From: Geothrix sp.
GTDB taxonomy: Bacteria > Acidobacteriota > Holophagae > Holophagales > Holophagaceae
DNA length: 64,000 nucleotides
Reading direction: 5' to 3'
Assembly (NCBI GenBank): GCA_030681515.1
Contig: JAUXSE010000039.1
Location: forward strand, 1 to 64,000
This document shows, in pieces, positions 1 to 64,000 of the stretch; within the stretch, counting starts at the first letter, position 1, and every line of letters starts with the position of its first letter. The translations under genes were made by a program, and so were the position numbers. The notes beneath the pieces are model-generated. The model did no database searches. It was not told the origin of the DNA and saw nothing but the letters and a program-made list of their open reading frames with translations.

Positions 1-119
1 CGGTCCCACTGTCGGGGGTTCGAGTCCAGGTCGTTCCAATATCCAAAGGCCCCGCAAGCGGGGCCTTTGGATATTGGGGCGGCTGAGGGGACTCGAACCC
101 CCGACACCTGGAATCACAA
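1..119. repeat. Left direct repeat of tRNA-His-associated island
   Basis: These 119 bases are identical to 4001-4119 and diverge at base 120 (g here, t at 4120). The copy may continue left of the window. Bases 75-119 are the 3' half of the tRNA-His gene on the minus strand (anticodon loop to CCA), without the 5' half, so this is not a functional tRNA. Bases 36-77 hold the 20-bp palindrome described at 4036-4077. The arrangement (intact tRNA at one end, displaced 3' half at the other) is the classic footprint of integration at a tRNA. No integrase is visible, so the recombinase is either left of the window or lost. Confidence 0.85.
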
Positions 120-272
120 GAAAGGTATCGAAGTTACTGGAGATAGTCGTGGTGCTGGTTTGCAAAGGGGTCTCTGGGGTCACCCCACACATACACCACA
201 GACTCGACCTGACCGACGCGACCACAAGGGTTTGATCCGCCTCATCCCGACACGGAGAGTCCTCTCGACCAC

Positions 273-486
273 CAAGGAGGCCATCGAAGCCCCATCTGAG
301 GCTGACGTAAGGACCCTTGGCCATGTGGCTGCTCAGGCTGTGGCCCAACATCTCCTTGGCCTGGGCGGCCAACCTGGGGTCCGAGAACGGGAACGCCGTC
401 CGCTGATAGCGGAGGAAGGTGTCCAGGATCTGCTTGGTGAAGATGATGGGTTCAGCGACAACAGGGACCCTTGGTTGGGTGGCTTC
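273..486 (-). pseudogene. Remnant of N-terminus of a DEAD/DEAH-type helicase
   Basis: In one minus-strand frame the stretch reads EPIIFTKQILDTFLRYQ, then TAFPFSDPRLAAQ, then KGPYVSLRWGF. From memory this pattern (xPIxFTxxxxxxFLRYQLTxYPFADPRL...LLKGPYVSLSRxF) is the N-terminal signature of large DUF1998/YprA-like helicases found in defence islands. There is no in-frame ATG, and homology stops after about 60 residues with no helicase motifs downstream, so only a fragment is left. It lies inside the tRNA-His island, upstream of another broken gene on the same strand. The family assignment is from recall of the consensus and has not been checked by a search. Confidence 0.4.
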
Positions 487-489
487 AGT

Positions 490-518
490 CGTGATTGACC
501 GTGATTGACCGTGATTGA
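490..518. repeat. Three tandem copies of a GTGATTGACC decamer
   Basis: The decamer gtgattgacc is repeated three times (last copy lacks its final base). A closely related string, GTGATGGAC[AG], recurs at 9357-9382 and inverted at 9542-9557. It sits just upstream of the helicase remnant on the minus strand. Confidence 0.7.
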
Positions 519-560
519 CGCCTCTAAGTCCTTGAAAAACATGACGGTGATCCTCTGGGA

Positions 561-1872
561 TTAGACAGGAGGTCCAATAAACCACTTGGTGCCTCTGGTT
601 CTGCCCACTGGATGAATAAGACCTTCTGTCTTCAGCTTTTGAAGCCAATCTTTTATGGTGCGCTCATGCAACCCCGGGAGCACCTGCTGAAGGTCTTCCA
701 GCTTTGCCCCGTCCTCGGAGTCCTTGAGATGCTGGAGAATAAGGGCCCGTTGAGCTGGGCGATCCAACCCCTTCAGGCGAGTGTATTTCCCCTTCTCGCC
801 AAGCAGGGTCATAAGCCGTCGAGACGGGAAGACCTTCCGCCCCATGTGTTCCAGGACACCCGTCTCGATCAGTTCCTGGATCCGGGGTCGGAGGGAGATC
901 GGGATGGCCTGACCTCGATAGGAGAGGTCGAGGATCAGCAGATGGTCCGTATCGAAGCTGTGCACCTGCTCCAAGCCGATGGCCTCTAACAAGCGGAGGA
1001 AGCGCACATCCTGAACCTGCCCATCAAGCGTAATGAAGACTTGGTAGTCGTCCGTGCCATCAAATCGTGGGCGCGGCTTTGACTCCAGGATGCAAGCCTC
1101 CAGGATGCGGTCAAAACCCTGGCCACTGCGCTCCACAAGGCCGCATCGACCAAGCGCCTCGGCCAGCCGTCGGTTACGTGGAGCTTGTTTGTGCAGGATG
1201 GTCTCGGGTGTGATGCCCGGCAGGAATCCCCCAGGGCTTTCAATACGGATGCGGCTGGGGTGTTGCCGCACGAACACGGACCCATGAAGCCGGTAGTCCC
1301 GGTGGGCGACGGCATTGAGGATGGCCTCGCGCACCGCACCCTCATTGAAGGTCGGCAACTGCTTCATGTAGAGGCCGTCCTGCCAGGACTGGAGGTCGTT
1401 GCGCTTGTTGACCAGCGCCCATAGGGGATCGAGGAACAACAGTGCTCCCTCTCGGAACTCCACCCGCTCCTGGGCAGGGCCCGGCGACTCCCCGGACCTG
1501 TATTCAAACACCAGTTCCGACTGACCCAGGAGACGGTTCAGGGCCTTGCGGGTGCCCAGCAGGATGAGGGCGGCGTAGGTGAGCTGCACACCATCGGCCA
1601 GCTCCGCATCCTCCAGCATCTGTGGCAGGTTCTGAGACAACCGCTTGGGGTCTCGGCTCTTCTCGGCCCACCGCTCCCGGAAGACCTGAATGGCGTCAGG
1701 GTGGAGATCCTCATGGGAAGGCGCCGCTGCCCACGATTATGCGTGGCTTCTTGTCGGTGACGCCGAGGATCAGGCGCCCGCCACCTTCGTTGGCCTTGGC
1801 CTCCTTGAACTCAAGGTGCTCATCCTCACAAGAGGTCATGAAGGCCAGGAGTTCAGCGTGGGTGAGGGGCAT
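561..1872 (-). pseudogene. Broken AlbA_2/Schlafen-like ATP-binding regulator
   Basis: The start MPLTHAELLAFMTSCEDEHL (ATG at 1872) and EFKEAK are typical of AlbA_2 (Schlafen-like) domain proteins annotated as ATP-dependent helicase or transcriptional regulator. The gene carries two lesions. An internal deletion near 1792 joins KEAKA to NEGGGRLILGVTD, removing the middle of the AlbA domain. A second deletion with frameshift leads to a stop at 1711-1713, after which the homologous frame resumes (DPEAI-like segment DPDAIQVFRERW) and is open to the TAA at 561-563. The distal 359 residues keep the RecG-like/HATPase_c_4 region (EAILNAVAHRDY, GGFLPGITPE, RSGQGFDRI) and a C-terminal winged helix. The distal part could still be translated from the ATG at 1640, but the intact family member needs the AlbA domain. 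These proteins often accompany Fic and defence genes on islands, as here. Confidence 0.75.
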
Positions 1873-2101
1873 AGGAGTCTCGAAGGTATTGGTTCAGTTC
1901 TGATTGATCAGGTTGAGGAGATCCTCAGATGTGTAGTTACGCATGACGAGAGCGGCGCGAACGTTCAATAAGCCACGATTATCTTTGGTTTGAGACTGTA
2001 AAAGTGGAAATCGACGACTCCCTCCCTCAATCCACTTCGGAGTCCTTTCCGGAGGGGGAACTCCCCACATGGGGGATGGATCAGGGATTCCCTGGTTACA
2101 A

Positions 2102-3262
2102 CTATTTCTCTGTCCCCTCAGACAGCACCTGCAAGACCCGATCATAGGCGAACAGCCGGTTCCGCTGGCCACCGGTGATCTCCCGGGCGATGCCCATCTC
2201 GGTCAGGGCCTTCAGGGCCTTGTTGACGGTAGCGGGGGAGAGGTTCACCGCGTCGCCGATGGCGGAGGCGGAGGCGATGGGCCGCCCCTGTAGGTAGTGG
2301 TGGACCTGTAGGACGGAGCCCGCGATCTTGCCGTTCGCCTGAATACGCTTCCGATCCTCGGCGAAGAGCTGGAGGAGCCGCTGAGCGGTTGTCACTGCGC
2401 TCTCTGATGTTTCGGTGACGCCCTGGAAGAAAAAGTCCAACCATGCCTCCCAGTCGCCCTCGATGCGGACCTTCTGAAGCAGCTCGTAGTAGGTCTCCCG
2501 GTGCTGCTTCAGGAAGAGGCTGAGGTAGAGGAGGGGTTCGCGAAGCACGCCTTCCACGCTGAGCAGCAAGGTGATGAGCAGGCGCCCCACGCGCCCGTTG
2601 CCGTCCAGGAAGGGGTGCAAGGTCTCGAACTGGACGTGGGCCAGGGCCGCCCGGGTGAGGGGATCGGCGATGGTGGCGTCCCCGTGCAGGAACGTCTCCC
2701 AGGTCCCCAGGCACTCGGGGAGTGCCTCGTGGGGGGGCGGGACGAACTTGGCGTTGCCGGGGCGGCTGCCACCGATCCAGTTCTGGCTCGTCCTGAACTC
2801 CCCGGGCTGCTTCCCGCTGCCCCGGCCCGAGGTGAGCAGCACCTCGTGGATCTCACGGATGAGACGAAGGCAAAAGGGGAAGCCCTCCTTGAGACGCTTC
2901 AACCCATGGTTCAGGGCGGCGACGTAGTTGGACACTTCCACCACGTCGTCGAGGGGGACCCCGGGGGCGTGCTGGTTCTCATAGGCCAGCAGGTCTGAGA
3001 GAGAGGACTGCGTCCCCTCGATCTGGCTGGAGAGCACGGCCTCCTTGCGGACGTAGCTGTAGAGGAAGAGGGCGGGGTCCGGCAGCATCGCGGTCACACC
3101 GTCCAGGCGACCGAGTGCCAGGGCGGCCCGCTGCTGGGCGGCCAGCAACCCAGGCGTCCACTGGATGGGAGGGTCTGGCGGCAGGGGGTTCGGGATGAAG
3201 GCTCGGACGCTCTCACCCTGGATCGTCTGGATGTCGTAGCGTCCGGTGATGTCCCGTTTCAT
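2102..3262 (-). CDS. Fic family adenylyltransferase with C-terminal winged helix
   Basis: 386 residues from ATG 3262 (an upstream extension to 3313 is possible but runs through the operator). Fic enzymes transfer AMP from ATP to protein hydroxyl groups. A Fic_N region covers about residues 1-100, with an inhibitory-helix motif S-x-x-x-E-G at 78-83 (SSQIEG), so the enzyme is probably self-inhibited (class II). The Fic core carries the complete catalytic motif H216-PFLDGNGRVGR-227. Residues ~310-386 form a small wHTH-like domain (SASAIGDAVNLSPATVNKAL), suggesting DNA binding and autoregulation. A perfect 12-bp inverted repeat lies directly upstream (3278-3302). It is the only intact gene of the tRNA-His island. 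No separate antitoxin gene is seen, consistent with an intramolecular inhibitory helix. The cellular target is unknown. Confidence 0.88.
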   Translation of the reverse strand: MKRDITGRYDIQTIQGESVRAFIPNPLPPDPPIQWTPGLLAAQQRAALALGRLDGVTAMLPDPALFLYSYVRKEAVLSSQIEGTQSSLSDLLAYENQHAPGVPLDDVVEVSNYVAALNHGLKRLKEGFPFCLRLIREIHEVLLTSGRGSGKQPGEFRTSQNWIGGSRPGNAKFVPPPHEALPECLGTWETFLHGDATIADPLTRAALAHVQFETLHPFLDGNGRVGRLLITLLLSVEGVLREPLLYLSLFLKQHRETYYELLQKVRIEGDWEAWLDFFFQGVTETSESAVTTAQRLLQLFAEDRKRIQANGKIAGSVLQVHHYLQGRPIASASAIGDAVNLSPATVNKALKALTEMGIAREITGGQRNRLFAYDRVLQVLSEGTEK

Positions 3263-3277
3263 GGCGCCCCCGGAAAG

Positions 3278-3302
3278 TAAAACAAGGATGATCCTTGTTT
3301 TA
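3278..3302. promoter_or_regulatory. Palindromic operator candidate upstream of fic
   Basis: A perfect inverted repeat: 12-bp arms (taaaacaaggat / atccttgtttta) around one central g, starting 16 bases before the fic ATG. A second, partial copy (aaaacaag, 7 bp, cctgttt) lies at about 3320-3340. The Fic protein's own winged helix is the obvious candidate ligand (inference). Confidence 0.6.
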
Positions 3303-3644
3303 GAAAAGTGCAATCAACTAAAACAAGACTTCACCCTGTTTCACATCCTGATGAGGGCAAAGGGTGCCCCCATGGCCCGGTTCGAACGCTTATCTACATC
3401 AGGTTGTGGATGTTGAAGATCAATACATTTTGTCCATGATGCATGGACGAATCGAAATCAATGGGCAGCTTCCTGCCTCACCCAAGGCCCCTTTCCCTCA
3501 CCCTAGCTGTTGACCTGGATCCGGAGGATGGGCTCGACCAAGTTGTGGCGCTCACTTGGGCGAGCCGGCCGCGACGTGGATTTCGGCGTGCTGGTGAAGA
3601 CCCGGGTGGCCTTCGTGGCCCTGAATGCAGCCCTGGTCGGATCG
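3303..3644. other. Non-coding stretch of the island
   Basis: No supported gene. It contains the second partial operator half-site near 3320 and a short inverted repeat gtccatg-atg-catggac at 3432-3448. Base composition shifts from moderate to very GC-rich towards the 108-bp repeats that begin at 3645. Confidence 0.5.
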
Positions 3645-4001
3645 GGTGACTCGCTCCTTCGGGAGTTGGGCTTGGTGGGGCAGGGTCACCCCCCGCGTCC
3701 GGCTGCGCCGTCCGCCGGTCCCGCTCCCGGCTGCGCCCCGCGCTGTCTCCGCGGTGACGCGCTTCTCCGGGAGTTTGGTTTGGTGGGGCAGGGTCACCCC
3801 CCGCGTCCGGCTGCGCCGTCCGCCGGTCACCCCCCGCGTCCGGCTGCGCCGTCCGCCGGTCCCGCGTCCGGCCGCGTCCGGCGCTGTCTCCGCGGTGACT
3901 CGCTCCTTCGGGAGTTTGGCTTGGTGGGGCAGGGTCACCCCCCGCGTCCGGCTGCGCCGTTCGCCGGTCCCGCTCCCGGCCCTCCCCCGGAGGGCCTCCG
4001 C
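3645..4001. repeat. Three 108-bp GC-rich tandem repeats
   Basis: Units start at 3645, 3753 and 3894 (each begins ggtgac[tg]cgc). The middle unit is 141 bp because a 33-bp block is duplicated inside it (3796-3828 and 3829-3861), so the true period is 108 bp. The third unit runs directly into the right island repeat at 4001. Each unit contains caccccccgcgtccggctgc followed by gccg[tc][tc]cgccggt. No open reading frame is convincingly conserved across units. Confidence 0.8.
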
Positions 4002-4119
4002 GGTCCCACTGTCGGGGGTTCGAGTCCAGGTCGTTCCAATATCCAAAGGCCCCGCAAGCGGGGCCTTTGGATATTGGGGCGGCTGAGGGGACTCGAACCC
4101 CCGACACCTGGAATCACAA
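4001..4119. repeat. Right direct repeat of tRNA-His island
   Basis: Identical to 1-119. It overlaps the 3' half of the intact tRNA-His gene (4075-4119) and the terminator palindrome. The identity break falls at the anticodon loop (4119/4120), a usual crossover position for tRNA-targeting integrases. The 74 bases beyond the CCA end are also identical between copies, longer than most tRNA att cores. Confidence 0.85.
4036..4077. terminator. 20-bp perfect palindrome shared by two convergent tRNA 3' ends
   Basis: Arms 4036-4055 and 4058-4077 are fully complementary with an AA centre. The outermost bases are CCA/TGG: the right TGG is the CCA of tRNA-His read on the minus strand, and the left CCA ends an imperfect plus-strand copy of the tRNA 3' end (4001-4038, tgtcgggggttcgagtcc conserved, acceptor part different). 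It could serve as a transcript terminator or processing stem. There is no T-run. Confidence 0.6.
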
Positions 4120-4152
4120 TCCAGTACTCTAACCAACTGAGCTACAGCCGCC
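4075..4152 (-). tRNA. tRNA-His (anticodon GTG), CCA encoded
   Basis: Read on the minus strand: G-1 at 4152, acceptor GCGGCTG pairing with CAGCCGC, D-arm GCTCAGTTGGTTAGAGT, anticodon arm CTGGA-TTGTGAT-TCCAG with GTG at 4117-4115, T-arm GGGGG-TTCGAGT-CCCCT, discriminator C73 and CCA encoded at 4077-4075. The encoded G-1 opposite C73 is the tRNA-His identity element, which settles the isotype. Its 3' half doubles as the island attachment site. Confidence 0.97.
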
Positions 4153-4260
4153 GTTGGACCATTCAGATTATCCTGGGCGGCTATGGAAGGCCAGCGGGAA
4201 CCTTCGGGGGACTGCGGTCATCGAAAGACATGCCGGGGAGCCGGTCGAGCGAGGGGTTTC

Positions 4261-5766
4261 ATGAATCGTCAGATGAAGCAGGTCCTGGGGTTGTCGGCTT
4301 TCGCGGCCGGGTGCATGGCGCTGGGGATGGGGCTCAGTCACGGCTGGAAGGCGGCGGCCCAGGAAGAAAGGCCAGTGGTGGTGGATGCGAAGGGCCTGGA
4401 CCGGCTGCCGCCCATCGCGGAGGTGGCCGAAAAACTGAATCCCACGGTGGTGGCCATCACCAACACCAGCTTCGTGAAGAACCGCCAGTTCCAGCACCCC
4501 CAGGTGGGGGGCCAGGACTTCTTCGACTTCTTCTTCGGCCCCGGCGGGCCCCAGCAGCGGCGCGCCCCCCGGGGCGGGGAGGACGAGCAGCGGGCCGTAT
4601 CGGGTGGCTCGGGCGTGGTCATCTCCCCCGGAGGCGAGATCCTCACGAACTACCACGTGATCGCCAGCATGGGGGGCGGGGAGAACACCCTTGAGGTGAA
4701 AACCAGCGACCTGAAGACCTACAAGGCCACGGTGCTGGGCAAGGACAAGGAACTGGATATCGCGCTCATCAAGATTGACGGGGCTCACCTGCCCTACGCC
4801 AAGCTGGGCGAAAGCGATTCGCTGCGCATCGGCGAATGGGTGGTGGCCATCGGCAATCCCTTCGGACTGGAGCACACCGTCACCCAGGGCATCATCAGCG
4901 CCAAGGGCCGAAAGCTGGATACGGGCGTCAGTTCCTTCCTGCAGACGGACGCCGCCATCAACCGCGGCAACTCCGGCGGCCCGCTGCTGAACCTCCGGGG
5001 CGAGGTGGTCGGCATCAACACCGCCATCAACCCCGCGGGGCAGAACATCGGCTTCGCCGTGCCCATCAGCCAGGTGAACCGCATCCTCAAGGATCTGCGC
5101 AGCGGCAAGCCCGTGAGCCGGGGTTACCTCGGGGTGGGCCCTGCACCCGAGCTGGATCAGGCCTACCAGGATGCCCTCGGCATCAAGGAAGGCGTGGTGG
5201 TCAGCACCGTGGAAAAGGGACAGGCCGCGGACAAGGCCGGGGTGCAGCGCCTGGATGTGATCACCGCGGTGGAAGGCCAGGCTGTGCGCAGCGCCGACGA
5301 GCTGGTGACGGCGGTGTCCAGCCGCCGGGCGGGCGAAACCCTGAAACTCACCATCTGGCGGGACGGGAAGACCCTCACGCTCACCGTCACCCTGGGCGAC
5401 CGCAAGGCCATCGAGGACCAGCGCCGCCGGGAGGCGGGCGAAGAACCCGAGGGGGACCCGGGTCAGAAGCCCCAGGGCGATCTGAAGAGCCTGAACCTGG
5501 AGAAGGCCTACGGATTTTCCGTGGAGCCCCTGGATCTCAAGAACCGCCTCAAGGGCGTGGTGGTGACCTCCGTGGATCCCCGCTCCCCCGCCGCGGAGCG
5601 CGGACTGGCCATCGGGATGATCATCACGGAGGTGGGCCGCCAGCCCGTGAACAACCTGGCCGAGTTCAACGCCCAGGTGAAGAAGGCCGGGGGCCGCACC
5701 CTGCTGCTCTACATCCAGTCGCCCAACGGAAGCCAAAAGGTCACCCTGGCCATTCCACCCCGTTGA
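4261..5766 (+). CDS. degP: HtrA/DegP-type periplasmic serine protease (two PDZ)
   Basis: 501 residues from ATG 4261, preceded by gaggg; an upstream start at 4183 lacks support. An N-terminal hydrophobic segment (residues ~8-24) is a signal or anchor, so the protein acts in the envelope, degrading or refolding misfolded proteins. The trypsin-like domain has the full triad: H132 (NYHVIA), D166 (ELDIALI) and S238 (NRGNSGGPL). PDZ1 covers roughly residues 280-380 and PDZ2 roughly 410-500, separated by a charged, Gly/Pro/Gln-rich linker. The loop after residue 85 is rich in Phe, Gly and Gln (FFDFFFGPGG), as in the LA loop of Do proteases. A strong hairpin terminator follows at 5796. degP versus degQ naming is not resolvable from sequence alone. 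Confidence 0.93.
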   Translation: MNRQMKQVLGLSAFAAGCMALGMGLSHGWKAAAQEERPVVVDAKGLDRLPPIAEVAEKLNPTVVAITNTSFVKNRQFQHPQVGGQDFFDFFFGPGGPQQRRAPRGGEDEQRAVSGGSGVVISPGGEILTNYHVIASMGGGENTLEVKTSDLKTYKATVLGKDKELDIALIKIDGAHLPYAKLGESDSLRIGEWVVAIGNPFGLEHTVTQGIISAKGRKLDTGVSSFLQTDAAINRGNSGGPLLNLRGEVVGINTAINPAGQNIGFAVPISQVNRILKDLRSGKPVSRGYLGVGPAPELDQAYQDALGIKEGVVVSTVEKGQAADKAGVQRLDVITAVEGQAVRSADELVTAVSSRRAGETLKLTIWRDGKTLTLTVTLGDRKAIEDQRRREAGEEPEGDPGQKPQGDLKSLNLEKAYGFSVEPLDLKNRLKGVVVTSVDPRSPAAERGLAIGMIITEVGRQPVNNLAEFNAQVKKAGGRTLLLYIQSPNGSQKVTLAIPPR

Positions 5767-5795
5767 GGGGCCGCTGGGGAGACAGGTTGTCGCGG

Positions 5796-5826
5796 ACGGA
5801 AGCCCCGGGAGTACCGGGGCTTCCGT
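5796..5826 (+). terminator. Hairpin terminator after htrA gene
   Basis: 13-bp perfect stem (acggaagccccgg / ccggggcttccgt) with loop gagta, followed by ccttccg. It separates the protease gene from the FrzS-like gene. Confidence 0.7.
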
Positions 5827-5870
5827 CCTTCCGCTAGACTCGAAGGTTCAACCAGGGCTAAGGATCAACC

Positions 5871-7469
5871 ATGGGCCAGCGCCTCCTCCTCGTGGACAGC
5901 GACCGGAGCTTCCTCAAGGAGCATCAGGTCAGCCTCGAAGCGGCCTTCGATCTCGAGGTGGCGGGAACGACGGACGGGGTGGTGTCGCGGCTGGAGAGCG
6001 GGGCCTTCGCCACGGTGTTCATCTGCGTGGAAGTGGCCGACAACAAGGGCTACGCCCTGTGTTCCACCCTTCGCAAGAACCCGAAGATTGACGGAGTGAA
6101 GATCGCCCTCATCAGCGCCAAGGCAACAGAGGAGGAGTACCGGCGCCACCAGAGCCTGAAGGGGCGGGCGGATCTCTACCTGTACAAGCCCATCGCGCCA
6201 AGCGCCCTGGTGGCGGCGCTCACCCCCCTGGTGCCGGGCCGGGCCCTGGATCCCGACAACCCGCTCGGGGAGCTGGTGGATACGGAACTGGGGGATGACT
6301 GGCTGGATGGCCTCAAGGGCGCCCTGGACGGTCCGGCCGCGGTCGCGGTCGCGGCCCCGGTTTTCGGAGCCCGGCCTGCTTCGCCGGTGCAGACCGCCCG
6401 CCTGGACGCCAAGGCCACCGCCCCCCCCGATACGAGCCGCATGACGCTCCTGGAGGAGCAGGTCTCGGCCCTCCACCAGGAATTGCGCGCCAAGGACCAG
6501 CTCCTTCGCGCGGCGGAGGCCGAAGCGCAGCAGATCCAGCGGCAGATGAACTCCGTGACCCTGAACCTGGATGAACTGGAGCGCAGCAACCGCGAGTCCG
6601 AAGCCCTGAAGGCGCGCCTCGCGGGAACCGAGGCCGCCCTTCGCGGACTGGAAGAGAACCGGGGACGCGAAGGGGAGAGCGTCGAGGCGCTCAAGGCCCA
6701 GCTGCGGGAGGCCCTCACCGAGCGCACGGAGCTGATCCAGCAGGTGGAGACGCTCAACCACCAGGTGGGGGAAAAGACCCAGCGGGCCATCGAGCTGCTC
6801 AAGGAGCGGGACCGCCTGCTGCACGAGACCCTCGATCTGGAGCCCTTCCAGGCGAAGGCCCGGGAACTGGAGCTGGCCCAGGAGCAGCTCAACACCACCA
6901 TCGAGGGGCTCGTCGGGCAGCAGGCCACCCTTGAGGGGCTCCACCAGGCGGCGCTGCTGGAGGTGGCCGGCACCAAGGAAAAGGCCCATACCTACCAGCT
7001 GGAGCTCGCGGGCGTGGAAGCCACCATGCGGGGCCAGGGCCGGGATCTGGCGGAACTGGGCGTCCAGCTCCGCCTGCGCGAGGCGGAACTGGAGGCCAGC
7101 CAGGCCCAGATCCTGGAACGGGATCAGCAGATTCTGGCGCGGCAGGAGATCATCCAGCAGCACCAGGATGAGATCACCCGCCTCACCGCCCAGTTGGCGG
7201 GGCTCCTTCAGGAGCTCGACGAGGCCAAGATCCAGCATGAAGGTGAACAGCTTGAACTGATGAACGGCCTGGATCAGAAAGAGGCCGAAATAGCCCGCCT
7301 GAACCAGGCACTGGCGGACCATCAGGAGGCCCAGGGCGCCCTGGAGCGCGAGAAACAGTCCCTCCACGGCCAGCTCTCCGAACACCGGGACCGCCTTCAG
7401 AATCTCGACGGCCTGCTCCAGGAGATCCAGGACAAGCTCCGCCGGGGTTCAGACCTGGCCCGGGGCTAG
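5871..7469 (+). CDS. FrzS-like pseudo-receiver plus long coiled-coil protein
   Basis: 532 residues. Residues 1-120 form a CheY-like fold: acidic pair D9/D11, hydrophobic strands, GY at 60-61 and the invariant K106 (YKPI). The phospho-acceptor position is Cys52 (FICVEV), so it should not be phosphorylated. This layout, including RADLYLYKPI close to the FrzS RADEYVAKPV pattern, recalls Myxococcus FrzS, a non-phosphorylated receiver joined to a coiled coil that acts in polar motility assembly. After an Ala/Pro linker (~145-190), residues ~190-525 are almost continuous heptads rich in E, Q, L and A (LEEQVSALHQELRAKDQLL). No membrane segment. The next gene begins five bases after its stop. Role in motility or polarity is inference from the family resemblance. 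Confidence 0.75.
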   Translation: MGQRLLLVDSDRSFLKEHQVSLEAAFDLEVAGTTDGVVSRLESGAFATVFICVEVADNKGYALCSTLRKNPKIDGVKIALISAKATEEEYRRHQSLKGRADLYLYKPIAPSALVAALTPLVPGRALDPDNPLGELVDTELGDDWLDGLKGALDGPAAVAVAAPVFGARPASPVQTARLDAKATAPPDTSRMTLLEEQVSALHQELRAKDQLLRAAEAEAQQIQRQMNSVTLNLDELERSNRESEALKARLAGTEAALRGLEENRGREGESVEALKAQLREALTERTELIQQVETLNHQVGEKTQRAIELLKERDRLLHETLDLEPFQAKARELELAQEQLNTTIEGLVGQQATLEGLHQAALLEVAGTKEKAHTYQLELAGVEATMRGQGRDLAELGVQLRLREAELEASQAQILERDQQILARQEIIQQHQDEITRLTAQLAGLLQELDEAKIQHEGEQLELMNGLDQKEAEIARLNQALADHQEAQGALEREKQSLHGQLSEHRDRLQNLDGLLQEIQDKLRRGSDLARG

Positions 7470-7474
7470 CCCCC

Positions 7475-8791
7475 GTGACCCTCGTCGCGGCCCTCATCTG
7501 CGCCGCCCTCATCCTCCTCAGCGCCTTCTTCGTCATGGCCGAGTTCGCGGCCGTGCGGGTGCGCCTGACCCAGTTGGAATCGCTGGTGGATTCCGATCCC
7601 CGCGCCTCCCGGGCCCTGGAGATCCACCGCGGCCTCTCCCACCACCTGTCCGCCATCCAGGCGGGCATCGTGCTCTGCGCCCTGGCCCTGGGCGCCGTGG
7701 GCGAGGAGCTGTTCAGCCCCCCCTTCCGGGCCCTCTTCGGCCGCCTGCCCTGGCCCGCGCTGGTGGTGCCCCTCAGCTCCGGCGCGGCGCTGCTGATCAT
7801 GACCACCCTCCATGTGGTGCTGGCGGAGCTGGTGCCCCGCAACCTCGCCATCCGCGCCGCGCTGCCCTGGGCCCTGCGCACCGCCACGCCCCTGCTGGCC
7901 TGGTCCCGCCTGGTGCGGCCCCTCACCTGGGGACTCACCAAGCTGAGCCACTTCGTGCTGTGGATCTTCGGCGTGCGTCCCGGGTCCGACGCGGAGGATC
8001 TGCTGCCCAGCGAGGCCGAGTTCCGGCGGATGCTGGAGCGCAGCCACGCGGAGGGGCACCTCGAACTGGACCGCAAGGAGCTCATCGAGAACCTCTTCGA
8101 CTTCAGCCGCCGCACGGTGAAGGAGATCGCCGTGCCCCGGGCCCGGGTCGTCTGTTTCGACCTGACCCGCAGCCTGGAGGCCAACCTCGGCCTGGCCCGC
8201 ACCACGCCCCACACGCGCATCCCGCTGGTGGAGGGCGATCTCGACCGGGTGGTGGGCGTCATCCATCTCAAGGAGCTGCTCTGGGCCATGCAGGATCTGG
8301 ATGGCGCGGTGGATCTGCGCGCCCTGGCCCGGCCCGCCTTCTTCGTGCCCGAAATGAAGCCCATCCAGGGCCTGCTGCTGGAATTCCAGCAGCGCAAGCA
8401 GCACCTCGCCCTCGTGGTGAACGAGCACGGCGGCGTGGATGGCCTGGTGACCCTGGAGGACGTGCTGGAGGAGCTGGTGGGCGAGATCCAGGACGAGTTC
8501 GACCGCGAGGCCATCCAGCTCCGCCGGACCCGCGGCGGCGCCTGGCTGGCCCAGGGGAACGTCATGCTGGAGCAGCTGGAGGACCACCTGCGCCTGAATC
8601 TGGAAACCGAGGCGGGCTCCGTCAGCCTTGGCGGCTTCTTCCAGGAGCGCCTGGGCCGCGTGCTGCGGCCCGGTGACGAATTGAGGCTCCAGGGCTGGCG
8701 CATCCGCGTACTCTCCATGCGCGGCCTGGCCCCGGGCCAGTTCCTGCTGAAGCCCCTGCCTCTGGAGAAGGACGATGCCGGCACCCCTTGA
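7475..8791 (+). CDS. CNNM/CorC-family membrane protein with CBS pair
   Basis: 438 residues, GTG start at 7475, five bases after the previous stop. The N-terminal DUF21 (CNNM) region has about four hydrophobic segments (residues 1-22, ~55-80, ~88-115, ~125-150) with AEF and AELVPRNLA motifs. A CBS-domain pair covers about residues 200-325 (TRIPLVEGDLDRVVGVIHLK; HLALVVNEHGGVDGLVTLED). A CorC_HlyC C-terminal domain covers about 345-430 (GNVMLEQLEDHLRL). Family members are Mg2+/Co2+ exporters or regulators in the inner membrane; the older name hemolysin C-like is not a functional claim. The following nucleotidyltransferase start overlaps this gene's end by 17 bases, indicating one transcription unit. 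Confidence 0.9.
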   Translation: MTLVAALICAALILLSAFFVMAEFAAVRVRLTQLESLVDSDPRASRALEIHRGLSHHLSAIQAGIVLCALALGAVGEELFSPPFRALFGRLPWPALVVPLSSGAALLIMTTLHVVLAELVPRNLAIRAALPWALRTATPLLAWSRLVRPLTWGLTKLSHFVLWIFGVRPGSDAEDLLPSEAEFRRMLERSHAEGHLELDRKELIENLFDFSRRTVKEIAVPRARVVCFDLTRSLEANLGLARTTPHTRIPLVEGDLDRVVGVIHLKELLWAMQDLDGAVDLRALARPAFFVPEMKPIQGLLLEFQQRKQHLALVVNEHGGVDGLVTLEDVLEELVGEIQDEFDREAIQLRRTRGGAWLAQGNVMLEQLEDHLRLNLETEAGSVSLGGFFQERLGRVLRPGDELRLQGWRIRVLSMRGLAPGQFLLKPLPLEKDDAGTP

Positions 8792-9313
8792 CGGCTTCCT
8801 CCTGGCCGCGGGTCTGGGCACCCGCATGGGGGCCCTGAGCCTCTGCCTGCCCAAGCCCGCCTGGACGCTCCAGGGCCGGCCGCTCCTCCAGTGGGGCGCG
8901 GCGGCCCTGCGGGCGGGCGGCGTCCGGACCCTGGGCTGCAACGCCCACCTGCTGCCGGAACGCCTGCGGGCCGTGGCGGAGGGCATCGAGGTGTTCGAGG
9001 AGCCCAACCTGCTGGGCAGCGCCGGGGGCCTGCTCCACGCCCGCGGCCGCGTGGCCGGGGAACTGCTCACCTGGAACCCCGACATCTGGGCCGACGCGGT
9101 GCCCTTCGACCCTCTGCGCGCGCGCCATCGCGAAGCCCGCGCCACCCTCAGCTGGCTGCTGGTCCCCCACCCGGGCGGGGACTGGAATCCGGTTTGGATG
9201 GACGCTCAGGATCGCGTACTGCCCAAGGGTGTGGCGCGCCCCCTCCCGCCATCACCGACACCGACGCGCTGTGGTTCGAGGAGCGGGGAAATCAGGTGCG
9301 GCTCGGACTCTAG
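8775..9313 (+). pseudogene. Truncated MurU-like sugar-phosphate nucleotidyltransferase
   Basis: The protein starts MPAPLDGFLLAAGLGTRMG with the nucleotidyltransferase signature LAAGLGTRM and K27 (LPKPAW), continues with LLGSAGGLLHARG and WNPDIWAD, and reaches HPGGDWNPVWMD. Near 9235 the homologous reading shifts frame: the original frame degenerates, while the +1 frame continues AITDTDALWF and stops at 9313. The last ~60 residues expected for MurU-type enzymes (about 220 residues) are missing. Intact MurU makes UDP-MurNAc from MurNAc-1-phosphate in peptidoglycan recycling, working with the AmgK kinase, whose homologue follows at 9621. The break lies beside a highly folded, repeat-bearing segment, probably the cause of truncation. 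A sequencing error could explain the frameshift but not the missing C-terminus. Confidence 0.75.
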
Positions 9314-9620
9314 ATCTTTGCCGAAGACCGCGGAACAGCGGCATGGATTTCTGCCGGTGATGGACAGTGATGGACGGTGATAAGGCCAGGGCGAGGCTGG
9401 GCGCAGCATGGGCCCGCCGTAGGCGGCTTCCGGCTGCGCCGGAAGTCACCCGGGGGTTTCGCCGCCGTGCCCCCAAAAAGGCACGGTGACGGAACCCCCA
9501 GGTAGAGCCCATGCTCGAACGGGAACGGCCCCATCGCCGTGTATCACCGTCCATCACCGGCTAAAGGCAGTTTCCTGGTTCATCCGTGGCTGAAAACCTG
9601 TCCGGGAGTACCCTGATCGG
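9314..9620. repeat. Folded repeat element between murU remnant and amgK
   Basis: No gene seen. The segment 9367-9557 is bounded by a 16-bp perfect inverted repeat (gtgatggacggtgata at 9367-9382, complement at 9542-9557), with one further gtgatggaca copy at the left. Inside are nested stems: cttccggc-tgc-gccggaag near 9428, and gtgcc...ggcac nested inside gggggtt...aaccccc (about 9450-9504). Such nested pairing suggests a mobile palindromic element or a structured transcript. The repeat core is related to the decamers at 490-518. Confidence 0.6.
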
Positions 9621-10604
9621 ATGGACCCCCGTCTGTCACGCGCGCTCGATCGCTGGGATCTGTCGCGGCCTTGTCCCCTGGCGGGGGACGCGGGGGCGCG
9701 GCAGTACTTCCGTGTGGCCCATCCGCAGCTGGGCACGGTCCTGGTGGTGCTGCACCCCCTGGATACGCCCGAAACGACCGACGACAGCTACTTCGAATTC
9801 CGCGCGCTCCAGGCCTATCTGGATCCGCTGCTGCGGGTGCCCACCATCCTCCAGAGCGACGACGCCGACCGCTGCCTGCTGGTGGAGGATCTGGGCGATA
9901 CCCCCCTGGAACGCCGCCTGATGGAGCATCCGGAAGAGGAACTGGCCTGGGCCCAGCGGGCCGGCTGGCTGCTCACCACGCTGGCCGGGCCCCTCACCCT
10001 GGGCGCCCCGGGCCACGCCTTCTTCATGCAGCGGACCGGCGATCAGGCGAAGTTCCAGTTCGAGTGGGACTACTGCCGCACCCACTTCTTCCAGGACTTC
10101 CTGCAGAAGGATCCGCCCCGCTGGCTGGACCGCATGATGGAGGAGATCCACGGCAGCCTGGAGACCCGGGCGCGCTTCTTCTCCCACCGCGATTTCCATG
10201 TGCGCAACCTCATGGTCCACGGCGACCGGCTGGTGGCCATTGATTTCCAGGACGCCCGCCGGGGCGCCGCCACCTACGATCTGGCCAGCCTGCTCTACGA
10301 CGCCTACTGGGACTGGTCCAGGGAGTCCGGGCGGGCGCTCATCGGCCCCTTGCAGCAGGAGCTTGGATGGAGCCACGAGGCCCTGCTGGAGGAACTGAAC
10401 CTCAGCGCCCTCCAGCGGAACCTCATGGCCCTGGGCACCTTCGGCCACCAGCTCGTGCATCAGAAGCAGGCCCATGTCGCCCCCGCCGTGCCCCGCACCC
10501 TGCGCCATCTCAAGGGCCACTTCCAGCGCATGAACCACCAGGACGGCGTGCTGGCCACCGAACACATGCTGCGGCTGGCGAAGGAACGGTTGTGGAAGGG
10601 GTAG
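9621..10604 (+). CDS. amgK: AmgK-like amino-sugar kinase (APH fold)
   Basis: 327 residues with an aminoglycoside-phosphotransferase fold: Brenner-type catalytic motif H189-R-D191-FHVRN196, and metal-binding D208 in AIDFQDARRG. The N-terminus (AGDAGARQYFRV) is the nucleotide loop typical of AmgK, the anomeric kinase of MurNAc/GlcNAc in the cell-wall recycling bypass of fosfomycin-sensitive MurA. A MurU-like gene directly upstream supports AmgK over other phosphotransferases. Because murU is broken, the product MurNAc-1-phosphate would have no dedicated uridylyltransferase encoded here; another nucleotidyltransferase may substitute. Cytoplasmic, no signal peptide. Substrate is inferred from context. 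Confidence 0.8.
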   Translation: MDPRLSRALDRWDLSRPCPLAGDAGARQYFRVAHPQLGTVLVVLHPLDTPETTDDSYFEFRALQAYLDPLLRVPTILQSDDADRCLLVEDLGDTPLERRLMEHPEEELAWAQRAGWLLTTLAGPLTLGAPGHAFFMQRTGDQAKFQFEWDYCRTHFFQDFLQKDPPRWLDRMMEEIHGSLETRARFFSHRDFHVRNLMVHGDRLVAIDFQDARRGAATYDLASLLYDAYWDWSRESGRALIGPLQQELGWSHEALLEELNLSALQRNLMALGTFGHQLVHQKQAHVAPAVPRTLRHLKGHFQRMNHQDGVLATEHMLRLAKERLWKG

Positions 10605-10613
10605 GGGCAGCGG

Positions 10614-10635
10614 CCCGGGGTCGGCCGACCCCGGG
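10614..10635 (+). terminator. Palindrome downstream of amgK
   Basis: A 22-base perfect palindrome (cccggggtcgg / ccgaccccggg) ten bases after the stop, followed at 10665-10679 by a second one (gggggg-aat-cccccc). No T-run; could end transcription or mark the boundary before the cassette array. Confidence 0.45.
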
Positions 10636-10766
10636 CGATTCGTGCCTGGAATCAGGGGTAGGATGGGGGGAATCCCCCCCTCCATGCGAGCCCGAGCAAT
10701 GACGCCAGGGTTCGCATGATTTTGAGTTAGGCAGCACCCCAATCGGTCTGACCCCGAGGAAGTGAA

Positions 10767-11504
10767 ATGAGCATACCCAAGGTATTCATCTCGTATTCCC
10801 ACGACTCCACGGACCACAAGAAGTGGGTTTTGGATCTTGCAACCCATCTCAGAGCTTCCGGCGTCGATGCTGTAGTTGACCAGTGGGATTTAAAACCTGG
10901 TGATGATCTGGCGCATTTCATGGAAACCCATTTGGCATCCGCCGATAGAGTATTAATGGTTTGCACGAAAACCTACGTCGAAAAAGCAAACAAGGGCATT
11001 GGCGGCGTTGGCTACGAAAAGATGATTGTTACAGCTGATCTTCTCTCTAGAATTGATTCGAATAAAGTAATTCCAATTATTCGCCAGACAGTAACAAAAG
11101 AAGTTCCATCATTTTTGAGAAGCAAATTATATTTAGACTTTTCAATTTCAGACCAATACGAATTCAGCTTTGACGAACTAATTAGAACCTTACACAATGC
11201 GCCACTCTACGAAAAGCCGCCCGTTAGTCATTCCCCATTCCCGTCAACACCTGCACCACCAAAGGCCCAAAGCGACGGTGTCATGGAACTTATGAAACAC
11301 GTCACAATGATGTTTGAATCGACATCCAATCAATTACTTAGCTATAAATCCCTAGTCGCCAGAATGCCAATATCCCGAATCATGCTCGATCTAATTTTGG
11401 CATCCTGCGTCAAGAATGGCCTTATTGTCATAATCAGCCCAGATTACTTCAGGCTTTCCGAAAAGGGGAAACTCTACGCAATCGAGAATAAACTTATTAA
11501 ATAA
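10767..11504 (+). CDS. SEFIR/TIR-domain protein with C-terminal winged-helix-like region
   Basis: 245 residues, ATG 10767 after gaggaa. Residues 4-~145 match the SEFIR branch of TIR domains: VFISYSHDS (box 1), VVDQWDLKPGDDL, MVCTKTY, GGVGYEKMIVTA and KVIPIIRQ. Glu84 in GYEKM is a candidate NADase glutamate by analogy with bacterial TIRs (inference). A Pro-rich linker (~152-168) leads to a helical C-terminal domain (~170-245) with wHTH-like spacing (LVARMPISRIMLDLILASCV, then YFRLSEKGKLYA). It occupies a whole integron cassette, AT-rich relative to flanks, with no partner gene. Bacterial SEFIR/TIR proteins are linked to antiphage signalling and self-NAD depletion; a single-gene cassette would need to be a complete sensor-effector. 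Target and trigger unknown. Confidence 0.8.
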   Translation: MSIPKVFISYSHDSTDHKKWVLDLATHLRASGVDAVVDQWDLKPGDDLAHFMETHLASADRVLMVCTKTYVEKANKGIGGVGYEKMIVTADLLSRIDSNKVIPIIRQTVTKEVPSFLRSKLYLDFSISDQYEFSFDELIRTLHNAPLYEKPPVSHSPFPSTPAPPKAQSDGVMELMKHVTMMFESTSNQLLSYKSLVARMPISRIMLDLILASCVKNGLIVIISPDYFRLSEKGKLYAIENKLIK

Positions 11505-11515
11505 TGTCCAATGCT

Positions 11516-11639
11516 GCCTAACCCTCAGTTCAACTCGAACCCCGCCTGCATTGCCTTCCGCTCTTTCTCTTCATTCGTCTTCCTCGGCTCCGCTCAGCGC
11601 CTCGGCGCAGGCGGGGCCGGTTGGCTTCATTCGTTAGCC
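11516..11639 (+). other. attC recombination site of cassette 1
   Basis: About 124 bp from R'' GCCTAAC (11516) to the following core GTTAGCC (11633-11639). Internal arms pair: ccccgcctgc near 11544 with gcaggcgggg near 11608, and tcaac with gttgg. This is the imperfect palindrome architecture recognised as folded bottom strand by integron integrases. Length is at the long end of the attC range. Confidence 0.75.
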
Positions 11640-11656
11640 CGCTTCATTTAGGCCTC

Positions 11657-11684
11657 TTGACATTCGTATCCGCTTGGATACACT
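11657..11684 (+). promoter_or_regulatory. Promoter and operator of the HigBA cassette
   Basis: TTGACA at 11657-11662 and TACACT at 11679-11684, 16 bases apart. A palindrome gtatcc-gctt-ggatac (11666-11681) fills the spacer, an ideal place for HigA autorepression. The -10 ends eight bases before the toxin ATG, so the transcript would start at or next to the start codon (leaderless). Confidence 0.65.
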
Positions 11685-11691
11685 TGATGCC

Positions 11692-11991
11692 ATGAACACA
11701 CTCCTCCAAGCCGACGAATTCCGCGCCTGGCTTGGGGAGTTGAAGGATATTCGGGCCAAGGCCGTCATCTTCAATCGTCTTGACCGCGCCACCAAAGGAA
11801 ACTTCGGCGATGCCAAGGCTCTGGGAGGCGGCGTCTCTGAAATGCGCATCGACTGCGGCCCGGGTTACCGAATCTATTACACCCGGCGGGGCGAGATTGT
11901 TTACTTGCTGCTCGTTGGTGGCGACAAATCAACTCAGGCCCGAGATATCCAACGCGCTAAGGCACTGCTCAAGTCTCTTCCCAAGGAGTAA
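11692..11991 (+). CDS. higB: HigB/RelE-like toxin (Gp49 family)
   Basis: 99 residues from ATG 11692; the earlier in-frame TTG overlaps the promoter. The sequence FRAWLGELKDIRAKAVIFNRLDRA, GNFGDAKALGGGVSEMRI and GPGYRIYYTRRG is the signature of the phage-derived Gp49-like/HigB family, ribosome-dependent mRNA interferases. YRIYY and the Arg/Lys-rich C-terminus carry the usual catalytic positions. It precedes its antitoxin by three bases, the HigBA order (toxin first). The pair forms integron cassette 2; toxin-antitoxin cassettes are common stabilisers of arrays. (Motif strings quoted in parts; the first spans residues ~9-32.). Confidence 0.88.
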   Translation: MNTLLQADEFRAWLGELKDIRAKAVIFNRLDRATKGNFGDAKALGGGVSEMRIDCGPGYRIYYTRRGEIVYLLLVGGDKSTQARDIQRAKALLKSLPKE

Positions 11992-11994
11992 ACC

Positions 11995-12279
11995 ATGGCC
12001 AAGATCACCCCCTTCGATGTTGCCGACTTCCTCGATAGCGACGAAATGATCGCTGAATACCTTTCTGTGGCCATGGAAGACCCTGATCCAGATCACTTCC
12101 TGCAGGCCGTAGCTGCAGTTGCCCGTGCGCGAGGCATGACCCAACTCGCCAAAGATGCAGGGGTCTCTCGCGAAAGTCTCTATAAAACCCTCGCCCCTGG
12201 CGCCAAGCCAAGGTACGAAACCGTATTCAAACTCATGCATGCCCTGGGGGTTCAATTCAAGGTGCAAGCTGCCCACTGA
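11995..12279 (+). CDS. higA: HigA-type antitoxin (addiction module antidote)
   Basis: 94 residues, ATG three bases after higB. It has the N-terminal DVADFLDSDEMIAEYL segment and a helix-turn-helix (MTQLAKDAGVSRESLYKTL, residues ~45-63) of the putative addiction-module antidote family. The protein should neutralise HigB and repress the promoter through the palindrome at 11666-11681. Followed after 45 bases by the degenerate second attC. Confidence 0.9.
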   Translation: MAKITPFDVADFLDSDEMIAEYLSVAMEDPDPDHFLQAVAAVARARGMTQLAKDAGVSRESLYKTLAPGAKPRYETVFKLMHALGVQFKVQAAH

Positions 12280-12324
12280 ATCCCGGCAAAACCTGGTTCC
12301 CCCAACCGGTCCTACTTCGGCGCG

Positions 12325-12415
12325 GTCTAACCTCTCGCTCAACACGGACGCTGCGCGAAAATGCCGCGCAGCGCTGCCTACTTCTTCCGTCAACCCCAAC
12401 ACTCGGCCCTCAGAA
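12325..12415 (+). other. Degenerate attC of cassette 2
   Basis: Starts with R'' GTCTAAC (12325-12331), continues with ctcaac and a stem gctgcgcg / cgcgcagc (near 12350-12375). No GTTRRRY core closes the site, so the right end of the array is decayed or was cut by a later event. The right boundary given is approximate. The 12280-12538 gap otherwise shows nothing recognisable. Confidence 0.5.
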
Positions 12416-12538
12416 CCATTCATCCCAAGCCCCGCCTCGGCCCAGGCTAGACTGTCGAACCCCTAGCGTTCTGCCGAACCAAGCTCTGTCCTTCGGGAGC
12501 TGGCCGTTCTGAACCCGGGGACGTCCCCAGGAGGTTCC

Positions 12539-14467
12539 ATGCCCACGCTCCGCCCCACTGGCCTTCTCTCCCTCCTGCTCACCGTGGGCCTGGCGGCCCA
12601 GGCGCCCCCGGTCCCGGCCCTGCCCAGCGAAACCCCCACCGGGTTCCAGGTGGTCTCGGACAGTTGGGACTACACGCGCCGGGTGGAGATGATCCCCATG
12701 CGGGATGGGGTGAAGCTGCACACGGTCATCCTGATCCCGAAGGGGGCCAAGGGCGCCCCCATCCTGCTCACGCGCACGCCCTACAACGCCACCGAGCTGA
12801 CGGGCCACGCGAGCAGCGCCCACCTGGGGCCCATCCTCCAGGGCTATGACAACGTCACCGACCTCATCGTCGAGGGCGGCTACATCCGCGTGGTGCAGGA
12901 CGTGCGCGGGAAGTTCGGCTCCGAGGGCGATTACGTCATGAACCGGCCCCTGCGCGGGCCCCTCAATCCCACGGCGGTGGACCACAGCACGGACACCTAC
13001 GACACCATCGCCTGGCTGGTGAAGCACCTGTCCGAAAGCAACGGCCGGGTGGGCATCCTGGGCATCTCCTATGACGGATTCCTGGCCCTGATGGCCCTGG
13101 TGGAGCCCCACCCGGCCCTGAAGGCGGCCGTGCCCATGAATCCCATGGTGGATGGCTGGAGGGGCGACGACTGGTTCCACAACGGCGCCTTCCGGGCCCA
13201 GAACCTGGCCTACATCTACGATCAGCAGGCCACCCGCGGCGGCGACCTGAAGTGGTGGACCAGCGCCTTCGACGACTACGACCTGCATCTGCGCGCGGGC
13301 TCCACGGGGGCGCTGGCGAAGAGCCGCGGCATGGAGCAGCTGGGCTTCTGGAACCGGATCGCCGCGCATCCCGCCTACGACAGCTTCTGGCAGCAGCAGG
13401 CCATGGACCAGGTGCTCGCGAAAGAGTCGCTGAAGGTGCCCACCCTGCTGGTGCACAGCCTCTACGACGCGGAGGATATCTACGGCGCCATCGCCGTGTG
13501 GAAGGCCCTCAAGCCCAGGGACGGCGCCCACCTGCTGCACCTGGCCATGGGCCCCTGGAACCACGGCGGGCAGATCGGCGACGGCAGCGGCCTGGGGCCC
13601 CTGAAGTTCAGTCAGGACACGGGTCTGCAGTTCCGGCGCGACATCCTCCGTCCCTTCCTGGACCAGCACCTTCGACCAAATGGGCCCAAGGCGGATCTGT
13701 CCCCCGTGCACGCCTTTGAAACGGGCACCAACACCTGGAAGCAGCTGCCGGGCTGGCCCCTGGCGGGCGAAGGCACCGCGAAGACCGCCACGCCCTTCTA
13801 TCTGGGGGCGGGCCTGCGGCTGACGACCGCCGCCCCCAAGGCCGGTGACGCGCCCTTCGAGGCCTATGTCTCGGACCCCGCCAAGCCCGTGCCCTTCCGG
13901 GCCCGGCCCATTCAGCCCGTGGGCTACGACAAGGGCCTCACCTGGCCCCAGTGGCTCACGGACGATCAGCGCGAGGCCTCGGGCCGCACCGATGTGCTGG
14001 CCTTCGTGTCCGAGCCCCTCGCGGCGCCCCTGCGCGTCAGTGGCGAACCCATCGCCCACCTGGTGGCCGCCACCAGTGGCACCGATGCGGACTGGGTGGT
14101 GAAGGTCATTGACGTCTACCCCGACGAGGTGGCCAGCCAGCCCGGCATGGGCGGCTTCCAGCTCATGGTCTCGGCAGACATCTTCCGTGGCCGCTACCGC
14201 GAAAGCCTGGAGACGCCGAAGGCCCTGAAGCCCGACGCGCCCCTGGTCTACCGCTTCGCCCTGCCATCCGCCAACCATGTGTTCCTGCCGGGCCACCGCG
14301 TCATGGTGCAGGTGCAGTCCAGCTGGTTCCCCCTCTACGACCGCAACCCCCAGACCTTCGTGCCCAACATCTTCTTCGCCAGGCCCGAGGCCTACCGCCC
14401 CGCCACCCAGCGCATCTACCACGCGCCCGGGCAGGCCAGCTGCGTGGAGCTGCCGGTGGTGAAGTAG
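12539..14467 (+). CDS. Secreted CocE/NonD hydrolase, alpha-amino-acid ester hydrolase-like
   Basis: 642 residues, ATG 12539 after aggaggttcc. Signal peptide ~1-20 (LLSLLLTVGLAAQA). An X-Pro dipeptidyl-peptidase S15 alpha/beta-hydrolase domain carries nucleophile S177 in GISYDG, D310 in HSLYDAEDIYGA and H342 in GPWNHGG. D179 with E312 and D313 matches the carboxylate cluster of alpha-amino-acid ester hydrolases, which bind the substrate ammonium group and act on amino-acid esters and beta-lactam side chains. A C-terminal jelly-roll domain (~440-640) completes the family architecture. The predicted site is the periplasm. It stands alone between the cassette array and a palindromic repeat. Substrate specificity is inferred from the cluster only. 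Confidence 0.85.
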   Translation: MPTLRPTGLLSLLLTVGLAAQAPPVPALPSETPTGFQVVSDSWDYTRRVEMIPMRDGVKLHTVILIPKGAKGAPILLTRTPYNATELTGHASSAHLGPILQGYDNVTDLIVEGGYIRVVQDVRGKFGSEGDYVMNRPLRGPLNPTAVDHSTDTYDTIAWLVKHLSESNGRVGILGISYDGFLALMALVEPHPALKAAVPMNPMVDGWRGDDWFHNGAFRAQNLAYIYDQQATRGGDLKWWTSAFDDYDLHLRAGSTGALAKSRGMEQLGFWNRIAAHPAYDSFWQQQAMDQVLAKESLKVPTLLVHSLYDAEDIYGAIAVWKALKPRDGAHLLHLAMGPWNHGGQIGDGSGLGPLKFSQDTGLQFRRDILRPFLDQHLRPNGPKADLSPVHAFETGTNTWKQLPGWPLAGEGTAKTATPFYLGAGLRLTTAAPKAGDAPFEAYVSDPAKPVPFRARPIQPVGYDKGLTWPQWLTDDQREASGRTDVLAFVSEPLAAPLRVSGEPIAHLVAATSGTDADWVVKVIDVYPDEVASQPGMGGFQLMVSADIFRGRYRESLETPKALKPDAPLVYRFALPSANHVFLPGHRVMVQVQSSWFPLYDRNPQTFVPNIFFARPEAYRPATQRIYHAPGQASCVELPVVK

Positions 14468-14482
14468 AGGGGATTCCCGGGG

Positions 14483-14627
14483 CCAGAAAAGCGGAACACA
14501 GAGCACGCAGAGCGCCACAGAAGATACAGAGCAAAGCACGGGTCACGGAAGGCACGGAACCTTGCTGTGGCAGTTCTCTGTGGCCTCTGCGGCCCTCTGT
14601 GATCTCTGTGTTCCTGCTTGAACGCTT
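14483..14627. repeat. Palindromic CACAGAG simple-repeat element
   Basis: Left arm aaaagcggaacacagag then gcagag, cacagaa and acagag units; right arm is the reverse complement style ctctgtgg, ctctgcgg, ctctgtga, ctctgtgttcc. Arms pair imperfectly over ~45 bases, with ggtcacggaaggcacggaa in the middle. The leading aaaagcggaacacagag is identical to the start of the element at 27166. Lies between two converging genes; may act as a terminator. Confidence 0.75.
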
Positions 14628-14639
14628 GCCGGTACGACA

Positions 14640-15344
14640 CTACCCGCCCAGCAACTCATCCACGAAGGCCGGCACCAGCTCCGTGGCCGGGCCGGTGCGC
14701 CGTTCGTGGAAGGCGCTGGCCACGAGGCTGGGCTCGAGGTTGAGTTCCACGGTGCGGGCCCCTGGACCGACGGCCTCCACGAAGCCCGCGGCCGGGTACA
14801 CATGGCCGCTGGTGCCGATGGCGACGAAGAGATCACAGCGGTCCAGGGCCTGGTAGATGCGGTCCATCTCCAGGGGCATTTCCCCGAACCACACGATATG
14901 GGGCCGCACGGGACCGCGGCCACAGATCGGACAGCGGCTGTCGCCGTCCATATCGCCGGGCCAGTCGTGGACGGCCTCGCAGGCCAGGCAGCGGCCCCTC
15001 AGCAGTTCGCCGTGCATGTGCAGCAGGTTCCGGGAGTCGGCCCGGTCATGGAGATCATCCACGTTCTGCGTGACCAGCAGGAAGTCGCCGGTCCATGCGC
15101 GCTCCAGGCGGGCCAGGGCCAGGTGGGCCGCATTGGGCTGAACGGTGCTGAGGCTGCGCCGCCGCTCGTTGTAGAAGCGGTAGACCAGCGCCGGATTCCG
15201 CTGGAAGGCCCCGGGCGTGGCCACATCCTCCACCCGGTGGTTCTCCCAAAGACCGTCCGCGGCGCGGAAGGTGCGCAGCCCGCTTTCGGCGGAAATGCCA
15301 GCGCCCGTGAGGATGACGATGCGGGCATCGCGAGTGGAGGACAT
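14640..15344 (-). CDS. cobB: Sirtuin NAD-dependent protein deacylase (CobB type)
   Basis: 234 residues from ATG 15344, which has ggaa eight bases upstream; an ATG four codons earlier is possible. Class III sirtuin: GAGIS at 14-18, [16 protein letters not shown] at 93-99, catalytic H111 in HMHGEL, and a zinc ribbon C119-x2-C122...C138-x2-C141. Y58 and R61 (RFYNERR) match the Tyr/Arg pair of E. coli CobB and human SIRT5 that accept succinyl- and malonyl-lysine, so desuccinylation as well as deacetylation is likely. The enzyme uses NAD+ in the cytoplasm and links metabolism to lysine modification. Single gene, flanked on both sides by palindromic repeats. Confidence 0.93.
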
Positions 15345-15391
15345 GGCGGGTTCCATGGAAGAAGCGACTCGGGTTTCAAGGACAACTGCTT

Positions 15392-15465
15392 ACCGCCAAG
15401 GCGCCAAGACGCCAAGAACTGCAATGGCAAACAAACGATTGGGTCCCTCTTGGCGTCTTGGCGGT
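15392..15465. repeat. Palindromic CGCCAAG simple-repeat element
   Basis: Left arm accgccaaggcgccaagacg-ccaaga (15392-15417), right arm ctcttggcgtcttggcggt (15447-15465). The arms are iterations of (g/a)cgccaag; the right arm has one unit fewer. Spacer of about 30 bases. Confidence 0.75.
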
Positions 15466-15499
15466 GAATCCTATGTTTGGGTTCGGTGAGTAAGCCTCC

Positions 15500-15545
15500 G
15501 CCGCCTTCGTGCCCTTCGCATTTTACTTCGCGTTCTTCGTGGAGA
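15500..15545. repeat. CACGAAG-type simple repeat forming the 3' end of a gene
   Basis: On the minus strand the sequence iterates (c)acgaaga-acgcgaagt-aaaatgcgaagg-gcacgaagg. The phosphatase gene starting at 17175 ends inside it: its last residues STKNAK and the TAA stop are repeat-encoded. Confidence 0.6.
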
Positions 15546-17175
15546 TATTTTCCCCCAGGTCCAGTGCCTTCCCGTCCACGGGCCCTGGCTTGATCCCCAG
15601 TTCCCGGGCCAGGGTGGGGGCCAGATCCACGGTGCGCACGGGCTCGCGGCGCTGGCCGGCCTTCCATGGGCCCCAGAAAATCAGGGGCACCCGGCGGTCG
15701 TAGGCGTTCGGGGTGCCGTGGCCCGTGGGGTAGTCCGTGGGCGGCGTGCCGAAGACCACGAAGGGTTTCACCGCCACCAGGAGATCGCCGCTGCGTTCGG
15801 GGTGGAAACTGCGGCGCAGCAGCACGCGGAGGTTGCTGTCCCGGGGGCTGCCCGTGGCGGCGGGATCCGTGGCCATCAGCTCCTCGGCGGTGAAGGCATC
15901 GGCCACTTCGGGCCGGGCCCGCAGCCAGGTCTGGGCCCGGCGCAGCACCTCGCGGCGATCCAGGTGCGCGGCCTTCAGGACGGTCTCGTCGAGGTAGATC
16001 GCGTTGGGTTCCTGGGTCGGGGTCAGCAGATCCTGGTCCACCTTGAAGGTGGCGCGGAGGTCCGCCTGAAGCGCCGCGAGGAAGGGCTCCGGAAGGACCC
16101 GCTGCACGGGAAAGCCCTGTTCGCCGAGGGCTTCGGGGATATCCAGTCCGCCGTGATCGGAGGTCAGGACCACCCAGGCGCCTGGGTGCTGGCGGCGCAG
16201 GCGGTCCAGCAGGCGCCCCAGCAGATGATCGAGGCGATGGATCTGATCCCGCATCTCCGTGCCGAGCATGCCGTAGCTGTGGCCGATGTAGTCCGTGGCG
16301 GAGAAGCTGATGGCCAGCAGATCCGTGCCCGGGCCCCGGCCCAGCTTCTCGCCGTCCAGCAGGGCCTCGGCGGCTTCGAGCGTCACCGCATCGAGGAAGG
16401 GGGATTTCCGGAACCGGCCCTCGAAGCCCTTGTCCAGGGGCATTCCCGCGCCCTGGATGAGGCGGGGGAGGGCGCCGTTGCGGATGATCTGGGGCCCGAA
16501 GGTCCACGAGGCGGTGCGCCCCTCCGGCGTGGCGGGATCCTTGGCCCACAGCCAGCTGTCGGCGGCGATGCGATCCGACAGGCCGCGGTCGTAGCGCAGC
16601 AGCCACTCCGGCAGGCGGTCCCCGTAGGCTGTGGAGCTGGTGAAGCCCGCCGGGCCGGTGAACCAGAAGGCGCCCGTGGGCCTGCGCCCGGCCATGAGGA
16701 TGGCGGCGCGATCCTTCCCCGACACCGCGAAGACCCGGCTGCCGGGCACCTGGGCCTGCATCCAGTCGCCCAGGGTGTCCCCGAGGAAGCGGGCGGGGGA
16801 GGCACTGGCCTGGCCCGGCGCATGCAGGGCCTTGGCGAGGGGGTCGTCCACGCAGTAGACGAACTTGCCCGTGCCGCGGTCCATCCAGCGGTTCTCCACG
16901 ATGCCGGTGTGCGCGGGAAAGCGGCCGGAGAGCAGCACGGAATGGCCCGGGCCCGTTTCGGTGAAGCCATGGTCATGGTAGGCCTCGGTGAAGGAGACCC
17001 CCTCCCTGGCCAGCCGCCCCAGGCCGCCCTTGAGCTCAGGCCCGAAGGCCTGCATCAGCTCGGCCGAGAGCTGGTCCACCGAGAGGACGACCACCAGCCG
17101 CGGGCGGGCCTTGGCCGCAGGCGCGGCGGCCAGGACGGGAAGCAGGATCAGGGAGAGCAGGCTGGTTCGCATCAT
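15523..17175 (-). CDS. PafA-like secreted alkaline phosphatase
   Basis: 550 residues. The chosen ATG (17175) overlaps the stop of the upstream gene (TGATG), so translation is coupled. Signal peptide ~1-22. Alkaline-phosphatase superfamily: LSVDQLSAEL at the first metal strand, nucleophile T74 in FTETGPGH, N95 in GIVENRW, and K154-D-R156 in SGKDRAAI. The spacing (T to N 21 residues, K-x-R) equals that of PafA of Elizabethkingia, a broad phosphomonoesterase not inhibited by phosphate. Later metal ligands include SATDYIGHSYG and TSDHGG. The last residues derive from a dispersed repeat, so the natural C-terminus may have been a little longer. Likely role: phosphate scavenging in the periplasm. 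Confidence 0.88.
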   Translation of the reverse strand: MMRTSLLSLILLPVLAAAPAAKARPRLVVVLSVDQLSAELMQAFGPELKGGLGRLAREGVSFTEAYHDHGFTETGPGHSVLLSGRFPAHTGIVENRWMDRGTGKFVYCVDDPLAKALHAPGQASASPARFLGDTLGDWMQAQVPGSRVFAVSGKDRAAILMAGRRPTGAFWFTGPAGFTSSTAYGDRLPEWLLRYDRGLSDRIAADSWLWAKDPATPEGRTASWTFGPQIIRNGALPRLIQGAGMPLDKGFEGRFRKSPFLDAVTLEAAEALLDGEKLGRGPGTDLLAISFSATDYIGHSYGMLGTEMRDQIHRLDHLLGRLLDRLRRQHPGAWVVLTSDHGGLDIPEALGEQGFPVQRVLPEPFLAALQADLRATFKVDQDLLTPTQEPNAIYLDETVLKAAHLDRREVLRRAQTWLRARPEVADAFTAEELMATDPAATGSPRDSNLRVLLRRSFHPERSGDLLVAVKPFVVFGTPPTDYPTGHGTPNAYDRRVPLIFWGPWKAGQRREPVRTVDLAPTLARELGIKPGPVDGKALDLGENISTKNAK

Positions 17176-17816
17176 CAGAAGGTCACTCCCACGCCGAAGG
17201 TCCACATGCGTTCAAATTCCTGGCCGCTGCCCTGGGCGGTGAAGTAGGTGGCCAGATCCGAGGCGCCACTGAGGGTCACGGGCCGGTCCCGGGTCACGGG
17301 CTGCTGGTAGCTGGCGGCCACGTAGGGGTGGATGATCACGGAGGGGACGCGCCAGCGGGCGCCGACGCGCAGCCAGGTGCGGCTGAGGTTCGCCGTGCTG
17401 GAGGCCCCGGCGGTGTCGTAGGTGTAGTGCTGGAACCGCTGGATGAGGCCGATTTCCCCGGCGAGCCCCACGAAGGGCACCCAGAGCTGGGCGTTCAGAC
17501 CCACGCCGAGACCCTGCTGCCGGAGCTGCGTGCCCTGGGTGGTGGCGCCCAGGGCCAGGCTGCCATCCGCCGTGAACTGCGAGTACTCGAACCCGCCCTC
17601 CAGCTTGAGCAGGGGCCCGATCTGGAAGATCCGCCGGTTCACGGAGGCGATGAAGCCCTTCCCGGTGTCCAGGTGGCCGGACACCAGGTCGCCTGTGCCC
17701 ATGACCAGGGTCTGGGGCAGGTTCTGGCCCGTGGGGCGGGGCAGCTCCAGGCGCAGATCCCACTGGGCGCAAAGGGGCAGGGCCGTGAGGCAGATCGGAA
17801 GGAGGGCAGGGCGCAT
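17175..17816 (-). CDS. Outer-membrane beta-barrel protein, unknown function
   Basis: 213 residues from ATG 17816 (MRPALLPICLTALPLCAQWD, a signal peptide cleaved after LCA). The mature part alternates hydrophobic and polar residues in short strands (LLKLEGGFEYSQF, LNAQLWVPFVGLAGEIGLIQ, WLRVGARWRVPSVII) and ends in an aromatic residue (WTFGVGVTF), as in beta-barrel assembly substrates. It is coupled by a TGATG junction to the downstream PafA-like phosphatase, so it may help phosphate ester uptake or simply be co-expressed. No specific family recognised. Confidence 0.7.
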   Translation of the reverse strand: MRPALLPICLTALPLCAQWDLRLELPRPTGQNLPQTLVMGTGDLVSGHLDTGKGFIASVNRRIFQIGPLLKLEGGFEYSQFTADGSLALGATTQGTQLRQQGLGVGLNAQLWVPFVGLAGEIGLIQRFQHYTYDTAGASSTANLSRTWLRVGARWRVPSVIIHPYVAASYQQPVTRDRPVTLSGASDLATYFTAQGSGQEFERMWTFGVGVTF

Positions 17817-17865
17817 CGAAGCTCCGGCAGAACCTCCGATCATACCCTTGGCCGGGGACGGACCC

Positions 17866-18441
17866 TTATTTCCACTTGATGGAACATCCCCGGCTGGGGA
17901 TCTGCTCGGCCGGCACGGGGCGCCCCGCCAGCAGCGCCTCGGTGGCGGTCTCCAGATCGCGCACGGTGACCTTGGCGGCATCGCGCCAGCTGTCGTCCAT
18001 GCGCCCGCGGTAGACCAGCTTCCGCGCCCCGTCGAAGAGGAAGAAATCCGGTGTGCAGACGGCGCCGAAGGCCCGGCTCACGGCCTGGGGAGCGTCCTTG
18101 AGATACGCGAAGGTGAACCCTTGCCCCTTTGCCTGGGCCTGCATATCGGCCATGCCCTCCTTGGCGTGGGAGTCCACATCATTGCAATTGATGCCGATGA
18201 CCGCGACCTTCCCGGCGAACCGCTTCGCATAGTCGTTGATGCGGGCCTGGGTGGCCATCACATAGGGGCACTCGGTGCTCAGGAACACCACCAGCAGGGG
18301 CGTGGAGGACTCGGGCCCGTGGGGCTTGCCATCGGTGCCGGGGAGGCTGAAGGGCGGACAGGCATCGCCGAGCTTCAGCCCGGCGGGGACCTGCGCCACC
18401 AGGGCCGCGGCCATGAAGAGACACGCCAGGGAGCGGATCAT
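17866..18441 (-). CDS. Secreted thioredoxin-fold protein (PRX_like1), single Cys
   Basis: 191 residues from ATG 18441. Signal peptide MIRSLACLFMAAALVAQ. AhpC/TSA-like thioredoxin fold: LKLGDACPPFSLPGTDG, then FLSTECPYVMATQARI with one Cys at the active-site position instead of a CxxC pair, and the family tail AVCTPDFFLFD...YRGRMDD. Its start overlaps the stop of the paralogue at 18438. The pair is about 45% alike by eye and evidently arose by duplication: one cytoplasmic, one exported. The C-terminus RGCSIKWK is shared with the paralogue. Predicted thiol-dependent redox function; substrate unknown. Confidence 0.8.
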   Translation of the reverse strand: MIRSLACLFMAAALVAQVPAGLKLGDACPPFSLPGTDGKPHGPESSTPLLVVFLSTECPYVMATQARINDYAKRFAGKVAVIGINCNDVDSHAKEGMADMQAQAKGQGFTFAYLKDAPQAVSRAFGAVCTPDFFLFDGARKLVYRGRMDDSWRDAAKVTVRDLETATEALLAGRPVPAEQIPSRGCSIKWK

Positions 18442-18977
18442 CGGGGCCTCCACTTGATGCTGCACCCCATGCTCGGGTGCTGAGTCTCCCGCGGATCCTG
18501 GCCCGCCAGCACGCCCTCGATGGCCTCCCGAAGCTCCTGCCGGGTGACGCGGGCGGCATCCTTCCAGTTGTCATCCAGGCGGCCCCGGTACATCAGGCGG
18601 CGGTGGCTGTCGTACAGGAAGAAGTCCGGCGTGCACACCGCGCCCAGGGCGAGGGCCACGGTCTGCTCCTCGTCCCACAGGTAGGGGAAGACATAGCCCT
18701 TGGCCCGCGCCCGGGTCCGCATGGCTTCGAAGCTATCGTCCGGGTAGGCGACCGCGTCGTTCGAGTTGATGGCGACCACCCCGCAGTGCCCCGCATGGGC
18801 CCTCGCCAGCGCGTTGAGGCGGTCATCCACCGATTGCACGTAGGGACAGTGATTGCACATCACCACCACCAGCAGGGCCGGCGTATGGAAGTCGTGCAGC
18901 GACCAGAGCCGCCCATCCACCCCCGGCAGCGTGAAGTCCGGGCAGGCCGTCCCAAGCGGGACCATGGTGGATTCCAT
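18438..18977 (-). CDS. Cytoplasmic thioredoxin-fold protein (PRX_like1)
   Basis: 179 residues from ATG 18977 (an ATG at 18965 is an alternative). PRX_like1 proteins: FTLPGVDGRLWSL, active-site VMCNHCPYVQSVDDRL with CxxC, then LGAVCTPDFFLYDS and YRGRLDDNWKDA. No signal peptide. The C-terminus CSIKWRPR corresponds to CSIKWK of the exported paralogue it is coupled to. CxxC and the extra Cys in AVCTPD resemble atypical two-Cys peroxiredoxins. Function as thiol peroxidase or disulfide reductase is inference. Confidence 0.82.
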   Translation of the reverse strand: MESTMVPLGTACPDFTLPGVDGRLWSLHDFHTPALLVVVMCNHCPYVQSVDDRLNALARAHAGHCGVVAINSNDAVAYPDDSFEAMRTRARAKGYVFPYLWDEEQTVALALGAVCTPDFFLYDSHRRLMYRGRLDDNWKDAARVTRQELREAIEGVLAGQDPRETQHPSMGCSIKWRPR

Positions 18978-19138
18978 GAGGGACACGGGGACCTCCGGGA
19001 TGGGCCTCAGGATACTCCGGGGGAAGAGCGGAGAGGGACGCAGGCCATTCCTCGCGGCACGGGATGTGGGAGCGGACTTGTGCTTTGCCTTAAATAGGCA
19101 CGAATTACCCACTTTGCCTGATCAAAGACCCCTGACCT

Positions 19139-19172
19139 ACCGTTCGGCGGTGAAAAGTACACCGTTCGGCGG
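19139..19172 (+). promoter_or_regulatory. Two direct repeats two helical turns apart
   Basis: The 12-mer accgttcggcgg occurs at 19139-19150 and 19161-19172, a 22-bp period that puts both on one face of the helix. It lies 68-101 bases before the start at 19240 and is followed by an A-run (ggaaaaacg). A plausible activator or repressor site for the 19240 gene and the RHS gene behind it. Confidence 0.45.
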
Positions 19173-19239
19173 AAAAACGCACGCGGATCCACCGGTAGGG
19201 ACATATTGGGTGCTCTTCGCCCGGCTCCAGGAGGAACCC

Positions 19240-19608
19240 ATGCGTCATGTACTACTGATTCCTTTGGCCATGGTCTGCCTCCAGGCCCAGACCCCCGTGG
19301 ATCGCTTCACCTGGAGCCCCCTGCTGGTGGCCCCGGCAGCGGGGGTGGATCTGCGCTACAACACGCAGATGACGCCCGAGGGGCCGACCCTGCGATTCCG
19401 GAACGTCGGCACCCAGGAGATCCACTTCGACTGGTATATCCCAGGGATCCAGTCGCCGGACCAAGCCGTCACCCAAGGGCGGATCCATGTGACCCCAGGC
19501 CGCATGGCGGGACCGCTGCTGCTCCCAGGTCCAGTGGGTATCGGAACCATCCCGGTTCTGTTGCGGATCCGCCTGGGCGATGACACTGGCGCCTACTGGC
19601 GCGATTAG
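19240..19608 (+). CDS. Small secreted protein of unknown function
   Basis: 122 residues, ATG 19240 after gaggaaccc. Signal peptide MRHVLLIPLAMVCLQA. The mature part has short beta-strand-like stretches (TLRFRNVGTQEIHFDWYI, PVGIGTIPVLLRIRL) and no Cys, suggesting a small beta-sandwich. It precedes the RHS gene by 34 bases on the same strand and is probably co-transcribed with it, so it could be an accessory to RHS export or folding. I do not recognise a family. Confidence 0.65.
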   Translation: MRHVLLIPLAMVCLQAQTPVDRFTWSPLLVAPAAGVDLRYNTQMTPEGPTLRFRNVGTQEIHFDWYIPGIQSPDQAVTQGRIHVTPGRMAGPLLLPGPVGIGTIPVLLRIRLGDDTGAYWRD

Positions 19609-19642
19609 TCCTTTTCTTCCGACTTCGACCAAGGGTGAACTC

Positions 19643-22600
19643 ATGATGCGTGCTGCTTTCAAGTCCTTTTTCATAGGCCTGTCCCTGCTGGCGGCGGGGT
19701 TGCTGAACGCCCAGACCCGGTTCCGGTTGGCGGACCCCCAGGCCCTCTCGGGCGCTGGAAATGGGTGGGCCGTGGAACCCGGTACGGGGGATCTCTCCTT
19801 TGCCATCCCCGTTGCCACGGTTCCGGGCGAGATCCCCATTCCCGCCGTGTACCGGGTCGCCGCTTCCTACTCAGTCCAGAGGCGAAAAGTGTGGGTGGTG
19901 GACACGGAGTTCTATAGGCCCATCCGGCTCCTGGAAACGGATACCAACATCCACCGCCCCATGCTGGGAACCCTCCACTTCGGGTTCATAGACAACGGTG
20001 GGAACTTCAACGGAATCAACGAATCGGCCACCTATGTCCTGGAGAACGGCATTCAGTTCAGACAGGAGGATTGGGTCGCGTTCACCACCTTCAATACGAT
20101 ATTCACGCTTCCCCAGGATTTTGGTCTGGCCGCCATCGCGGCAGGCAGCGCCATGGTGTCCACCGACCGGGGGTACGCCTACTACGTCACCGATGCGGCA
20201 GGTCTGGGGGCCACGGTCAATGCGAAGGTCCAGGCCACGCTTCCGGTCGGCCATCCGGCCCCGACCCAATTCAAGGTGATCCTGGACAAGGATCGGGCCC
20301 GGGTCATGGCCTTCTTGTCGGGGTTGAATGCCTGGGCGCCCCTGCTCTGGCTGGACCGTTTCGGGCACCAGGTGGCCTTCAAGTGGACCATGAGCAAGGC
20401 GGGGCTGCCCGTCGGGGCCACCGCCCTTCACGGTGTGGTGGTCTCCAACCAGCGGGCGGGCCAGCCTCCGCGGGGCCTTCAGGTCCAGTGGGCCACCTGG
20501 GCCTCGGGGACGGAGCAGAAGGATCTGCTCCGGGCTGATTTCATCGGCATGGATGCCCCTTCGATCCTGGTGCGGGGGTATTCGGGCCAGGCGGCGCTTC
20601 TCCCCGTGGGCCTCACCATCACCCCGGCCCGGGACGGGGATGCCATCGCCCGCATGGCCATCGCCGGCGTCGTCGGCCGCCCCACGCAGATCCAGGTGGG
20701 GCACTCCAATACCGTTCCCGAACCGGTATGGGTAGGGACAGCTTCGGCCCTCCCCAAAGTGCAGCCCATGATCGTGCAACCACCGCCCAGCGCGGCCCTG
20801 CGGCAATGGACCGTCGGGTATGACGCGAACCAGGCAGCCATCACCGATTTCACCGATGCCCTGGGGGTCTCCACCCTTTTTGATTACGGAACCGGGACCT
20901 TTCCCTATGCGTACCCCCAGGACACCTACTCTGCCTATGGGAATCTCGGGAAGTACGGTGTGACCGCCGCCACCTCCACCGACAGCCAGCAGGATCCAGC
21001 CAGTCTGACCGTGCCCCAGTTCAAGCGGACCTGGGCTCGCAGCGCCGTGGTCAGCAATTCGTGGACCACCACCTACCAGGAGTGGTGGCCCTCGATCGGT
21101 CCGGCTGAGCGCAAAGTGGAACTCGGCTTCGGATCCGCGACGGAGGCGATTCATTACGCGAACAACCAGCTCGCCCTTCAGCGCACGCTGTCGGTGGACG
21201 GGGCCACGCAATACTCGAAGACCCTGTACGCGATGGTCCCCGGCGGCCTCGCGAATGTGGACAGCGTCATCACGGGCAGCGAGGTGAGCCGCAAGGACGA
21301 GGCCACCTTCCGGGATGGCTACGGGTACACCAACGGCCTGCTCACGGCGCGAAGTCGAGTCACGGGACCGACGAGCAGTCCCGGAATCCCCCTGGAACAA
21401 ACGGACCTGATCTACGACACCAAGAAGGACAAACTGGATATCGGCCGTCCCACCAGCGTGACCGTCACCCGCACCGACGGGAGTCTCACCACCCTGTCGC
21501 CCACCCGCATCACCAGGACCGAGTACGACGCCACCACCCGCCTTCCGCGGAAGGCCTACCTGGACGGGGGCACGGTGGGTCAACTCGGCCAGACCACCGC
21601 CTACGATGGCGAGGGCCGTCCTGTGACCCAGGCCAACTTCGCCTCCTTCTCCACGGACGCGGTCGCCACGACCACCGTGGGGTACGGGAGCGATGGCTAC
21701 CCCGGAACCGCCACGACAGCCTACACGCGCCCCGCCAACCAGGCCGGGATCCCCTCTGTGGGCCAAGGCGCCACCTACGATAGCGCCGGTCGGATCCTCA
21801 CCCAGACCGATGCCCTGGGCGTCCAGACCACCTTCAGCTACGACACCCTGGGCCGCCCGACCTCCCGCAGCCGTCAGGGAGAGCCGGCCATCAGCTACGG
21901 CTATCCGGATGAGCGGACCCGCACCCTGACCCGGGCGGGCCGGATCACCACCGAGCAGACCGACGGTTTCGGGCGCCTGGTGCGCCGTATTCTGCCCGAT
22001 GGACGACGGGTGGACTTCGTGTACGACGCCCATGGCCGCCGGGTCGCGCAGAAGGAATTCAACCAGGGCGGCACCGCTTCGCGCGCCAGCAGCACCTCGT
22101 ACGATCTCCTGGATCGTCCCACGGGGTTCAGCTCCCCCGGGGGCGCCAGCCAGACGATCACCTACGCCGCCAGCCTCGACCTCAAGCAATCCATCGTCAC
22201 CACCAGCGTGGCGGGACTGAATGTCAGCCGAAAGGAAACCCGCGATGTCCTTGGCCAGGTGGTCAAGGTCGAGGAGCCCACCGGCGCGGTTTCGGTCATG
22301 GCCTTCGATGGCGCGGGCAACCTCAAGACGGTGACCACGACGGATGCCGCCACCCACACCCAGACCCGGGCCTTCAGCTTCAACGCCCTGGGCCTGCTCA
22401 CGGAAAAGACCGAACCTGAAACCGGCAAGCAGACCTTCAAGGCCCCCAACGCGCTCGGGTTGCCGGGTACCGTCACCGAAGCTGCGGGAACGCCCGACGA
22501 ACGCATCCGAACGATCCTCTACGATGGCCTGGGCCGGGTGTGCAAGGTCAGCTCCAGCACCGGCACAGACACCGTGGAAACCTTTTTCGATGGCGCCCTG

Positions 22601-24421
22601 TTGACGGGAGCCAGCGGGGGCGGACCCGCGCCCGTCACCATGGGATTTGCCTACAAGCCGCCCGCCGAGGGGCGCCGCCTGGCTTCCGAAAGCACCACCC
22701 TGGGGGGCGTGGCCCACGGCCTCTCCTATGCCTACCTCGGCACGGGCCAGCTGGACACGGTCACCTATCCCGCCGGGCGCATCGTGGGCTATGCCTACGA
22801 TACCAATGGCCGCATCACGGGCCTCCAGGACCGCACCGGGGGCGGCTCGAAGGCCATCGTGTCCACGGTCGCCTTCGACGATTGGGGCCAGCGGAAGCGG
22901 CTCACCTTCGGTTCCGGCGCCTACAGCGACTGGTCGACCCAGAAGATGGGCACCCAGCTGGATGCCTGGACCATCGGCTACACGACCGGGGGCCTGGGTG
23001 ATCCCGCCAATCCCCGCACCCACACCTACGATACGGCGGAGCGCCTCACCCAGGCGGGCGAGTGGCAGGGGCTGACCCATGACAGCGCGAACCGCCTGGG
23101 ATCGGCTTCGGCGCCGTCCCTGGGCGTGGAGGGCCTCACCTTCAACCATGACGGCTTCGGCAACAACACCAGCCAGCAGATGTCGGGCCCGGCGGCGTCC
23201 TCGTTCAACAACTTCACCTTCAACCCCCTGAGCACCAACCGGCTGCCCGCCACGACCACCACGGGCGGGCTGACGGGGTGGCTCATGGATGGCCGGGGCG
23301 AGGCCTCCCAGGTGGGCACGGGCACCAGCAGCGGGCAGTACCTGGGATTGGGGTGGGATGCCCTGGGGCGGGTGAAGTCCCTGGCCACGGCGGGCCTGGC
23401 CCAGGGCTACACTTACGCACCTTCTGGCCTCAGGATCCGCGTGCTTGACACCGCCACCCCCGCGAACAACCGCCGCTACGCCTACACGAGCGGGGGCCTG
23501 CTCATGTCCGAATACACGGACGCGGGCTGGAAGCGGGATGTGGTCTACCTCGGATCCGAGCCTGTGGCTGAGGTTGACGCCGCGGGTATTCACGAACTGC
23601 ATTCGGATCACCTGGGCACGCCCCGCATCGTCACGAATGGGACCACGGCCCAGATCGAAGGCAAGCAGGCCTACGGGCCATACGGCGAGTCCCTCACGGC
23701 CCAAGCCATAGGCTACAGGCCCCTCACCGGCTACACGGGGCACCTCCAGAACGATCCCACCGGCCTGATCTACATGCGCGGAAGGTTCTACAGCCCCGCC
23801 TGGCATCGGTTCCTGAACAGCGATCAGGGCGTGGATCCGAACAGCTGGAATCAGATGGCGTATGTGGGCGGAAGCCCGTTCATGGCCGTGGATCCGAGCG
23901 GGATGAAAATCAGTCATTGCTGGGTAATCGTTTGGACTCACTGTATAGGTAGTTCAAGTTCAGGATGGCAGTGCTCGTCAGAGATTGTCGGAGAGTTTGG
24001 TGATTGTAGTGCATACGGAGATGATCCCGCGCCGCAAACACAACAGAAGGATAAGGATTGCGGCCAAAAGGTGCTTCAGACCTATCAAGGCCGTGTGATT
24101 CAGGCAGCTAAGACATGGCAGTCAGCCACATCATGGCCCAGTCTGGGCAAAGCCTTCATGAGTTACGATTCTCAACCTTCGTGGCTCAAGGTTGTCGGCT
24201 GGGGTAGCGGTGCATCGGATCAAGTAACCAGCCGACTAGGTGTAAGGGGCATTCCTGCTGGTGTGAACACCGCCCTATTTGGATTTTCGACAATGTGGTC
24301 CTTCATAGATGGTTTAGCGGGAGTGGACTTAGCAACCGGCCAGGCCAATACACAACTTCAGAACCAGATTGATCAGGCTGCTTCCGATTACTGGAAGGGC
24401 ATGAAGGATTGTGCGCAATGA
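19643..24421 (+). CDS. Secreted RHS-repeat protein with variable C-terminal tip
   Basis: 1592 residues from ATG 19643 (agggtga upstream). Signal peptide ~1-23, so Sec export rather than a T6SS spike. Residues ~25-420 form an N-terminal region with strands; ~420-1330 are RHS/YD repeats (YDTLGRPTSRSRQGE, YDAHGRRVAQKEF, YDGLGRVCKV, YDTNGRITGLQDRTGG). The RHS-associated core (~1340-1420) includes HSDHLGTPRIVTNG, LTGYTGHLQNDPTGLIYMRG and RFYSPAWHRFL, ending at VDPSG near 23900. The last ~172 residues switch abruptly to AT-rich, Cys-containing sequence of no recognised family, the pattern of an exchangeable toxin tip. Its stop overlaps the start of a small membrane protein (ATGA), typical of toxin-immunity pairs. 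No DPxGL-type autoprotease Asp pair was confirmed. Confidence 0.9.
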   Translation: MMRAAFKSFFIGLSLLAAGLLNAQTRFRLADPQALSGAGNGWAVEPGTGDLSFAIPVATVPGEIPIPAVYRVAASYSVQRRKVWVVDTEFYRPIRLLETDTNIHRPMLGTLHFGFIDNGGNFNGINESATYVLENGIQFRQEDWVAFTTFNTIFTLPQDFGLAAIAAGSAMVSTDRGYAYYVTDAAGLGATVNAKVQATLPVGHPAPTQFKVILDKDRARVMAFLSGLNAWAPLLWLDRFGHQVAFKWTMSKAGLPVGATALHGVVVSNQRAGQPPRGLQVQWATWASGTEQKDLLRADFIGMDAPSILVRGYSGQAALLPVGLTITPARDGDAIARMAIAGVVGRPTQIQVGHSNTVPEPVWVGTASALPKVQPMIVQPPPSAALRQWTVGYDANQAAITDFTDALGVSTLFDYGTGTFPYAYPQDTYSAYGNLGKYGVTAATSTDSQQDPASLTVPQFKRTWARSAVVSNSWTTTYQEWWPSIGPAERKVELGFGSATEAIHYANNQLALQRTLSVDGATQYSKTLYAMVPGGLANVDSVITGSEVSRKDEATFRDGYGYTNGLLTARSRVTGPTSSPGIPLEQTDLIYDTKKDKLDIGRPTSVTVTRTDGSLTTLSPTRITRTEYDATTRLPRKAYLDGGTVGQLGQTTAYDGEGRPVTQANFASFSTDAVATTTVGYGSDGYPGTATTAYTRPANQAGIPSVGQGATYDSAGRILTQTDALGVQTTFSYDTLGRPTSRSRQGEPAISYGYPDERTRTLTRAGRITTEQTDGFGRLVRRILPDGRRVDFVYDAHGRRVAQKEFNQGGTASRASSTSYDLLDRPTGFSSPGGASQTITYAASLDLKQSIVTTSVAGLNVSRKETRDVLGQVVKVEEPTGAVSVMAFDGAGNLKTVTTTDAATHTQTRAFSFNALGLLTEKTEPETGKQTFKAPNALGLPGTVTEAAGTPDERIRTILYDGLGRVCKVSSSTGTDTVETFFDGALLTGASGGGPAPVTMGFAYKPPAEGRRLASESTTLGGVAHGLSYAYLGTGQLDTVTYPAGRIVGYAYDTNGRITGLQDRTGGGSKAIVSTVAFDDWGQRKRLTFGSGAYSDWSTQKMGTQLDAWTIGYTTGGLGDPANPRTHTYDTAERLTQAGEWQGLTHDSANRLGSASAPSLGVEGLTFNHDGFGNNTSQQMSGPAASSFNNFTFNPLSTNRLPATTTTGGLTGWLMDGRGEASQVGTGTSSGQYLGLGWDALGRVKSLATAGLAQGYTYAPSGLRIRVLDTATPANNRRYAYTSGGLLMSEYTDAGWKRDVVYLGSEPVAEVDAAGIHELHSDHLGTPRIVTNGTTAQIEGKQAYGPYGESLTAQAIGYRPLTGYTGHLQNDPTGLIYMRGRFYSPAWHRFLNSDQGVDPNSWNQMAYVGGSPFMAVDPSGMKISHCWVIVWTHCIGSSSSGWQCSSEIVGEFGDCSAYGDDPAPQTQQKDKDCGQKVLQTYQGRVIQAAKTWQSATSWPSLGKAFMSYDSQPSWLKVVGWGSGASDQVTSRLGVRGIPAGVNTALFGFSTMWSFIDGLAGVDLATGQANTQLQNQIDQAASDYWKGMKDCAQ

Positions 24422-24636
24422 ATATGGACGCGAACGAACAGCCCGAGGTCAAGAAAGTTCCAGCCTTTATCCGAATTGTCGATGTGCTCACGGACTTGGT
24501 TGTACCCATTGGCCTAGGTGTTTTATTAGTCGAGTTGCTTCCTTCAATCGCAAAGACGGGCATGTTCATCATCGCGGTTGGAATTTTCGCAAGAGTGGCT
24601 GCAAAACGAATTCGAGAGCATTACCAAGCCCAATGA
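24418..24636 (+). CDS. Two-TM small membrane protein, candidate RHS immunity
   Basis: 72 residues from ATG 24418, which overlaps the RHS stop (ATGA), giving coupled translation. After a polar N-terminus (~1-20) come two hydrophobic segments (VVPIGLGVLLVELL and GMFIIAVGIFARVAA) and a basic tail RIREHYQAQ. It is AT-rich like the RHS tip and unlike the neighbouring genes, so tip and small gene probably arrived together. Position and size suit an immunity protein against a membrane-acting tip. That is inference; no homologue is recognised. Confidence 0.65.
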   Translation: MNMDANEQPEVKKVPAFIRIVDVLTDLVVPIGLGVLLVELLPSIAKTGMFIIAVGIFARVAAKRIREHYQAQ

Positions 24637-24785
24637 AGGAACAGCAGCCGCCTCCGTCGGCGCCACCCCCAAGCGCCCAACGCCATTCATCGCCTGAGGC
24701 AGTGGCACACTCAATCTCCGCCATTCGCGTTGGATCTTGACAACTTTCGCCGTCATTTTTTTGACTTGACCCTTAGCTCCTTGCC

Positions 24786-24807
24786 CCTAGGCTGGTTGCA
24801 ACCTAGG
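24786..24807 (+). promoter_or_regulatory. CCTAGG pair in front of sigma-54 activator gene
   Basis: Two CCTAGG hexamers (24786-24791, 24802-24807) flank ctggttgcaa, making a palindromic pair that ends six bases before the ATG and overlaps the aggag ribosome site. Possible operator for autoregulation. The rest of 24637-24812 holds no gene that I can support. Confidence 0.35.
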
Positions 24808-24812
24808 AGCCC

Positions 24813-26267
24813 ATGACTCAACTGCCGCGCCTTCACTGGTCCACCCTCGGGGACGATACCGGGGGGCTGGAGCATCGGTGGGCGGCGCTGTGGGATATCA
24901 CAGTGGACCGCGGGGCTTCGCCGGCCCTGGCGCCGCGGGATGTGGATCTGTGGGTGATCAGCGCCAGGGGCGCCTGGCCGCCGCCGGAGCTGAACCGCAT
25001 GATGGCCGAGGTCGCGGCGTTGCCGATCCTGCTGGGCCTGAAACCCGACGCGGCGCCCATGGATCCCAAGGCCCTGACGGAATGGGGATCGCTGGGATCC
25101 GTGCGCTGGGGCGTGCTGGGGCCCGAACCGCCCATGCCGGGCCTGCGCCCCCGCTCGGGCACCACCACGCAGCTGAGCGCCTCCCAGGCCCTGGCCTTCG
25201 GGTTGGTGGGCACCAGCGCGGCCATGCAGGATGTGCTGGCCCGCGCCCGCAGCGCCGCCGCTACCCGCGCCACGGTGCTGCTGCTGGGGGAAAGCGGCAC
25301 GGGCAAGGAGGTCATCGCCCGGGCCATCCACCGCATGAGTGCTGATGCCGCCGAACCCTTCGTGGCCGTGCACTGCGGCGCCATCCCCGAGAACCTGCTG
25401 GAGTCGGAGCTCTTCGGCTACAACAAGGGCGCCTTCACGGATGCCCGCAAGGATACGCCGGGCAAGTTCCGCGAGGCCCACGGCGGCACGATCCTGCTCG
25501 ACGAGGTGGGCACCATGCCCCTGGGCGCCCAGGTGCGGCTGCTGCGGGTGATCCAGGAGCGCGAGGTGCAACCCCTGGGCGGCGGCGCGCCCGTGAAGGT
25601 GGATGTGCGGGTGGTGACGGCCTCCAATGTGGACCTCTGGAAGAAGGTGCAGGACGGCAGCTTCCGCGAGGATCTGTTCTACCGCCTGGAAGTGGTGCCC
25701 ATCACCATGCCGCCCCTGCGGGCCCGGCGGGAGGAAATCCCCTTCCTGGCCCAGCACTTCCTCAACCGCAAGGCCCGGGAGCACGGCCTCTACCCCAAGG
25801 CCCTGCATCCCAGCGTGGACCCGTTGTTGATGTCCTTGCCCTGGCCCGGCAACGTGCGCCAGCTGGAGAACGCCATCGAGCGGGCCATCGTGCTATCGGG
25901 CAAGCGCCCCGTGCTCACGCGGGAGGATTTCGCCTTCCTGGCGGAGCGCATGGGAGCACCGGCCGAGGGCAGGGGCGAGGCCCCCTTGGCCGAACCCACG
26001 CCGAAGGCTGGCTTCCCGCCCGTCCTTACCGATCCTTTCGCGCCCCTGCCCGCCGTGGCCTTCGGCATGGACCTGCCGCCCCAGGGCCTGGATCTCAACC
26101 AGGTGGTCTCGGATATGGAAAAGACGCTCATGCTTCAAAGCCTCGCCATCACCCGCGGCAACAAGAAGCGCGCCGCCGACCTGCTGGGCCTCAAGCGGAC
26201 CACCTTCCTGGAAAAAATGAAGCGGCTGGAACTGGAGGATCCAGACGGCATCGAGGCCGAGGCCTGA
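24813..26267 (+). CDS. Sigma-54-dependent transcriptional activator (GAFTDA variant)
   Basis: 484 residues, ATG after aggagccc. The N-terminal ~130 residues match no sensor domain I recognise. The AAA+ domain spans ~130-370: Walker [24 protein letters not shown], Walker [11 protein letters not shown], sensor R-finger [11 protein letters not shown] and [11 protein letters not shown]. The sigma-54-contact loop reads GAFTDA instead of GAFTGA, a variant seen in some enhancer-binding proteins. A FIS-type HTH closes the protein ([20 protein letters not shown], ~445-465). It activates RpoN promoters with ATP hydrolysis. Targets are not evident; prmA follows at 22 bases on the same strand. Confidence 0.92.
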
Positions 26268-26289
26268 TCGCGCCTGCTAATCTGAGGAG

Positions 26290-27159
26290 ATGGTAGTAAG
26301 CACGACGCATCTGAGGTGGAAACTGGAGGTGCCGGACCCCCAGGAAGAGGCGCTGTGTGCCTGGCTGGAGGCCGGGGGCTCATCGGCCTTCTACCGCGAG
26401 GCCGATCCGCCCCGGGTCTGCTACGCCTACTTCCCCCCGGACCAGACGCCCCCCGACGCGGCCGGCCTGGCCGCCTTCTCCGGCGTGCGCCTCATGGAGG
26501 CCGAGGCCTTCGGCGACGAGGATTGGCTGGCCAAGAGCCGCGAGGGCTTCGGCGCCTTCGACGTGGGCGCGCGCTTCCATGTGCGGCCCCTCTGGGATGC
26601 GGCGCCCGGGCCCCAGGGGCGGATGGATCTCGTCGTGAATCCGGGCCTGGCCTTCGGCACCGGCGGTCACGAAACCACGCGCCTTTGCATGGAGCTGCTG
26701 GAGGCACTGGCGGCCTCGAAGCGCCTGAAGGGCCCCGTCCTTGATATCGGCGCGGGCACGGGCATCCTGTCCCTGGCGGCCTTCCTGCTGGGGGGGCGGG
26801 CTCTCACGGCCTTCGACATTGATCCCGATTGCGGCCCGGCCATGGACGAGCTCATCGAGCTGAACGCGCACCTGCTCGGGGGCGCGAAGCCGTATGAAAG
26901 CTTCGTCGGCACCCTCGATCATCCGCGGGTGGCGGGGCCCTATCCGGGCCTGCTGGCCAACATCCTGCTGGAGACCATCCAGGAACTGCTGCCCCGCATG
27001 GCCCAGGTGGCCGCCCCCGGCGGCTGGCTCATCGCCAGCGGCATCCTCGCCGAGCGCACGGACGAAGCCCTGGTGAGCCTCGCGACCCACGGCTTCAAGC
27101 CGGAGAAGGTGCTGAAGGAAGGCGAGTGGATCGCGATCCTGGCCGTACGGGAATCCTGA
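26290..27159 (+). CDS. prmA: Ribosomal protein L11 methyltransferase
   Basis: 289 residues. PrmA trimethylates L11 using S-adenosylmethionine. An N-terminal ~90-residue substrate-recognition domain is followed by the linker motif DLVVNPGLAFGTGGHETTR and the Rossmann fold with SAM motif VLDIGAGTGILSLAA (~150-165), acidic FDIDPD, and the catalytic-loop motif ANILLETIQELLP in place of the usual N-I-L-A. The second Gly in FGTGGHETT replaces the commoner Thr. Followed by a palindromic repeat then murI. Cytoplasmic housekeeping gene. Confidence 0.92.
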   Translation: MVVSTTHLRWKLEVPDPQEEALCAWLEAGGSSAFYREADPPRVCYAYFPPDQTPPDAAGLAAFSGVRLMEAEAFGDEDWLAKSREGFGAFDVGARFHVRPLWDAAPGPQGRMDLVVNPGLAFGTGGHETTRLCMELLEALAASKRLKGPVLDIGAGTGILSLAAFLLGGRALTAFDIDPDCGPAMDELIELNAHLLGGAKPYESFVGTLDHPRVAGPYPGLLANILLETIQELLPRMAQVAAPGGWLIASGILAERTDEALVSLATHGFKPEKVLKEGEWIAILAVRES

Positions 27160-27165
27160 AAAAAC

Positions 27166-27305
27166 AAAAGCGGAACACAGAGGACACAGAGTGCAACAGA
27201 GGACACAGAGGAAAACCAATAGGAGCAGGGTGCCTGAGGCAGGAGGATTTTCTCTGTGTCCTCTGCGGATTTCTGTGTCCTCTGCGTTCCTGTTTTGCTT
27301 TTTCT
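27166..27305. repeat. Palindromic CACAGAGGA simple-repeat element
   Basis: Left arm aaaagcggaacacagaggac followed by acagagtgcaacagaggacacagagg; right arm tctctgtgtcctctgcgg, tttctgtgtcctctgcgttcc and a T-rich tail. The arms are imperfectly complementary over ~55 bases. It shares its first 17 bases with the element at 14483. It fills the whole prmA-murI gap and supplies the murI leader. Confidence 0.78.
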
Positions 27306-27318
27306 CCAGGCTCGCATC

Positions 27319-28110
27319 ATGACGCGTTCAGACCGCCCCATCGGGGTCTTCGATTCGGGCATTGGCGGGCTGACGGTCATCCACGCGCTGCGGCAGCTGC
27401 TGCCCCAGGAGGACCTGGTCTACCTCGGGGATACGGCACGGCTGCCCTATGGCACCAAGAGCCACCGCACCATCGAGCGGTACACCCTGCAGATGGGCGA
27501 GTTGTTGCAGCGCCACGATCCCAAGCTCATCGTCATCGCCTGCAACACCGCCAGCGCCCACGGCCTGACGGCCCTCCAGGCCGTGAGCCCCTGTCCGGTT
27601 ATCGGCGTGATCGAGCCCGGCGCCGAGGCCGCCGCGGAGATCCCGGGCCCCGTGGGCATCATCGGCACCCTGGCCACCATCGGCAGCGCCGCCTATGACG
27701 CGGCCATCCACCGGCGCGATCCGGAGAAGGTCATCCACAGCGTGGCCTGCCCGCTGCTGGTGCCCCTGGCGGAGGAAGGCTGGTTCGACGATCCCCTCAC
27801 CGACAGCATCTGCCGCCGCTACCTCGATCAGCTGCCCTTCGAGGTGCAGACCGTGGTGCTGGGCTGCACCCACTATCCGACCCTCCTGACCAGCCTGGAG
27901 CGCAGCCGCCCCGGCACCCGCTGGATAGACAGTGGCCGGGTCACCGCCCAGGCCGTGGACCGCCTGCTGCAGGGGGCCCTGGGCTACCGCACCACCAGCG
28001 CCCGCGGCGATCTCCGCGTCCAGCTCACCGACGCCAGCAGCCGTCTGAAGGAAGTGGGCAACCGCTTTCTGGAAGAGGCGCTGGGGGATGTGGAAGTGGT
28101 GGAGATCTAG
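27319..28110 (+). CDS. murI: Glutamate racemase
   Basis: 263 residues from ATG 27319 (the open frame extends upstream only through the repeat). MurI makes D-glutamate for peptidoglycan. Key parts: IGVFDSGIGG with D12 and S13, catalytic C75 in ACNTASA, second catalytic C183 in GCTHYP, and the substrate loop GDTARLPYGTK. Length is normal for the family. Its stop overlaps the stop of the convergent histidine kinase gene by three bases. Confidence 0.95.
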   Translation: MTRSDRPIGVFDSGIGGLTVIHALRQLLPQEDLVYLGDTARLPYGTKSHRTIERYTLQMGELLQRHDPKLIVIACNTASAHGLTALQAVSPCPVIGVIEPGAEAAAEIPGPVGIIGTLATIGSAAYDAAIHRRDPEKVIHSVACPLLVPLAEEGWFDDPLTDSICRRYLDQLPFEVQTVVLGCTHYPTLLTSLERSRPGTRWIDSGRVTAQAVDRLLQGALGYRTTSARGDLRVQLTDASSRLKEVGNRFLEEALGDVEVVEI

Positions 28111-29729
28111 GCCGCGGCCCCCGGCAGTGTGAACACCACGCAGGTCCCCATGCCTTCGGGGCTTTCGATGCGGATCTCGCCGCCGTGGCCGCGGACGATT
28201 TCGCGGCAGATGCTGAGGCCCAGGCCGGTGCCCATGCCTTCGGGCTTGGTGGTGAACATGGGGCGGAAGACCTGGCCCAGCAGATCGGCGGGGATGCCCT
28301 GGCCCGAATCGTGGAAGTGCAGTTCCCACCAGAGGCCGTCCGGCGTGCTTTCCTCGGCGGGCCTGGCCTTGATTCGCACCGTGCCGCCCGAGGGCACGGC
28401 GTCCAGGGCGTTGTTCATGAGGTTGAGGAAGAGCTGCTCCATCTGTTTGCGGTCCACATCCAGGCAGCAGTCCGGGGGGGCCTCGACCTCCACCGTGACG
28501 CCATGGGCCGCCAGGGTGGGCGTCCAGAGCTGCTGCAGATCGGACAGGAGATCGGCGAAGGCCTGGGGTTTGCGCTCCAGCTGGGGACGGCGGGTGAGAT
28601 CCAGCATCCGGCGCACGATATCGCCCACGCGCTGGATCTGGGCATGGATGACGCCGAGGCGTTCCCGGGTCCGGTCCGGCAGATCCTTTTGCGCGTCCAG
28701 CAGCTGGAGGTGTCCCGTCACGAGGTTGAGGGGCGTGCCCACCTCGTGGGCGAAGGTGGCGGTGAGCTGCCCGGCGACGGCCAGCCGCTCCTGGGCGCCC
28801 AGTTCCTCGCGGAGGAGCGCGTTGCGTTCCACCAGGGCCGCCAGTTCATCGTTCTTGGCCTGGAGTTCGAAAAGGGCGGCGTCAATGCGGTCCTGCAGAC
28901 CCGCGTTGAGGCCCCGGATTTCCAGGATCAGGGCCTCGCGCTCTTCGCCGGCCCGCTGGAGCTGCACGGCCATGTCGTTGAACCGGGCGGCGATGAGGCC
29001 CAGTTCGTCGCTGCGGCGCACGGGGGCGCGGGCGCTGGATTCACCGCGCTCCAGGCGCTGCATGGTAAGGACCATGGCCTCGATGGGATCGCTGATGAGC
29101 ATGCGCAGAATGAGCCAGAGCAGGATGAATTCGCCCAGCAGCACGCCGGGAAGGGTGTGCAGGGTGCGCTTGAGGTTGTTGTCCCAGACCACCTCCCAGC
29201 GCTCCAGGTCGCAGTAGGCCCGGATGAGGCCGATGGGCGGGTGGCCGGGTTTGCGGCTGCGGATGGGCAGGTAGACCTTCCAGGCCTGGCGGCCGGTGTT
29301 GAGGTCCACCAGCTCGGCCTGGGCCTTGGGCAGGGTCAGGTACGAACCGATCTCCGGGCCCCAGTCAACCAGGCTCTCCTCGCCGGAGGAGCGCACCAGA
29401 TCCACTTCGTTGCTCCTGCCCACCCGCTTGAAGACATCAATCTGGAAGATGCTGCGGTCGGGACCGGCGATGCTCTCCAGCACCTGGTCGAGCTTGTCGG
29501 GATCCTTGAAGGAGGGATCCCGCTCCATGATGTCGGTCTCCACCGTGCCCGCGGCTTCGATCACCAGCTGGCGCGAATAGCTTTCGATCTCCCGGCGGCT
29601 GTTGCGGATGATGGAGTAGGCGACGGCCACCGTGAGCACGCTGGTGACGAGGCCCAGCAGCAGGAAGAGCTTGGCATGCAGGCTGCGCAGCCAGGCCAGG
29701 GGCCGGATCCGCAGGTGCCAGAAACTCAT
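28107..29729 (-). CDS. Membrane sensor histidine kinase
   Basis: 540 residues. TM1 at ~20-42, periplasmic sensor region ~43-205, TM2 ~206-228, HAMP ~228-285 (SDPIEAMVLTMQRLERGE), and coiled coil ~285-325. The dimerisation/phosphoacceptor domain has the H-box FAHEVGTPLNLV (His at about 327). The ATPase domain carries LFLNLMNNALDAVP (N box), DSGQGI (G1) and GTGLGLSI (G2). GTPL rather than NPL in the H-box is the form common in NtrB/ZraS-like kinases that partner sigma-54 regulators. No response regulator is adjacent. The CHAD gene upstream overlaps by four bases (ATGA). Confidence 0.92.
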   Translation of the reverse strand: MSFWHLRIRPLAWLRSLHAKLFLLLGLVTSVLTVAVAYSIIRNSRREIESYSRQLVIEAAGTVETDIMERDPSFKDPDKLDQVLESIAGPDRSIFQIDVFKRVGRSNEVDLVRSSGEESLVDWGPEIGSYLTLPKAQAELVDLNTGRQAWKVYLPIRSRKPGHPPIGLIRAYCDLERWEVVWDNNLKRTLHTLPGVLLGEFILLWLILRMLISDPIEAMVLTMQRLERGESSARAPVRRSDELGLIAARFNDMAVQLQRAGEEREALILEIRGLNAGLQDRIDAALFELQAKNDELAALVERNALLREELGAQERLAVAGQLTATFAHEVGTPLNLVTGHLQLLDAQKDLPDRTRERLGVIHAQIQRVGDIVRRMLDLTRRPQLERKPQAFADLLSDLQQLWTPTLAAHGVTVEVEAPPDCCLDVDRKQMEQLFLNLMNNALDAVPSGGTVRIKARPAEESTPDGLWWELHFHDSGQGIPADLLGQVFRPMFTTKPEGMGTGLGLSICREIVRGHGGEIRIESPEGMGTCVVFTLPGAAA

Positions 29730-30637
29730 GCCCGGGGCCCGTCCACCAGGGGAAGCCCCAGGGCCGGTCGCGCGGCCCGGGCGAAGGCGGCGGGATTCTG
29801 CCCCTGGGCCAGGGTGGTGAAGCGCTCGAAGACCGCACGGCGGGCCTCGGCCACATCGCCCAGCAGATCGAGCACCCCCCCGCAGAGGGTCGGCCGGTCC
29901 CGGGCGCGGAGCTGCGCCTCGGCCTCCCAGAGGAGGGCTTCGAGCGCGGCGAGGTCGTGATGGTCCCCGAGCACCGTCTGAAGCTCCCGCAGATCCTGCA
30001 GCACGGATTCGGGCGGCCCCCCGAAGGCAGCCTCCAACGACTCGACGGCGTACCGCAGCTTCTTGATCCGGACCCGGGTCTTGTGCATGGCGGCCGCGTC
30101 CTCATGCGCGGCGAGGGTGGCCAGATCGCCCAGGGCCTGGCTGGCGCGGGGTTCCAGGCAGGCCCAGGCGGCCTCCTGAAGCGAGGTGGACTGGAAGGGA
30201 TGCTGCAGGGCAGGCACGTCGAGCAGACGGCGCAGATCCGGCAGGCGCAGCCGGTCCAGCTCCTTCTCCATGGCCCGGTGGGCCTTGGCGCGGCGCCGGT
30301 CCACCTGCTCCAGCAGATGCTCGATCACGGCGGTCTGGCCGGGCGTGCGGGCTTCGCGGTGATGGGTTCTCAGCTGTTCGGCGTGGACATCCAGCTCCCG
30401 GGGCAGGCCCAGGATGTCCACCAGTCCTTTCAATGCGCGGCGCTGGCCCTTGTGGCCCGGATAGGCTTCGGCATCCACGAGGTCGAGCACAGCGCCCAGG
30501 CGGCGCGCGGCCACCCGGACCTGGTGGAGCTGCTCCATGTCGCCGGCCCACTGGTCCAGCCCCAGCAGCTCCTGCAGGCGCGCCAAGCGGACCTCGAGGG
30601 CGCGGTGCAGCAGGATCGCCAGTTCGGCTGGGTGCAT
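29726..30637 (-). CDS. CHAD-domain protein
   Basis: 303 residues. CHAD (conserved histidine alpha-helical domain) motifs occur in both halves: LHQVRVAARRL (~38-48) and MHKTRVRIKKLRYAVESLE (~187-205), plus DLRELQTVLGDHHDL. The conserved His and basic residues line a positively charged channel; isolated CHAD proteins bind polyphosphate. No CYTH triphosphatase domain is fused. It is translationally coupled to the histidine kinase gene, an unusual pairing that suggests the kinase pathway may respond to phosphate or polyphosphate state (inference). Confidence 0.88.
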   Translation of the reverse strand: MHPAELAILLHRALEVRLARLQELLGLDQWAGDMEQLHQVRVAARRLGAVLDLVDAEAYPGHKGQRRALKGLVDILGLPRELDVHAEQLRTHHREARTPGQTAVIEHLLEQVDRRRAKAHRAMEKELDRLRLPDLRRLLDVPALQHPFQSTSLQEAAWACLEPRASQALGDLATLAAHEDAAAMHKTRVRIKKLRYAVESLEAAFGGPPESVLQDLRELQTVLGDHHDLAALEALLWEAEAQLRARDRPTLCGGVLDLLGDVAEARRAVFERFTTLAQGQNPAAFARAARPALGLPLVDGPRA

Positions 30638-30662
30638 CAGATGATTTTAGGAGCCGTTTCGG

Positions 30663-30687
30663 AATAACCAGTATTTTTCTGGTTATT
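30663..30687. promoter_or_regulatory. Inverted repeat between CHAD gene and uvrA
   Basis: Nine-base arms aataaccag / ctggttatt around tattttt. It could be an SOS-type operator for uvrA, an operator for the divergent CHAD-kinase operon, or a hairpin. It does not match the E. coli LexA box. Confidence 0.45.
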
Positions 30688-30754
30688 TCGCTACGGAACC
30701 TTATGTCGAGTTCTCCACCGGGACGCCACGGTGATTTCAGGGCGACGACCTGGA

Positions 30755-30782
30755 CGCCATTCGCAAAAGCGAAAAAATGGCG
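30755..30782 (+). promoter_or_regulatory. Hairpin in the uvrA leader
   Basis: Outer arms cgccatt (30755-30761) and aatggcg (30776-30782) enclose ttcgc-aaaa-gcgaa. It ends 15 bases before the uvrA ATG, so folded mRNA could limit initiation, or the DNA palindrome could be an operator. Confidence 0.45.
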
Positions 30783-30797
30783 TAATCTGGGAGGACC

Positions 30798-33701
<2,904 letters not shown>

Positions 33702-33704
33702 GTC

Positions 33705-33878
33705 CTACGCGTAGAGATCCACCCGCTGCCCCACGCCACCGGCCTGGGCGACCATCCTGGCCAGATCGGCGCCCTGCTCGGCGCTCAGGTCCAGGGCCTT
33801 CCGGAGCACGCGCACGGCGAACTCGTTCTGGGTCCTGGCCTGGGTCTGGACGACGGCGTTGGCGGGCGTGATGTCCAC
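33705..33878 (-). CDS. Small YjfB-like putative motility protein
   Basis: 57 residues with a GTG start at 33878 preceded by agaggtttcc; the frame has no ATG between csrA's stop and the conserved region. The sequence (V/M)DITPANAVVQTQARTQ, VRVLRKALDLSAEQG and the C-terminus GQRVDLYA match the small YjfB family (putative motility protein), whose members end in G.Q/R.(I/V)D(V/T)x(A). It lies 19 bases after csrA in the order fliW-csrA-yjfB, which supports a flagellar link. The ORF's short length makes it easy to miss. Confidence 0.7.
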   Translation of the reverse strand: MDITPANAVVQTQARTQNEFAVRVLRKALDLSAEQGADLARMVAQAGGVGQRVDLYA

Positions 33879-33897
33879 GGAAACCTCTACAGGGGCT

Positions 33898-34149
33898 TCA
33901 TCGGCCCTCGGGCTTCCCCACTTGAGCGGCCCGGAGCAGGGCGGCGGCGTCCTGGACGGGTACCTTGGCCTCGGTGGCGGCACGATTTTCGGCCGCGATG
34001 GCCTCGAACACCTCGCGGCGATGGACTTGGACGCTGCGCGGGGCCTTGATGCCCAGGCGGACGCCATCCTTGGTGACGCCGAGGACGATGACCTCGACCT
34101 CGCCCCCGATGATGATGGACTGTTCCGCCTTCCGGGTGATCACGAGCAT
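33898..34149 (-). CDS. csrA: Carbon storage/translational regulator CsrA
   Basis: 83 residues. MLVITRKAEQSIIIGGEVEVIVLGV is the canonical RNA-binding start (two parts: MLVITRKAEQ and SIIIGGEVEVIVLGV), followed by VRLGIKAP and the second RNA-binding strand VHRREVFEAI. The C-terminal extension (~62-83) is longer than in E. coli, as usual in FliW-regulated CsrA. CsrA binds GGA in mRNA leaders and represses flagellin translation; FliW, encoded 12 bases upstream, antagonises it. Confidence 0.97.
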   Translation of the reverse strand: MLVITRKAEQSIIIGGEVEVIVLGVTKDGVRLGIKAPRSVQVHRREVFEAIAAENRAATEAKVPVQDAAALLRAAQVGKPEGR

Positions 34150-34161
34150 AGGGCGAGGGTA

Positions 34162-34596
34162 TCAGTCCTGGCCCAGGATCGGGAAGCGCAGCGGGTATTT
34201 GTCCGCGTTCAAGGCGATCTGGAAGCCCACGCAGGTCTTCACGTTCACGACCAGGGGGCCGGCGAGGTTGGTGGTCATGCGCCGGGGATCCTCCGGGATC
34301 ACAACCAGGGTGAGGATCATGGCGTCATCCTGGGATTCGAGGCCGAGGGCCTCGGCCTCGTCGTCACCGAGGGGCACGGCATAGTCGTCCTTGATGCCGG
34401 CGGGATCGAGGCAGGTGAACGAGATCTCGGGGGATTCCACGGACTGGAGGAATTTCAGGGGGTAGCCGTCCTGGGGCTCGAACAGACGGAAGGCGGTGAG
34501 CCGGGGGAAGCCCAGCAGGCCCTTGGGGAAGGTCAGGAGGATGCCTTCGTCGGAGGCGGGGCTGGGAGCTGGGGTGGGAGCAGTGTCGGGAGTCAT
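34162..34596 (-). CDS. fliW: Flagellar assembly factor FliW
   Basis: 144 residues from ATG 34596, which overlaps the rnd stop (ATGA). A Pro/Ala-rich N-terminal leader is followed by the FliW fold: LLTFPKGLLGFPRLTAFRL, then PLKFLQSVESPEISF and NLAGPLVVNVKT. FliW binds CsrA allosterically and also flagellin, coupling flagellin stock to its translation. Order rnd-fliW-csrA-yjfB, all on the minus strand with small gaps, indicates one operon. Flagellar structural genes are outside this window. Confidence 0.95.
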   Translation of the reverse strand: MTPDTAPTPAPSPASDEGILLTFPKGLLGFPRLTAFRLFEPQDGYPLKFLQSVESPEISFTCLDPAGIKDDYAVPLGDDEAEALGLESQDDAMILTLVVIPEDPRRMTTNLAGPLVVNVKTCVGFQIALNADKYPLRFPILGQD

Positions 34597-35540
34597 GGCC
34601 GTCCAGGGTTGTTCCAAATCAACCCATCGGACGAATCCGGGTCTTCCTGAGTTTCATGCGCCCCCTCGCTGAACACCGCCCAAAGGGCCTCCAGCCGCTT
34701 GCGGCGGAACCGGGGATTGGGAATGGTGCGCTCCAGGGCCTCCCTGGTGGCCGGGGGGTGGGCCAGGCGGGCCATGATCCAGCGGTTGCCCAGTTCCATG
34801 ACGGCGCCCACATCGCCCTCGTTGCCCCAGGCCCAGCGCAGGGCCGTGAGTTTCCGGGCGCGTTCCACGGCCAGGTCGCCCAGGTGCTTGACCTTCTCCA
34901 CCACGGGGTCGTGCCTGGGAGTTGCGTAGGCCCGCACCCGCTTCAGCAGGTGCCGCATCTCCCGGGGCAGGGCGGCCAGCCGCGGTCCGGCCTCCGGGTG
35001 ATCCCGTTTCGCGTCGGATTCGTCGGCCAGGATGCGCAGCAGGGGCAGCAGCAGGGCCGCATCGCGGCTGGCGTAGGTGATCTGGGCGTCGCGCAGGGGC
35101 CGGATCATCCAGTTGGAATCCTGCTCCTCCTTGGGGATATCGAGGCCCAGCTTGAGCTTGGCCATGGTCTTCAGGCCCGGCTGCGGGTAGCCCAGGGCCC
35201 TGGAGAGCAGCATGGTGTCGAAGATGCTCTCGGGCACCACATTGTAAACGCGCTTGAAGACGATGCCGTCGCCGGAGAAGTCGTGGACGATCCAGGGCAC
35301 CTGGGCCATGGCCTGCAGGGCGGGCCGCATGAGATCGCCCAGGGCCAGCGGATCCACCAGCCAGGCCTGATCGTGGGTGGCCACCTGCATCAGCGCGAGC
35401 ACGCAGTGGTGCATGCCCGTGAGGCTGCACTCGATGTCCACGGACAGCACGCCCGCCGAATGCCACAGGGGCAGCGCCTCCTGCAGCTTCTCGGGCGTAT
35501 CCACAAAGGTCGTGGGAAGGTCGAAGTGATCCAGCACCAT
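34593..35540 (-). CDS. rnd: Ribonuclease D-like 3'-5' exonuclease
   Basis: 315 residues from ATG 35540; the frame is open upstream but enters an inverted-repeat region. DEDDy exonuclease: Exo I SVDIEC (D35, E37), Exo II VHDFSGDGIVF (family usually HDxxxD), Exo III YASRDAALLLPL (Tyr-x3-Asp). An HRDC domain follows at ~205-300 (ALRWAWGNEGDVGAVMELGN; RIP motif variants). RNase D trims tRNA 3' ends. The substrate assignment is by family. The C-terminal tail is acidic. Confidence 0.9.
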   Translation of the reverse strand: MVLDHFDLPTTFVDTPEKLQEALPLWHSAGVLSVDIECSLTGMHHCVLALMQVATHDQAWLVDPLALGDLMRPALQAMAQVPWIVHDFSGDGIVFKRVYNVVPESIFDTMLLSRALGYPQPGLKTMAKLKLGLDIPKEEQDSNWMIRPLRDAQITYASRDAALLLPLLRILADESDAKRDHPEAGPRLAALPREMRHLLKRVRAYATPRHDPVVEKVKHLGDLAVERARKLTALRWAWGNEGDVGAVMELGNRWIMARLAHPPATREALERTIPNPRFRRKRLEALWAVFSEGAHETQEDPDSSDGLIWNNPGRP

Positions 35541-35541
35541 C

Positions 35542-35817
35542 CTAGGGCCTGGCTTCAAAAGAGGGCATGACCGCGACGGGTCCAGCCGCGTGATCCAGGA
35601 AGGAAGCGCGCACAGGGCGATGCGGGACATCGTTCAAGCGCGGTGACGCACCTGGGCGCGCGGCTGGGCCCGTCCCGGAGGGCAAGGGGCGGCGCCCGGC
35701 GCGATACCGCGTCAAGCTCCTCGTCAATAGTGCCGCTATTGCCATCGTCGCTTTCCTTGTCTCGCTTGGGCGGCGCCTCTTGCGCGGCCCTGTCCTTTTT
35801 TGAAGCCAGGCCCCTAG
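35542..35817. repeat. Inverted-repeat-bounded divergent intergenic segment
   Basis: Left arm 35542-35560 (ctagggcctggcttcaaaa) and right arm 35798-35817 are complementary except for one extra base. They enclose ~237 bp of GC-rich sequence with a small internal palindrome caatag-tgccg-ctattg. CTAG marks both outer ends and could be a 4-bp target duplication. The arms lie immediately next to the rnd start and 60 bases before the UPF0016 gene, so both genes have the same leader sequence. No gene is supported in 35541-35876. Confidence 0.7.
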
Positions 35818-35876
35818 TGTGCCTCAGATGTTCCTCCATTACGCTGAAGAGTCCGTCACGATTCCCGGGGCTTGCC

Positions 35877-36146
35877 ATGAACCGATCGCTCTTCTGGACC
35901 ACCTTTTTCACGATCTTCCTCGCCGAAGTCGGGGACAAGACACAGCTGGCGGCGATGACGGCCACCGTGCGCAGCGGGCAGATCTGGACCGTGTTCCTCG
36001 CCGCCAGCGCGGCCCTGGTCTGTGCCACGGCCATCGGCGTGGCCCTGGGCGGGGTGCTGTTCAAGCACATCCCCGGGGTGGCCATCAAGTGGGTGGCCGG
36101 TTGCGCGTTCATCGCGGTGGGGCTGTGGGTCCTGATCAAGGGCTGA
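35877..36146 (+). CDS. UPF0016/GDT1-family cation transporter, half-size
   Basis: 89 residues from ATG 35877. One UPF0016 repeat: TM1 FFTIFLAEVGDKTQLAAM with the signature E17-x-G-D20-K-T, TM2 WTVFLAASAALVCATAIGVALGG and TM3 WVAGCAFIAVGLWVLI. Family members (MneA, Gdt1, TMEM165) move Mn2+ or Ca2+. Most have two repeats in one chain; single-repeat forms work as dimers or with a second half gene, which is not seen here. It sits just upstream of the copper-type RiPP operon but is separated by ~200 bases, so co-transcription is uncertain. Confidence 0.88.
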   Translation: MNRSLFWTTFFTIFLAEVGDKTQLAAMTATVRSGQIWTVFLAASAALVCATAIGVALGGVLFKHIPGVAIKWVAGCAFIAVGLWVLIKG

Positions 36147-36197
36147 GGGGCCACCTCCCCCACCCGGAAGCGGACCCGGTTCATAGAAATAAATAAA

Positions 36198-36236
36198 TGT
36201 CACAATGCCCATCGCGCTCGCACCGAAAGGTGTAAC
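36198..36236 (+). promoter_or_regulatory. TGTMAC pair upstream of RiPP operon
   Basis: TGTCAC (36198-36203) and TGTAAC (36231-36236) each followed by aa. TGTAAC is a common -35 for copper-responsive ECF sigma factors. I find no convincing -10 (CGTC-type) at 16-17 bases, so the promoter assignment is tentative. Confidence 0.25.
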
Positions 36237-36343
36237 AACAGCACCTTGGTTCGAGCCGGCCGTGTCCGGTGAGGCCTTGTCCTGTTCCATCAACGGGGCC
36301 GCCGGGCGGCCCCCAGGCGCGGCCTCGGCCGCACGGAGAATTC

Positions 36344-36652
36344 ATGATCACGAAACTCATTGGTGCCGCCACCCTCTTCGCGGCCGGGTCGCTCATGGCC
36401 GGGCACACCCAGTCCCTCGGGGCCACGCCCGTGGACGCCTTCGGTGCCGAAGCCGCCCTTGCCTGCGCCGGATCCTGCGGCGGCAAGGAGACCAAGGACG
36501 CCAAGGCGGAAGGCAAGGCCCCCGCCAAGGCGAAGGACGGCTCCTGCGGCAAGGGCACCTGCGGCAGCAAGGACATGAAGAAGGACAAGAAGGAAGGCAC
36601 CTGCGGCAAGGACAAGAAGGCCGATGGCTCCTGCGGCAAGGATAAGAAGTAG
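36344..36652 (+). CDS. Bufferin-type RiPP precursor peptide (Cys-rich)
   Basis: 102 residues from ATG 36344 (cggag upstream). Signal peptide ~1-20 (LIGAATLFAAGSLMAG). The mature part has six Cys: C41 and C45 (CAGSC), then C68, C73, C87 and C97, four of them in repeated (D/E/K)G(S/T)CG(K/S) motifs spaced by Lys/Asp-rich linkers. This matches precursors of the BufA/HvfA type, in which a DUF692 (MNIO) enzyme converts Cys in xGxCG motifs to thiooxazole or oxazolone-thioamide groups that bind copper. The next two genes encode exactly those partners. The GC-rich repeat structure may expand or contract between strains. Which cysteines are modified cannot be told from sequence. Confidence 0.85.
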   Translation: MITKLIGAATLFAAGSLMAGHTQSLGATPVDAFGAEAALACAGSCGGKETKDAKAEGKAPAKAKDGSCGKGTCGSKDMKKDKKEGTCGKDKKADGSCGKDKK

Positions 36653-36670
36653 CTGCCCGGGAGGCACGCC

Positions 36671-37534
36671 ATGGCTCAGGACAGGTTCACCGGCGTGGGG
36701 CTGGGGCTTCGCCGCCCGCACCTCGAGGCGGTCGCGGGGCTGGAAGCCCACGGCGTGCCCTTCTGGGAGACCTGTCCTGAGAATGTGATCGGGGACGGGG
36801 GGCGCCATCATCGGATGGCCTGCGCGGTCCTCGATCGGGATCCGGTGCTCACCCACGGTTTGGCCATCTCCGTGGGCGGCTTCGATCCCTGGGACGGGGA
36901 GTACCTGCGCGATCTGGGCCGGTTTCTCATCCGCACGGGGACGCCCTGGCATTCCGAGCACCTCTGCTTCACGGGCGTGGATGGGAGCTGCCTTCACGAG
37001 CTGCTGCCGCTTCCCTTCACGCGGGAGGCGGCGCGGCACGCGATCGCCCGGGCGAAGGATCTCCAGACCCGTCTCCCCGTTCCGCTGCTCCTCGAAAACA
37101 TCACGTACTACGCCGAGCTCGGGCCTTCCGAAATGGATGAGGCCGACTTCATCGCCGGGGTGCTGGAGGGCGCGGACGTGGGCTGGCTGCTGGATGTGAA
37201 CAATGTCTACGTCAATGGGCTCAACTTCGGCTTCGATCCGAAGGCCTGGCTATCGCGGATGCCGCTGGACCGCGTCGCGCAGATCCACATCGCGGGCCAC
37301 AAGCGCTTCGGCGATATCACCGTGGATACCCACGGGGCGGAGGTCATTGACCCCGTCATCGAGCTGATGCAGTGGACCCTCGCGCGGCTGGGAAGACCCG
37401 TCCCGGTGCTGCTGGAACGGGATAACCACATTCCGGATCTCGACGCCCTGCTGGCGGAACGGGCGCGCCTCCAGCACGCCTACGACGCGGTGCTGGCGCC
37501 CGTCCTGGCCCCGGGCGGGGTGGGTCATGGCTGA
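36671..37534 (+). CDS. DUF692 multinuclear iron oxidase (BufB/MbnB-like)
   Basis: 287 residues. TIM-barrel MNIO family: VGLGLRRPHLEAV at the start, metal-site motifs WHSEHLCFTG, LLLENITYY, LLDVNNVYVN, IHIAGHK and VLLERDNHIPDL with the usual His/Asp/Glu ligands visible. Such enzymes use mixed-valent iron and O2 to modify precursor Cys residues. The gene follows the precursor by 18 bases and overlaps the next by eight, so all three are coupled. Length matches BufB proteins. Substrate is very probably the 36344 peptide. Confidence 0.93.
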   Translation: MAQDRFTGVGLGLRRPHLEAVAGLEAHGVPFWETCPENVIGDGGRHHRMACAVLDRDPVLTHGLAISVGGFDPWDGEYLRDLGRFLIRTGTPWHSEHLCFTGVDGSCLHELLPLPFTREAARHAIARAKDLQTRLPVPLLLENITYYAELGPSEMDEADFIAGVLEGADVGWLLDVNNVYVNGLNFGFDPKAWLSRMPLDRVAQIHIAGHKRFGDITVDTHGAEVIDPVIELMQWTLARLGRPVPVLLERDNHIPDLDALLAERARLQHAYDAVLAPVLAPGGVGHG

Positions 37535-38312
37535 GTCCCGGACCCTCGGCCTTCAGCGGGCCATGGCCTCCCTGGTGCTGGACGGGGACGAGGCCGTCTT
37601 CGAATCGGATCCCGGCGAGGCGGCCCGCCGCCAGGGACTGGGGGACGCGGAGCAGCGGTCCTTCCGGGACCAGGGCCCCGGGATGAGAACCTACCGCGAG
37701 CTGGCGCGCATGAGCCTCATCGAGCCGCTGGAGACCCTGTTTCCGGTGCTGAAGGCGCTCCTCGACGCCGCCGGCGCGTGGGATGGGTGCATTCAGGCCT
37801 TTCTCGACGCGCGGGCCATCCGGAGTTCCCACTACCGGGATATCGGGCCGGCCTTCCTGGGCTGGCTCGCGGCCACGGGCTGGGGCCAGGACCGCTGGCC
37901 CTTCCTGCTCGAACTGGCTCACGCCGAGATCCTGGAGGTGCTGGTGGCCCGCTTTCCCGATGCGGATCCTCCCGGGGAGGTCCATGCCGATCCGGGGCCC
38001 CAGGATCGGGTCGTCCTGGATCCGGCCACCCAGGTCGTGACCTACACCCATGCCGTCCACCGCGTCCGGGAGCAGGCACCGGTGCCCGAAGCCCGCCCCA
38101 CGCACCTCCTCGCCTTCCGCGACGGGGAGGGCGAGGCCCGGCTGCTGGAACTGACCCCGGCCACCGCGGCGCTGCTGGTCCAGGCCCAAACCCGGCCTCT
38201 TGCCGAAACTGTCGCTGCCCTGGGCCTGCCCGGCCTCACCCCGGCGATGAACCTCCTGCGCGACCTTCACCGCGACGGCGCCATCGCGGGATTCCACCGC
38301 CCCCTAGCCTGA
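37527..38312 (+). CDS. DUF2063 partner protein (BufC/MbnC-like)
   Basis: 261 residues, start overlapping the DUF692 gene by eight bases. The N-terminal DUF2063 domain (LGLQRAMASLVLDGDE, MSLIEPLETLFPVLKALLDA, SSHYRDIGPAFLGWLA) binds the precursor leader in MNIO systems. The C-terminal region (~140-250; LAFRDGEGEARLLELTPATAALL) resembles the winged-helix-like second domain of BufC. The protein forms a heterodimer with the iron oxidase. N-terminal sequence is otherwise rather divergent. Confidence 0.85.
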   Translation: MAESRTLGLQRAMASLVLDGDEAVFESDPGEAARRQGLGDAEQRSFRDQGPGMRTYRELARMSLIEPLETLFPVLKALLDAAGAWDGCIQAFLDARAIRSSHYRDIGPAFLGWLAATGWGQDRWPFLLELAHAEILEVLVARFPDADPPGEVHADPGPQDRVVLDPATQVVTYTHAVHRVREQAPVPEARPTHLLAFRDGEGEARLLELTPATAALLVQAQTRPLAETVAALGLPGLTPAMNLLRDLHRDGAIAGFHRPLA

Positions 38313-38321
38313 GAGGCCCCC

Positions 38322-38933
38322 ATGCTCCACCGTTCCCTATTGTCGGCTCTGCTGCTGGCCGTTCCCCTTATGGCCCAGAACCGCGTCTTCCGCGTGGACG
38401 ACAACCATACGGTGCTGGGCTTCAAGGCCTCGACCCTGCTCTTCGACGTGCCCGGCCGCTTCACGCGGTACAAGGCGGATATCCAGGGCGATCCCGCCTC
38501 CCCAGAAGGGGCGAAGGTCCGCGTGGACATCGAGGCCAGGTCCATCAACACCGCCAACGGGGGGCGCGACGAGCACCTCCGGTCCGCGGATTTCCTGGAT
38601 GTGGCGAAGCATCCGAAGATCACGTTCATTTCGCGGGAGGTCCGGAAGGAGGGCGACCGCCTGCTGGTTCGTGGAACCCTCACGATGCACGGGGTCAGCC
38701 GGGATCTCGATCTGTCCTTCGTGGCCGCGGAGGGCATGAACGGGGCCGGAGCCCACACCTGGTCCTACCGGGCCACCCTGCCGCTGGACCGGCTGGATTT
38801 CGGTGTGGGTGCAGACAGCGTGGCGGCCAAGATCAGCTTGAAGCGCCCGGTGGAACTGGACCTGCTGCTGGTGGGATTCTTCGAGGAACCGCCCGTCGCG
38901 GCCACGAAGCCCGCGGGCCGCGCCAAGAAGTAG
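38322..38933 (+). CDS. YceI-family periplasmic lipocalin-like protein
   Basis: 203 residues, nine bases after the DUF2063 gene. Signal peptide ~1-19. YceI fold: DDNHTVLGFKASTLLFDVPG, VDIEARSINTANGGRDEHL, SADFLDVAKHPKITF, RGTLTMHGVSRDL. YceI barrels bind isoprenoid quinones or similar lipids. The tail after ~185 is Ala/Lys-rich (AATKPAGRAKK). Location inside the bufferin-type operon suggests a redox or quinone role in the copper response, but this is inference. Confidence 0.9.
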   Translation: MLHRSLLSALLLAVPLMAQNRVFRVDDNHTVLGFKASTLLFDVPGRFTRYKADIQGDPASPEGAKVRVDIEARSINTANGGRDEHLRSADFLDVAKHPKITFISREVRKEGDRLLVRGTLTMHGVSRDLDLSFVAAEGMNGAGAHTWSYRATLPLDRLDFGVGADSVAAKISLKRPVELDLLLVGFFEEPPVAATKPAGRAKK

Positions 38934-38972
38934 CTTGCCGCGCCGGGGGCCCCCGCTGACACTGGCAGCGGC

Positions 38973-39590
38973 ATGACGGAACCCTCCCCGACTGAAACCG
39001 AGCTGCTTCAACGGGCCGCCTCCGGCGACTCGGATGCTTTCGGCGCGCTCGTCCAGCCCCACCTCGCCCTCTTCCACAACGGGATCCACCGCATCCTGGG
39101 CAATGCCGCCGATACCCAGGACGCGCTCCAGGACGCCCTCATGAGCATCCACCGGGACCTGCCCAGGTTCGAGGGCCGCAGCCGCTTCAGCAGCTGGGGC
39201 TACAAGATCTGCATCAACGCGGCGCTGATGGCGCGGCGGAGCCGCGTGAGGATCCACGATATGGAACGCTCCGAACCCCTGGCCCTGGGACCCTTCGATG
39301 ACCGCGGGCACCACATGGACCAGGATCGCGCGCCGGAATGGCAGGTCGAGGCCCAGGCGCACGATCTCGTGGAGCGGCAGGAGATGCGGGAATGCCTGAC
39401 GCGGGCCCTCGACGAGTTGCCGGACACGCACCGGACGGTTTTCGTGCTGAAGGATCTGGAGGACTGGGAGACGGAGGAGATCGCCCGGCACCTCCAGCTG
39501 ACGCCCGGGGCGGTACGGCAGCGGCTCCACCGGTCGCGAGTGCTGGTCCAGGCCCGTCTTCGCGCCCATGTCCTGGGAGGCCGCCCATGA
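38973..39590 (+). CDS. ECF-family RNA polymerase sigma factor
   Basis: 205 residues. Sigma region 2 (~30-95: FGALVQPHLALFHNGIHRIL, DTQDALQDALMSIHRDL, FSSWGYKICINAALM) and region 4 (~140-195: LDELPDTHRTVFVLKDLEDW, EIARHLQLTPGAVRQRLHRS). The linker is long and acidic. Its stop overlaps the start of the zinc-finger gene by ATGA, the usual sigma/anti-sigma arrangement. As the operon carries a copper-type RiPP, it is likely autoregulatory and metal-responsive, as for SigF-type factors next to bufferin genes. Confidence 0.93.
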   Translation: MTEPSPTETELLQRAASGDSDAFGALVQPHLALFHNGIHRILGNAADTQDALQDALMSIHRDLPRFEGRSRFSSWGYKICINAALMARRSRVRIHDMERSEPLALGPFDDRGHHMDQDRAPEWQVEAQAHDLVERQEMRECLTRALDELPDTHRTVFVLKDLEDWETEEIARHLQLTPGAVRQRLHRSRVLVQARLRAHVLGGRP

Positions 39591-39841
39591 GCTTCTTGCC
39601 CTCCTGCCATGAGGTCCAGACCGACCTCACCGAATACACCGAAGGCGCCCTGCCGTTCTCGCGAAGGGCGGGCATCTGGGTTCATCTGCTGTTTTGCCGG
39701 GTGTGCGCGGGATTCCTGCGCGGAATGAAGGCCCTCCCGGGCGTGGCCAAGGCGTCGCTCGCGGCGCCCACGGACGTCCCGGAAGCCGCATCCAGGGCCC
39801 TGGACGCGGTCCAGGCCGCCCTGAAGAAAGGGAAGCCCTAG
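39587..39841 (+). CDS. Short zinc-binding anti-sigma factor (ZAS-like)
   Basis: 84 residues, ATGA overlap with the ECF gene. H33-x3-C37-x2-C40 (HLLFCRVC) is the zinc-binding anti-sigma signature; C7 and H8 add possible metal ligands near the N-terminus. No transmembrane segment, so a soluble sensor. The family holds the sigma factor until thiols or metals change its fold. The size is about that of the sigma-binding domain alone. Confidence 0.85.
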   Translation: MSFLPSCHEVQTDLTEYTEGALPFSRRAGIWVHLLFCRVCAGFLRGMKALPGVAKASLAAPTDVPEAASRALDAVQAALKKGKP

Positions 39842-41028
39842 CCGCGCCTCAGGGTGAGGATGGCGATCTCCGGCGGGGCGGCGATGCGGATGGGCAGACC
39901 CACCACGCCAAGCCCCCGGCTGACGTAGAGCAGGTCGCTCCCCTCGCGGTAGAGGCCCTCGGTGCGGGGGCCGATGAGGCGGGCGCTGCTGAACCCCGGG
40001 ATGGGATTGATCTGGCCGCCGTGGGTGTGCCCCGATAGCGTGAGCCGCGCGCCGGCCGCCAGCGCCTGTTCCCATTCGCTGGGGCGGTGGTTCAGGCAGA
40101 GGCGGAAGGCGTCGGCGGGCAGATCCCGGGCGGCCTCGGCGGGCCGGGGGCCGGGGCCGAAGTTGATGCGGCGGAACCGGCCGTTCCGGGCCATGGGATC
40201 CTGCAGGCCCAGCACGGCGAGGGTGGCGCCGCCGCGCTGGACCAGGGCCGCGGTGTTCTCCAGGCAGCGGATCCCGTTCCGCTCCAGATCCCGCCAGATG
40301 GGGCGGGGATCGTCGAAGTAGTCGTGGTTGCCCAGCACGGCGAAACGGCCCAGGGGCGGGTGGAAGCCCCGGAAGGCCTCCAGAAGCGGTGCCAGTTCCT
40401 CCGGCCGGCTGTCCACCAGATCGCCCGTGAGCAGCAGCAGCTCCGGCCGTTCGCGCTCCGTGAGCTCCCGCCAGCGGCGCAGGGTGGCCGGGCCCACGAG
40501 GGGGCCGGCGTGGAGGTCGCTCAGGTGGGCCATGCGGAGGCCATCCAGGCCCACGGGTAGATCCGGGAAGAGGAGATCCCGGCGGGTGATCGCCGGATCC
40601 CCGTAGGCCTCTTTCGCCCCGCCCATCCCCAGGGCCGCCGAGGCGCCCGTGCTGGCCATCGCGGCGGTGCGGAGGAAGGCGCGGCGGCTGGGATCCACCG
40701 GGGCATCCTCTTCCAGGCCCCCGGCGAAAGGCACGACTTGGCGGAAGACCTGCCAGGCCCCCTCCGCCAGCATGGCGATGATCAGGTGGACCACGGTGAA
40801 GGCCTGGAAGTAGAAGCTGGCGCGGGCCAGCGGCCGCAGCAGGGGCATCGCGTCATTCCCGCCCGCCGCGGCGATCCGCATCCCCGCGAAGAGCACCAGG
40901 GGCAGGTGCATCAGCCCGAGGATCCAGGGCAGCCAGCGGTGGGCCCGCTCCGGCAGCTCCAGCCGCAGCAGCCGCAGGTGGAACCACTGGACGAGCACGA
41001 TGAGAATGAGGGCGATCAGGAAGGACAT
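39838..41028 (-). CDS. Membrane metallophosphoesterase
   Basis: 396 residues. Four N-terminal hydrophobic segments (~1-17, ~33-52, ~65-88 and ~115-130 with a twin-Arg-like RRAFLRTA), then a calcineurin-like domain: AHLSDLHAG (metal ligands D, H), GDLVDS, GNHDYF, and GHTHGGQINP. These YkuE/DevT-like proteins act on phospholipid or nucleotide substrates at the membrane. The convergent stop overlaps the anti-sigma gene's stop. No operon partner recognised. Confidence 0.88.
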   Translation of the reverse strand: MSFLIALILIVLVQWFHLRLLRLELPERAHRWLPWILGLMHLPLVLFAGMRIAAAGGNDAMPLLRPLARASFYFQAFTVVHLIIAMLAEGAWQVFRQVVPFAGGLEEDAPVDPSRRAFLRTAAMASTGASAALGMGGAKEAYGDPAITRRDLLFPDLPVGLDGLRMAHLSDLHAGPLVGPATLRRWRELTERERPELLLLTGDLVDSRPEELAPLLEAFRGFHPPLGRFAVLGNHDYFDDPRPIWRDLERNGIRCLENTAALVQRGGATLAVLGLQDPMARNGRFRRINFGPGPRPAEAARDLPADAFRLCLNHRPSEWEQALAAGARLTLSGHTHGGQINPIPGFSSARLIGPRTEGLYREGSDLLYVSRGLGVVGLPIRIAAPPEIAILTLRRG

Positions 41029-41047
41029 TCAGATCCCAGCCGGGAAA

Positions 41048-43606
41048 TCAGGGTCGCACGATCATGCTGAGGGTTCCCACGGTACGGTCCTTCATGATGC
41101 CGTCCAAGGGCCGGTGCAGGCCCAGGGTGAAGGAGAGGTTCCCCGCCAGGCGGCGCAGCACGTCCATGGGCAGACCGAGGTTCCGGCTGTCCAGTTCCAG
41201 ACCCACGACGCGCTGGGCCCCGGGCCGGGGCGCAGGATCCTGCCAGACCGCCGTATGCTCCAGGTAGGCCTGGAAGACACCGAATCCCAGCTCGCCCCGG
41301 AGCCGCTGGAAACGGTTGCCCGTGGCGCCGTAGGCGGGAAGGGCCGCCTGGATCACCCGGTTGGCATCGAGGGCCGCTGGCAGCAGCGAGGTGGGCACGC
41401 CGCCGAGGTGGAAGCGGTCCAGCGCCGTGGGATCGCCGCCGATGCGACCCCCCTCCACGCGCACCGTGAGGGGCGCCCAGGGATTGATCCAGCCCGCGGT
41501 GAAGGCCACGCGGTTCAGGCTCCAGGCCCTCCCGTCCGTGTGGCCATGCTGGTCTCGGCCGGCCAGGCGGGCGCGGAACCCCTGCCCGTCGCGGCTCCAG
41601 AAGCTGGCGAAACCGGCTTCCACGCCCCCCAGGGAACGATTGAAAGGATCCGCGCCGGCCGGTGTGACGCGCTCGTGGGCGAACACCGGCTGGATGAAGG
41701 CCTGCGGGCGTCCCAGATTCTCGTTCCGGAAGCCCAGTTCGGCACCCCGGCGTTCCCGGTCGAAGCCCGCCACCGGGGCGAAGCGTTGGCTGGACGGGCG
41801 CTCCAGGAGCGAAAAGACCTGGAGGGACGGAGCCCAGCGCCACCCGCGCCAGGCCGCGCCGGCCATGCCTCCGCGGGGGCCCGCGCCGTTCCCCAGACCC
41901 GCGAGCACCTGCCAGTTCAGGCGGTGGAGGATATCGTTGCCCCCGGCGCCGATCTGGGCGCTGAGCCCCGAGGGCGTGGCGCTGTAGCTGGCCACGGAGA
42001 AGACGTCATGGCTTTCGCCGATGCGGTAGGGGTGGGCGGCCACGGCCACCGGCGCTGGAAGGGGGCTGGGTTCATCGGCCTTCGGGAGCACCTGATCCTT
42101 CACCAGCGCCGCGGGATCCCGGGGCAGGGGCTGCGGCTCCAGGGGGAGCCGGGTGGCGTCGAGTTTGCGGATCTGCAGGCCCGAGGCGCTGAGCTGGGTG
42201 TAGTAGATCCACTGGCCGTCCGGCGTGGCGACGGGATTCCAGGCGGCGGCCAGCGTTCGCGTGAGGGGCCGGCCCTGGGCATCCACCAGGTTCCAGATGC
42301 CCTCCACCTCGCGCCAGGCGAGTCCGCCCGGCACCGCGGGCCTGGGTGGCACGGGCCCGGAGCTGAGCCCCCGACCGAAGGTCCACACCCGCGGCTTCGG
42401 CTGCAGCACACCCTCCTCGTCGGGCAGCCGCAGATGGAAGGCCACGGCATCGGGGGCCGTCCACACCGGATTCCAGGGGAGGGCGCCGTGGACCCGGCCC
42501 AGGCGCCGGGTGGGGGGCAGGATGGGCGCGAGGGCGGCGTGGTCGGCGGGCTCGTCCGGTTCCGTCCCGGCGGGCTTCAGTGGGGCCTTCAGATCCCACA
42601 CATAGAGGCCGGGCTTCTTCGGATCCAGCACCCGGGCCAGGAGTTTCGAGCCGTCCGGGCTCAGGGCCAGATCCGTGGCCCAGCCCTTCAACTGGGTGAC
42701 GAGCTCGCCTTCGCGCAGGCCCTCGGCCCTGGCGCGGCGCTCCAGTTCCAGGGCCGTGTGGGTCAGCTCGGCGCAGAAGCGCTGGTAGCCGTCCTTCGGC
42801 CCGAAGCCGAAGGTGGCGAGGAAGGCCGCGTCGAAGTCGCGCTTGCCGGCGAGGCGGGTCCACAGGGTCGGGAAGACCTTGGCGTCGCCCGCCTTCGTCT
42901 CTAGCCATTCCAGGTAGGCGCTCCCGCCCAGGTAGGCCATGCTGCCGCCGAGAAAGCCGCCCCGGCCGCTCAGGGCTTCGTAGGTGGGCAGCTTGCCCTC
43001 CAGGGCCCACTGGCGCAGCACCGCCGCCCGGAGGGCGCTGTGGGGACGGCCGCTGCCCGTGAGCTTCCCTTCGATGAGCGTGGCGTAGCCTTCGATGACC
43101 CAGCGGGGGGATTTCTCCGCGACGGGACCCAGGACCGCGGCCCAGCGCCGCCACAGGCCGGGCTTCCGGGCCGGGCGCAGCAGGTGGTGCATGTGTCCCA
43201 GTTCATGGGTGAGGAGCAGTTCCGCCCAGCCCCGGTGGTGGCCGATGTCGGAATCGGGTTCCGGCTCGGTCTTCCAGAGCACCACGTGGGGGCGCCGGAA
43301 CAGCGGGAAGGCCATGCCGTTGGCCTCCATCACCGGATCCAGGATCAGGATGTCCACGGGCTTCCCGGGTTGCTCGTAGGCGAAGCCGATGAGCCCCAGG
43401 TACTGGGCGTGGATGCCCTCCACGCGCCCCGCCACATCGCGGCCGAAGGCCTCGAAGGCCGTGGGGCAGTGGATGCGGTAGTGGGGCGTCGTGAAGGTGA
43501 TCCAGGCCGCGTCGGGGGCCTGGATGCGGGGCGCCGCCCCCAGGGGTGGAGCCCCGGCCAGGGTCGGCAACAGGGCGAGACAGGTGGCGAGGGGTCGGGG
43601 ATTCAT
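41048..43606 (-). CDS. Secreted HExxH metallopeptidase with propeller and barrel-like C-terminus
   Basis: 852 residues from ATG 43606. Signal peptide ~1-24. A Peptidase_MA-like gluzincin domain (~30-300) carries THELGHMHH with H134, E135, H138 and a third ligand E172 (WVIEGYATLIEG), 34 residues on. It is followed by WD40/TolB-like propeller repeats (~320-600: ALSPDGSKLLARVLDPKK, ATPDGQWIYYTQL) and a C-terminal half (~600-850) rich in amphipathic strands (GFGVFQAYLEHTAVW, NLSFTLGLHRPLDG), suggesting an outer-membrane barrel. Probably surface or periplasmic proteolysis. Its promoter region contains one arm of the inverted repeat at 43624. Confidence 0.8.
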   Translation of the reverse strand: MNPRPLATCLALLPTLAGAPPLGAAPRIQAPDAAWITFTTPHYRIHCPTAFEAFGRDVAGRVEGIHAQYLGLIGFAYEQPGKPVDILILDPVMEANGMAFPLFRRPHVVLWKTEPEPDSDIGHHRGWAELLLTHELGHMHHLLRPARKPGLWRRWAAVLGPVAEKSPRWVIEGYATLIEGKLTGSGRPHSALRAAVLRQWALEGKLPTYEALSGRGGFLGGSMAYLGGSAYLEWLETKAGDAKVFPTLWTRLAGKRDFDAAFLATFGFGPKDGYQRFCAELTHTALELERRARAEGLREGELVTQLKGWATDLALSPDGSKLLARVLDPKKPGLYVWDLKAPLKPAGTEPDEPADHAALAPILPPTRRLGRVHGALPWNPVWTAPDAVAFHLRLPDEEGVLQPKPRVWTFGRGLSSGPVPPRPAVPGGLAWREVEGIWNLVDAQGRPLTRTLAAAWNPVATPDGQWIYYTQLSASGLQIRKLDATRLPLEPQPLPRDPAALVKDQVLPKADEPSPLPAPVAVAAHPYRIGESHDVFSVASYSATPSGLSAQIGAGGNDILHRLNWQVLAGLGNGAGPRGGMAGAAWRGWRWAPSLQVFSLLERPSSQRFAPVAGFDRERRGAELGFRNENLGRPQAFIQPVFAHERVTPAGADPFNRSLGGVEAGFASFWSRDGQGFRARLAGRDQHGHTDGRAWSLNRVAFTAGWINPWAPLTVRVEGGRIGGDPTALDRFHLGGVPTSLLPAALDANRVIQAALPAYGATGNRFQRLRGELGFGVFQAYLEHTAVWQDPAPRPGAQRVVGLELDSRNLGLPMDVLRRLAGNLSFTLGLHRPLDGIMKDRTVGTLSMIVRP

Positions 43607-43623
43607 GCCTCCAGTGTGCCCAA

Positions 43624-43890
43624 GGGGCCGTAACAAAATAACCTTGGCGATTGTGCGGAGCGCCGGGCGAGCATGGCAAGGAGGGGGCCCGCTGGCATGG
43701 TGGTTCCATGTTGAGGGCCGCCGACGCCGCCATGGGAAGCCCGCCGCCCGCACCCGAAGGGCTGGGGCCAGCCGCGCGCCCGACTGCGTTGAGTGGCTCG
43801 AAGGATGAACCACATCCCCCTTCGCCACTCGCCTGGCCGGATCGCGCGGCTGACCTCCAGCAATCGCCAAGGTTATTTTGTTACGGCCCC
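43624..43890. repeat. Perfect 30-bp inverted repeat bounding a divergent promoter region
   Basis: Arms 43624-43653 and 43861-43890 are exact reverse complements (outer ends ggggcc, inner ends cgattg). The 207-bp core is GC-rich with no supported gene. Each arm faces outward with the same sequence, one towards the peptidase gene (18 bases before its ATG), the other towards apbE. Outward of the right core border, ctgacc-17-ttattt is a possible promoter using arm sequence. No clear target duplication outside the arms. Candidates are an invertible segment, a MITE, or duplicated promoter arms. Confidence 0.8.
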
Positions 43891-43913
43891 TGAGGCGTGA
43901 CGGCGATCACTTT

Positions 43914-43975
43914 TTGAGACTGTTTCTCAAAAAAAGGATTGAACGATGAATTGAGTATGTTGAGACTCAATCTCG
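43914..43975 (+). promoter_or_regulatory. Two Fur-like palindromes upstream of apbE operon
   Basis: Box 1 at 43914-43930 (ttgaga-ctgtt-tctcaa) and box 2 at 43960-43975, whose first 11 bases are ttgagactcaa and which continues tctcg; half-sites TGAGA(A/C)T resemble a Fur 7-1-7 consensus (TGAGAAT-N-ATTCTCA). A further attgagt half-site is at 43950. Box 2 overlaps the apbE start codon at 43957, so bound repressor would block initiation. Assignment to Fur is by motif resemblance only. Confidence 0.55.
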
Positions 43976-44937
43976 TCATGTTGTTTCTCCCTTCCCTCCC
44001 CTTCTCCCTCCCCTCCGCCCCCCGGTCGTACTCGACGGCCCAGGCCCCCCGGCCCGCCATGGATCGGACGGTCCTGGCCATGGGCACGGAACTGCGCGTG
44101 CATCTGGAGGGGGCCGGGGATCTCGGCCGGGCCTCCGAAGCGGTCCTGGCGGAGTCGGCCCGGATCGAGGCGGCCTGCTCGACCTGGAACGCCGCTTCGG
44201 GCTGGAGCCGCCTGAACGCGGCCCAGGGGAGGGCGGTTCCCCTGGCGCCGGAATGGATGGCCCTCCTGGCCCGGGTCCAGGCCTGGAGCCTGCGGACCGA
44301 GGGGGCCTTCGAGCCCGTGCTCATGGCCCTGATGCAGGCCTGGGGGATCCGGCAGGGGGGCAGGGTGCCGGATCCCGGGATCCTGGCGGCGGCCCGCCGG
44401 GCCTCGGGACCGGGCCTGCTGGATCTGGATCTGGGCCGCGGCACCGCCCGGCTGCGGGATCCCGGCGCCGGCATCGAGGAAGGCGGCTTCCTGAAGGGCT
44501 ACGCCCTGGACGCCATGCGGAAGGCGTCGGGCCTCCCCTCCGGCTGGATGGAGTTCGGGGGCCAGGTGCTGGCCTGGGGGCGGCCCCTTGCCGCCGGTAT
44601 CGCCGATCCCCAGGATCGAGGGCGCATCCGCTGCACCGTCGTTGTGGAGGATGCCTCCCTGTCCGGCAGCGGCACCTCGGAACGGGGCCGGCATATCCTC
44701 GATCCCCGTACGGGCGAACCCTGCCCGGCCTGGGGCAGCACCGCCGTGGTGGCCGCCGACGCCCTTTCGGCGGATGTCTTGTCCACCGCCCTCTATGTGC
44801 TGGGCCCCGATGCGGGCGCCGCCTGGGCCGAGCGCCACGGCGTGGCCGCGGCCTTCCTTTTCAACGATGGGAGCGTCCGCATGACCCGGGCCTTCCGATC
44901 CCTCCACCCCACCCTGATTCCCCGGGAGTCCCGATGA
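43957..44937 (+). CDS. apbE: ApbE FAD:protein FMN transferase
   Basis: 326 residues from ATG 43957; an ATG at 43978 is a possible shorter start beyond the operator. Signal peptide ~1-28. ApbE motifs: TVLAMGTELRVHL, SRLNAAQGR, LDLDLGRGTARLRD, EGGFLKGYALDAM and the Mg2+ site AADALSADVLSTALYVLG. The enzyme attaches FMN covalently to a Thr or Ser of extracytoplasmic proteins; the SGAT protein at 46210 is the likely acceptor. ATGA overlap with the porin gene. Preceded by two Fur-like boxes. Confidence 0.93.
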   Translation: MLRLNLVMLFLPSLPFSLPSAPRSYSTAQAPRPAMDRTVLAMGTELRVHLEGAGDLGRASEAVLAESARIEAACSTWNAASGWSRLNAAQGRAVPLAPEWMALLARVQAWSLRTEGAFEPVLMALMQAWGIRQGGRVPDPGILAAARRASGPGLLDLDLGRGTARLRDPGAGIEEGGFLKGYALDAMRKASGLPSGWMEFGGQVLAWGRPLAAGIADPQDRGRIRCTVVVEDASLSGSGTSERGRHILDPRTGEPCPAWGSTAVVAADALSADVLSTALYVLGPDAGAAWAERHGVAAAFLFNDGSVRMTRAFRSLHPTLIPRESR

Positions 44938-46202
44938 AATCCTTTCTCACCCCCCTCCTGTGCGCGCTGCTGGCGGCCCCTGCCTTCGCCCAGGAAAAGC
45001 CGGACACGGACAAGCGCATCGCGGATCTTGAGCGCCGCCTGGACGCCATGTCCCAGGAGCTGGAGGCCCAGAAGACCGGCACGGCCATGCCGGTGGCGGG
45101 CGAAGCGGGCCAGTACGGCCTGGGTCCTGCCGCCTCCAAGCCCTACGGGTCCAAGGGCGGCCTGAGCATCGGCGGCTACGGCGAAATGCTCTACGAAAAC
45201 TTCGATTCAAAGCTTCAGAACGGCACCTACAGCCCCAGGGCCAACACGGTGGATTTCGTCCGGCAGATCCTCTACGTGGGCTACAAGTTCGACGAGCGCA
45301 TCGTATTCAACACGGAGATCGAGTTCGAGCACGCGAAGACCGCCACCGGCAGCGCCGGTGAGGTGGCCGTGGAGTTCGCCTACCTGGACTTCCTGCTGGC
45401 CCCTTCGTTCAATGTCCGCGCCGGCATGGTGCTCCTGCCCCTGGGCTTCATCAACGAACTGCACGAGCCGCCCACCTTCCTCGGTGCCAAACGCCCCGGG
45501 GTGGAGAGCACCCTCATCCCCACCACCTGGCGCGAGAACGGCGTGGGCGTCCACGGCGAACTGCCGGGCCACTTCACCTACCGCGCCTACCTGGTGAACG
45601 GCCTGGACAGCTCCAGGTTCGGCGCCACGGGCATCCGCTCGGGCCGCCAGAACGGATCCAAGGCGTTGGCCGAAAGCCTGGCCCTCACGGGGCGCCTGGA
45701 CTGGAGCCCCATCCCCGGCACCACCCTCGGCCTGGGCGCCTACACCGGCAACAGCAATCAGGCGGATGCGGGCGAGGCCATCCGCACCACCCTGGTGGAG
45801 GGCCACGGGGAGTACAGGGCCCGGGGGCTTCAGTTGCGGGGCCTGTTCGTACGGATGACCAACTCCGAGACCGGGCTGACCGCCCTGGCGGCCTCCAGCG
45901 CGGTGAAGCAGCTGGGTACGGAGCAGTGGGGCGGCTACCTGGAGGCGGGCTATGATGTCCTGGGGTCCACGGGATCCAAGCAGGCGCTCATCCCCTTCCT
46001 GCGGTGGGAGCGCATGAACACCCAGCAGCAGGTGGCGGCGGGGGTCGCGGCAGATCGGGCCAACGATCAGACCCTGCTCATCGCGGGCATATCGTACAAG
46101 CCCATTCCCCAGGTGGCCCTGAAGCTGGATGTCACCAGGGCCGAGAACCGGGCTGGCACGGGCCGGGACCAGGTGAGCCTGGCCATGGGCTACTACTTCT
46201 GA
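44934..46202 (+). CDS. Outer-membrane porin with coiled-coil N-terminus
   Basis: 422 residues. Signal peptide ~1-19, short coiled coil ~25-45 (RIADLERRLDAMSQELEAQK) as in OprP/O-type and carbohydrate porins, then a long barrel (~75-422) of amphipathic strands (ILYVGYKFDERIVFNTEIEF, AYLDFLLAPSFNVRAGMVLL) ending in MGYYF, with C-terminal Phe. Coupled to apbE (ATGA). Permeate is unknown; in this operon it may pass iron chelates or electron donors to the periplasmic flavin protein. Confidence 0.85.
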   Translation: MKSFLTPLLCALLAAPAFAQEKPDTDKRIADLERRLDAMSQELEAQKTGTAMPVAGEAGQYGLGPAASKPYGSKGGLSIGGYGEMLYENFDSKLQNGTYSPRANTVDFVRQILYVGYKFDERIVFNTEIEFEHAKTATGSAGEVAVEFAYLDFLLAPSFNVRAGMVLLPLGFINELHEPPTFLGAKRPGVESTLIPTTWRENGVGVHGELPGHFTYRAYLVNGLDSSRFGATGIRSGRQNGSKALAESLALTGRLDWSPIPGTTLGLGAYTGNSNQADAGEAIRTTLVEGHGEYRARGLQLRGLFVRMTNSETGLTALAASSAVKQLGTEQWGGYLEAGYDVLGSTGSKQALIPFLRWERMNTQQQVAAGVAADRANDQTLLIAGISYKPIPQVALKLDVTRAENRAGTGRDQVSLAMGYYF

Positions 46203-46209
46203 GGCGGCC

Positions 46210-46731
46210 ATGATCCGCGTCCTCGCCCTCCTCGCCCTCCTCGCCCTGCCGCTGTTCGCGGCCCTGCCCACCCCACAGGAGGCCCTGGCCCTGGCCTTCC
46301 CCGGGGCGCACCTCACGCGAAAGGAGCATGTGCTCACCGAGGCCCAGGCGGCCCGCGTAAAGGCCCTGGCGGACGGAGATCTGCCGGGACGCTGGACCGT
46401 GATCTACGAGGCCCGGAAGAACGGCGGCCTGATGGGGATCGGGTGCTTCGACACCCATCGGGTCCGGACCCTGAACGAAACCCTGCTGGTGGCGATCTCG
46501 CCGGAGGGCCGCATCCTCCGCGTGGAGGCCGTGGCCTTCCGCGAGCCCGCCGAGTACCGGGCGAAGGAGGCCTGGGTGAAGCAGTTCGAGGGCAGGACGC
46601 TCGATCCGCAGCTCAGCCTCAAGGGCGCCATCCGCCCGCTGTCCGGCGCCACGCTCACGGCCCACGCCATGACCGATGCCGCGCGGCGCTGCCTGGCCCT
46701 CCACCAGGTGCTCTACCGGGATGCGCAATGA
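46210..46731 (+). CDS. FMN-binding flavoprotein with SGAT flavinylation site
   Basis: 173 residues. Signal peptide ~1-18. FMN_bind domain with the ApbE target motif S145-G-A-T148 (LSGATLTAHAM), preceded by VRTLNETLLVAISPEGRI typical of RnfG/NqrC-like domains. T148 is the expected covalent FMN attachment site. No extra transmembrane segment, so it is free or lipid-anchored in the periplasm. It overlaps the next gene by ATGA. It probably shuttles electrons from the four-TM protein to an acceptor. Confidence 0.9.
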   Translation: MIRVLALLALLALPLFAALPTPQEALALAFPGAHLTRKEHVLTEAQAARVKALADGDLPGRWTVIYEARKNGGLMGIGCFDTHRVRTLNETLLVAISPEGRILRVEAVAFREPAEYRAKEAWVKQFEGRTLDPQLSLKGAIRPLSGATLTAHAMTDAARRCLALHQVLYRDAQ

Positions 46732-47186
46732 CGCCCCTCGAACGCTGGAGCCTGCATCTGGCGGCCCTGGCCACCGCGGGCACGGGCCTTCTGGACGGCC
46801 TGCTGCGCTGGTTTGGCGAACGGGCCGGGGAATTCGGCCCCGAGCCCCATCCCTGGCTGGGGATGGCGCAGCATCTGCACGTCCTCGTGACGCCGCTCCT
46901 GGTCTTCACCCTGGGCATGATGGTGCGCGGCCACCTCTGGGCGCGCCTGCAGAAGGGCCCCGAGGGCCGCCGCACGGGCCTCGGCACGGCCTTCCTCATC
47001 GCCCCCATGGTGCTCAGCGGCTACGGCATCCAGGTGGTGGCCAGTCCCGCCTGGCGCGGCGGCCTGGCCTGGATCCACGGGATCAGCGCCGGTGTGTTCC
47101 TGCTGGCCTACCTGGGGCACCTCTTCATCCCGCATGCCCAGGCCGGGATTCCAGCCGTGGTGGAGAGCCCGATAGCCGATAGCTGA
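46728..47186 (+). CDS. Four-TM cytochrome-b-like membrane protein
   Basis: 152 residues, ATGA overlap with the FMN-binding gene. Hydrophobic segments at ~8-28, ~45-67, ~85-105 and ~115-135. Histidines H10, H49/H51, H117 and H131 lie in or at the ends of the helices, as in four-helix dihaem b cytochromes (DUF4405-like). Such a protein would pass quinol electrons to the periplasmic FMN protein. The 3' end lies in a heptamer tandem array (47169-47203), so its last residues (SPIADS) depend on repeat number. Haem binding is inferred from His placement. Confidence 0.65.
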   Translation: MTPLERWSLHLAALATAGTGLLDGLLRWFGERAGEFGPEPHPWLGMAQHLHVLVTPLLVFTLGMMVRGHLWARLQKGPEGRRTGLGTAFLIAPMVLSGYGIQVVASPAWRGGLAWIHGISAGVFLLAYLGHLFIPHAQAGIPAVVESPIADS

Positions 47187-47203
47187 TAGCTGATAGCTGA
47201 TAG
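47169..47203 (+). repeat. Five tandem heptamers (CYGATAG)
   Basis: ccgatag twice then ctgatag three times, without interruption. The cytochrome-like gene's stop (TGA, 47184-47186) lies inside the array. Seven is not a multiple of three, so gain or loss of units upstream of the stop changes the C-terminus. Confidence 0.85.
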
Positions 47204-47213
47204 CGTCTTACCC

Positions 47214-47396
47214 ATGTCTCGCATTTGGATCCTCCCCGACCAGGTCGCGAATCAGATCGCGGCGGGCGAGGGGGGGCCCCGCTCTGTGATCGCAAGCCGA
47301 AGGCGCAGCGTGAGCAGGAGCAGGCTCCTGTGGAGCCTGCGTTCGCGGGCTGCCAGATGACAACCCGACCGCCCATCCACGATCTAGACTGATCCA
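47214..47396 (+). repeat. Duplicated mutL 5' end plus hairpin-rich insert
   Basis: From ATG 47214 the frame reads MSRIWILPDQVANQIAAGE, the mutL N-terminus, then becomes unrelated (GGPRSVIASRRRS) and stops. Bases 47226-47270 are identical to 47409-47453 in the real mutL (45 of 45). The insert 47271-47396 contains gcaggctcc-tgt-ggagcctgc and other short stems. The offset is 183 bases. It looks like either a partial tandem duplication or a long target duplication around an inserted palindromic element. Confidence 0.8.
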
Positions 47397-49214
47397 ATGG
47401 CCAAGATCTGGATCCTCCCCGACCAGGTCGCGAATCAGATCGCGGCGGGCGAGGTTGTCGAGCGGCCTTCGTCGGTGCTGAAGGAGCTGGTGGAGAATGC
47501 CCTGGACGCCGGGGCCCGCCGCGTCGAGGTGGCCTGGGAGGAGGGCGGCAAGCGCCTGCTGGAGGTATCGGACGATGGTTCCGGCATGGCCCGGGATGAT
47601 CTGTACCTGGCCCTGGAGCGCCACGCCACCAGCAAGGTGCGCACGGCGGAGGATCTCGGCCACCTGGGCACCTTCGGGTTCCGGGGCGAGGCCCTGCCCA
47701 GCATCGCCAGCGTGAGCCGCTTCGACCTGACGAGCGCCGAAGCGGACGGCGCGGGCCACCGGCTGCGCTGCGAATTCGGGATCATCAAGGAGGTGGCGCC
47801 GGCATCGCGCGGCCGCGGCACCACTGTGACCGTGCGGGATCTCTTCGCCCAGCTGCCCGCCCGGCGGCGCTTCCTGAAATCCACGGACACCGAGCACGCC
47901 CAGCTTTGGGGCGCCGTGGCGCGGCTGGCCCTGGCCTCGCCGGGCGTCCACTGGACCATCCGCCCGGATCGGGGCGCGCCCCTGGTGCTGCCGCCGGTGG
48001 AGGATGCCGGCCAGCGCCTGGCCCCGCTGCTGGGGGAGAAGCTGGCCCGCCTGGTGCCCTTCGTGAACGGCGAGCCCCCCTGGCGCCTGCGGGGCTTCGT
48101 ATCGCCGCCGGACCTCAGCTTCCGCGACCGCAACCACCTCTACCTCTTCGTGAACGGCCGCGCCGTGCGGGATCGCCTGCTGCTGGCGGCGTTATCCGAA
48201 GCCTGGTCCGGCACCTTCGCCAAGGGTTCCTATCCTGCGGCAGTGCTCTTCCTGGAACTGCCGCCGGAATCCGTGGACGTGAACGTGCATCCCACCAAGG
48301 CCGAGGTCCGTTTCCGCGAGCCCCAGCGCATCTTCGCGTGGGTGCGCGGCGGGGCGGAGGAGGCCTGGGCCGCCTTGCGAAGCAACTGGTCCTCGGCGCG
48401 GGGTGGGCTGGCCTCGGTCTTGGAACTGCCGCCGAAACCCGCGGAATCCGAATTCGAGCTGGATCCCTCCCGCCGGGCGGCGTCCGTGCATCCGCGCCTC
48501 TGGCCGGATCATTCCGGTGGGGCCCTGGGGGGGTACCGCGCCCTGGCGGAGGCCTTCGATCCCCGGACCCCGGAGACCGTCTACGCCTACGAACCCGCGC
48601 CCACGGGGGTGGCGGAGGGCCCCATCTCCGGCGCTGACATCCGCTACCTGGGGGCCTTCGAACAGACCTACCTGCTGGCGGAGATCGCGGGCGGGCGCGG
48701 TCCCGAACTCTGGATCGTGGATCAGCATGTGGCCCATGAGCGGGTGCTCTTCGAGCGGCTCTTCCTGCGCCGCCACGCCCCGGCCATCCAGCCCCTGATG
48801 CCGCCCCAGGTGGTGCAGCTGGGCCCCGAGGCCCTGGCGCGTCTCACGCCTTTCCTTTCCGAGCTGGCGGCCGCCGGCGTGGAGGCGGAACCCTTCGGTG
48901 GCGACGCCCTGGTGGTGCGGGGCCTGCCGGATTTCCTGGTGGACCGGGATCCCCAGGCCCTGCTGGAGGATCTGCTGGCCCGCCTGGAGCGCGAAGGCCG
49001 CGTGGACCTCGACGCCTTCCGCCGCGACCTCAATGCCGAACTGGCCTGCCGCGCCGCCATCAAGAAGCACCATGCCCTGCCCCCGGACCTGGCCCTCCGG
49101 CTGATCCAGGACCTCCTCGCCTGCGAAGTCCCCAACACCTGCCCCCACGGAAGGCCCATCATCAAGAAACTGACCCTGGATGATCTGGAGCGGAGTTTCG
49201 GGCGGAAAGCTTAG
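47397..49214 (+). CDS. mutL: DNA mismatch repair protein MutL (endonuclease type)
   Basis: 605 residues. GHKL ATPase: IAAGEVVERP, ELVENALDAGA, SDDGSGMARDDL, GFRGEALPSI and RGRGTTVTVRDLF. Transducer domain ~210-330. The C-terminal domain (~425-605) has DQHVAHERVLFERLF, close to the DQHA(x)2E(x)4E endonuclease motif with Val for Ala, plus ACRAAIKKHH and CPHGRP, so nicking activity is likely. The start has a poor ribosome site, and a duplicated copy of its first 19 codons lies 183 bases upstream. MutS is not in the window. Confidence 0.97.
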   Translation: MAKIWILPDQVANQIAAGEVVERPSSVLKELVENALDAGARRVEVAWEEGGKRLLEVSDDGSGMARDDLYLALERHATSKVRTAEDLGHLGTFGFRGEALPSIASVSRFDLTSAEADGAGHRLRCEFGIIKEVAPASRGRGTTVTVRDLFAQLPARRRFLKSTDTEHAQLWGAVARLALASPGVHWTIRPDRGAPLVLPPVEDAGQRLAPLLGEKLARLVPFVNGEPPWRLRGFVSPPDLSFRDRNHLYLFVNGRAVRDRLLLAALSEAWSGTFAKGSYPAAVLFLELPPESVDVNVHPTKAEVRFREPQRIFAWVRGGAEEAWAALRSNWSSARGGLASVLELPPKPAESEFELDPSRRAASVHPRLWPDHSGGALGGYRALAEAFDPRTPETVYAYEPAPTGVAEGPISGADIRYLGAFEQTYLLAEIAGGRGPELWIVDQHVAHERVLFERLFLRRHAPAIQPLMPPQVVQLGPEALARLTPFLSELAAAGVEAEPFGGDALVVRGLPDFLVDRDPQALLEDLLARLEREGRVDLDAFRRDLNAELACRAAIKKHHALPPDLALRLIQDLLACEVPNTCPHGRPIIKKLTLDDLERSFGRKA

Positions 49215-49227
49215 TCAGCACCCAGAA

Positions 49228-52014
49228 TCATCGCCCGGAGAGCCATTCCCGGGCCCGGGCGAACCGCAGCCCGCTGGGCCCGGAAAGGCCTTTCACGCAG
49301 CCCTTGCCGCGGGGGATGACCTGGAAGCCGTCGTACCCCTCCAGGGCCGCGGCCAGACGCTCGACGCCTTCCACCAGGGCGATGTCGGGGAAGGCCTCCC
49401 GCCCCGTGGGGAGGATGATGTCCAGGAGCCTCTGCTGGATCTCGTCTTCGCTGGGGCACCCGGGGCCGGACGGCGTGAGCAGGACCAGGGCCACGGGCTC
49501 GCCGGGACGGAAAGCGTCCAGGTAGCTCAGCAGAACCTCGACCCATTCGGCCGAGGCCCAGTCCACTTCATAGAGGAGGGCCTCCCGGGAAGGGGAGGCG
49601 GGTGCGGGGGGCTGCAGGCGCCGCGGGGTCCGGGTCGCAAGGACCCGGATCCGATCGCGCAGGAGGTCCACGGCCCGATCCCAGCGGAGATGGGCCTCCG
49701 CGCGGGACCGGCCCCGGGCCCCCTTGGCCTGGCGCTCCTCGGGCTGAGCGAGGGCCTGCCGCATCAGGGACACCAGGGCCTCGGCGTCCGGCTCCTCCAG
49801 CCAGAAACCGGCCCGGCTGGGTTGGAATGCATCCACCTTCGGGACCCGGACCGGATGGCTCGGAATGAGATAGGCGCAGTCCTCGTGGACGAAATCCATG
49901 GCCGCGCCCCGTCCGGTGACGATCAGCGGCAGGCCTGAAGCCATGGCCTCGGCCATGGGCAGGCCGAACCCCTCTCCCCGATAGGGCATCACGAAGGCAT
50001 CGCAGGCGCGATACAGCGAGGCGATGTCCGGTTCGGCGAGATCCTCCACCATGAACTCGATGGCGGGAGCTTCCGGATCGGACTGGAGGCGGCGGATGGC
50101 CTGGTCGAGATCCGAACCCCGATAGACCCCGCCGCCCTGTCCCTTGATCACCAGGCAGACATCATCGGCGGCGGTGAAGGCCGTGCGGTAGGCCGCGAGG
50201 AGGAGGTCCATGCCCTTGCGGTAGATGGTGCCCCCCAGAAAGAGGAACTTGAATGTCTTCGGGGTGCGCAGGGGATAGGTGGGGCCGTCGGGCCGGAAGA
50301 TCTCCGTATCCACGCCGAGCGGGATGACCTGGATGCGGTCCTCTGGGACGCCGCTCTCGATGTAGCGGTCCCGGACCCAGGTGGTGTAGGCCCAGATCTC
50401 ATCCACCTGCTGGGACATGGGCCCGACCCAATCCTGGGGGATCCCGCCATATTCCCAGGGCTGGATCATGACCCAGCAGCCCTCCTTGGGGGGGGTGAAA
50501 TTGGGTGGCCATTGGTGCCGGACATGGACCTTGGCGGGCGTGGAAAGCGGTTTTTTGACGCAGGCGGCGAGGGGCTTGAAGGCCGGCACCTTGGAGCCAT
50601 CGAACTGGTCCCGCTCGTAGGGAAGGAGGCTCAGGTCCACCCCGCCAGCGCGGAGCAGGCCGAGGCAGAGCTGCCGATTGACATGGGCCAGGCTATGCCA
50701 TAGGAACTGGGAGCCTTCCCAGCGGACCACGGGCCGGGCCGGGAGATCCCCCCCAGCAGAAGAGTCCATCGCGTTGGATTTCATGGAAGTGGACGGGCCG
50801 AGGAGGGGGCGCCATGCGTCCAGGGTCGCGCGCGCGCTGGCTCCCCAAGAGAACCGGCTGGCCTGTTCGAGGCCCCGCCGGATCAGGGTTTCCCGGAGGA
50901 GGGGCTCCTCGATCAGCCGAAGCATGGCCGCCGCCGTTTCGGCGGGATCATCGGGAGACACGAGCAGCGCGGCATCCCCCGCGACCTCGGGAAGCGAACT
51001 GGCGCGGCTGGTGATGACGGGGCAGCTCTGGGCCATGGCTTCGAGAACAGGGAACCCGAACCCTTCATAGGCCGAGGGGAAGACCAGGGCTCTGGCCGTG
51101 CGGTAGAGGCATTCGAGATCCTCCCGTGACAAGAAGCCCGTGAAACGGACACCCTGGATGCCCTTCTCCTCGAAGTGCTCCTTGTAGGCGCGGGTGATGG
51201 GGTTGGATGTGGACCCGACGACCACGAGCTGGACGGCATGGGACTTCATGGTCTCGGCGAAGGCCTTCAGCGTGGTGGTGAATCGCTTGTGGGGATCAAG
51301 GGCTCCCACGACGAGGAAGAACGGGCGGTTCAGCCCCTGTGCTTCCAGGACTGCCTGCATCCGTCCGGGACTGGGCTCCGAAGCAGAGGCGGACTGGTTG
51401 AGCCCGGCCATGATGGGAACCATGCGGCATTCATCAATATCTGCATGGACAGCCAGATCGTGCTTCGTGTGCCGGGAGATGGTGAGGATCAGGGCCTTGG
51501 AACGTTTCAGGCTTCCGATGCGCCGCAGGTAGTTGTTCCGGGCTGCCGGGGGCCAAAGGTCGATGAATTCCTTCCGGAGTACCAGGGGGATCAGATCGTA
51601 GAACACCACCGAATAGGGCGTTCCGGATGGCAGCCGCTCCCACGGCGCGGGTTGTTCCCTGGCCAGCCCCATCAGATCGGGGACATGGAAGAGATCCATT
51701 CGGGTGCGGATCAGATCGCGCATCAGCCGGACCTGGACATTGGCGAGCGCGAGAAGCCGGTCCAGGGCCCAGGTGCGTGCCTCTGGATCATCCAGGAACA
51801 GAAGGAAGGTCCAGTCCGGCTGCTCCAGGGCGAGAGCCTCAAGGTGGTGGGCGGTGTAGTGTCCGATGCCGCGGTCGCAGGATCCCGCGTGAGCGAGTGT
51901 CCGCGCGTCGACGCCGATGACAGGTGTCCCACAGGATCTGGGGACCGCTTCTGCGGGATGCGATTCCTTGGCCGTTGACAAGGGGGCGCTGGAGGGGCGG
52001 GATTTCTTCTTCAT
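49228..52014 (-). CDS. Tandem GT4 glycosyltransferase (two catalytic domains)
   Basis: 928 residues from ATG 52014. Two GT-B family-4 modules in one chain. The first (~30-410) starts VIGVDARTLAHAGSCDRGIG and has VVGALDPHKRF and the donor-site E-x7-E region SAYEGFGFPVLEAMA. The second (~440-800) has VIPLGVDTEIF, FLFLGGTIYRKGMDLLLAAY and MPYRGEGFGLPMAEAMASG. A ~120-residue C-terminal domain resembles neither. Such double transferases decorate O-antigen, S-layer or flagellar glycans. Divergent from the FkbM/methyltransferase fusion with a 146-base gap, so the two may work on one glycan. Sugar specificity unknown. Confidence 0.87.
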   Translation of the reverse strand: MKKKSRPSSAPLSTAKESHPAEAVPRSCGTPVIGVDARTLAHAGSCDRGIGHYTAHHLEALALEQPDWTFLLFLDDPEARTWALDRLLALANVQVRLMRDLIRTRMDLFHVPDLMGLAREQPAPWERLPSGTPYSVVFYDLIPLVLRKEFIDLWPPAARNNYLRRIGSLKRSKALILTISRHTKHDLAVHADIDECRMVPIMAGLNQSASASEPSPGRMQAVLEAQGLNRPFFLVVGALDPHKRFTTTLKAFAETMKSHAVQLVVVGSTSNPITRAYKEHFEEKGIQGVRFTGFLSREDLECLYRTARALVFPSAYEGFGFPVLEAMAQSCPVITSRASSLPEVAGDAALLVSPDDPAETAAAMLRLIEEPLLRETLIRRGLEQASRFSWGASARATLDAWRPLLGPSTSMKSNAMDSSAGGDLPARPVVRWEGSQFLWHSLAHVNRQLCLGLLRAGGVDLSLLPYERDQFDGSKVPAFKPLAACVKKPLSTPAKVHVRHQWPPNFTPPKEGCWVMIQPWEYGGIPQDWVGPMSQQVDEIWAYTTWVRDRYIESGVPEDRIQVIPLGVDTEIFRPDGPTYPLRTPKTFKFLFLGGTIYRKGMDLLLAAYRTAFTAADDVCLVIKGQGGGVYRGSDLDQAIRRLQSDPEAPAIEFMVEDLAEPDIASLYRACDAFVMPYRGEGFGLPMAEAMASGLPLIVTGRGAAMDFVHEDCAYLIPSHPVRVPKVDAFQPSRAGFWLEEPDAEALVSLMRQALAQPEERQAKGARGRSRAEAHLRWDRAVDLLRDRIRVLATRTPRRLQPPAPASPSREALLYEVDWASAEWVEVLLSYLDAFRPGEPVALVLLTPSGPGCPSEDEIQQRLLDIILPTGREAFPDIALVEGVERLAAALEGYDGFQVIPRGKGCVKGLSGPSGLRFARAREWLSGR

Positions 52015-52160
52015 GCCCGGTACAAACTCCTTCCCATGCCTTTGGCGTGTGCTGATCGCGAGGATTTCCCCGGCGCTTCCTTCTTTTCGAATGGTATTCG
52101 GAGGGTCCACGATGTAAACAGGATTCTAGTGTTCCACCCCTTCAGACAAAGGATCAATGA

Positions 52161-54230
52161 ATGGTCTTCGTTTCCTTCGCCCAGAACCACGAAGACACGA
52201 TCCTTTGGCGTGCCCTCAAACACGTTCCGAACGGCTGCTACATCGATGTGGGCGCCTACGATCCAGACATCCATTCCGTGACCAAGGCGTTTTATGAACG
52301 GGGATGGCGGGGCATCAACTTCGAACCCGTCCAGACCGGCCACGACCTTCTGAGGCAGTTCCGTCCGCTTGACGTCAACCTGCGGCTGGCCATCAGTGCT
52401 GAGGCAGGCACTGTCCCCTTCTTCCACATCAAGGAGACGGGCCTTTCCACCCTGGATCGGGCCGTGGCGGGTCGGCACCAGGAGGGCGGCTGGGTCGTGG
52501 AAGAGATGCAGATCCAGGCAGCTCCCCTGCGGGAAGTGTGGGATGCGCACATCCATGGGGAGGTCCACTTCCTGAAGGTGGATGTGGAAGGTGCCGAGGG
52601 GATCGTGCTTGCCTCCCTGGACCTTGCCCGGCAGCGCCCCTGGATCATCGTGGTGGAGGCCACCCTTCCGCTCAGCCAGGAGGAGAGCCACTCGGGTTGG
52701 GAGGGCATCCTGATCGACGCTGGATATATCTATGTCTGTTTCGATGGCCTGAACCGATATTACCTGGCGAAGGAGCATCCAGAGATCCGTGCGGAACTCG
52801 CGCGTCCCCGTAGCGTCTTCGACGAGGCGATCTCTGAGTCCGAACAGGCGGCGGTGAAGGCTTCCCAGCTGTTCCGCAAACAGAGGGACCGCCTGATGGG
52901 CCTTGTGGCTTCGACCCTCGGGGGCTTCGACGCGCGCAGGCACCCCCACTTGATTCCACACCTTGCCAATCCACTCCCCACCCTGGTGGCGCCCGGCTCC
53001 CAGCTGTGCACCCAAAGCCAGTTCGAGGAACCGCTCTACGCCCGCTGGTGCAGCCTCCTGAAAGAGGAACCCTGTGCCCATCGCAAGCAGTGGGAATTCG
53101 TCTACATCCTCCAGTCGCTCTGGACGCGAGGGCTGCTCAGGCCCGGGATGCGCGGGCTCGGCTTCGGATGTGGGAACGAACCGCTCGCGGCGGCCATGGC
53201 CGCCTATGGCTGCGAGGTGGTCGCCACGGACCTTGACCCCGAGGACACCCGCAGCAAGGATTGGCGGGATACCGATCAGCACGCCGCCGGAAAGGTGGAA
53301 GCCCTCAACACCCGGGGCATCTGCCCTCCAGACCTGTTCGGCCAGCGGGTGCGGTACCGGAACGTGGACATGAACCACATCCCGGAAGACCTCAGTGGAT
53401 TCGATTTCACTTGGTCCTCCTGCGCCCTCGAGCACATCGGCTCGATCCGGAATGGACTCGATTTCATCCGCAATGCCACCGCCTGCCTGAAGCCTGGCGG
53501 CTGGGCGGTCCATACCACCGAGTTCAACCTCACCTCGAATCTGAACACCCTGGAATCCCCAGGGCTTTCCCTGTTCAGGGTGTTCGACCTTGAAACCGTG
53601 GCCGCCGAGATCAGGCAGGATGGGCACGAGGTCATTCCCTTCAACTTCAACCCCGGGGATACCCTGCCGGACCACCACGTGGACCTCCCCCCCTTCGAGA
53701 ACACCCCCGAATCCGTTCACCTCCGTCTGCGGATCGCCGACCATACGATCACTTCCGTGGGGATCGCCATCCGCAGGGGTGCGGTGCCGGAGGCGAGCCA
53801 CCTGCCCGAGCCCCCGGCCACGCCCGTTGATGAGGCCCTCCAACCCCTGCTCGCCGCCATCGAGGCCGATCCCCGGAACACGGAGCTGTTCCTGGAGGTG
53901 GCCCGGTTGCTGGAGGTCGCACGGGACTTCGATTCGGCCCGCCAGTTCCTCGAGGCCGGACTGGACCAGAACCCACAAAGCCCAATCCTATGGCAGGCGC
54001 TCGTGGATCAGAGCATGGCAAGGGGCGACGCGACCATGGCCGCCAAGGACGCATGGGATGCTCTTTCGCAACTTCCCTCGGGAGGCGCGGGTGAATGGCA
54101 TCTCAGGGTCGCGAGGAGCCTTCTGGTCCGCGGGGTTCTTGAGGAGGCCCGCACGGTGCTGGAACGGGGAATCAGCGTGTTTCCGGATCATCTCCCGCTG
54201 CTGCAGCTGCGCGCGGCGCTTCCGCGGTGA
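52161..54230 (+). CDS. FkbM methyltransferase - class I methyltransferase - TPR fusion
   Basis: 689 residues. Domain 1 (~1-215) is FkbM-type: NHEDTILWRAL, YIDVGAYDPDIHSVTKAFY, LKVDVEGAEGIVL. A ~100-residue linker leads to domain 2 (~305-530), a SAM methyltransferase: GMRGLGFGCGNEPLAAAMAA (motif I), VVATDLDPED, DFTWSSCALEHIGSIRNGLDF, LKPGGWAVHTTEF. Domain 3 (~560-689) has TPR-like helical pairs (DPRNTELFLEVARLLEVARD; ARTVLERGISVFPDHLPLL). Fused FkbM and type-11 methyltransferases suit O-methylation of a polysaccharide or glycan, in line with the divergent double GT4. Confidence 0.85.
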   Translation: MVFVSFAQNHEDTILWRALKHVPNGCYIDVGAYDPDIHSVTKAFYERGWRGINFEPVQTGHDLLRQFRPLDVNLRLAISAEAGTVPFFHIKETGLSTLDRAVAGRHQEGGWVVEEMQIQAAPLREVWDAHIHGEVHFLKVDVEGAEGIVLASLDLARQRPWIIVVEATLPLSQEESHSGWEGILIDAGYIYVCFDGLNRYYLAKEHPEIRAELARPRSVFDEAISESEQAAVKASQLFRKQRDRLMGLVASTLGGFDARRHPHLIPHLANPLPTLVAPGSQLCTQSQFEEPLYARWCSLLKEEPCAHRKQWEFVYILQSLWTRGLLRPGMRGLGFGCGNEPLAAAMAAYGCEVVATDLDPEDTRSKDWRDTDQHAAGKVEALNTRGICPPDLFGQRVRYRNVDMNHIPEDLSGFDFTWSSCALEHIGSIRNGLDFIRNATACLKPGGWAVHTTEFNLTSNLNTLESPGLSLFRVFDLETVAAEIRQDGHEVIPFNFNPGDTLPDHHVDLPPFENTPESVHLRLRIADHTITSVGIAIRRGAVPEASHLPEPPATPVDEALQPLLAAIEADPRNTELFLEVARLLEVARDFDSARQFLEAGLDQNPQSPILWQALVDQSMARGDATMAAKDAWDALSQLPSGGAGEWHLRVARSLLVRGVLEEARTVLERGISVFPDHLPLLQLRAALPR

Positions 54231-54382
54231 GGGGCTGACCTGGCTCTCTCGAAGAAGCCGATCCCAGAACAGGTTGGTGGCGCCTCGCACCGCGTTGAGC
54301 AGGTGCCCGCGTGAAGGAGCGAAGGGTAAGGTGTGCAGGTTCGGCGCGCCTTCGATCGGGAGCCGATCGCCGTCGGTAGCCG

Positions 54383-57300
54383 TCATGCCAGCTCGCCCCT
54401 TCCCGCCCGCTCGGCCAGCAGATCCACCCCCAGCCGCTTGGCGGTGGCGTAGAGGGCGGGGCGGGCGAGGCCGAGGGTCAGGGCGGCCTCGGCGATGCGG
54501 AAGCCGCAGGCCTGGAGGGTGTCCAGGAGGAGGCGGCGCTGGAAGGCCCGGGTCGCGTCATCCCAGGTGCGGGCCTGGAGGGCCGGGGCATCCAGTTCGG
54601 GGAAGTGCCGGGGCTTCAGGATGCCGTCCTCGCAGCGCAGGATGGCGCGTTCCAGGGCATGGAGCAGTTCGCGCACGTTGCCGGGCCACGGGAGCCGGCC
54701 CAGGGCCTGCGGAAGACCGGGAGCCAGGGCGGGGATGGGCCTTTTCGCGGATTGCGCGGCGCGGACCGCGAGGCGGGGGAGCAGGAAGGGGAATTCGTGG
54801 CGGCGCTCCGCAAGGGAAGGCAGGCGCAGCACGGCGCCCTGCAGGCGGAACAGCAGATCGCGGCGGAAGGATCCCCCGGCGGCCAGATCCTCCATGGCCC
54901 GATGGGTGGCGGCGGCGAAGCGCACGTCCACCTTCACCGAGTGGTCCGATCCGACGCGGCGGATCTCGTGCTCCTGCAGCACCCGCAGCAGCAGGGATTG
55001 CAGGCGCGGCGACAGATCCGCCACCTCGTCCAGGAACAGGGTGCCGCCCCGGGCGGTCTCGATGGCGCCCCGCCGGTCGCGGTCGGCGCCGGTGAAGGCG
55101 CCCTTCGTGTGGCCGAACAGTTCGGATTCCAGCAGGCCTTCCGCGAAGGCGGAGCAGTTCACGGCCACCAGGGGACCGGGACGGCCTGAACGCTGGTGCA
55201 GCTCCCGCGCCGCCAGCTCCTTGCCGCTGCCCGTGGGGCCCAGGATGAGCACCGGCAGATCCGAGCCCGCCACCCGGTCCAACTCGCGAAGGACCGAGGC
55301 CATGGGCTCGCTGCCATCGGTGAGCAGGAGGCCAGCCTCGACGGTGGATTCGGCCGGCCGCCGCGCGCGGATCCGGGCGAGCCAGGGGGCGATGAGCAGT
55401 GGTTCCAGGGGGGGAGCGGGCACGGCCTCCGCTGGCTGGGCCAGCAGCACCGCGCCCACGGGACAACCCTCCCAGATCAGCGGATGCCCCCGCCAGACCC
55501 AGCCGCCCTGGAGGAACGGAGCCAGGGTGCCGTCCTTCGCCAGGCGGCTGAGGGCGCCCTCCGGCGGCGGCTCCCCGGCGCCGAGGGAATGGAGCCGGCC
55601 CTCCTCCTCCCAGGCGATCCAGGTGGGCGTGGGGCGCTGGGCCAGCCAGTCCTTGAACAGGAGCGTGGGGGCCGGATCCTGGCCCGCTTCGGACCGGGGC
55701 CAGAGGGCGGCCAGGCGCCGCTGGTGCCGGGGCGAAGCCGCCCGGTCGGCGATGGCCTGGAGGGCGAGCAGACCGAGGGCCGTGCGCTGTCCGGGGACCC
55801 GCTCCAGCACCTGCAGACCCAGTTCGAGGCGCATGAACTGGGTCGGACAATCCCGCCAGGCGGACCAGAAGGCCGGAGGATCTCCGGTGCCCCGGAAGAG
55901 CCGGTGAGCCTCCCAGCTGAGCCGGGTCTCGGGATCGGCCTCCGGTGGCGGAGCTTCGATCAGGGGGCCCAGGACGGCCTCGAAAAAGCGGACATAGGGG
56001 TGGTCCTGCATATGGATCAGGCCCTCCCGTACCAGGTCCCACTCCTCCCGGTCCGCGGCGTGGCTGGCCAGGAGGGCCCACCCCTCGCCGAAGTCCGGAT
56101 GGGCCTCCACCATGGCCCGGATGCGGACCATGGCCGCGTCGGGCTCCAGGTGCACTTCGGCCAGTTGGGCTTCCTCCATGTCCCGCCAGGGCTGGGGAAG
56201 GGGGCCGCGCAGCCGGGCCCAGCGGCCGTGGGCCTGCAGATCCGCCCACTGGAGGGCGGACACCGCGGCATTAGAAGCCGCGCGTCCCGCCCAGCCGGGA
56301 GCCCCCAGCCGGGTGAAATGGGCGTGGGCCAGGGTGAAGGTCCGAAGGGCGACTTCGGGATCGCAGGCCCGGGTGGCGAGTTGCCCCTGGGCCATCCAGT
56401 GGAAGGGGTCCGCGCAGGGGTGGGCCGGCGTGCCCCAGGGGGGATAGGCCGGGGCGGGACTCGCGGGGTCGCCCCCCCAGCGCATCCGCAGCCGGTCCCA
56501 GGTGGGGTGGCCCGAGGCGGGTGGGGGCCCGGGGCGATGCCGATCCTCCCGGAGATCCGCGCTCAGGGAGGCCCCCCAGCCCGGGGGGTGGCCGACGGGC
56601 ATCCGCAGGTGCAGGGCCTCGGCCAGGGCGGCCTCGGGCGGGTCACCGGAACCCAGGCCCCGGGGTACCAGGGGAACCAGTCCCTGAGGCGAAGCCCCGA
56701 AGCCCCGGGCCCAGGCCCGGATCCTTGGATCCATCATCCAGCCGCCGCCGGGGGATTCGTGCAGCCACCCGGAGGCGCGATGGGGCGCCAGATCCTGGGG
56801 CAGGGAGGGCATCACCAGCGGTTCCGCGTGGCGCTGGATGGCGGGCCAGGGGAGTCCTGGATCGAGCGGTCCTTCCGGAAGCAGCCGGCCTTCCGCATCC
56901 TGCCGCCCCAGCAGGCATTCCCACCACCCGGCCGGCAGCCTGCGCCATCCGGAGGGGAGCAGATCCAGGAAGGGCGGCAGGTGGAGCGCGCCCCCGGCAT
57001 CCCCGGCGCCCAGGACCGCCACCCACCGGAGGCGCTGGGGCAGGTCCAGGAGCACGGATCCCGCGGCCATCCAGGGAACCCCATCGCCCTCCAGCAGGGC
57101 CTCCCAGGCCCAGGCCAGCAGTTCGTCCTCGCGGCTCCCCCGCTGGCGGGCGGGCACGCCGGCGCTGCCGTGGCGCAGGCGGGCGATCCAGGCGGGATCG
57201 GGGCGGGGCTCGAAGGCGGTGGGAGTCCTCAGCACCCCGGGGCCCAGTGGACGCCGCGCCTCCTGCTCCAGCCGGGGCCAGCGGCCCTCCCGGCCCCCCA

Positions 57301-57412
57301 GCAGCCAGGCCTGCGAGATGGCGGCCAGGGCCCAGGAGGCATCCCCCCAGCGGCGCCCCCGGTCGAGCCCCCACGGGGCCTTCCAGTCCCCCAGCCAGGC
57401 AGCCCTCAGCAT
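54383..57412 (-). CDS. Giant sigma-54 activator with unrecognised N-terminus
   Basis: 1009 residues from ATG 57412, which overlaps the end of aroA by seven bases. Residues ~1-640 are Trp-, Pro- and Gly-rich helical sequence with weak TPR-like spacing near 335-520 (DPEVALRTFTLAHAHFTRLG; ALQWADLQAHGRWARLRGPL) and no known sensor domain. The AAA+ domain (~690-920): ILGPTGSGKELAARELH, FGHTKGAFTGADRDRRG with intact GAFTGA, GGTLFLDEVADL, RRDLLFRLQG, WPGNVRELLHALERA. The C-terminal FIS-like HTH reads FRIAEAALTLGLARPALYAT. A normal activator is ~450-500 residues, so the N-terminus more than doubles it. Coupling with aroA and lack of a partner kinase suggest direct internal sensing. Confidence 0.9.
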   Translation of the reverse strand: MLRAAWLGDWKAPWGLDRGRRWGDASWALAAISQAWLLGGREGRWPRLEQEARRPLGPGVLRTPTAFEPRPDPAWIARLRHGSAGVPARQRGSREDELLAWAWEALLEGDGVPWMAAGSVLLDLPQRLRWVAVLGAGDAGGALHLPPFLDLLPSGWRRLPAGWWECLLGRQDAEGRLLPEGPLDPGLPWPAIQRHAEPLVMPSLPQDLAPHRASGWLHESPGGGWMMDPRIRAWARGFGASPQGLVPLVPRGLGSGDPPEAALAEALHLRMPVGHPPGWGASLSADLREDRHRPGPPPASGHPTWDRLRMRWGGDPASPAPAYPPWGTPAHPCADPFHWMAQGQLATRACDPEVALRTFTLAHAHFTRLGAPGWAGRAASNAAVSALQWADLQAHGRWARLRGPLPQPWRDMEEAQLAEVHLEPDAAMVRIRAMVEAHPDFGEGWALLASHAADREEWDLVREGLIHMQDHPYVRFFEAVLGPLIEAPPPEADPETRLSWEAHRLFRGTGDPPAFWSAWRDCPTQFMRLELGLQVLERVPGQRTALGLLALQAIADRAASPRHQRRLAALWPRSEAGQDPAPTLLFKDWLAQRPTPTWIAWEEEGRLHSLGAGEPPPEGALSRLAKDGTLAPFLQGGWVWRGHPLIWEGCPVGAVLLAQPAEAVPAPPLEPLLIAPWLARIRARRPAESTVEAGLLLTDGSEPMASVLRELDRVAGSDLPVLILGPTGSGKELAARELHQRSGRPGPLVAVNCSAFAEGLLESELFGHTKGAFTGADRDRRGAIETARGGTLFLDEVADLSPRLQSLLLRVLQEHEIRRVGSDHSVKVDVRFAAATHRAMEDLAAGGSFRRDLLFRLQGAVLRLPSLAERRHEFPFLLPRLAVRAAQSAKRPIPALAPGLPQALGRLPWPGNVRELLHALERAILRCEDGILKPRHFPELDAPALQARTWDDATRAFQRRLLLDTLQACGFRIAEAALTLGLARPALYATAKRLGVDLLAERAGRGELA

Positions 57413-58677
57413 CCGAGCATCCCCCGCCAGGCGTTCCAGAAGTCGGGGAAGGTCTTCGCCACACAGTGCGGATCCCGGAGGTCGCCGCCCCAGCGCAACC
57501 CGCCCAGAGCGGCGGCGAAGGCCATGCGGTGATCGTTCCTGGGATCGAAGGGCGCCCGGCCCGGGGGCGGGACTCCCGGGGCGATGCGCAGGGTGTGGTC
57601 CCCGATCACCTCCGCCTGCCCGCCCAGCCAGCGCACCAGTTCCGCGGAGGCGTCGAGACGGTCGCATTCCTTGTGGGGCAGGGTGTGGAGGCCGCGCAGC
57701 TCGGAGGGGCCCGGCGCCAGGGCCGCCAGGGCGGCGAGAACGGGGCCGAGGTCGGGGCAATCCGTGAGGTCCGCATCCAGGCCCCGTTGCAGCTGGCCCG
57801 ATACCTCCAGAACCTGGGGTTCCACCCAGCGGGTTTGGCATCCGGCGGCTTCGAGGATCGCCCCCATGGCACGGTCCCCCTGGGCGTCCCCGGGATCCAG
57901 GGGCCCCAGCCGGAGGCTTCGCCCGGTGGCCGCCGCGGCGGCGAGGAAGGCGGCGGCGCCACTCCAGTCCCCCGGCAGCTCCAGGTCCCGGGGAGCCAGG
58001 GCGCCGCCGGGGATCCGCCACCGGCCCGGTTCCAGTCCGGCCTCGCACCCGAAGTGCCGCAGCCACTGGGTGGTGAGCGCCAAGTAGCTGGGGCTGGCCG
58101 CCCCGGTCCAGCTGAGGAGGCTGGGTTCCGGCAGGCCTGCGGCGGCCAGGGCCAGGCCCGACAGGAACTGGCTGCTGAGGCGGGCGTCCACGCGGAGATC
58201 CAGCCGCCGAGGCGGGACCGGAGCGGGATGGAGCCAGGCCCCCGCCCCCTCCGGGAACCACCGTGCGCCCAGGGCCTGGAGGGGGTCCAGCAGGGGATCC
58301 AGCGGCCGCTCGAAGAGCCGCGGATCGCCCTCCAGCCGGATGGGCCCCTCGGCGGCCAGGGCCAGCCAGGGCAGGAGGAAACGCAGCGTGGTGCCGGAGG
58401 CGCCCAGCCAGAGCGGGGCTTCGGCGCGAGGCCTCCGGCCCCCCTGGACTCGCCAGGCGCCTGCCTGCGCTTCCAGGGGGAATCCGAGCCCCTTCAGGGC
58501 CTGGCGCATCCAGCGGGTATCCTCGGCCTCCAGTCCACCCCGGAGGCGGCTCGCGCCCGGGGCCAGCGCCGCCAGAAGCAGGGCCCGGTTGGTGATGGAC
58601 TTGGAGCCAGGGATCCGCACGGGGCGCAGGGCCTCGCCGGGGCCGAGGCGGCTGTCTTCAGGAAGTGACAGATGCAT
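57406..58677 (-). CDS. aroA: 5-enolpyruvylshikimate-3-phosphate synthase
   Basis: 423 residues. EPSP synthase joins shikimate-3-phosphate and PEP in aromatic amino-acid synthesis. Motifs: IPGSKSITNRALLLAAL (phosphate binding, K and S), LGASGTTLRFLLPWLAL (family LGNAGTAMRPL-type loop with Ser for Ala), SSQFLSGLAL, DCPDLGPVLAALA, HKECDRLDA and DPRNDHRMAFAAALGG. Complete two-domain length. The downstream sigma-54 activator starts within its last codons. The SG-T loop resembles class II, glyphosate-tolerant enzymes, which I state only as an impression. Confidence 0.95.
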   Translation of the reverse strand: MHLSLPEDSRLGPGEALRPVRIPGSKSITNRALLLAALAPGASRLRGGLEAEDTRWMRQALKGLGFPLEAQAGAWRVQGGRRPRAEAPLWLGASGTTLRFLLPWLALAAEGPIRLEGDPRLFERPLDPLLDPLQALGARWFPEGAGAWLHPAPVPPRRLDLRVDARLSSQFLSGLALAAAGLPEPSLLSWTGAASPSYLALTTQWLRHFGCEAGLEPGRWRIPGGALAPRDLELPGDWSGAAAFLAAAAATGRSLRLGPLDPGDAQGDRAMGAILEAAGCQTRWVEPQVLEVSGQLQRGLDADLTDCPDLGPVLAALAALAPGPSELRGLHTLPHKECDRLDASAELVRWLGGQAEVIGDHTLRIAPGVPPPGRAPFDPRNDHRMAFAAALGGLRWGGDLRDPHCVAKTFPDFWNAWRGMLGC

Positions 58678-58731
58678 GTGGGCAGGGTGCCGTGGGGCAG
58701 CCCTGACCGCAAGGGCAGATCAGCGGATCTG

Positions 58732-59118
58732 CTAGATGTTTTCGAAAATCGGCTTGGTGATCCGCTTGTCAATCGCCCGAGTCCACTTGTAGGCACCGTA
58801 GAAATCAATGGTGCGCTTGTACCGGAGGGTGATGGTGCAGGTTCCGGCCTCGGAGGATCCACCCTTGGATACGTGGATGGCGTTCTTGCCCGTCAGGGCC
58901 TCGATGACGCCCAGCTCCCGGGCCTTGTCCTTCACTTCCCGCTCGATGGTCTCGATGGGTTTCCGGCTGGCGCCGCTGGCGATGAAATCGCAGGCGTCAA
59001 TCAGTTCGCTATCGGCGTAGTAGACCGGGACGGCCTTGTAGGCCGCCGCGCCCACCGCGCCCAGGACGAGCAGGGTGACGATGCATCCGATCTTGCCTTC
59101 ACCGCGCTGATGCCGCAT
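58732..59118 (-). CDS. Single-TM protein of unknown function
   Basis: 128 residues. A basic N-terminus (MRHQRGEGK) is followed by one TM segment (IGCIVTLLVLGAVGAAAYKAV, split here as IGCIVTLLVLG and AVGAAAYKAV, ~10-30), then an extracytoplasmic soluble part with YYADSELIDACDFIASGA and beta-like TCTITLRYKRTIDFYG. This resembles DUF4845-type small anchored proteins that follow signal peptidase genes elsewhere; here none is near. It precedes the PEGA protein gene's downstream end by 14 bases in the same strand order. Confidence 0.7.
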   Translation of the reverse strand: MRHQRGEGKIGCIVTLLVLGAVGAAAYKAVPVYYADSELIDACDFIASGASRKPIETIEREVKDKARELGVIEALTGKNAIHVSKGGSSEAGTCTITLRYKRTIDFYGAYKWTRAIDKRITKPIFENI

Positions 59119-59131
59119 GGAATCCTCCGCC

Positions 59132-61159
59132 TCACTTCAGATCTTCGAGGGCCTGTCTGGCCAGGGGGGCGACCAGGGGACCATCGGGACCGAGAAGGGT
59201 TGACTGAGGATACTTCAGGGCCTGCCGGAATGCCTGCCCTGCTTCGGAGTGGTAGGACGTGCCCAGGTGGAGGAAGCAGAGGCCCGTGTGGTAGTCGAGG
59301 GTGCCCTGGCTGACGCCGTGGAGGGTGCTGAGCCGCGCGTCGCGCAGCAGTTCGATGGCCTTGTCGTACTTGCGGAACTGCATGAGGACCAGGGCCTGGT
59401 TCAGCTTGATCAGGTTGGCCTCGTCGCCCTTGGCCCCGGCGTACTGAAGGCGGAGCTGGGCGAGCACCGCCGGATAGCAGAAATCCGGGGAGCCCAGGGG
59501 GATCTCCAGGGCTTCCATCTGGAGGGGAAGGGACGCGGTGGCGCCCTCCTGGCTCACGGACACCGGCCCCTGGGCCGCCTCCACCAGCCGCTGGAGCCCC
59601 TGGGCGGTGGGGACGGGTTTCCCCTGGACCTGGAGAAGGGGTTTTCCGATCTGGATGCCGGCCTTCAGGGCCGGCGCGGAGGCCGCCAGCACCCAGGGCC
59701 CCGGCTCGCTCGGGACATCCAGGACCGAAAGGCCCAGGCCCGGCCGCTGGAGGCGCGGAACCGCGTTGAGGCGCGCGGCCAGGGAACCCAGCGGGTCCTG
59801 CTCCAGCGGCTTCACCACGAGCCGGGCCTCTTCGCCATCGAGGGTGGCCAGCACGAGCTCGACGCGATGGATGATCTTGTCCGGCACGGGCCTGGCGATC
59901 AGCACCAGCTCCGCTTCCCGGGAGGCCTTCAGGCGGGCCAGGGCCTCCGCGGGCGGTTCATCGGGGCGGGCGGGGAGGTAGGCCAGTGGCTGGAGGCGGT
60001 CCCCGAGGGCTTCGAGCTGGGCGAGGAACCGGGCGCGACCCGTGAAATCCCCGCCCTCCAGGCCGGCGAAGGCCAGGCGGGGTTTCGGGCGGGCCTCCAG
60101 GGCGAGGGACTGGCCCTCCTCCACGGTGATGCGCTGGGCGAATCCGCCCGCGGGGAAACGCACCAGCAGGTCGTAGGAACCCGAGCAGACCGGGAGATCC
60201 GCCACCGGAAGCGGTCCCCGGCTCTGGCCGGAAAGGAACAGCTCCCCTCCGGGCCAGGCGGAATTCACGGATAGCGTGCCCCTGGAAGGCTCCATGCGGA
60301 TGGGTTCGAGGGTGTGGTCGGCCGCGGGGGTCGCGAGCTCCGCCCCCAGTTCGATGGTCCGGGTCCGGAAGCAGGGCGCCCGCAGTTCGAGGCGATGCTT
60401 CCCGGGGGCGAGTTCGGGGATGACGAAGGCCGCGGAAAGCTCCTCGGGCCGCAACCCCAGGGGGAGGGCGAGGGGCGCCGCGTCGGAGCCGGCCTTGCCG
60501 ATGGCGTATCCCAGGCTCTGGCCGTCCAGCAGGATTTCCACATCACCCGGCTGGACATAGAGGGTGAGGGTGGAAGCGGTCCGCGCCAGCTTGAAATCGG
60601 CGGATTTCACGTCCCGCGGGCCGAGTTCCAGGGCGATCTCGGCGGGAGCGTGGCCCGGCCGGGTGTAGGTCAGCTTGTGGATCCCGAAGGCGAGGTACTT
60701 CCGCGGCAGCGGGGCTCCGGGCCGGCCATCCACGAGCAGCCGGCCGCCCACCGGCGCGTAGCTCAACTTGACCAGGGCGTATTTCTCGCCCTTCATCCGG
60801 TCGAAGAGGGCCGCGAGGCGCTGGGACGTCAGGGCACGATCCACCTCGAAATCCGGATTGAGGTCCATGAGGGCCTGGAGGCGGACCTGGGCGCGGGGTT
60901 TGGTCTGGACGCCGCGGTCATCGAGGACGGCGAGCCAGTTGTAGCTTTCACAGAGGATCTGGATCCACTCGGGTTCCAGGCCGCCGGCCTTCGGAGCGAG
61001 GGCGGCCACGACGCCATCGAAGCGCGCGCTGGCGCCTTCCCGGTCGCCCTGGGTGGCCCACAGGGCCTTGGCCTGGAGGAAGGTGTCCTTGAGGGCCGCA
61101 TCCTGGCCCCACAGGGCGGCGCAGAAGAGGGGAATGGCCAGCAGGTGTCGGAATCGCAT
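59132..61159 (-). CDS. Secreted PEGA/PDZ/TPR-type protein
   Basis: 675 residues. Signal peptide ~1-18 (LLAIPLFCAALWG). PEGA-type beta modules occur at ~118-200 (VGGRLLVDGRPGAPLPRKYL), ~200-290 (VEILLDGQSLGYAIG) and ~290-360 (GGELFLSGQSRGPL), PEGA being common in surface proteins. A PDZ-like segment is at ~500-560 (AGIQIGKPLLQVQGKPV) and a TPR-like pair at ~600-660 (LNQALVLMQFRKYDKAIELL). No catalytic motif. The next gene upstream ends one base away, so the two are in one operon. Scaffold function likely; partner unknown. Confidence 0.78.
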   Translation of the reverse strand: MRFRHLLAIPLFCAALWGQDAALKDTFLQAKALWATQGDREGASARFDGVVAALAPKAGGLEPEWIQILCESYNWLAVLDDRGVQTKPRAQVRLQALMDLNPDFEVDRALTSQRLAALFDRMKGEKYALVKLSYAPVGGRLLVDGRPGAPLPRKYLAFGIHKLTYTRPGHAPAEIALELGPRDVKSADFKLARTASTLTLYVQPGDVEILLDGQSLGYAIGKAGSDAAPLALPLGLRPEELSAAFVIPELAPGKHRLELRAPCFRTRTIELGAELATPAADHTLEPIRMEPSRGTLSVNSAWPGGELFLSGQSRGPLPVADLPVCSGSYDLLVRFPAGGFAQRITVEEGQSLALEARPKPRLAFAGLEGGDFTGRARFLAQLEALGDRLQPLAYLPARPDEPPAEALARLKASREAELVLIARPVPDKIIHRVELVLATLDGEEARLVVKPLEQDPLGSLAARLNAVPRLQRPGLGLSVLDVPSEPGPWVLAASAPALKAGIQIGKPLLQVQGKPVPTAQGLQRLVEAAQGPVSVSQEGATASLPLQMEALEIPLGSPDFCYPAVLAQLRLQYAGAKGDEANLIKLNQALVLMQFRKYDKAIELLRDARLSTLHGVSQGTLDYHTGLCFLHLGTSYHSEAGQAFRQALKYPQSTLLGPDGPLVAPLARQALEDLK

Positions 61160-61160
61160 A

Positions 61161-62630
61161 TCAATTCAACCGGATCAGGAGGTCGTTGCGGCGGTCACAG
61201 AGGATCAGGCCGCCGGAGCGGTCCAGGGCCAGGGAGACGATGCGGCCGCTGAGGCCCAGGGCCTTGAAGGTGGTGTGGCGCAGGACGGCGCCATCGGGCC
61301 CGAAGATGACCACGCCTTCGCCGAAGTCGCCGCCGTCCACCAGGGCCGCCACCTGGCCGGCGCCATCCGCGGCCAGGGCGATCACGGACCGGAAGGGGAC
61401 CGGGAGATCCTGGCCATAGGGCACGATGACGCGCGGTTGGCCATCGGCGTCCAGGAAGAGCAGCTTGCGATCCGCGTCCGCGGCGATGACCACGCCGCCC
61501 GTGGCGAGCGGCGCGAGGGCGCTGGCCGTCGGGGAGGCCACGGTTCGTGTGCCACCTTCGGCGGTGAACAAGGTGAGGGCAGGGGTCCTGGCGTCCGCCA
61601 CCCAGAGGGCGCCCCAGCGGTCCAGGGCGGCGCCGGAAAGGGCGCCCAGGGCGCCGAGGGGCTGGATGGCCGCCGCATCCTCGCGGACCAGGCCATTTTT
61701 GGACAGCATCCAGACCGCTCCCCCGGGACCCGGTAGCAGGGCCCGGGTGCCGGGCGCGGCGGGTCCCTGAGCCGTCAATTCGCTCCCATGAAGGCGGAAG
61801 GCACGGTCGAGGCCGTTCTGGAAGATCAGCAGATCCCCGTCCGGGGCGGTGGCCAGCAGGGTGGGGGTCTTCAGCCACTTGGTCCGGCCCGCGGGCCAGG
61901 GACCTTCGTTGCGGAGGGGCGGTTTCTGGAGGCGGTGCTTCACCCGGACGGCCGCGCGCCAGGCGGCTTCCTGGGCCTCCGGGCTCTGGGGAGCCTCGGT
62001 GCGCAGGCGTTGCAGCATCCGGAGGCAACCCGGCAGGTCGCCCATCAGATCGAGGGTTTCGGCGGCCTCAAGCATGGCCTGGGGTGCCACGGCGGATCCG
62101 GGATGGAGCCGGAAGGCCTCGATGAACTGGTGAAGCGCGCGGCCCCATTGCCCCTGGTCCCGCCAGGCCCGGCCGAGCTGAAAGCGCGCCTCGCCGCGGA
62201 CCGGGGCCTCCGGGAAGAGGTCGAGGATGCGGTTGAACTCCCCCATGGCGGCCTTCAGTTCCGCGGGCCGGCGGGCCTGCCGCGCCAGCAGGAGGCCCCG
62301 CAGAAGCAGGCCGTCGGCGGCTTCGGGGGACGTGATGTAGTCGGTCCTCAGGCGGTCCAGGTACGGCATCGCGGCTTCGGGTTTGCGCTCCACCTCCATC
62401 TGGTGCCGGGCCAGCATCAGGAGGGCCCGGGGGGCAAATCCACTCTTGGAATCGGTCTGGAGCAGTTGCCCCCAGGTATCCAGGGCCTCCTGGTAGGACT
62501 TGGCGGAATAGGCCCGCTCTCCGCTGCGGTACAGCCGTTCGGCCAGTCCGGCATCCTGTCCCTGGGCCAGGACCGGGAGGGCGCAGGAGAGGGCGGCCAG
62601 GGGCCGGAACCAGGGGGATGGGACACGCAT
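61161..62630 (-). CDS. Secreted TPR plus beta-propeller protein
   Basis: 489 residues. Signal peptide ~1-22. TPR-like repeats from ~28 to 215 (LYRSGERAYSAKSYQEALDTW, AMGEFNRILDLFPEAPVRGE, WGRALHQFIEAFRLHP) resemble BamD/YbgF-type tetratricopeptides. Residues ~235-489 form NHL-like propeller blades (ATAPDGDLLIFQNGLDRAF, GGVVIAADADRKLLFLDADG, LALDRSGGLILCDRRNDLLI). Co-transcribed with the PEGA protein downstream (one-base gap). No enzyme motif. Probably a periplasmic assembly or sensor protein. Confidence 0.8.
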   Translation of the reverse strand: MRVPSPWFRPLAALSCALPVLAQGQDAGLAERLYRSGERAYSAKSYQEALDTWGQLLQTDSKSGFAPRALLMLARHQMEVERKPEAAMPYLDRLRTDYITSPEAADGLLLRGLLLARQARRPAELKAAMGEFNRILDLFPEAPVRGEARFQLGRAWRDQGQWGRALHQFIEAFRLHPGSAVAPQAMLEAAETLDLMGDLPGCLRMLQRLRTEAPQSPEAQEAAWRAAVRVKHRLQKPPLRNEGPWPAGRTKWLKTPTLLATAPDGDLLIFQNGLDRAFRLHGSELTAQGPAAPGTRALLPGPGGAVWMLSKNGLVREDAAAIQPLGALGALSGAALDRWGALWVADARTPALTLFTAEGGTRTVASPTASALAPLATGGVVIAADADRKLLFLDADGQPRVIVPYGQDLPVPFRSVIALAADGAGQVAALVDGGDFGEGVVIFGPDGAVLRHTTFKALGLSGRIVSLALDRSGGLILCDRRNDLLIRLN

Positions 62631-62669
62631 GGAGGCCTCGGATCAGACAGGATAGCCGCCCGGATCCGA

Positions 62670-64000
62670 TCAGGGCTCCAGAGCCTTCAGGAGCTGTTCG
62701 GGGGCATAGGGTTTGTAGAGCACCCCCAGGAGCCAGGGTTCGCCAGGACTGGTGTCCCGGGCCGCGGTGGAAAGCAGGACCTGGCGGCAGCGCCGCGTTT
62801 CGCACTGCATCTTCAGCCAGGGGCGGAGGTCGCCGGTGCCGTCGGTCTGCTCGGAAATGAGCAGATCCACGGGTCGCTCGGACAGCATGGGCGCGGCCTC
62901 CGCACGGCTCCCGGCCACCCGTACCTCCCAGCCTTGGCCGAGGGCCGTGAGCAACCGCTTGCGGAAGAAGGCGCTGGGTTCCAGCAGCAGGATGGTGTGG
63001 ATGGGCGGACGGCGGGAGATCGCGGCCTCATCCAGCCCCAGGGCCAGGAGCGCCTCCCGGGCGGCGCTTCGAAGGCCCAGGCCAGTGGCGCGAAGGAACA
63101 GCTCCTTGAGGGGGGCAACGAGGGTGGATTGCCGGGTGAGGCCGCTGATTTCGCACAGCCGGGCGAGGGCATGCCAATCCTGATCCTTCTGGTCGAATTC
63201 CGCCCGGACGAAGGCGGCCAGGTCCTGGGCGAGTTCGGCCCGCAGGATGAACTCATGATCCTGGAGGGCCTCCCGGAGGGCCAGGAGCGCGGGGGTGCGC
63301 CCCGGGCCCTGGTGCGGCACACCCTGGACGAGGGCCCGGACCTTCTCCTCCTTGCCCGCGATAAGCCCCAGGCTGGCGTGGCGCCGCCCCAATTCCTTCA
63401 CGACGGCGGAGATCTGGTCGTTGGTCTCGCGGTCCCAATCCCCCTTGGTGCGCAGGTCGAAGAGGAAGTCCGAGAACGCATCCTTCAGGCGGGCATAGAG
63501 ATCCTGGTCAAAGCAGTAGAGGTGCTGGGTGGCCAGGATAGCCCGCAGCCGCTGGCCCTCGCCTTCCCGGTCATCGCAGCACCGGGTGATGAGCTGCTCC
63601 AGGGACGGCCATGCGTCCTGTGGCAGGGGGCGTTCGAATCCGGGGAAGGCGGCCAGGGTGCCCTCCAGGGCCACGATGAGCACCTGGGGCGGCTTGAGGT
63701 GGGCGGCTTTGGCCAGCAGCCCGAGGCCGGCTTCCGGCGTGGCGAGATTCGCGAGGGCCTCCGCCAGGGCCTCCTGGAGCCGTGCGGGTTTGCCGTCGTG
63801 AAGCAGGTCGAGCAGGACGGGGGTCGCGGCGGGGCAGCGGATGGCGCCCAGGGCTTCCACGCCCTCCAGCAGGAGATCGTCCCTCACATCGGACCTGAGG
63901 AAGGCCATTAGGGGCTCGGCCGCGGCCTGGGTGCCGTTTTCCGTGAAGATCCTCAGCGCGGTGCGGACGCGGTCGGGCTGGCCGGAAAGGAAGAGTTCCA
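62670..64000 (-). CDS. HEAT-repeat/receiver protein, 5' end outside window
   Basis: At least 443 residues; the frame is open to the window edge, so the start is missing. The N-terminal visible part (up to ~200) has HEAT-like helical repeats (LEGVEALGAIRCPAATPVLLDLL; LQEALAEALANLATPEAGLG). The C-terminus (~320-443) is receiver-like: TILLLEPSAFFRKRLLTALG, then DLLISEQTDGTGDLRPWL, LSTA and VLYKPYAPEQLLKAL. In the receiver the phospho-acceptor site appears as Ser-Glu (LLISE) rather than Asp, so it may be a pseudo-receiver; K at KPY is kept. Gene order on the minus strand puts it first of the three-gene run. Confidence 0.75.
   Translation of the reverse strand, partial: ELFLSGQPDRVRTALRIFTENGTQAAAEPLMAFLRSDVRDDLLLEGVEALGAIRCPAATPVLLDLLHDGKPARLQEALAEALANLATPEAGLGLLAKAAHLKPPQVLIVALEGTLAAFPGFERPLPQDAWPSLEQLITRCCDDREGEGQRLRAILATQHLYCFDQDLYARLKDAFSDFLFDLRTKGDWDRETNDQISAVVKELGRRHASLGLIAGKEEKVRALVQGVPHQGPGRTPALLALREALQDHEFILRAELAQDLAAFVRAEFDQKDQDWHALARLCEISGLTRQSTLVAPLKELFLRATGLGLRSAAREALLALGLDEAAISRRPPIHTILLLEPSAFFRKRLLTALGQGWEVRVAGSRAEAAPMLSERPVDLLISEQTDGTGDLRPWLKMQCETRRCRQVLLSTAARDTSPGEPWLLGVLYKPYAPEQLLKALEP

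Follow-up and report, generated by a model that had tools for sequence, protein, structure and literature searches.

Operons that encode a Cys-repeat precursor, a multinuclear iron oxidase (MNIO, DUF692), a DUF2063 protein, an ECF sigma factor and a zinc anti-sigma factor (ZAS) together have been described in Neisseria meningitidis (NMB2140-NMB2145) and N. gonorrhoeae (NGO1948-NGO1943), where they comprise the gonophorin ngo genes, rpoE and the ZAS gene NMB2145 (PMC2893595, PMC13097082). The anti-sigma role of NMB2145 was shown by experiment, the operon is autoregulated and the regulon is very small (PMC2893595). In Haemophilus influenzae, the MNIO, the DUF2063 protein and the Cys-repeat precursor of the oxazolin hvf cluster are likewise under an ECF factor with a small cytoplasmic ZAS-related anti-sigma factor (RpoE2/HrsE), but this pair is encoded outside the biosynthetic operon (PMC7907618, PMC13097082, PMC13419390). 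Both clusters include DoxX but no YceI, and their precursors carry EGKCG repeats. On the Pseudomonas aeruginosa PaLo11 plasmid (CP075839.1), the gene order is ECF, zf-HC2, precursor, MNIO, DUF2063, DoxX. Secreted Cys peptides modified by MNIO and DUF2063 proteins are also made by the Buf1 (DUF2282) systems, such as Caulobacter CC3252-CC3257, which are ECF-controlled but involve DUF1109/NrsF as anti-sigma factor and DoxX (PMC3511200), and by the Buf2 systems, which have CKG motifs and no sigma factor (PMC12452194).

Gene content of the Geothrix operon

The window analyzed here is a stretch of 64,000 nucleotides from Geothrix (Holophagaceae, Acidobacteriota). Positions 36344-39841 carry six genes in one direction, and the gene content proposed in the initial annotation was recovered with the same coordinates and order, as was the acidobacterial host it had suggested. 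The features are listed below.

36198..36224, + strand: promoter-like element TGTCACA-N15-GCACC (putative ECF -35/-10) with an A/T-rich stretch before it
36295..36332, + strand: two GC-rich leader hairpins (36295-36302 with 36306-36313; 36319-36323 with 36328-36332)
36344..36652, + strand: RiPP precursor, 102 aa, with an N-terminal Sec-like signal (MITKLIGAATLFAAGSLMAG), a Lys-rich core and Cys motifs
36671..37534, + strand: MNIO (DUF692), RiPP-modifying, 287 aa; PF05114, E 1.7e-83, over cut-off
37527..38312, + strand: DUF2063 + RRE partner (PME type 1, HvfC-like), 261 aa; PF09836, E 6.5e-12; PF22106 (NGO1945_C), E 1.5e-10
38322..38933, + strand: YceI-family protein with signal peptide, 203 aa, periplasmic lipocalin-like; PF04264, E 6e-34
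38973..39590, + strand: ECF sigma factor, 205 aa; PF04542 and PF08281 over cut-off
39587..39841, + strand: soluble ZAS, 84 aa, with C7-x25-H33-x3-C37-x2-C40

From the sequence, gaps of 18 nt (precursor to MNIO), 9 nt (DUF2063 to YceI) and 39 nt (YceI to ECF) were determined; the MNIO and DUF2063 genes overlap by 8 nt and the ECF gene overlaps by 4 nt with the ZAS gene directly downstream of it. No known copper gene was recognized in the flanks of the operon.

For the precursor, we found six Cys and five G[S/T]CG motifs (residues 43, 66, 71, 85, 95), one more than the four counted before. When the core was shuffled 200,000 times, five motifs were never reached and the maximum was two. The N-terminus is hydrophobic (maximal KD of 1.82 over 15 residues). 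A Cys-rich precursor with a predicted N-terminal signal immediately upstream of an MNIO that adjoins a DUF2063+RRE partner (PME1), with PF05114, PF09836 and PF22106 all over cut-off, is the arrangement by which captophorin operons are recognized. However, no family of the Pfam and NCBIfam collections matched the precursor up to E 10, including the HvfA/oxazolin models NF050137 and NF050188. Membership in Buf1 or Buf2 was rejected, as the DUF2282 and BufA2 models of these collections gave no match.

Among the homologues of the precursor, the number of Cys varies from 4 to 8, but x-G-S-C-G is retained and Gly follows Cys in 98 of 101 cases. Other Holophagaceae precursors have the same C-terminal SCGKGSCGS and carry DGKCG or HKCG repeats; they form a bridge from the window precursor to the EGKCG class. 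Judged by their sequence, the xG[S/T]CG repeats are similar to those of the Lys-Cys EGKCG group (oxazolin, gonophorin, fontiphorin; 'captophorins'). In the remaining Acidobacteriota sampled, the precursors were Buf2-like with Cys-Lys.

The MNIO scored below the cut-offs of the NCBIfam equivalogs HvfB (NF003818, 254.4 bits vs. 360) and BufB (NF050167, 243.4 bits vs. 310), and the DUF2063 partner remained below that of HvfC (NF050145, 98 bits vs. 142). Every residue conserved across MNIOs is kept, and the likely equivalents of HvfB N175, D242 and H244 are among them; H62, H97, E142, D175, N178, H206, D219, H221 and E249 are invariant. The enzyme matched structure 3BWW at E 2.9e-48. In the MNIO tree, it belongs to a clade of its own, apart from the HvfB-like and the Buf clades. 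Since the precursor matches no Buf1, Buf2 or HvfA model and the MNIO stands in a separate clade, the label "bufferin-type" of the initial annotation was too loose.

Within the genus, the linked operons encode orthologues of the ECF factor (75-86% identity). The ZAS stayed below the cut-offs of PF13490 (zf-HC2; E 0.008, 16.7 bits vs. 22.2) and NF052368 (antisigmaE; E 2e-9, 37.1 bits vs. 50). The HxxxCxxC motif noted earlier was found as HLLFCRVC (H33, C37, C40), and a fourth Cys, C7, completes the ligand set. These four residues are invariant in 32 homologues, whereas H8 varies. An H-x3-C-x2-C motif with an upstream Cys ligand, encoded directly 3' of an ECF gene, characterizes ZAS proteins of the RsrA/NMB2145 type, and the spacing (C-x25-H-x3-C-x2-C) is identical to that of C4/H30/C34/C37 in NMB2145. 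In a PDB search, the ZAS showed similarity to CopA at E 0.2 or worse, which we took as chance. Gene order and ligand conservation thus support an operon-borne ECF factor with its own ZAS. Such a regulatory pair can no longer be called little described, since there are precedents in N. meningitidis NMB2140-2145 (PMC2893595), in H. influenzae RpoE2/HrsE (PMC7907618) and on the P. aeruginosa plasmid.

The plasmid cluster shares with the window EGSCG motifs and a linked ECF-ZAS pair (C4/H30/C34/C37), but there the pair precedes the precursor, DoxX is present instead of YceI and the motifs are mixed with EAKCG. Its MNIO (44.5% identity over 89% of the query) falls into the HvfB-like clade and its precursor passes the HvfA-family model NF050137. 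The Geothrix operon has the same wiring as that of Neisseria, in another phylum, and is not a new kind of system. What seems to be new is YceI at the usual position of DoxX, the lineage-specific precursor and the conserved promoter-like element. The initial annotation had regarded the YceI link as little described, and this appears to hold, as no paper in the literature collection searched names YceI and DUF692 together. With few exceptions, the genes of close YceI homologues in the genus lie in this operon, next to an ECF/ZAS pair or in the operon of an MNIO paralogue.

Promoter-like element, leader and distribution

The spacer of the promoter-like element is exactly 15 nt long in 30 of the 37 loci examined, which represent three genera. 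When the genome was searched for TGTCAC-N(16-18)-GCACC, the element at 36198..36224 was the single match, and in the genus-wide search a match just upstream of the precursor was obtained in 28 genomes. A wider regulon was rejected, since matches away from the operon were no commoner across the genus than those of a reversed-pattern control. The element differs from the Neisseria promoter (GTMAGBWTT / CGTCTAAH, 12-13 nt spacer). Several Geothrix species keep it although linked ECF/ZAS genes are absent. In these species, the sole close ECF factor is a ChrR-linked paralogue, which is not an obvious driver, as there is no such element upstream of the paralogue operon. For these reasons, the pairing of sigma factor and promoter is putative.

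The leader hairpins end just 5' of the Shine-Dalgarno sequence GGAG (36335-36338). In the alignment, 94.9% of the cells were paired compared with at most 54% when the hairpins were slid, and compensatory changes were observed at three pairs compared with 1.0 in shuffles. An Rfam search of the leader gave no match; the single sub-threshold match lay elsewhere, on the opposite strand. A riboswitch-like long-range pairing of the 3' side of hairpin 1 with the Shine-Dalgarno region was discarded; 84% was paired but the compensatory changes were no better than in shuffles.

The full operon was detected in 16 of 47 Geothrix genomes and in a single genome from a second genus. The neighbourhood survey proposed in the initial annotation thus revealed the joined six-gene set at 17 Holophagaceae loci (window included), with variants of gene content elsewhere. 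MNIO, DUF2063/RRE protein and precursor remain together across the survey.

Proposed mechanism and alternative readings

Taken together, we consider it likely that the locus is a self-regulated captophorin-like copper-sequestration operon with a sigma/anti-sigma switch of its own. A secreted Cys-repeat RiPP modified by MNIO and DUF2063 protein, as previously suggested, is supported by the domains, the precursor position and the motif conservation, with the modification itself predicted by analogy. For chemistry, export, copper binding and inducer, we infer the following scenario from characterized relatives. The precursor would be synthesized with its Sec-like signal and handed by the DUF2063/RRE protein to the MNIO, which would convert Cys in (D/E/K)G(S/T)CG repeats by four-electron oxidation (-4 H each) to 5-thiooxazole-thiol. 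The modified peptide would reach the periplasm and bind Cu(I) via its modified thiolates, and YceI, at the place of DoxX in most such clusters, probably protects or services the envelope. In the cytoplasm, the anti-sigma factor would hold the ECF factor via its C-H-C-C zinc site; thiol oxidation, or displacement of zinc by copper or another thiophilic metal, would break this site and free the sigma factor to act on the promoter 5' of the precursor, so that the operon may amplify its own expression. Several results speak against this reading: the precursor fits none of the known precursor models, both anti-sigma models score the ZAS below cut-off, the flanks hold no recognized copper gene, the promoter-like element persists in species with no linked ECF/ZAS, and Neisseria sigma-E did not respond to the oxidants tried (PMC2893595).

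A more far-reaching version, which we put forward only tentatively, is that, in Holophagaceae, YceI serves copper peptides made by MNIOs as a dedicated, previously unrecognized partner, which functionally replaces DoxX and is co-inherited with ECF-ZAS, and that the two leader hairpins add translational control to an operon-specific ECF promoter still working in species without a linked sigma factor.

Alternatively, the operon might serve oxidative or thiol stress in the envelope, with a ZAS sensing disulfide stress or hypochlorite-like oxidants, a peptide that is not mainly a copper buffer, and peptide and YceI scavenging oxidants or shielding the envelope. In H. influenzae, HOCl and H2O2 induce RpoE2, which drives msrAB along with the MNIO/DoxX cluster (PMC7907618), msrA/msrB are also under Neisseria sigma-E (PMC2893595), the ZAS ligand set is that of the redox sensor RsrA and the genus has a core ECF-ChrR paralogue. 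However, Neisseria sigma-E showed no induction by the oxidants tested (PMC2893595) and copper binding is reported for the characterized MNIO-DUF2063 peptides, so that we regard this scenario as possible but rather unlikely.

The residue before Cys is Ser/Thr and not Lys, and the MNIO stands in a clade apart; for these reasons, the precursor might also be an unmodified Cys/Lys metallothionein-like peptide or be modified otherwise (another heterocycle, a metal other than Cu). The missing HMM match of the precursor and the low HvfB and BufB equivalog scores are in line with this idea, but it appears improbable to us, since MNIO, DUF2063/RRE protein and precursor are kept together, the related enzyme FonBC in vitro tolerates Thr or Ala ahead of Cys while requiring a small residue after it (PMC13097082), and EGSCG is used by the Pseudomonas HvfA-family precursor. 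That a captophorin module was joined by chance to an unrelated yceI-ECF-ZAS module controlling only itself is more doubtful still: yceI-ECF-ZAS occurs without MNIO in one genome (G041, locus L095), ECF-ZAS lies away from MNIO in two others (G014 and G031, with yceI nearby in G031) and MNIO operons without ECF-ZAS are common, but the gaps flanking yceI are just 9 and 39 nt, the joined order is conserved at the 17 loci, ECF-ZAS is joined to the operon without YceI at three loci (L048, L051, L052) and the promoter-like element recurs only upstream of the precursor.

Significance for Geothrix and related operons

Geothrix is a genus known for metal reduction. With the likely captophorin-like operon described here, the ECF-ZAS-controlled circuit known in Neisseria and Haemophilus is extended to environmental (soil) Acidobacteriota, and YceI is named as candidate accessory protein. 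As some cultured Geothrix species have the linked sigma/anti-sigma pair and YceI and others lack them, the contributions of the regulator and of the accessory protein become directly comparable. The inducer of such circuits, copper or oxidized thiols, becomes testable by a single promoter reporter.

Operon anatomy and gene content

The initial annotation had placed six tightly packed genes at 36344-39841 in the order precursor, MNIO (DUF692), DUF2063 partner, YceI, ECF sigma factor and zinc anti-sigma factor (ZAS). All six were found there in this order on the + strand, with intergenic gaps of 18, 9 and 39 nt and overlaps of 8 and 4 nt.

36198-36224, upstream of the precursor: promoter-like element TGTCACA-N15-GCACC, preceded by an A/T-rich stretch
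36295-36302 with 36306-36313, and 36319-36323 with 36328-36332: leader hairpins
36344-39841, + strand: six-gene operon, read from the sequence and from profile searches

In profile searches, the MNIO gene product matched PF05114 (E 1.7e-83) and its partner carried a DUF2063 domain plus an NGO1945-type C-terminal domain, while the YceI and ECF domains both scored above the cut-offs. The last protein contains the predicted H-x3-C-x2-C anti-sigma motif, and its zf-HC2 and NF052368 scores were both under the curated cut-offs. Directly upstream of the operon (35877-36146) lies a half-size gene of the GDT1 family (divalent cation/proton antiporter), and this synteny is kept in many Geothrix loci. 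In relatives, a DCC-type thiol protein, which the window lacks, is often located between this gene and the precursor.

Among named genomes, the MNIO matches came almost exclusively from Geothrix species and other Holophagaceae (62-88% identity), which places the window in Geothrix or a close relative. The class survey detected an MNIO in 49 of 93 genomes. A genome neighbourhood survey, proposed earlier as a check, recovered the full six-gene set 17 times: at 16 loci of the genus, window counted, and at one locus of another genus. Three loci kept YceI and lacked ECF and ZAS; ECF-ZAS without YceI was seen in one locus of the genus (L052) and in two of another genus (L048, L051), and several loci held precursor, MNIO and DUF2063 alone. 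One genome (G041) carried a yceI-ECF-ZAS module without MNIO, and two (G014, G031) had the ECF-ZAS pair apart from the MNIO, in G031 with yceI nearby. Because of these variants, the operon looks like a captophorin module (captophorins are MNIO-PME1 thiooxazole metallophores) and a regulatory/yceI module, which are often found joined. Near homologues of the window YceI in the genus occurred almost exclusively in such operon or module contexts. At the position of YceI, downstream of DUF2063, two loci (L079, L080) encode an FKBP-type peptidyl-prolyl isomerase with a signal peptide. In L047, which holds an MNIO paralogue, a secreted thioredoxin-like protein (8016-8417 with the MNIO oriented on the + strand) lies between DUF2063 and YceI.

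Precursor family and MNIO

The precursor (102 residues, hydrophobic N-terminus) contains six cysteines, five of which lie within G[S/T]CG motifs. Five motifs have to be counted and not four as annotated; 0/200,000 shuffles of the precursor core reached five. In 17 tabulated precursors with 4 to 8 cysteines and a conserved N-terminus throughout, Cys was followed by Gly in 98/101 cases and preceded by Ser in 84/101. DGKCG and HKCG repeats occur in more distantly related precursors of Holophagaceae that share the C-terminal KDASCGKGSCGS with the window family, which links this family to the EGKCG class (oxazolin, gonophorin, fontiphorin). In the other Acidobacteriota sampled, the precursors were of a Buf2-like CKGKNSCKGKGGC type, and a search near their MNIOs found no match to YceI. 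Since the fontiphorin enzyme pair FonBC tolerates Ala, Arg or Thr before Cys and requires a small residue after it (PMC13097082), a substrate with xG[S/T]CG motifs is plausible on chemical grounds.

In the Holophagaceae genus g9 (L034, L049, L053), a precursor ORF lies 8-15 nt upstream of the MNIO and adjoins MNIO-DUF2063. Its N-terminal leader MITKLIGIATLFAA... is much like that of the window family, the core is Arg-rich (RRCAGVPRCGGRRCAG...) and the listed ORFs contain 10-12 Cys. The TGTCAC promoter element is absent upstream of these three precursors, which are possibly another MNIO substrate type.

Invariant MNIO residues in a 58-sequence alignment include H62, H97, E142, D175, N178, H206, D219, H221 and E249. 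Matched by the VDTHG motif in the alignments, D219 and H221 would correspond to HvfB D242 and H244, and N177 or N178 probably to HvfB N175, substitution of which abolished activity (PMC13419390). A quick tree placed the MNIOs of Holophagaceae in a clade of their own. It was separate from the Buf1/Buf2 types and from an HvfB-like clade that united 3BWW with MNIOs from a P. aeruginosa plasmid and from Rhodocyclales (support 0.997). This placement is provisional, since the 3BWW row was pieced together from aligned stretches.

Predicted anti-sigma factor, promoter-like element and leader

The ZAS residues C7, H33, C37 and C40 were invariant among 32 homologues, whereas H8 varied. The ligand spacing equals that of N. 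meningitidis NMB2145 (C4/H30/C34/C37), an experimentally established anti-sigma factor with required cysteines (PMC2893595).

Among 37 examined loci from three genera, 30 had a spacing of exactly 15 nt in the promoter-like element. A pattern search found the element once in its own genome; in 28 of 47 genomes a match lies just upstream of the precursor, and matches elsewhere in these 47 genomes showed no excess over a reversed-pattern control. Such a distribution would be expected of an autoregulated, near single-target ECF promoter. A serious caveat is that seven checked species without a linked ECF still have the element, six as CGTCAC and one with a GCACT 3' part; their sole close ECF is a ChrR-linked paralogue with no element upstream of it. 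Geothrix loci lacking ECF/ZAS and keeping the element upstream of the precursor (L033, L075, L078-L082, L088) mostly carry CGTCAC. The ECF paralogue (G000:C1:183621-184199, L092) is 53% identical and conserved, being present in almost every genome from the genus, with a ChrR-like ZAS plus cupin anti-sigma downstream and a histidine-kinase-like gene upstream.

Between element and start codon there are two GC-rich hairpins, the second of which stops two bases 5' of the Shine-Dalgarno sequence. Across 27 distinct sequences, 94.9% of cells were paired vs at most 54% with partners slid, and three pairs showed compensatory change vs 1.0 in shuffles. Support for the two hairpins is modest because most pairs are invariant or changed on one side. 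An alternative leader pairing was rejected as unsupported.

Known relatives and significance

The combination with YceI and its own regulatory pair in an Acidobacteriota-like genome had been called apparently little described; for the regulatory part, this did not hold. In Neisseria, NMB2140-2145 form an autoregulated operon that encodes DoxX, three proteins described as hypothetical at the time, rpoE and an anti-sigma factor of the ZAS type (PMC2893595), and its gonococcal counterpart leads to gonophorin, with NgoC being 3DEE (PMC13097082). Taken together, these two reports identify the three hypothetical proteins as precursor, MNIO and DUF2063. In H. influenzae, the corresponding DoxX cluster is under the control of RpoE2/HrsE (PMC7907618). 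The Buf1 operons of Caulobacter are governed during metal stress by sigma-F with a DUF1109 anti-sigma factor (PMC3511200). On one plasmid of P. aeruginosa, ECF, ZAS, an EGSCG/EAKCG precursor, MNIO, DUF2063 and DoxX occur together. The regulatory combination is therefore already known. A YceI link to MNIO clusters was not found in the literature searched, and the main text of the MNIO survey paper mentions neither YceI nor Acidobacteriota.

Thiooxazole chemistry, copper binding, export, the inducer and the role of YceI are presumed here. The anatomy, the conservation, the ligand sets and the promoter-like element were observed directly. The operon in the window is well conserved, captophorin-like and probably self-regulated.
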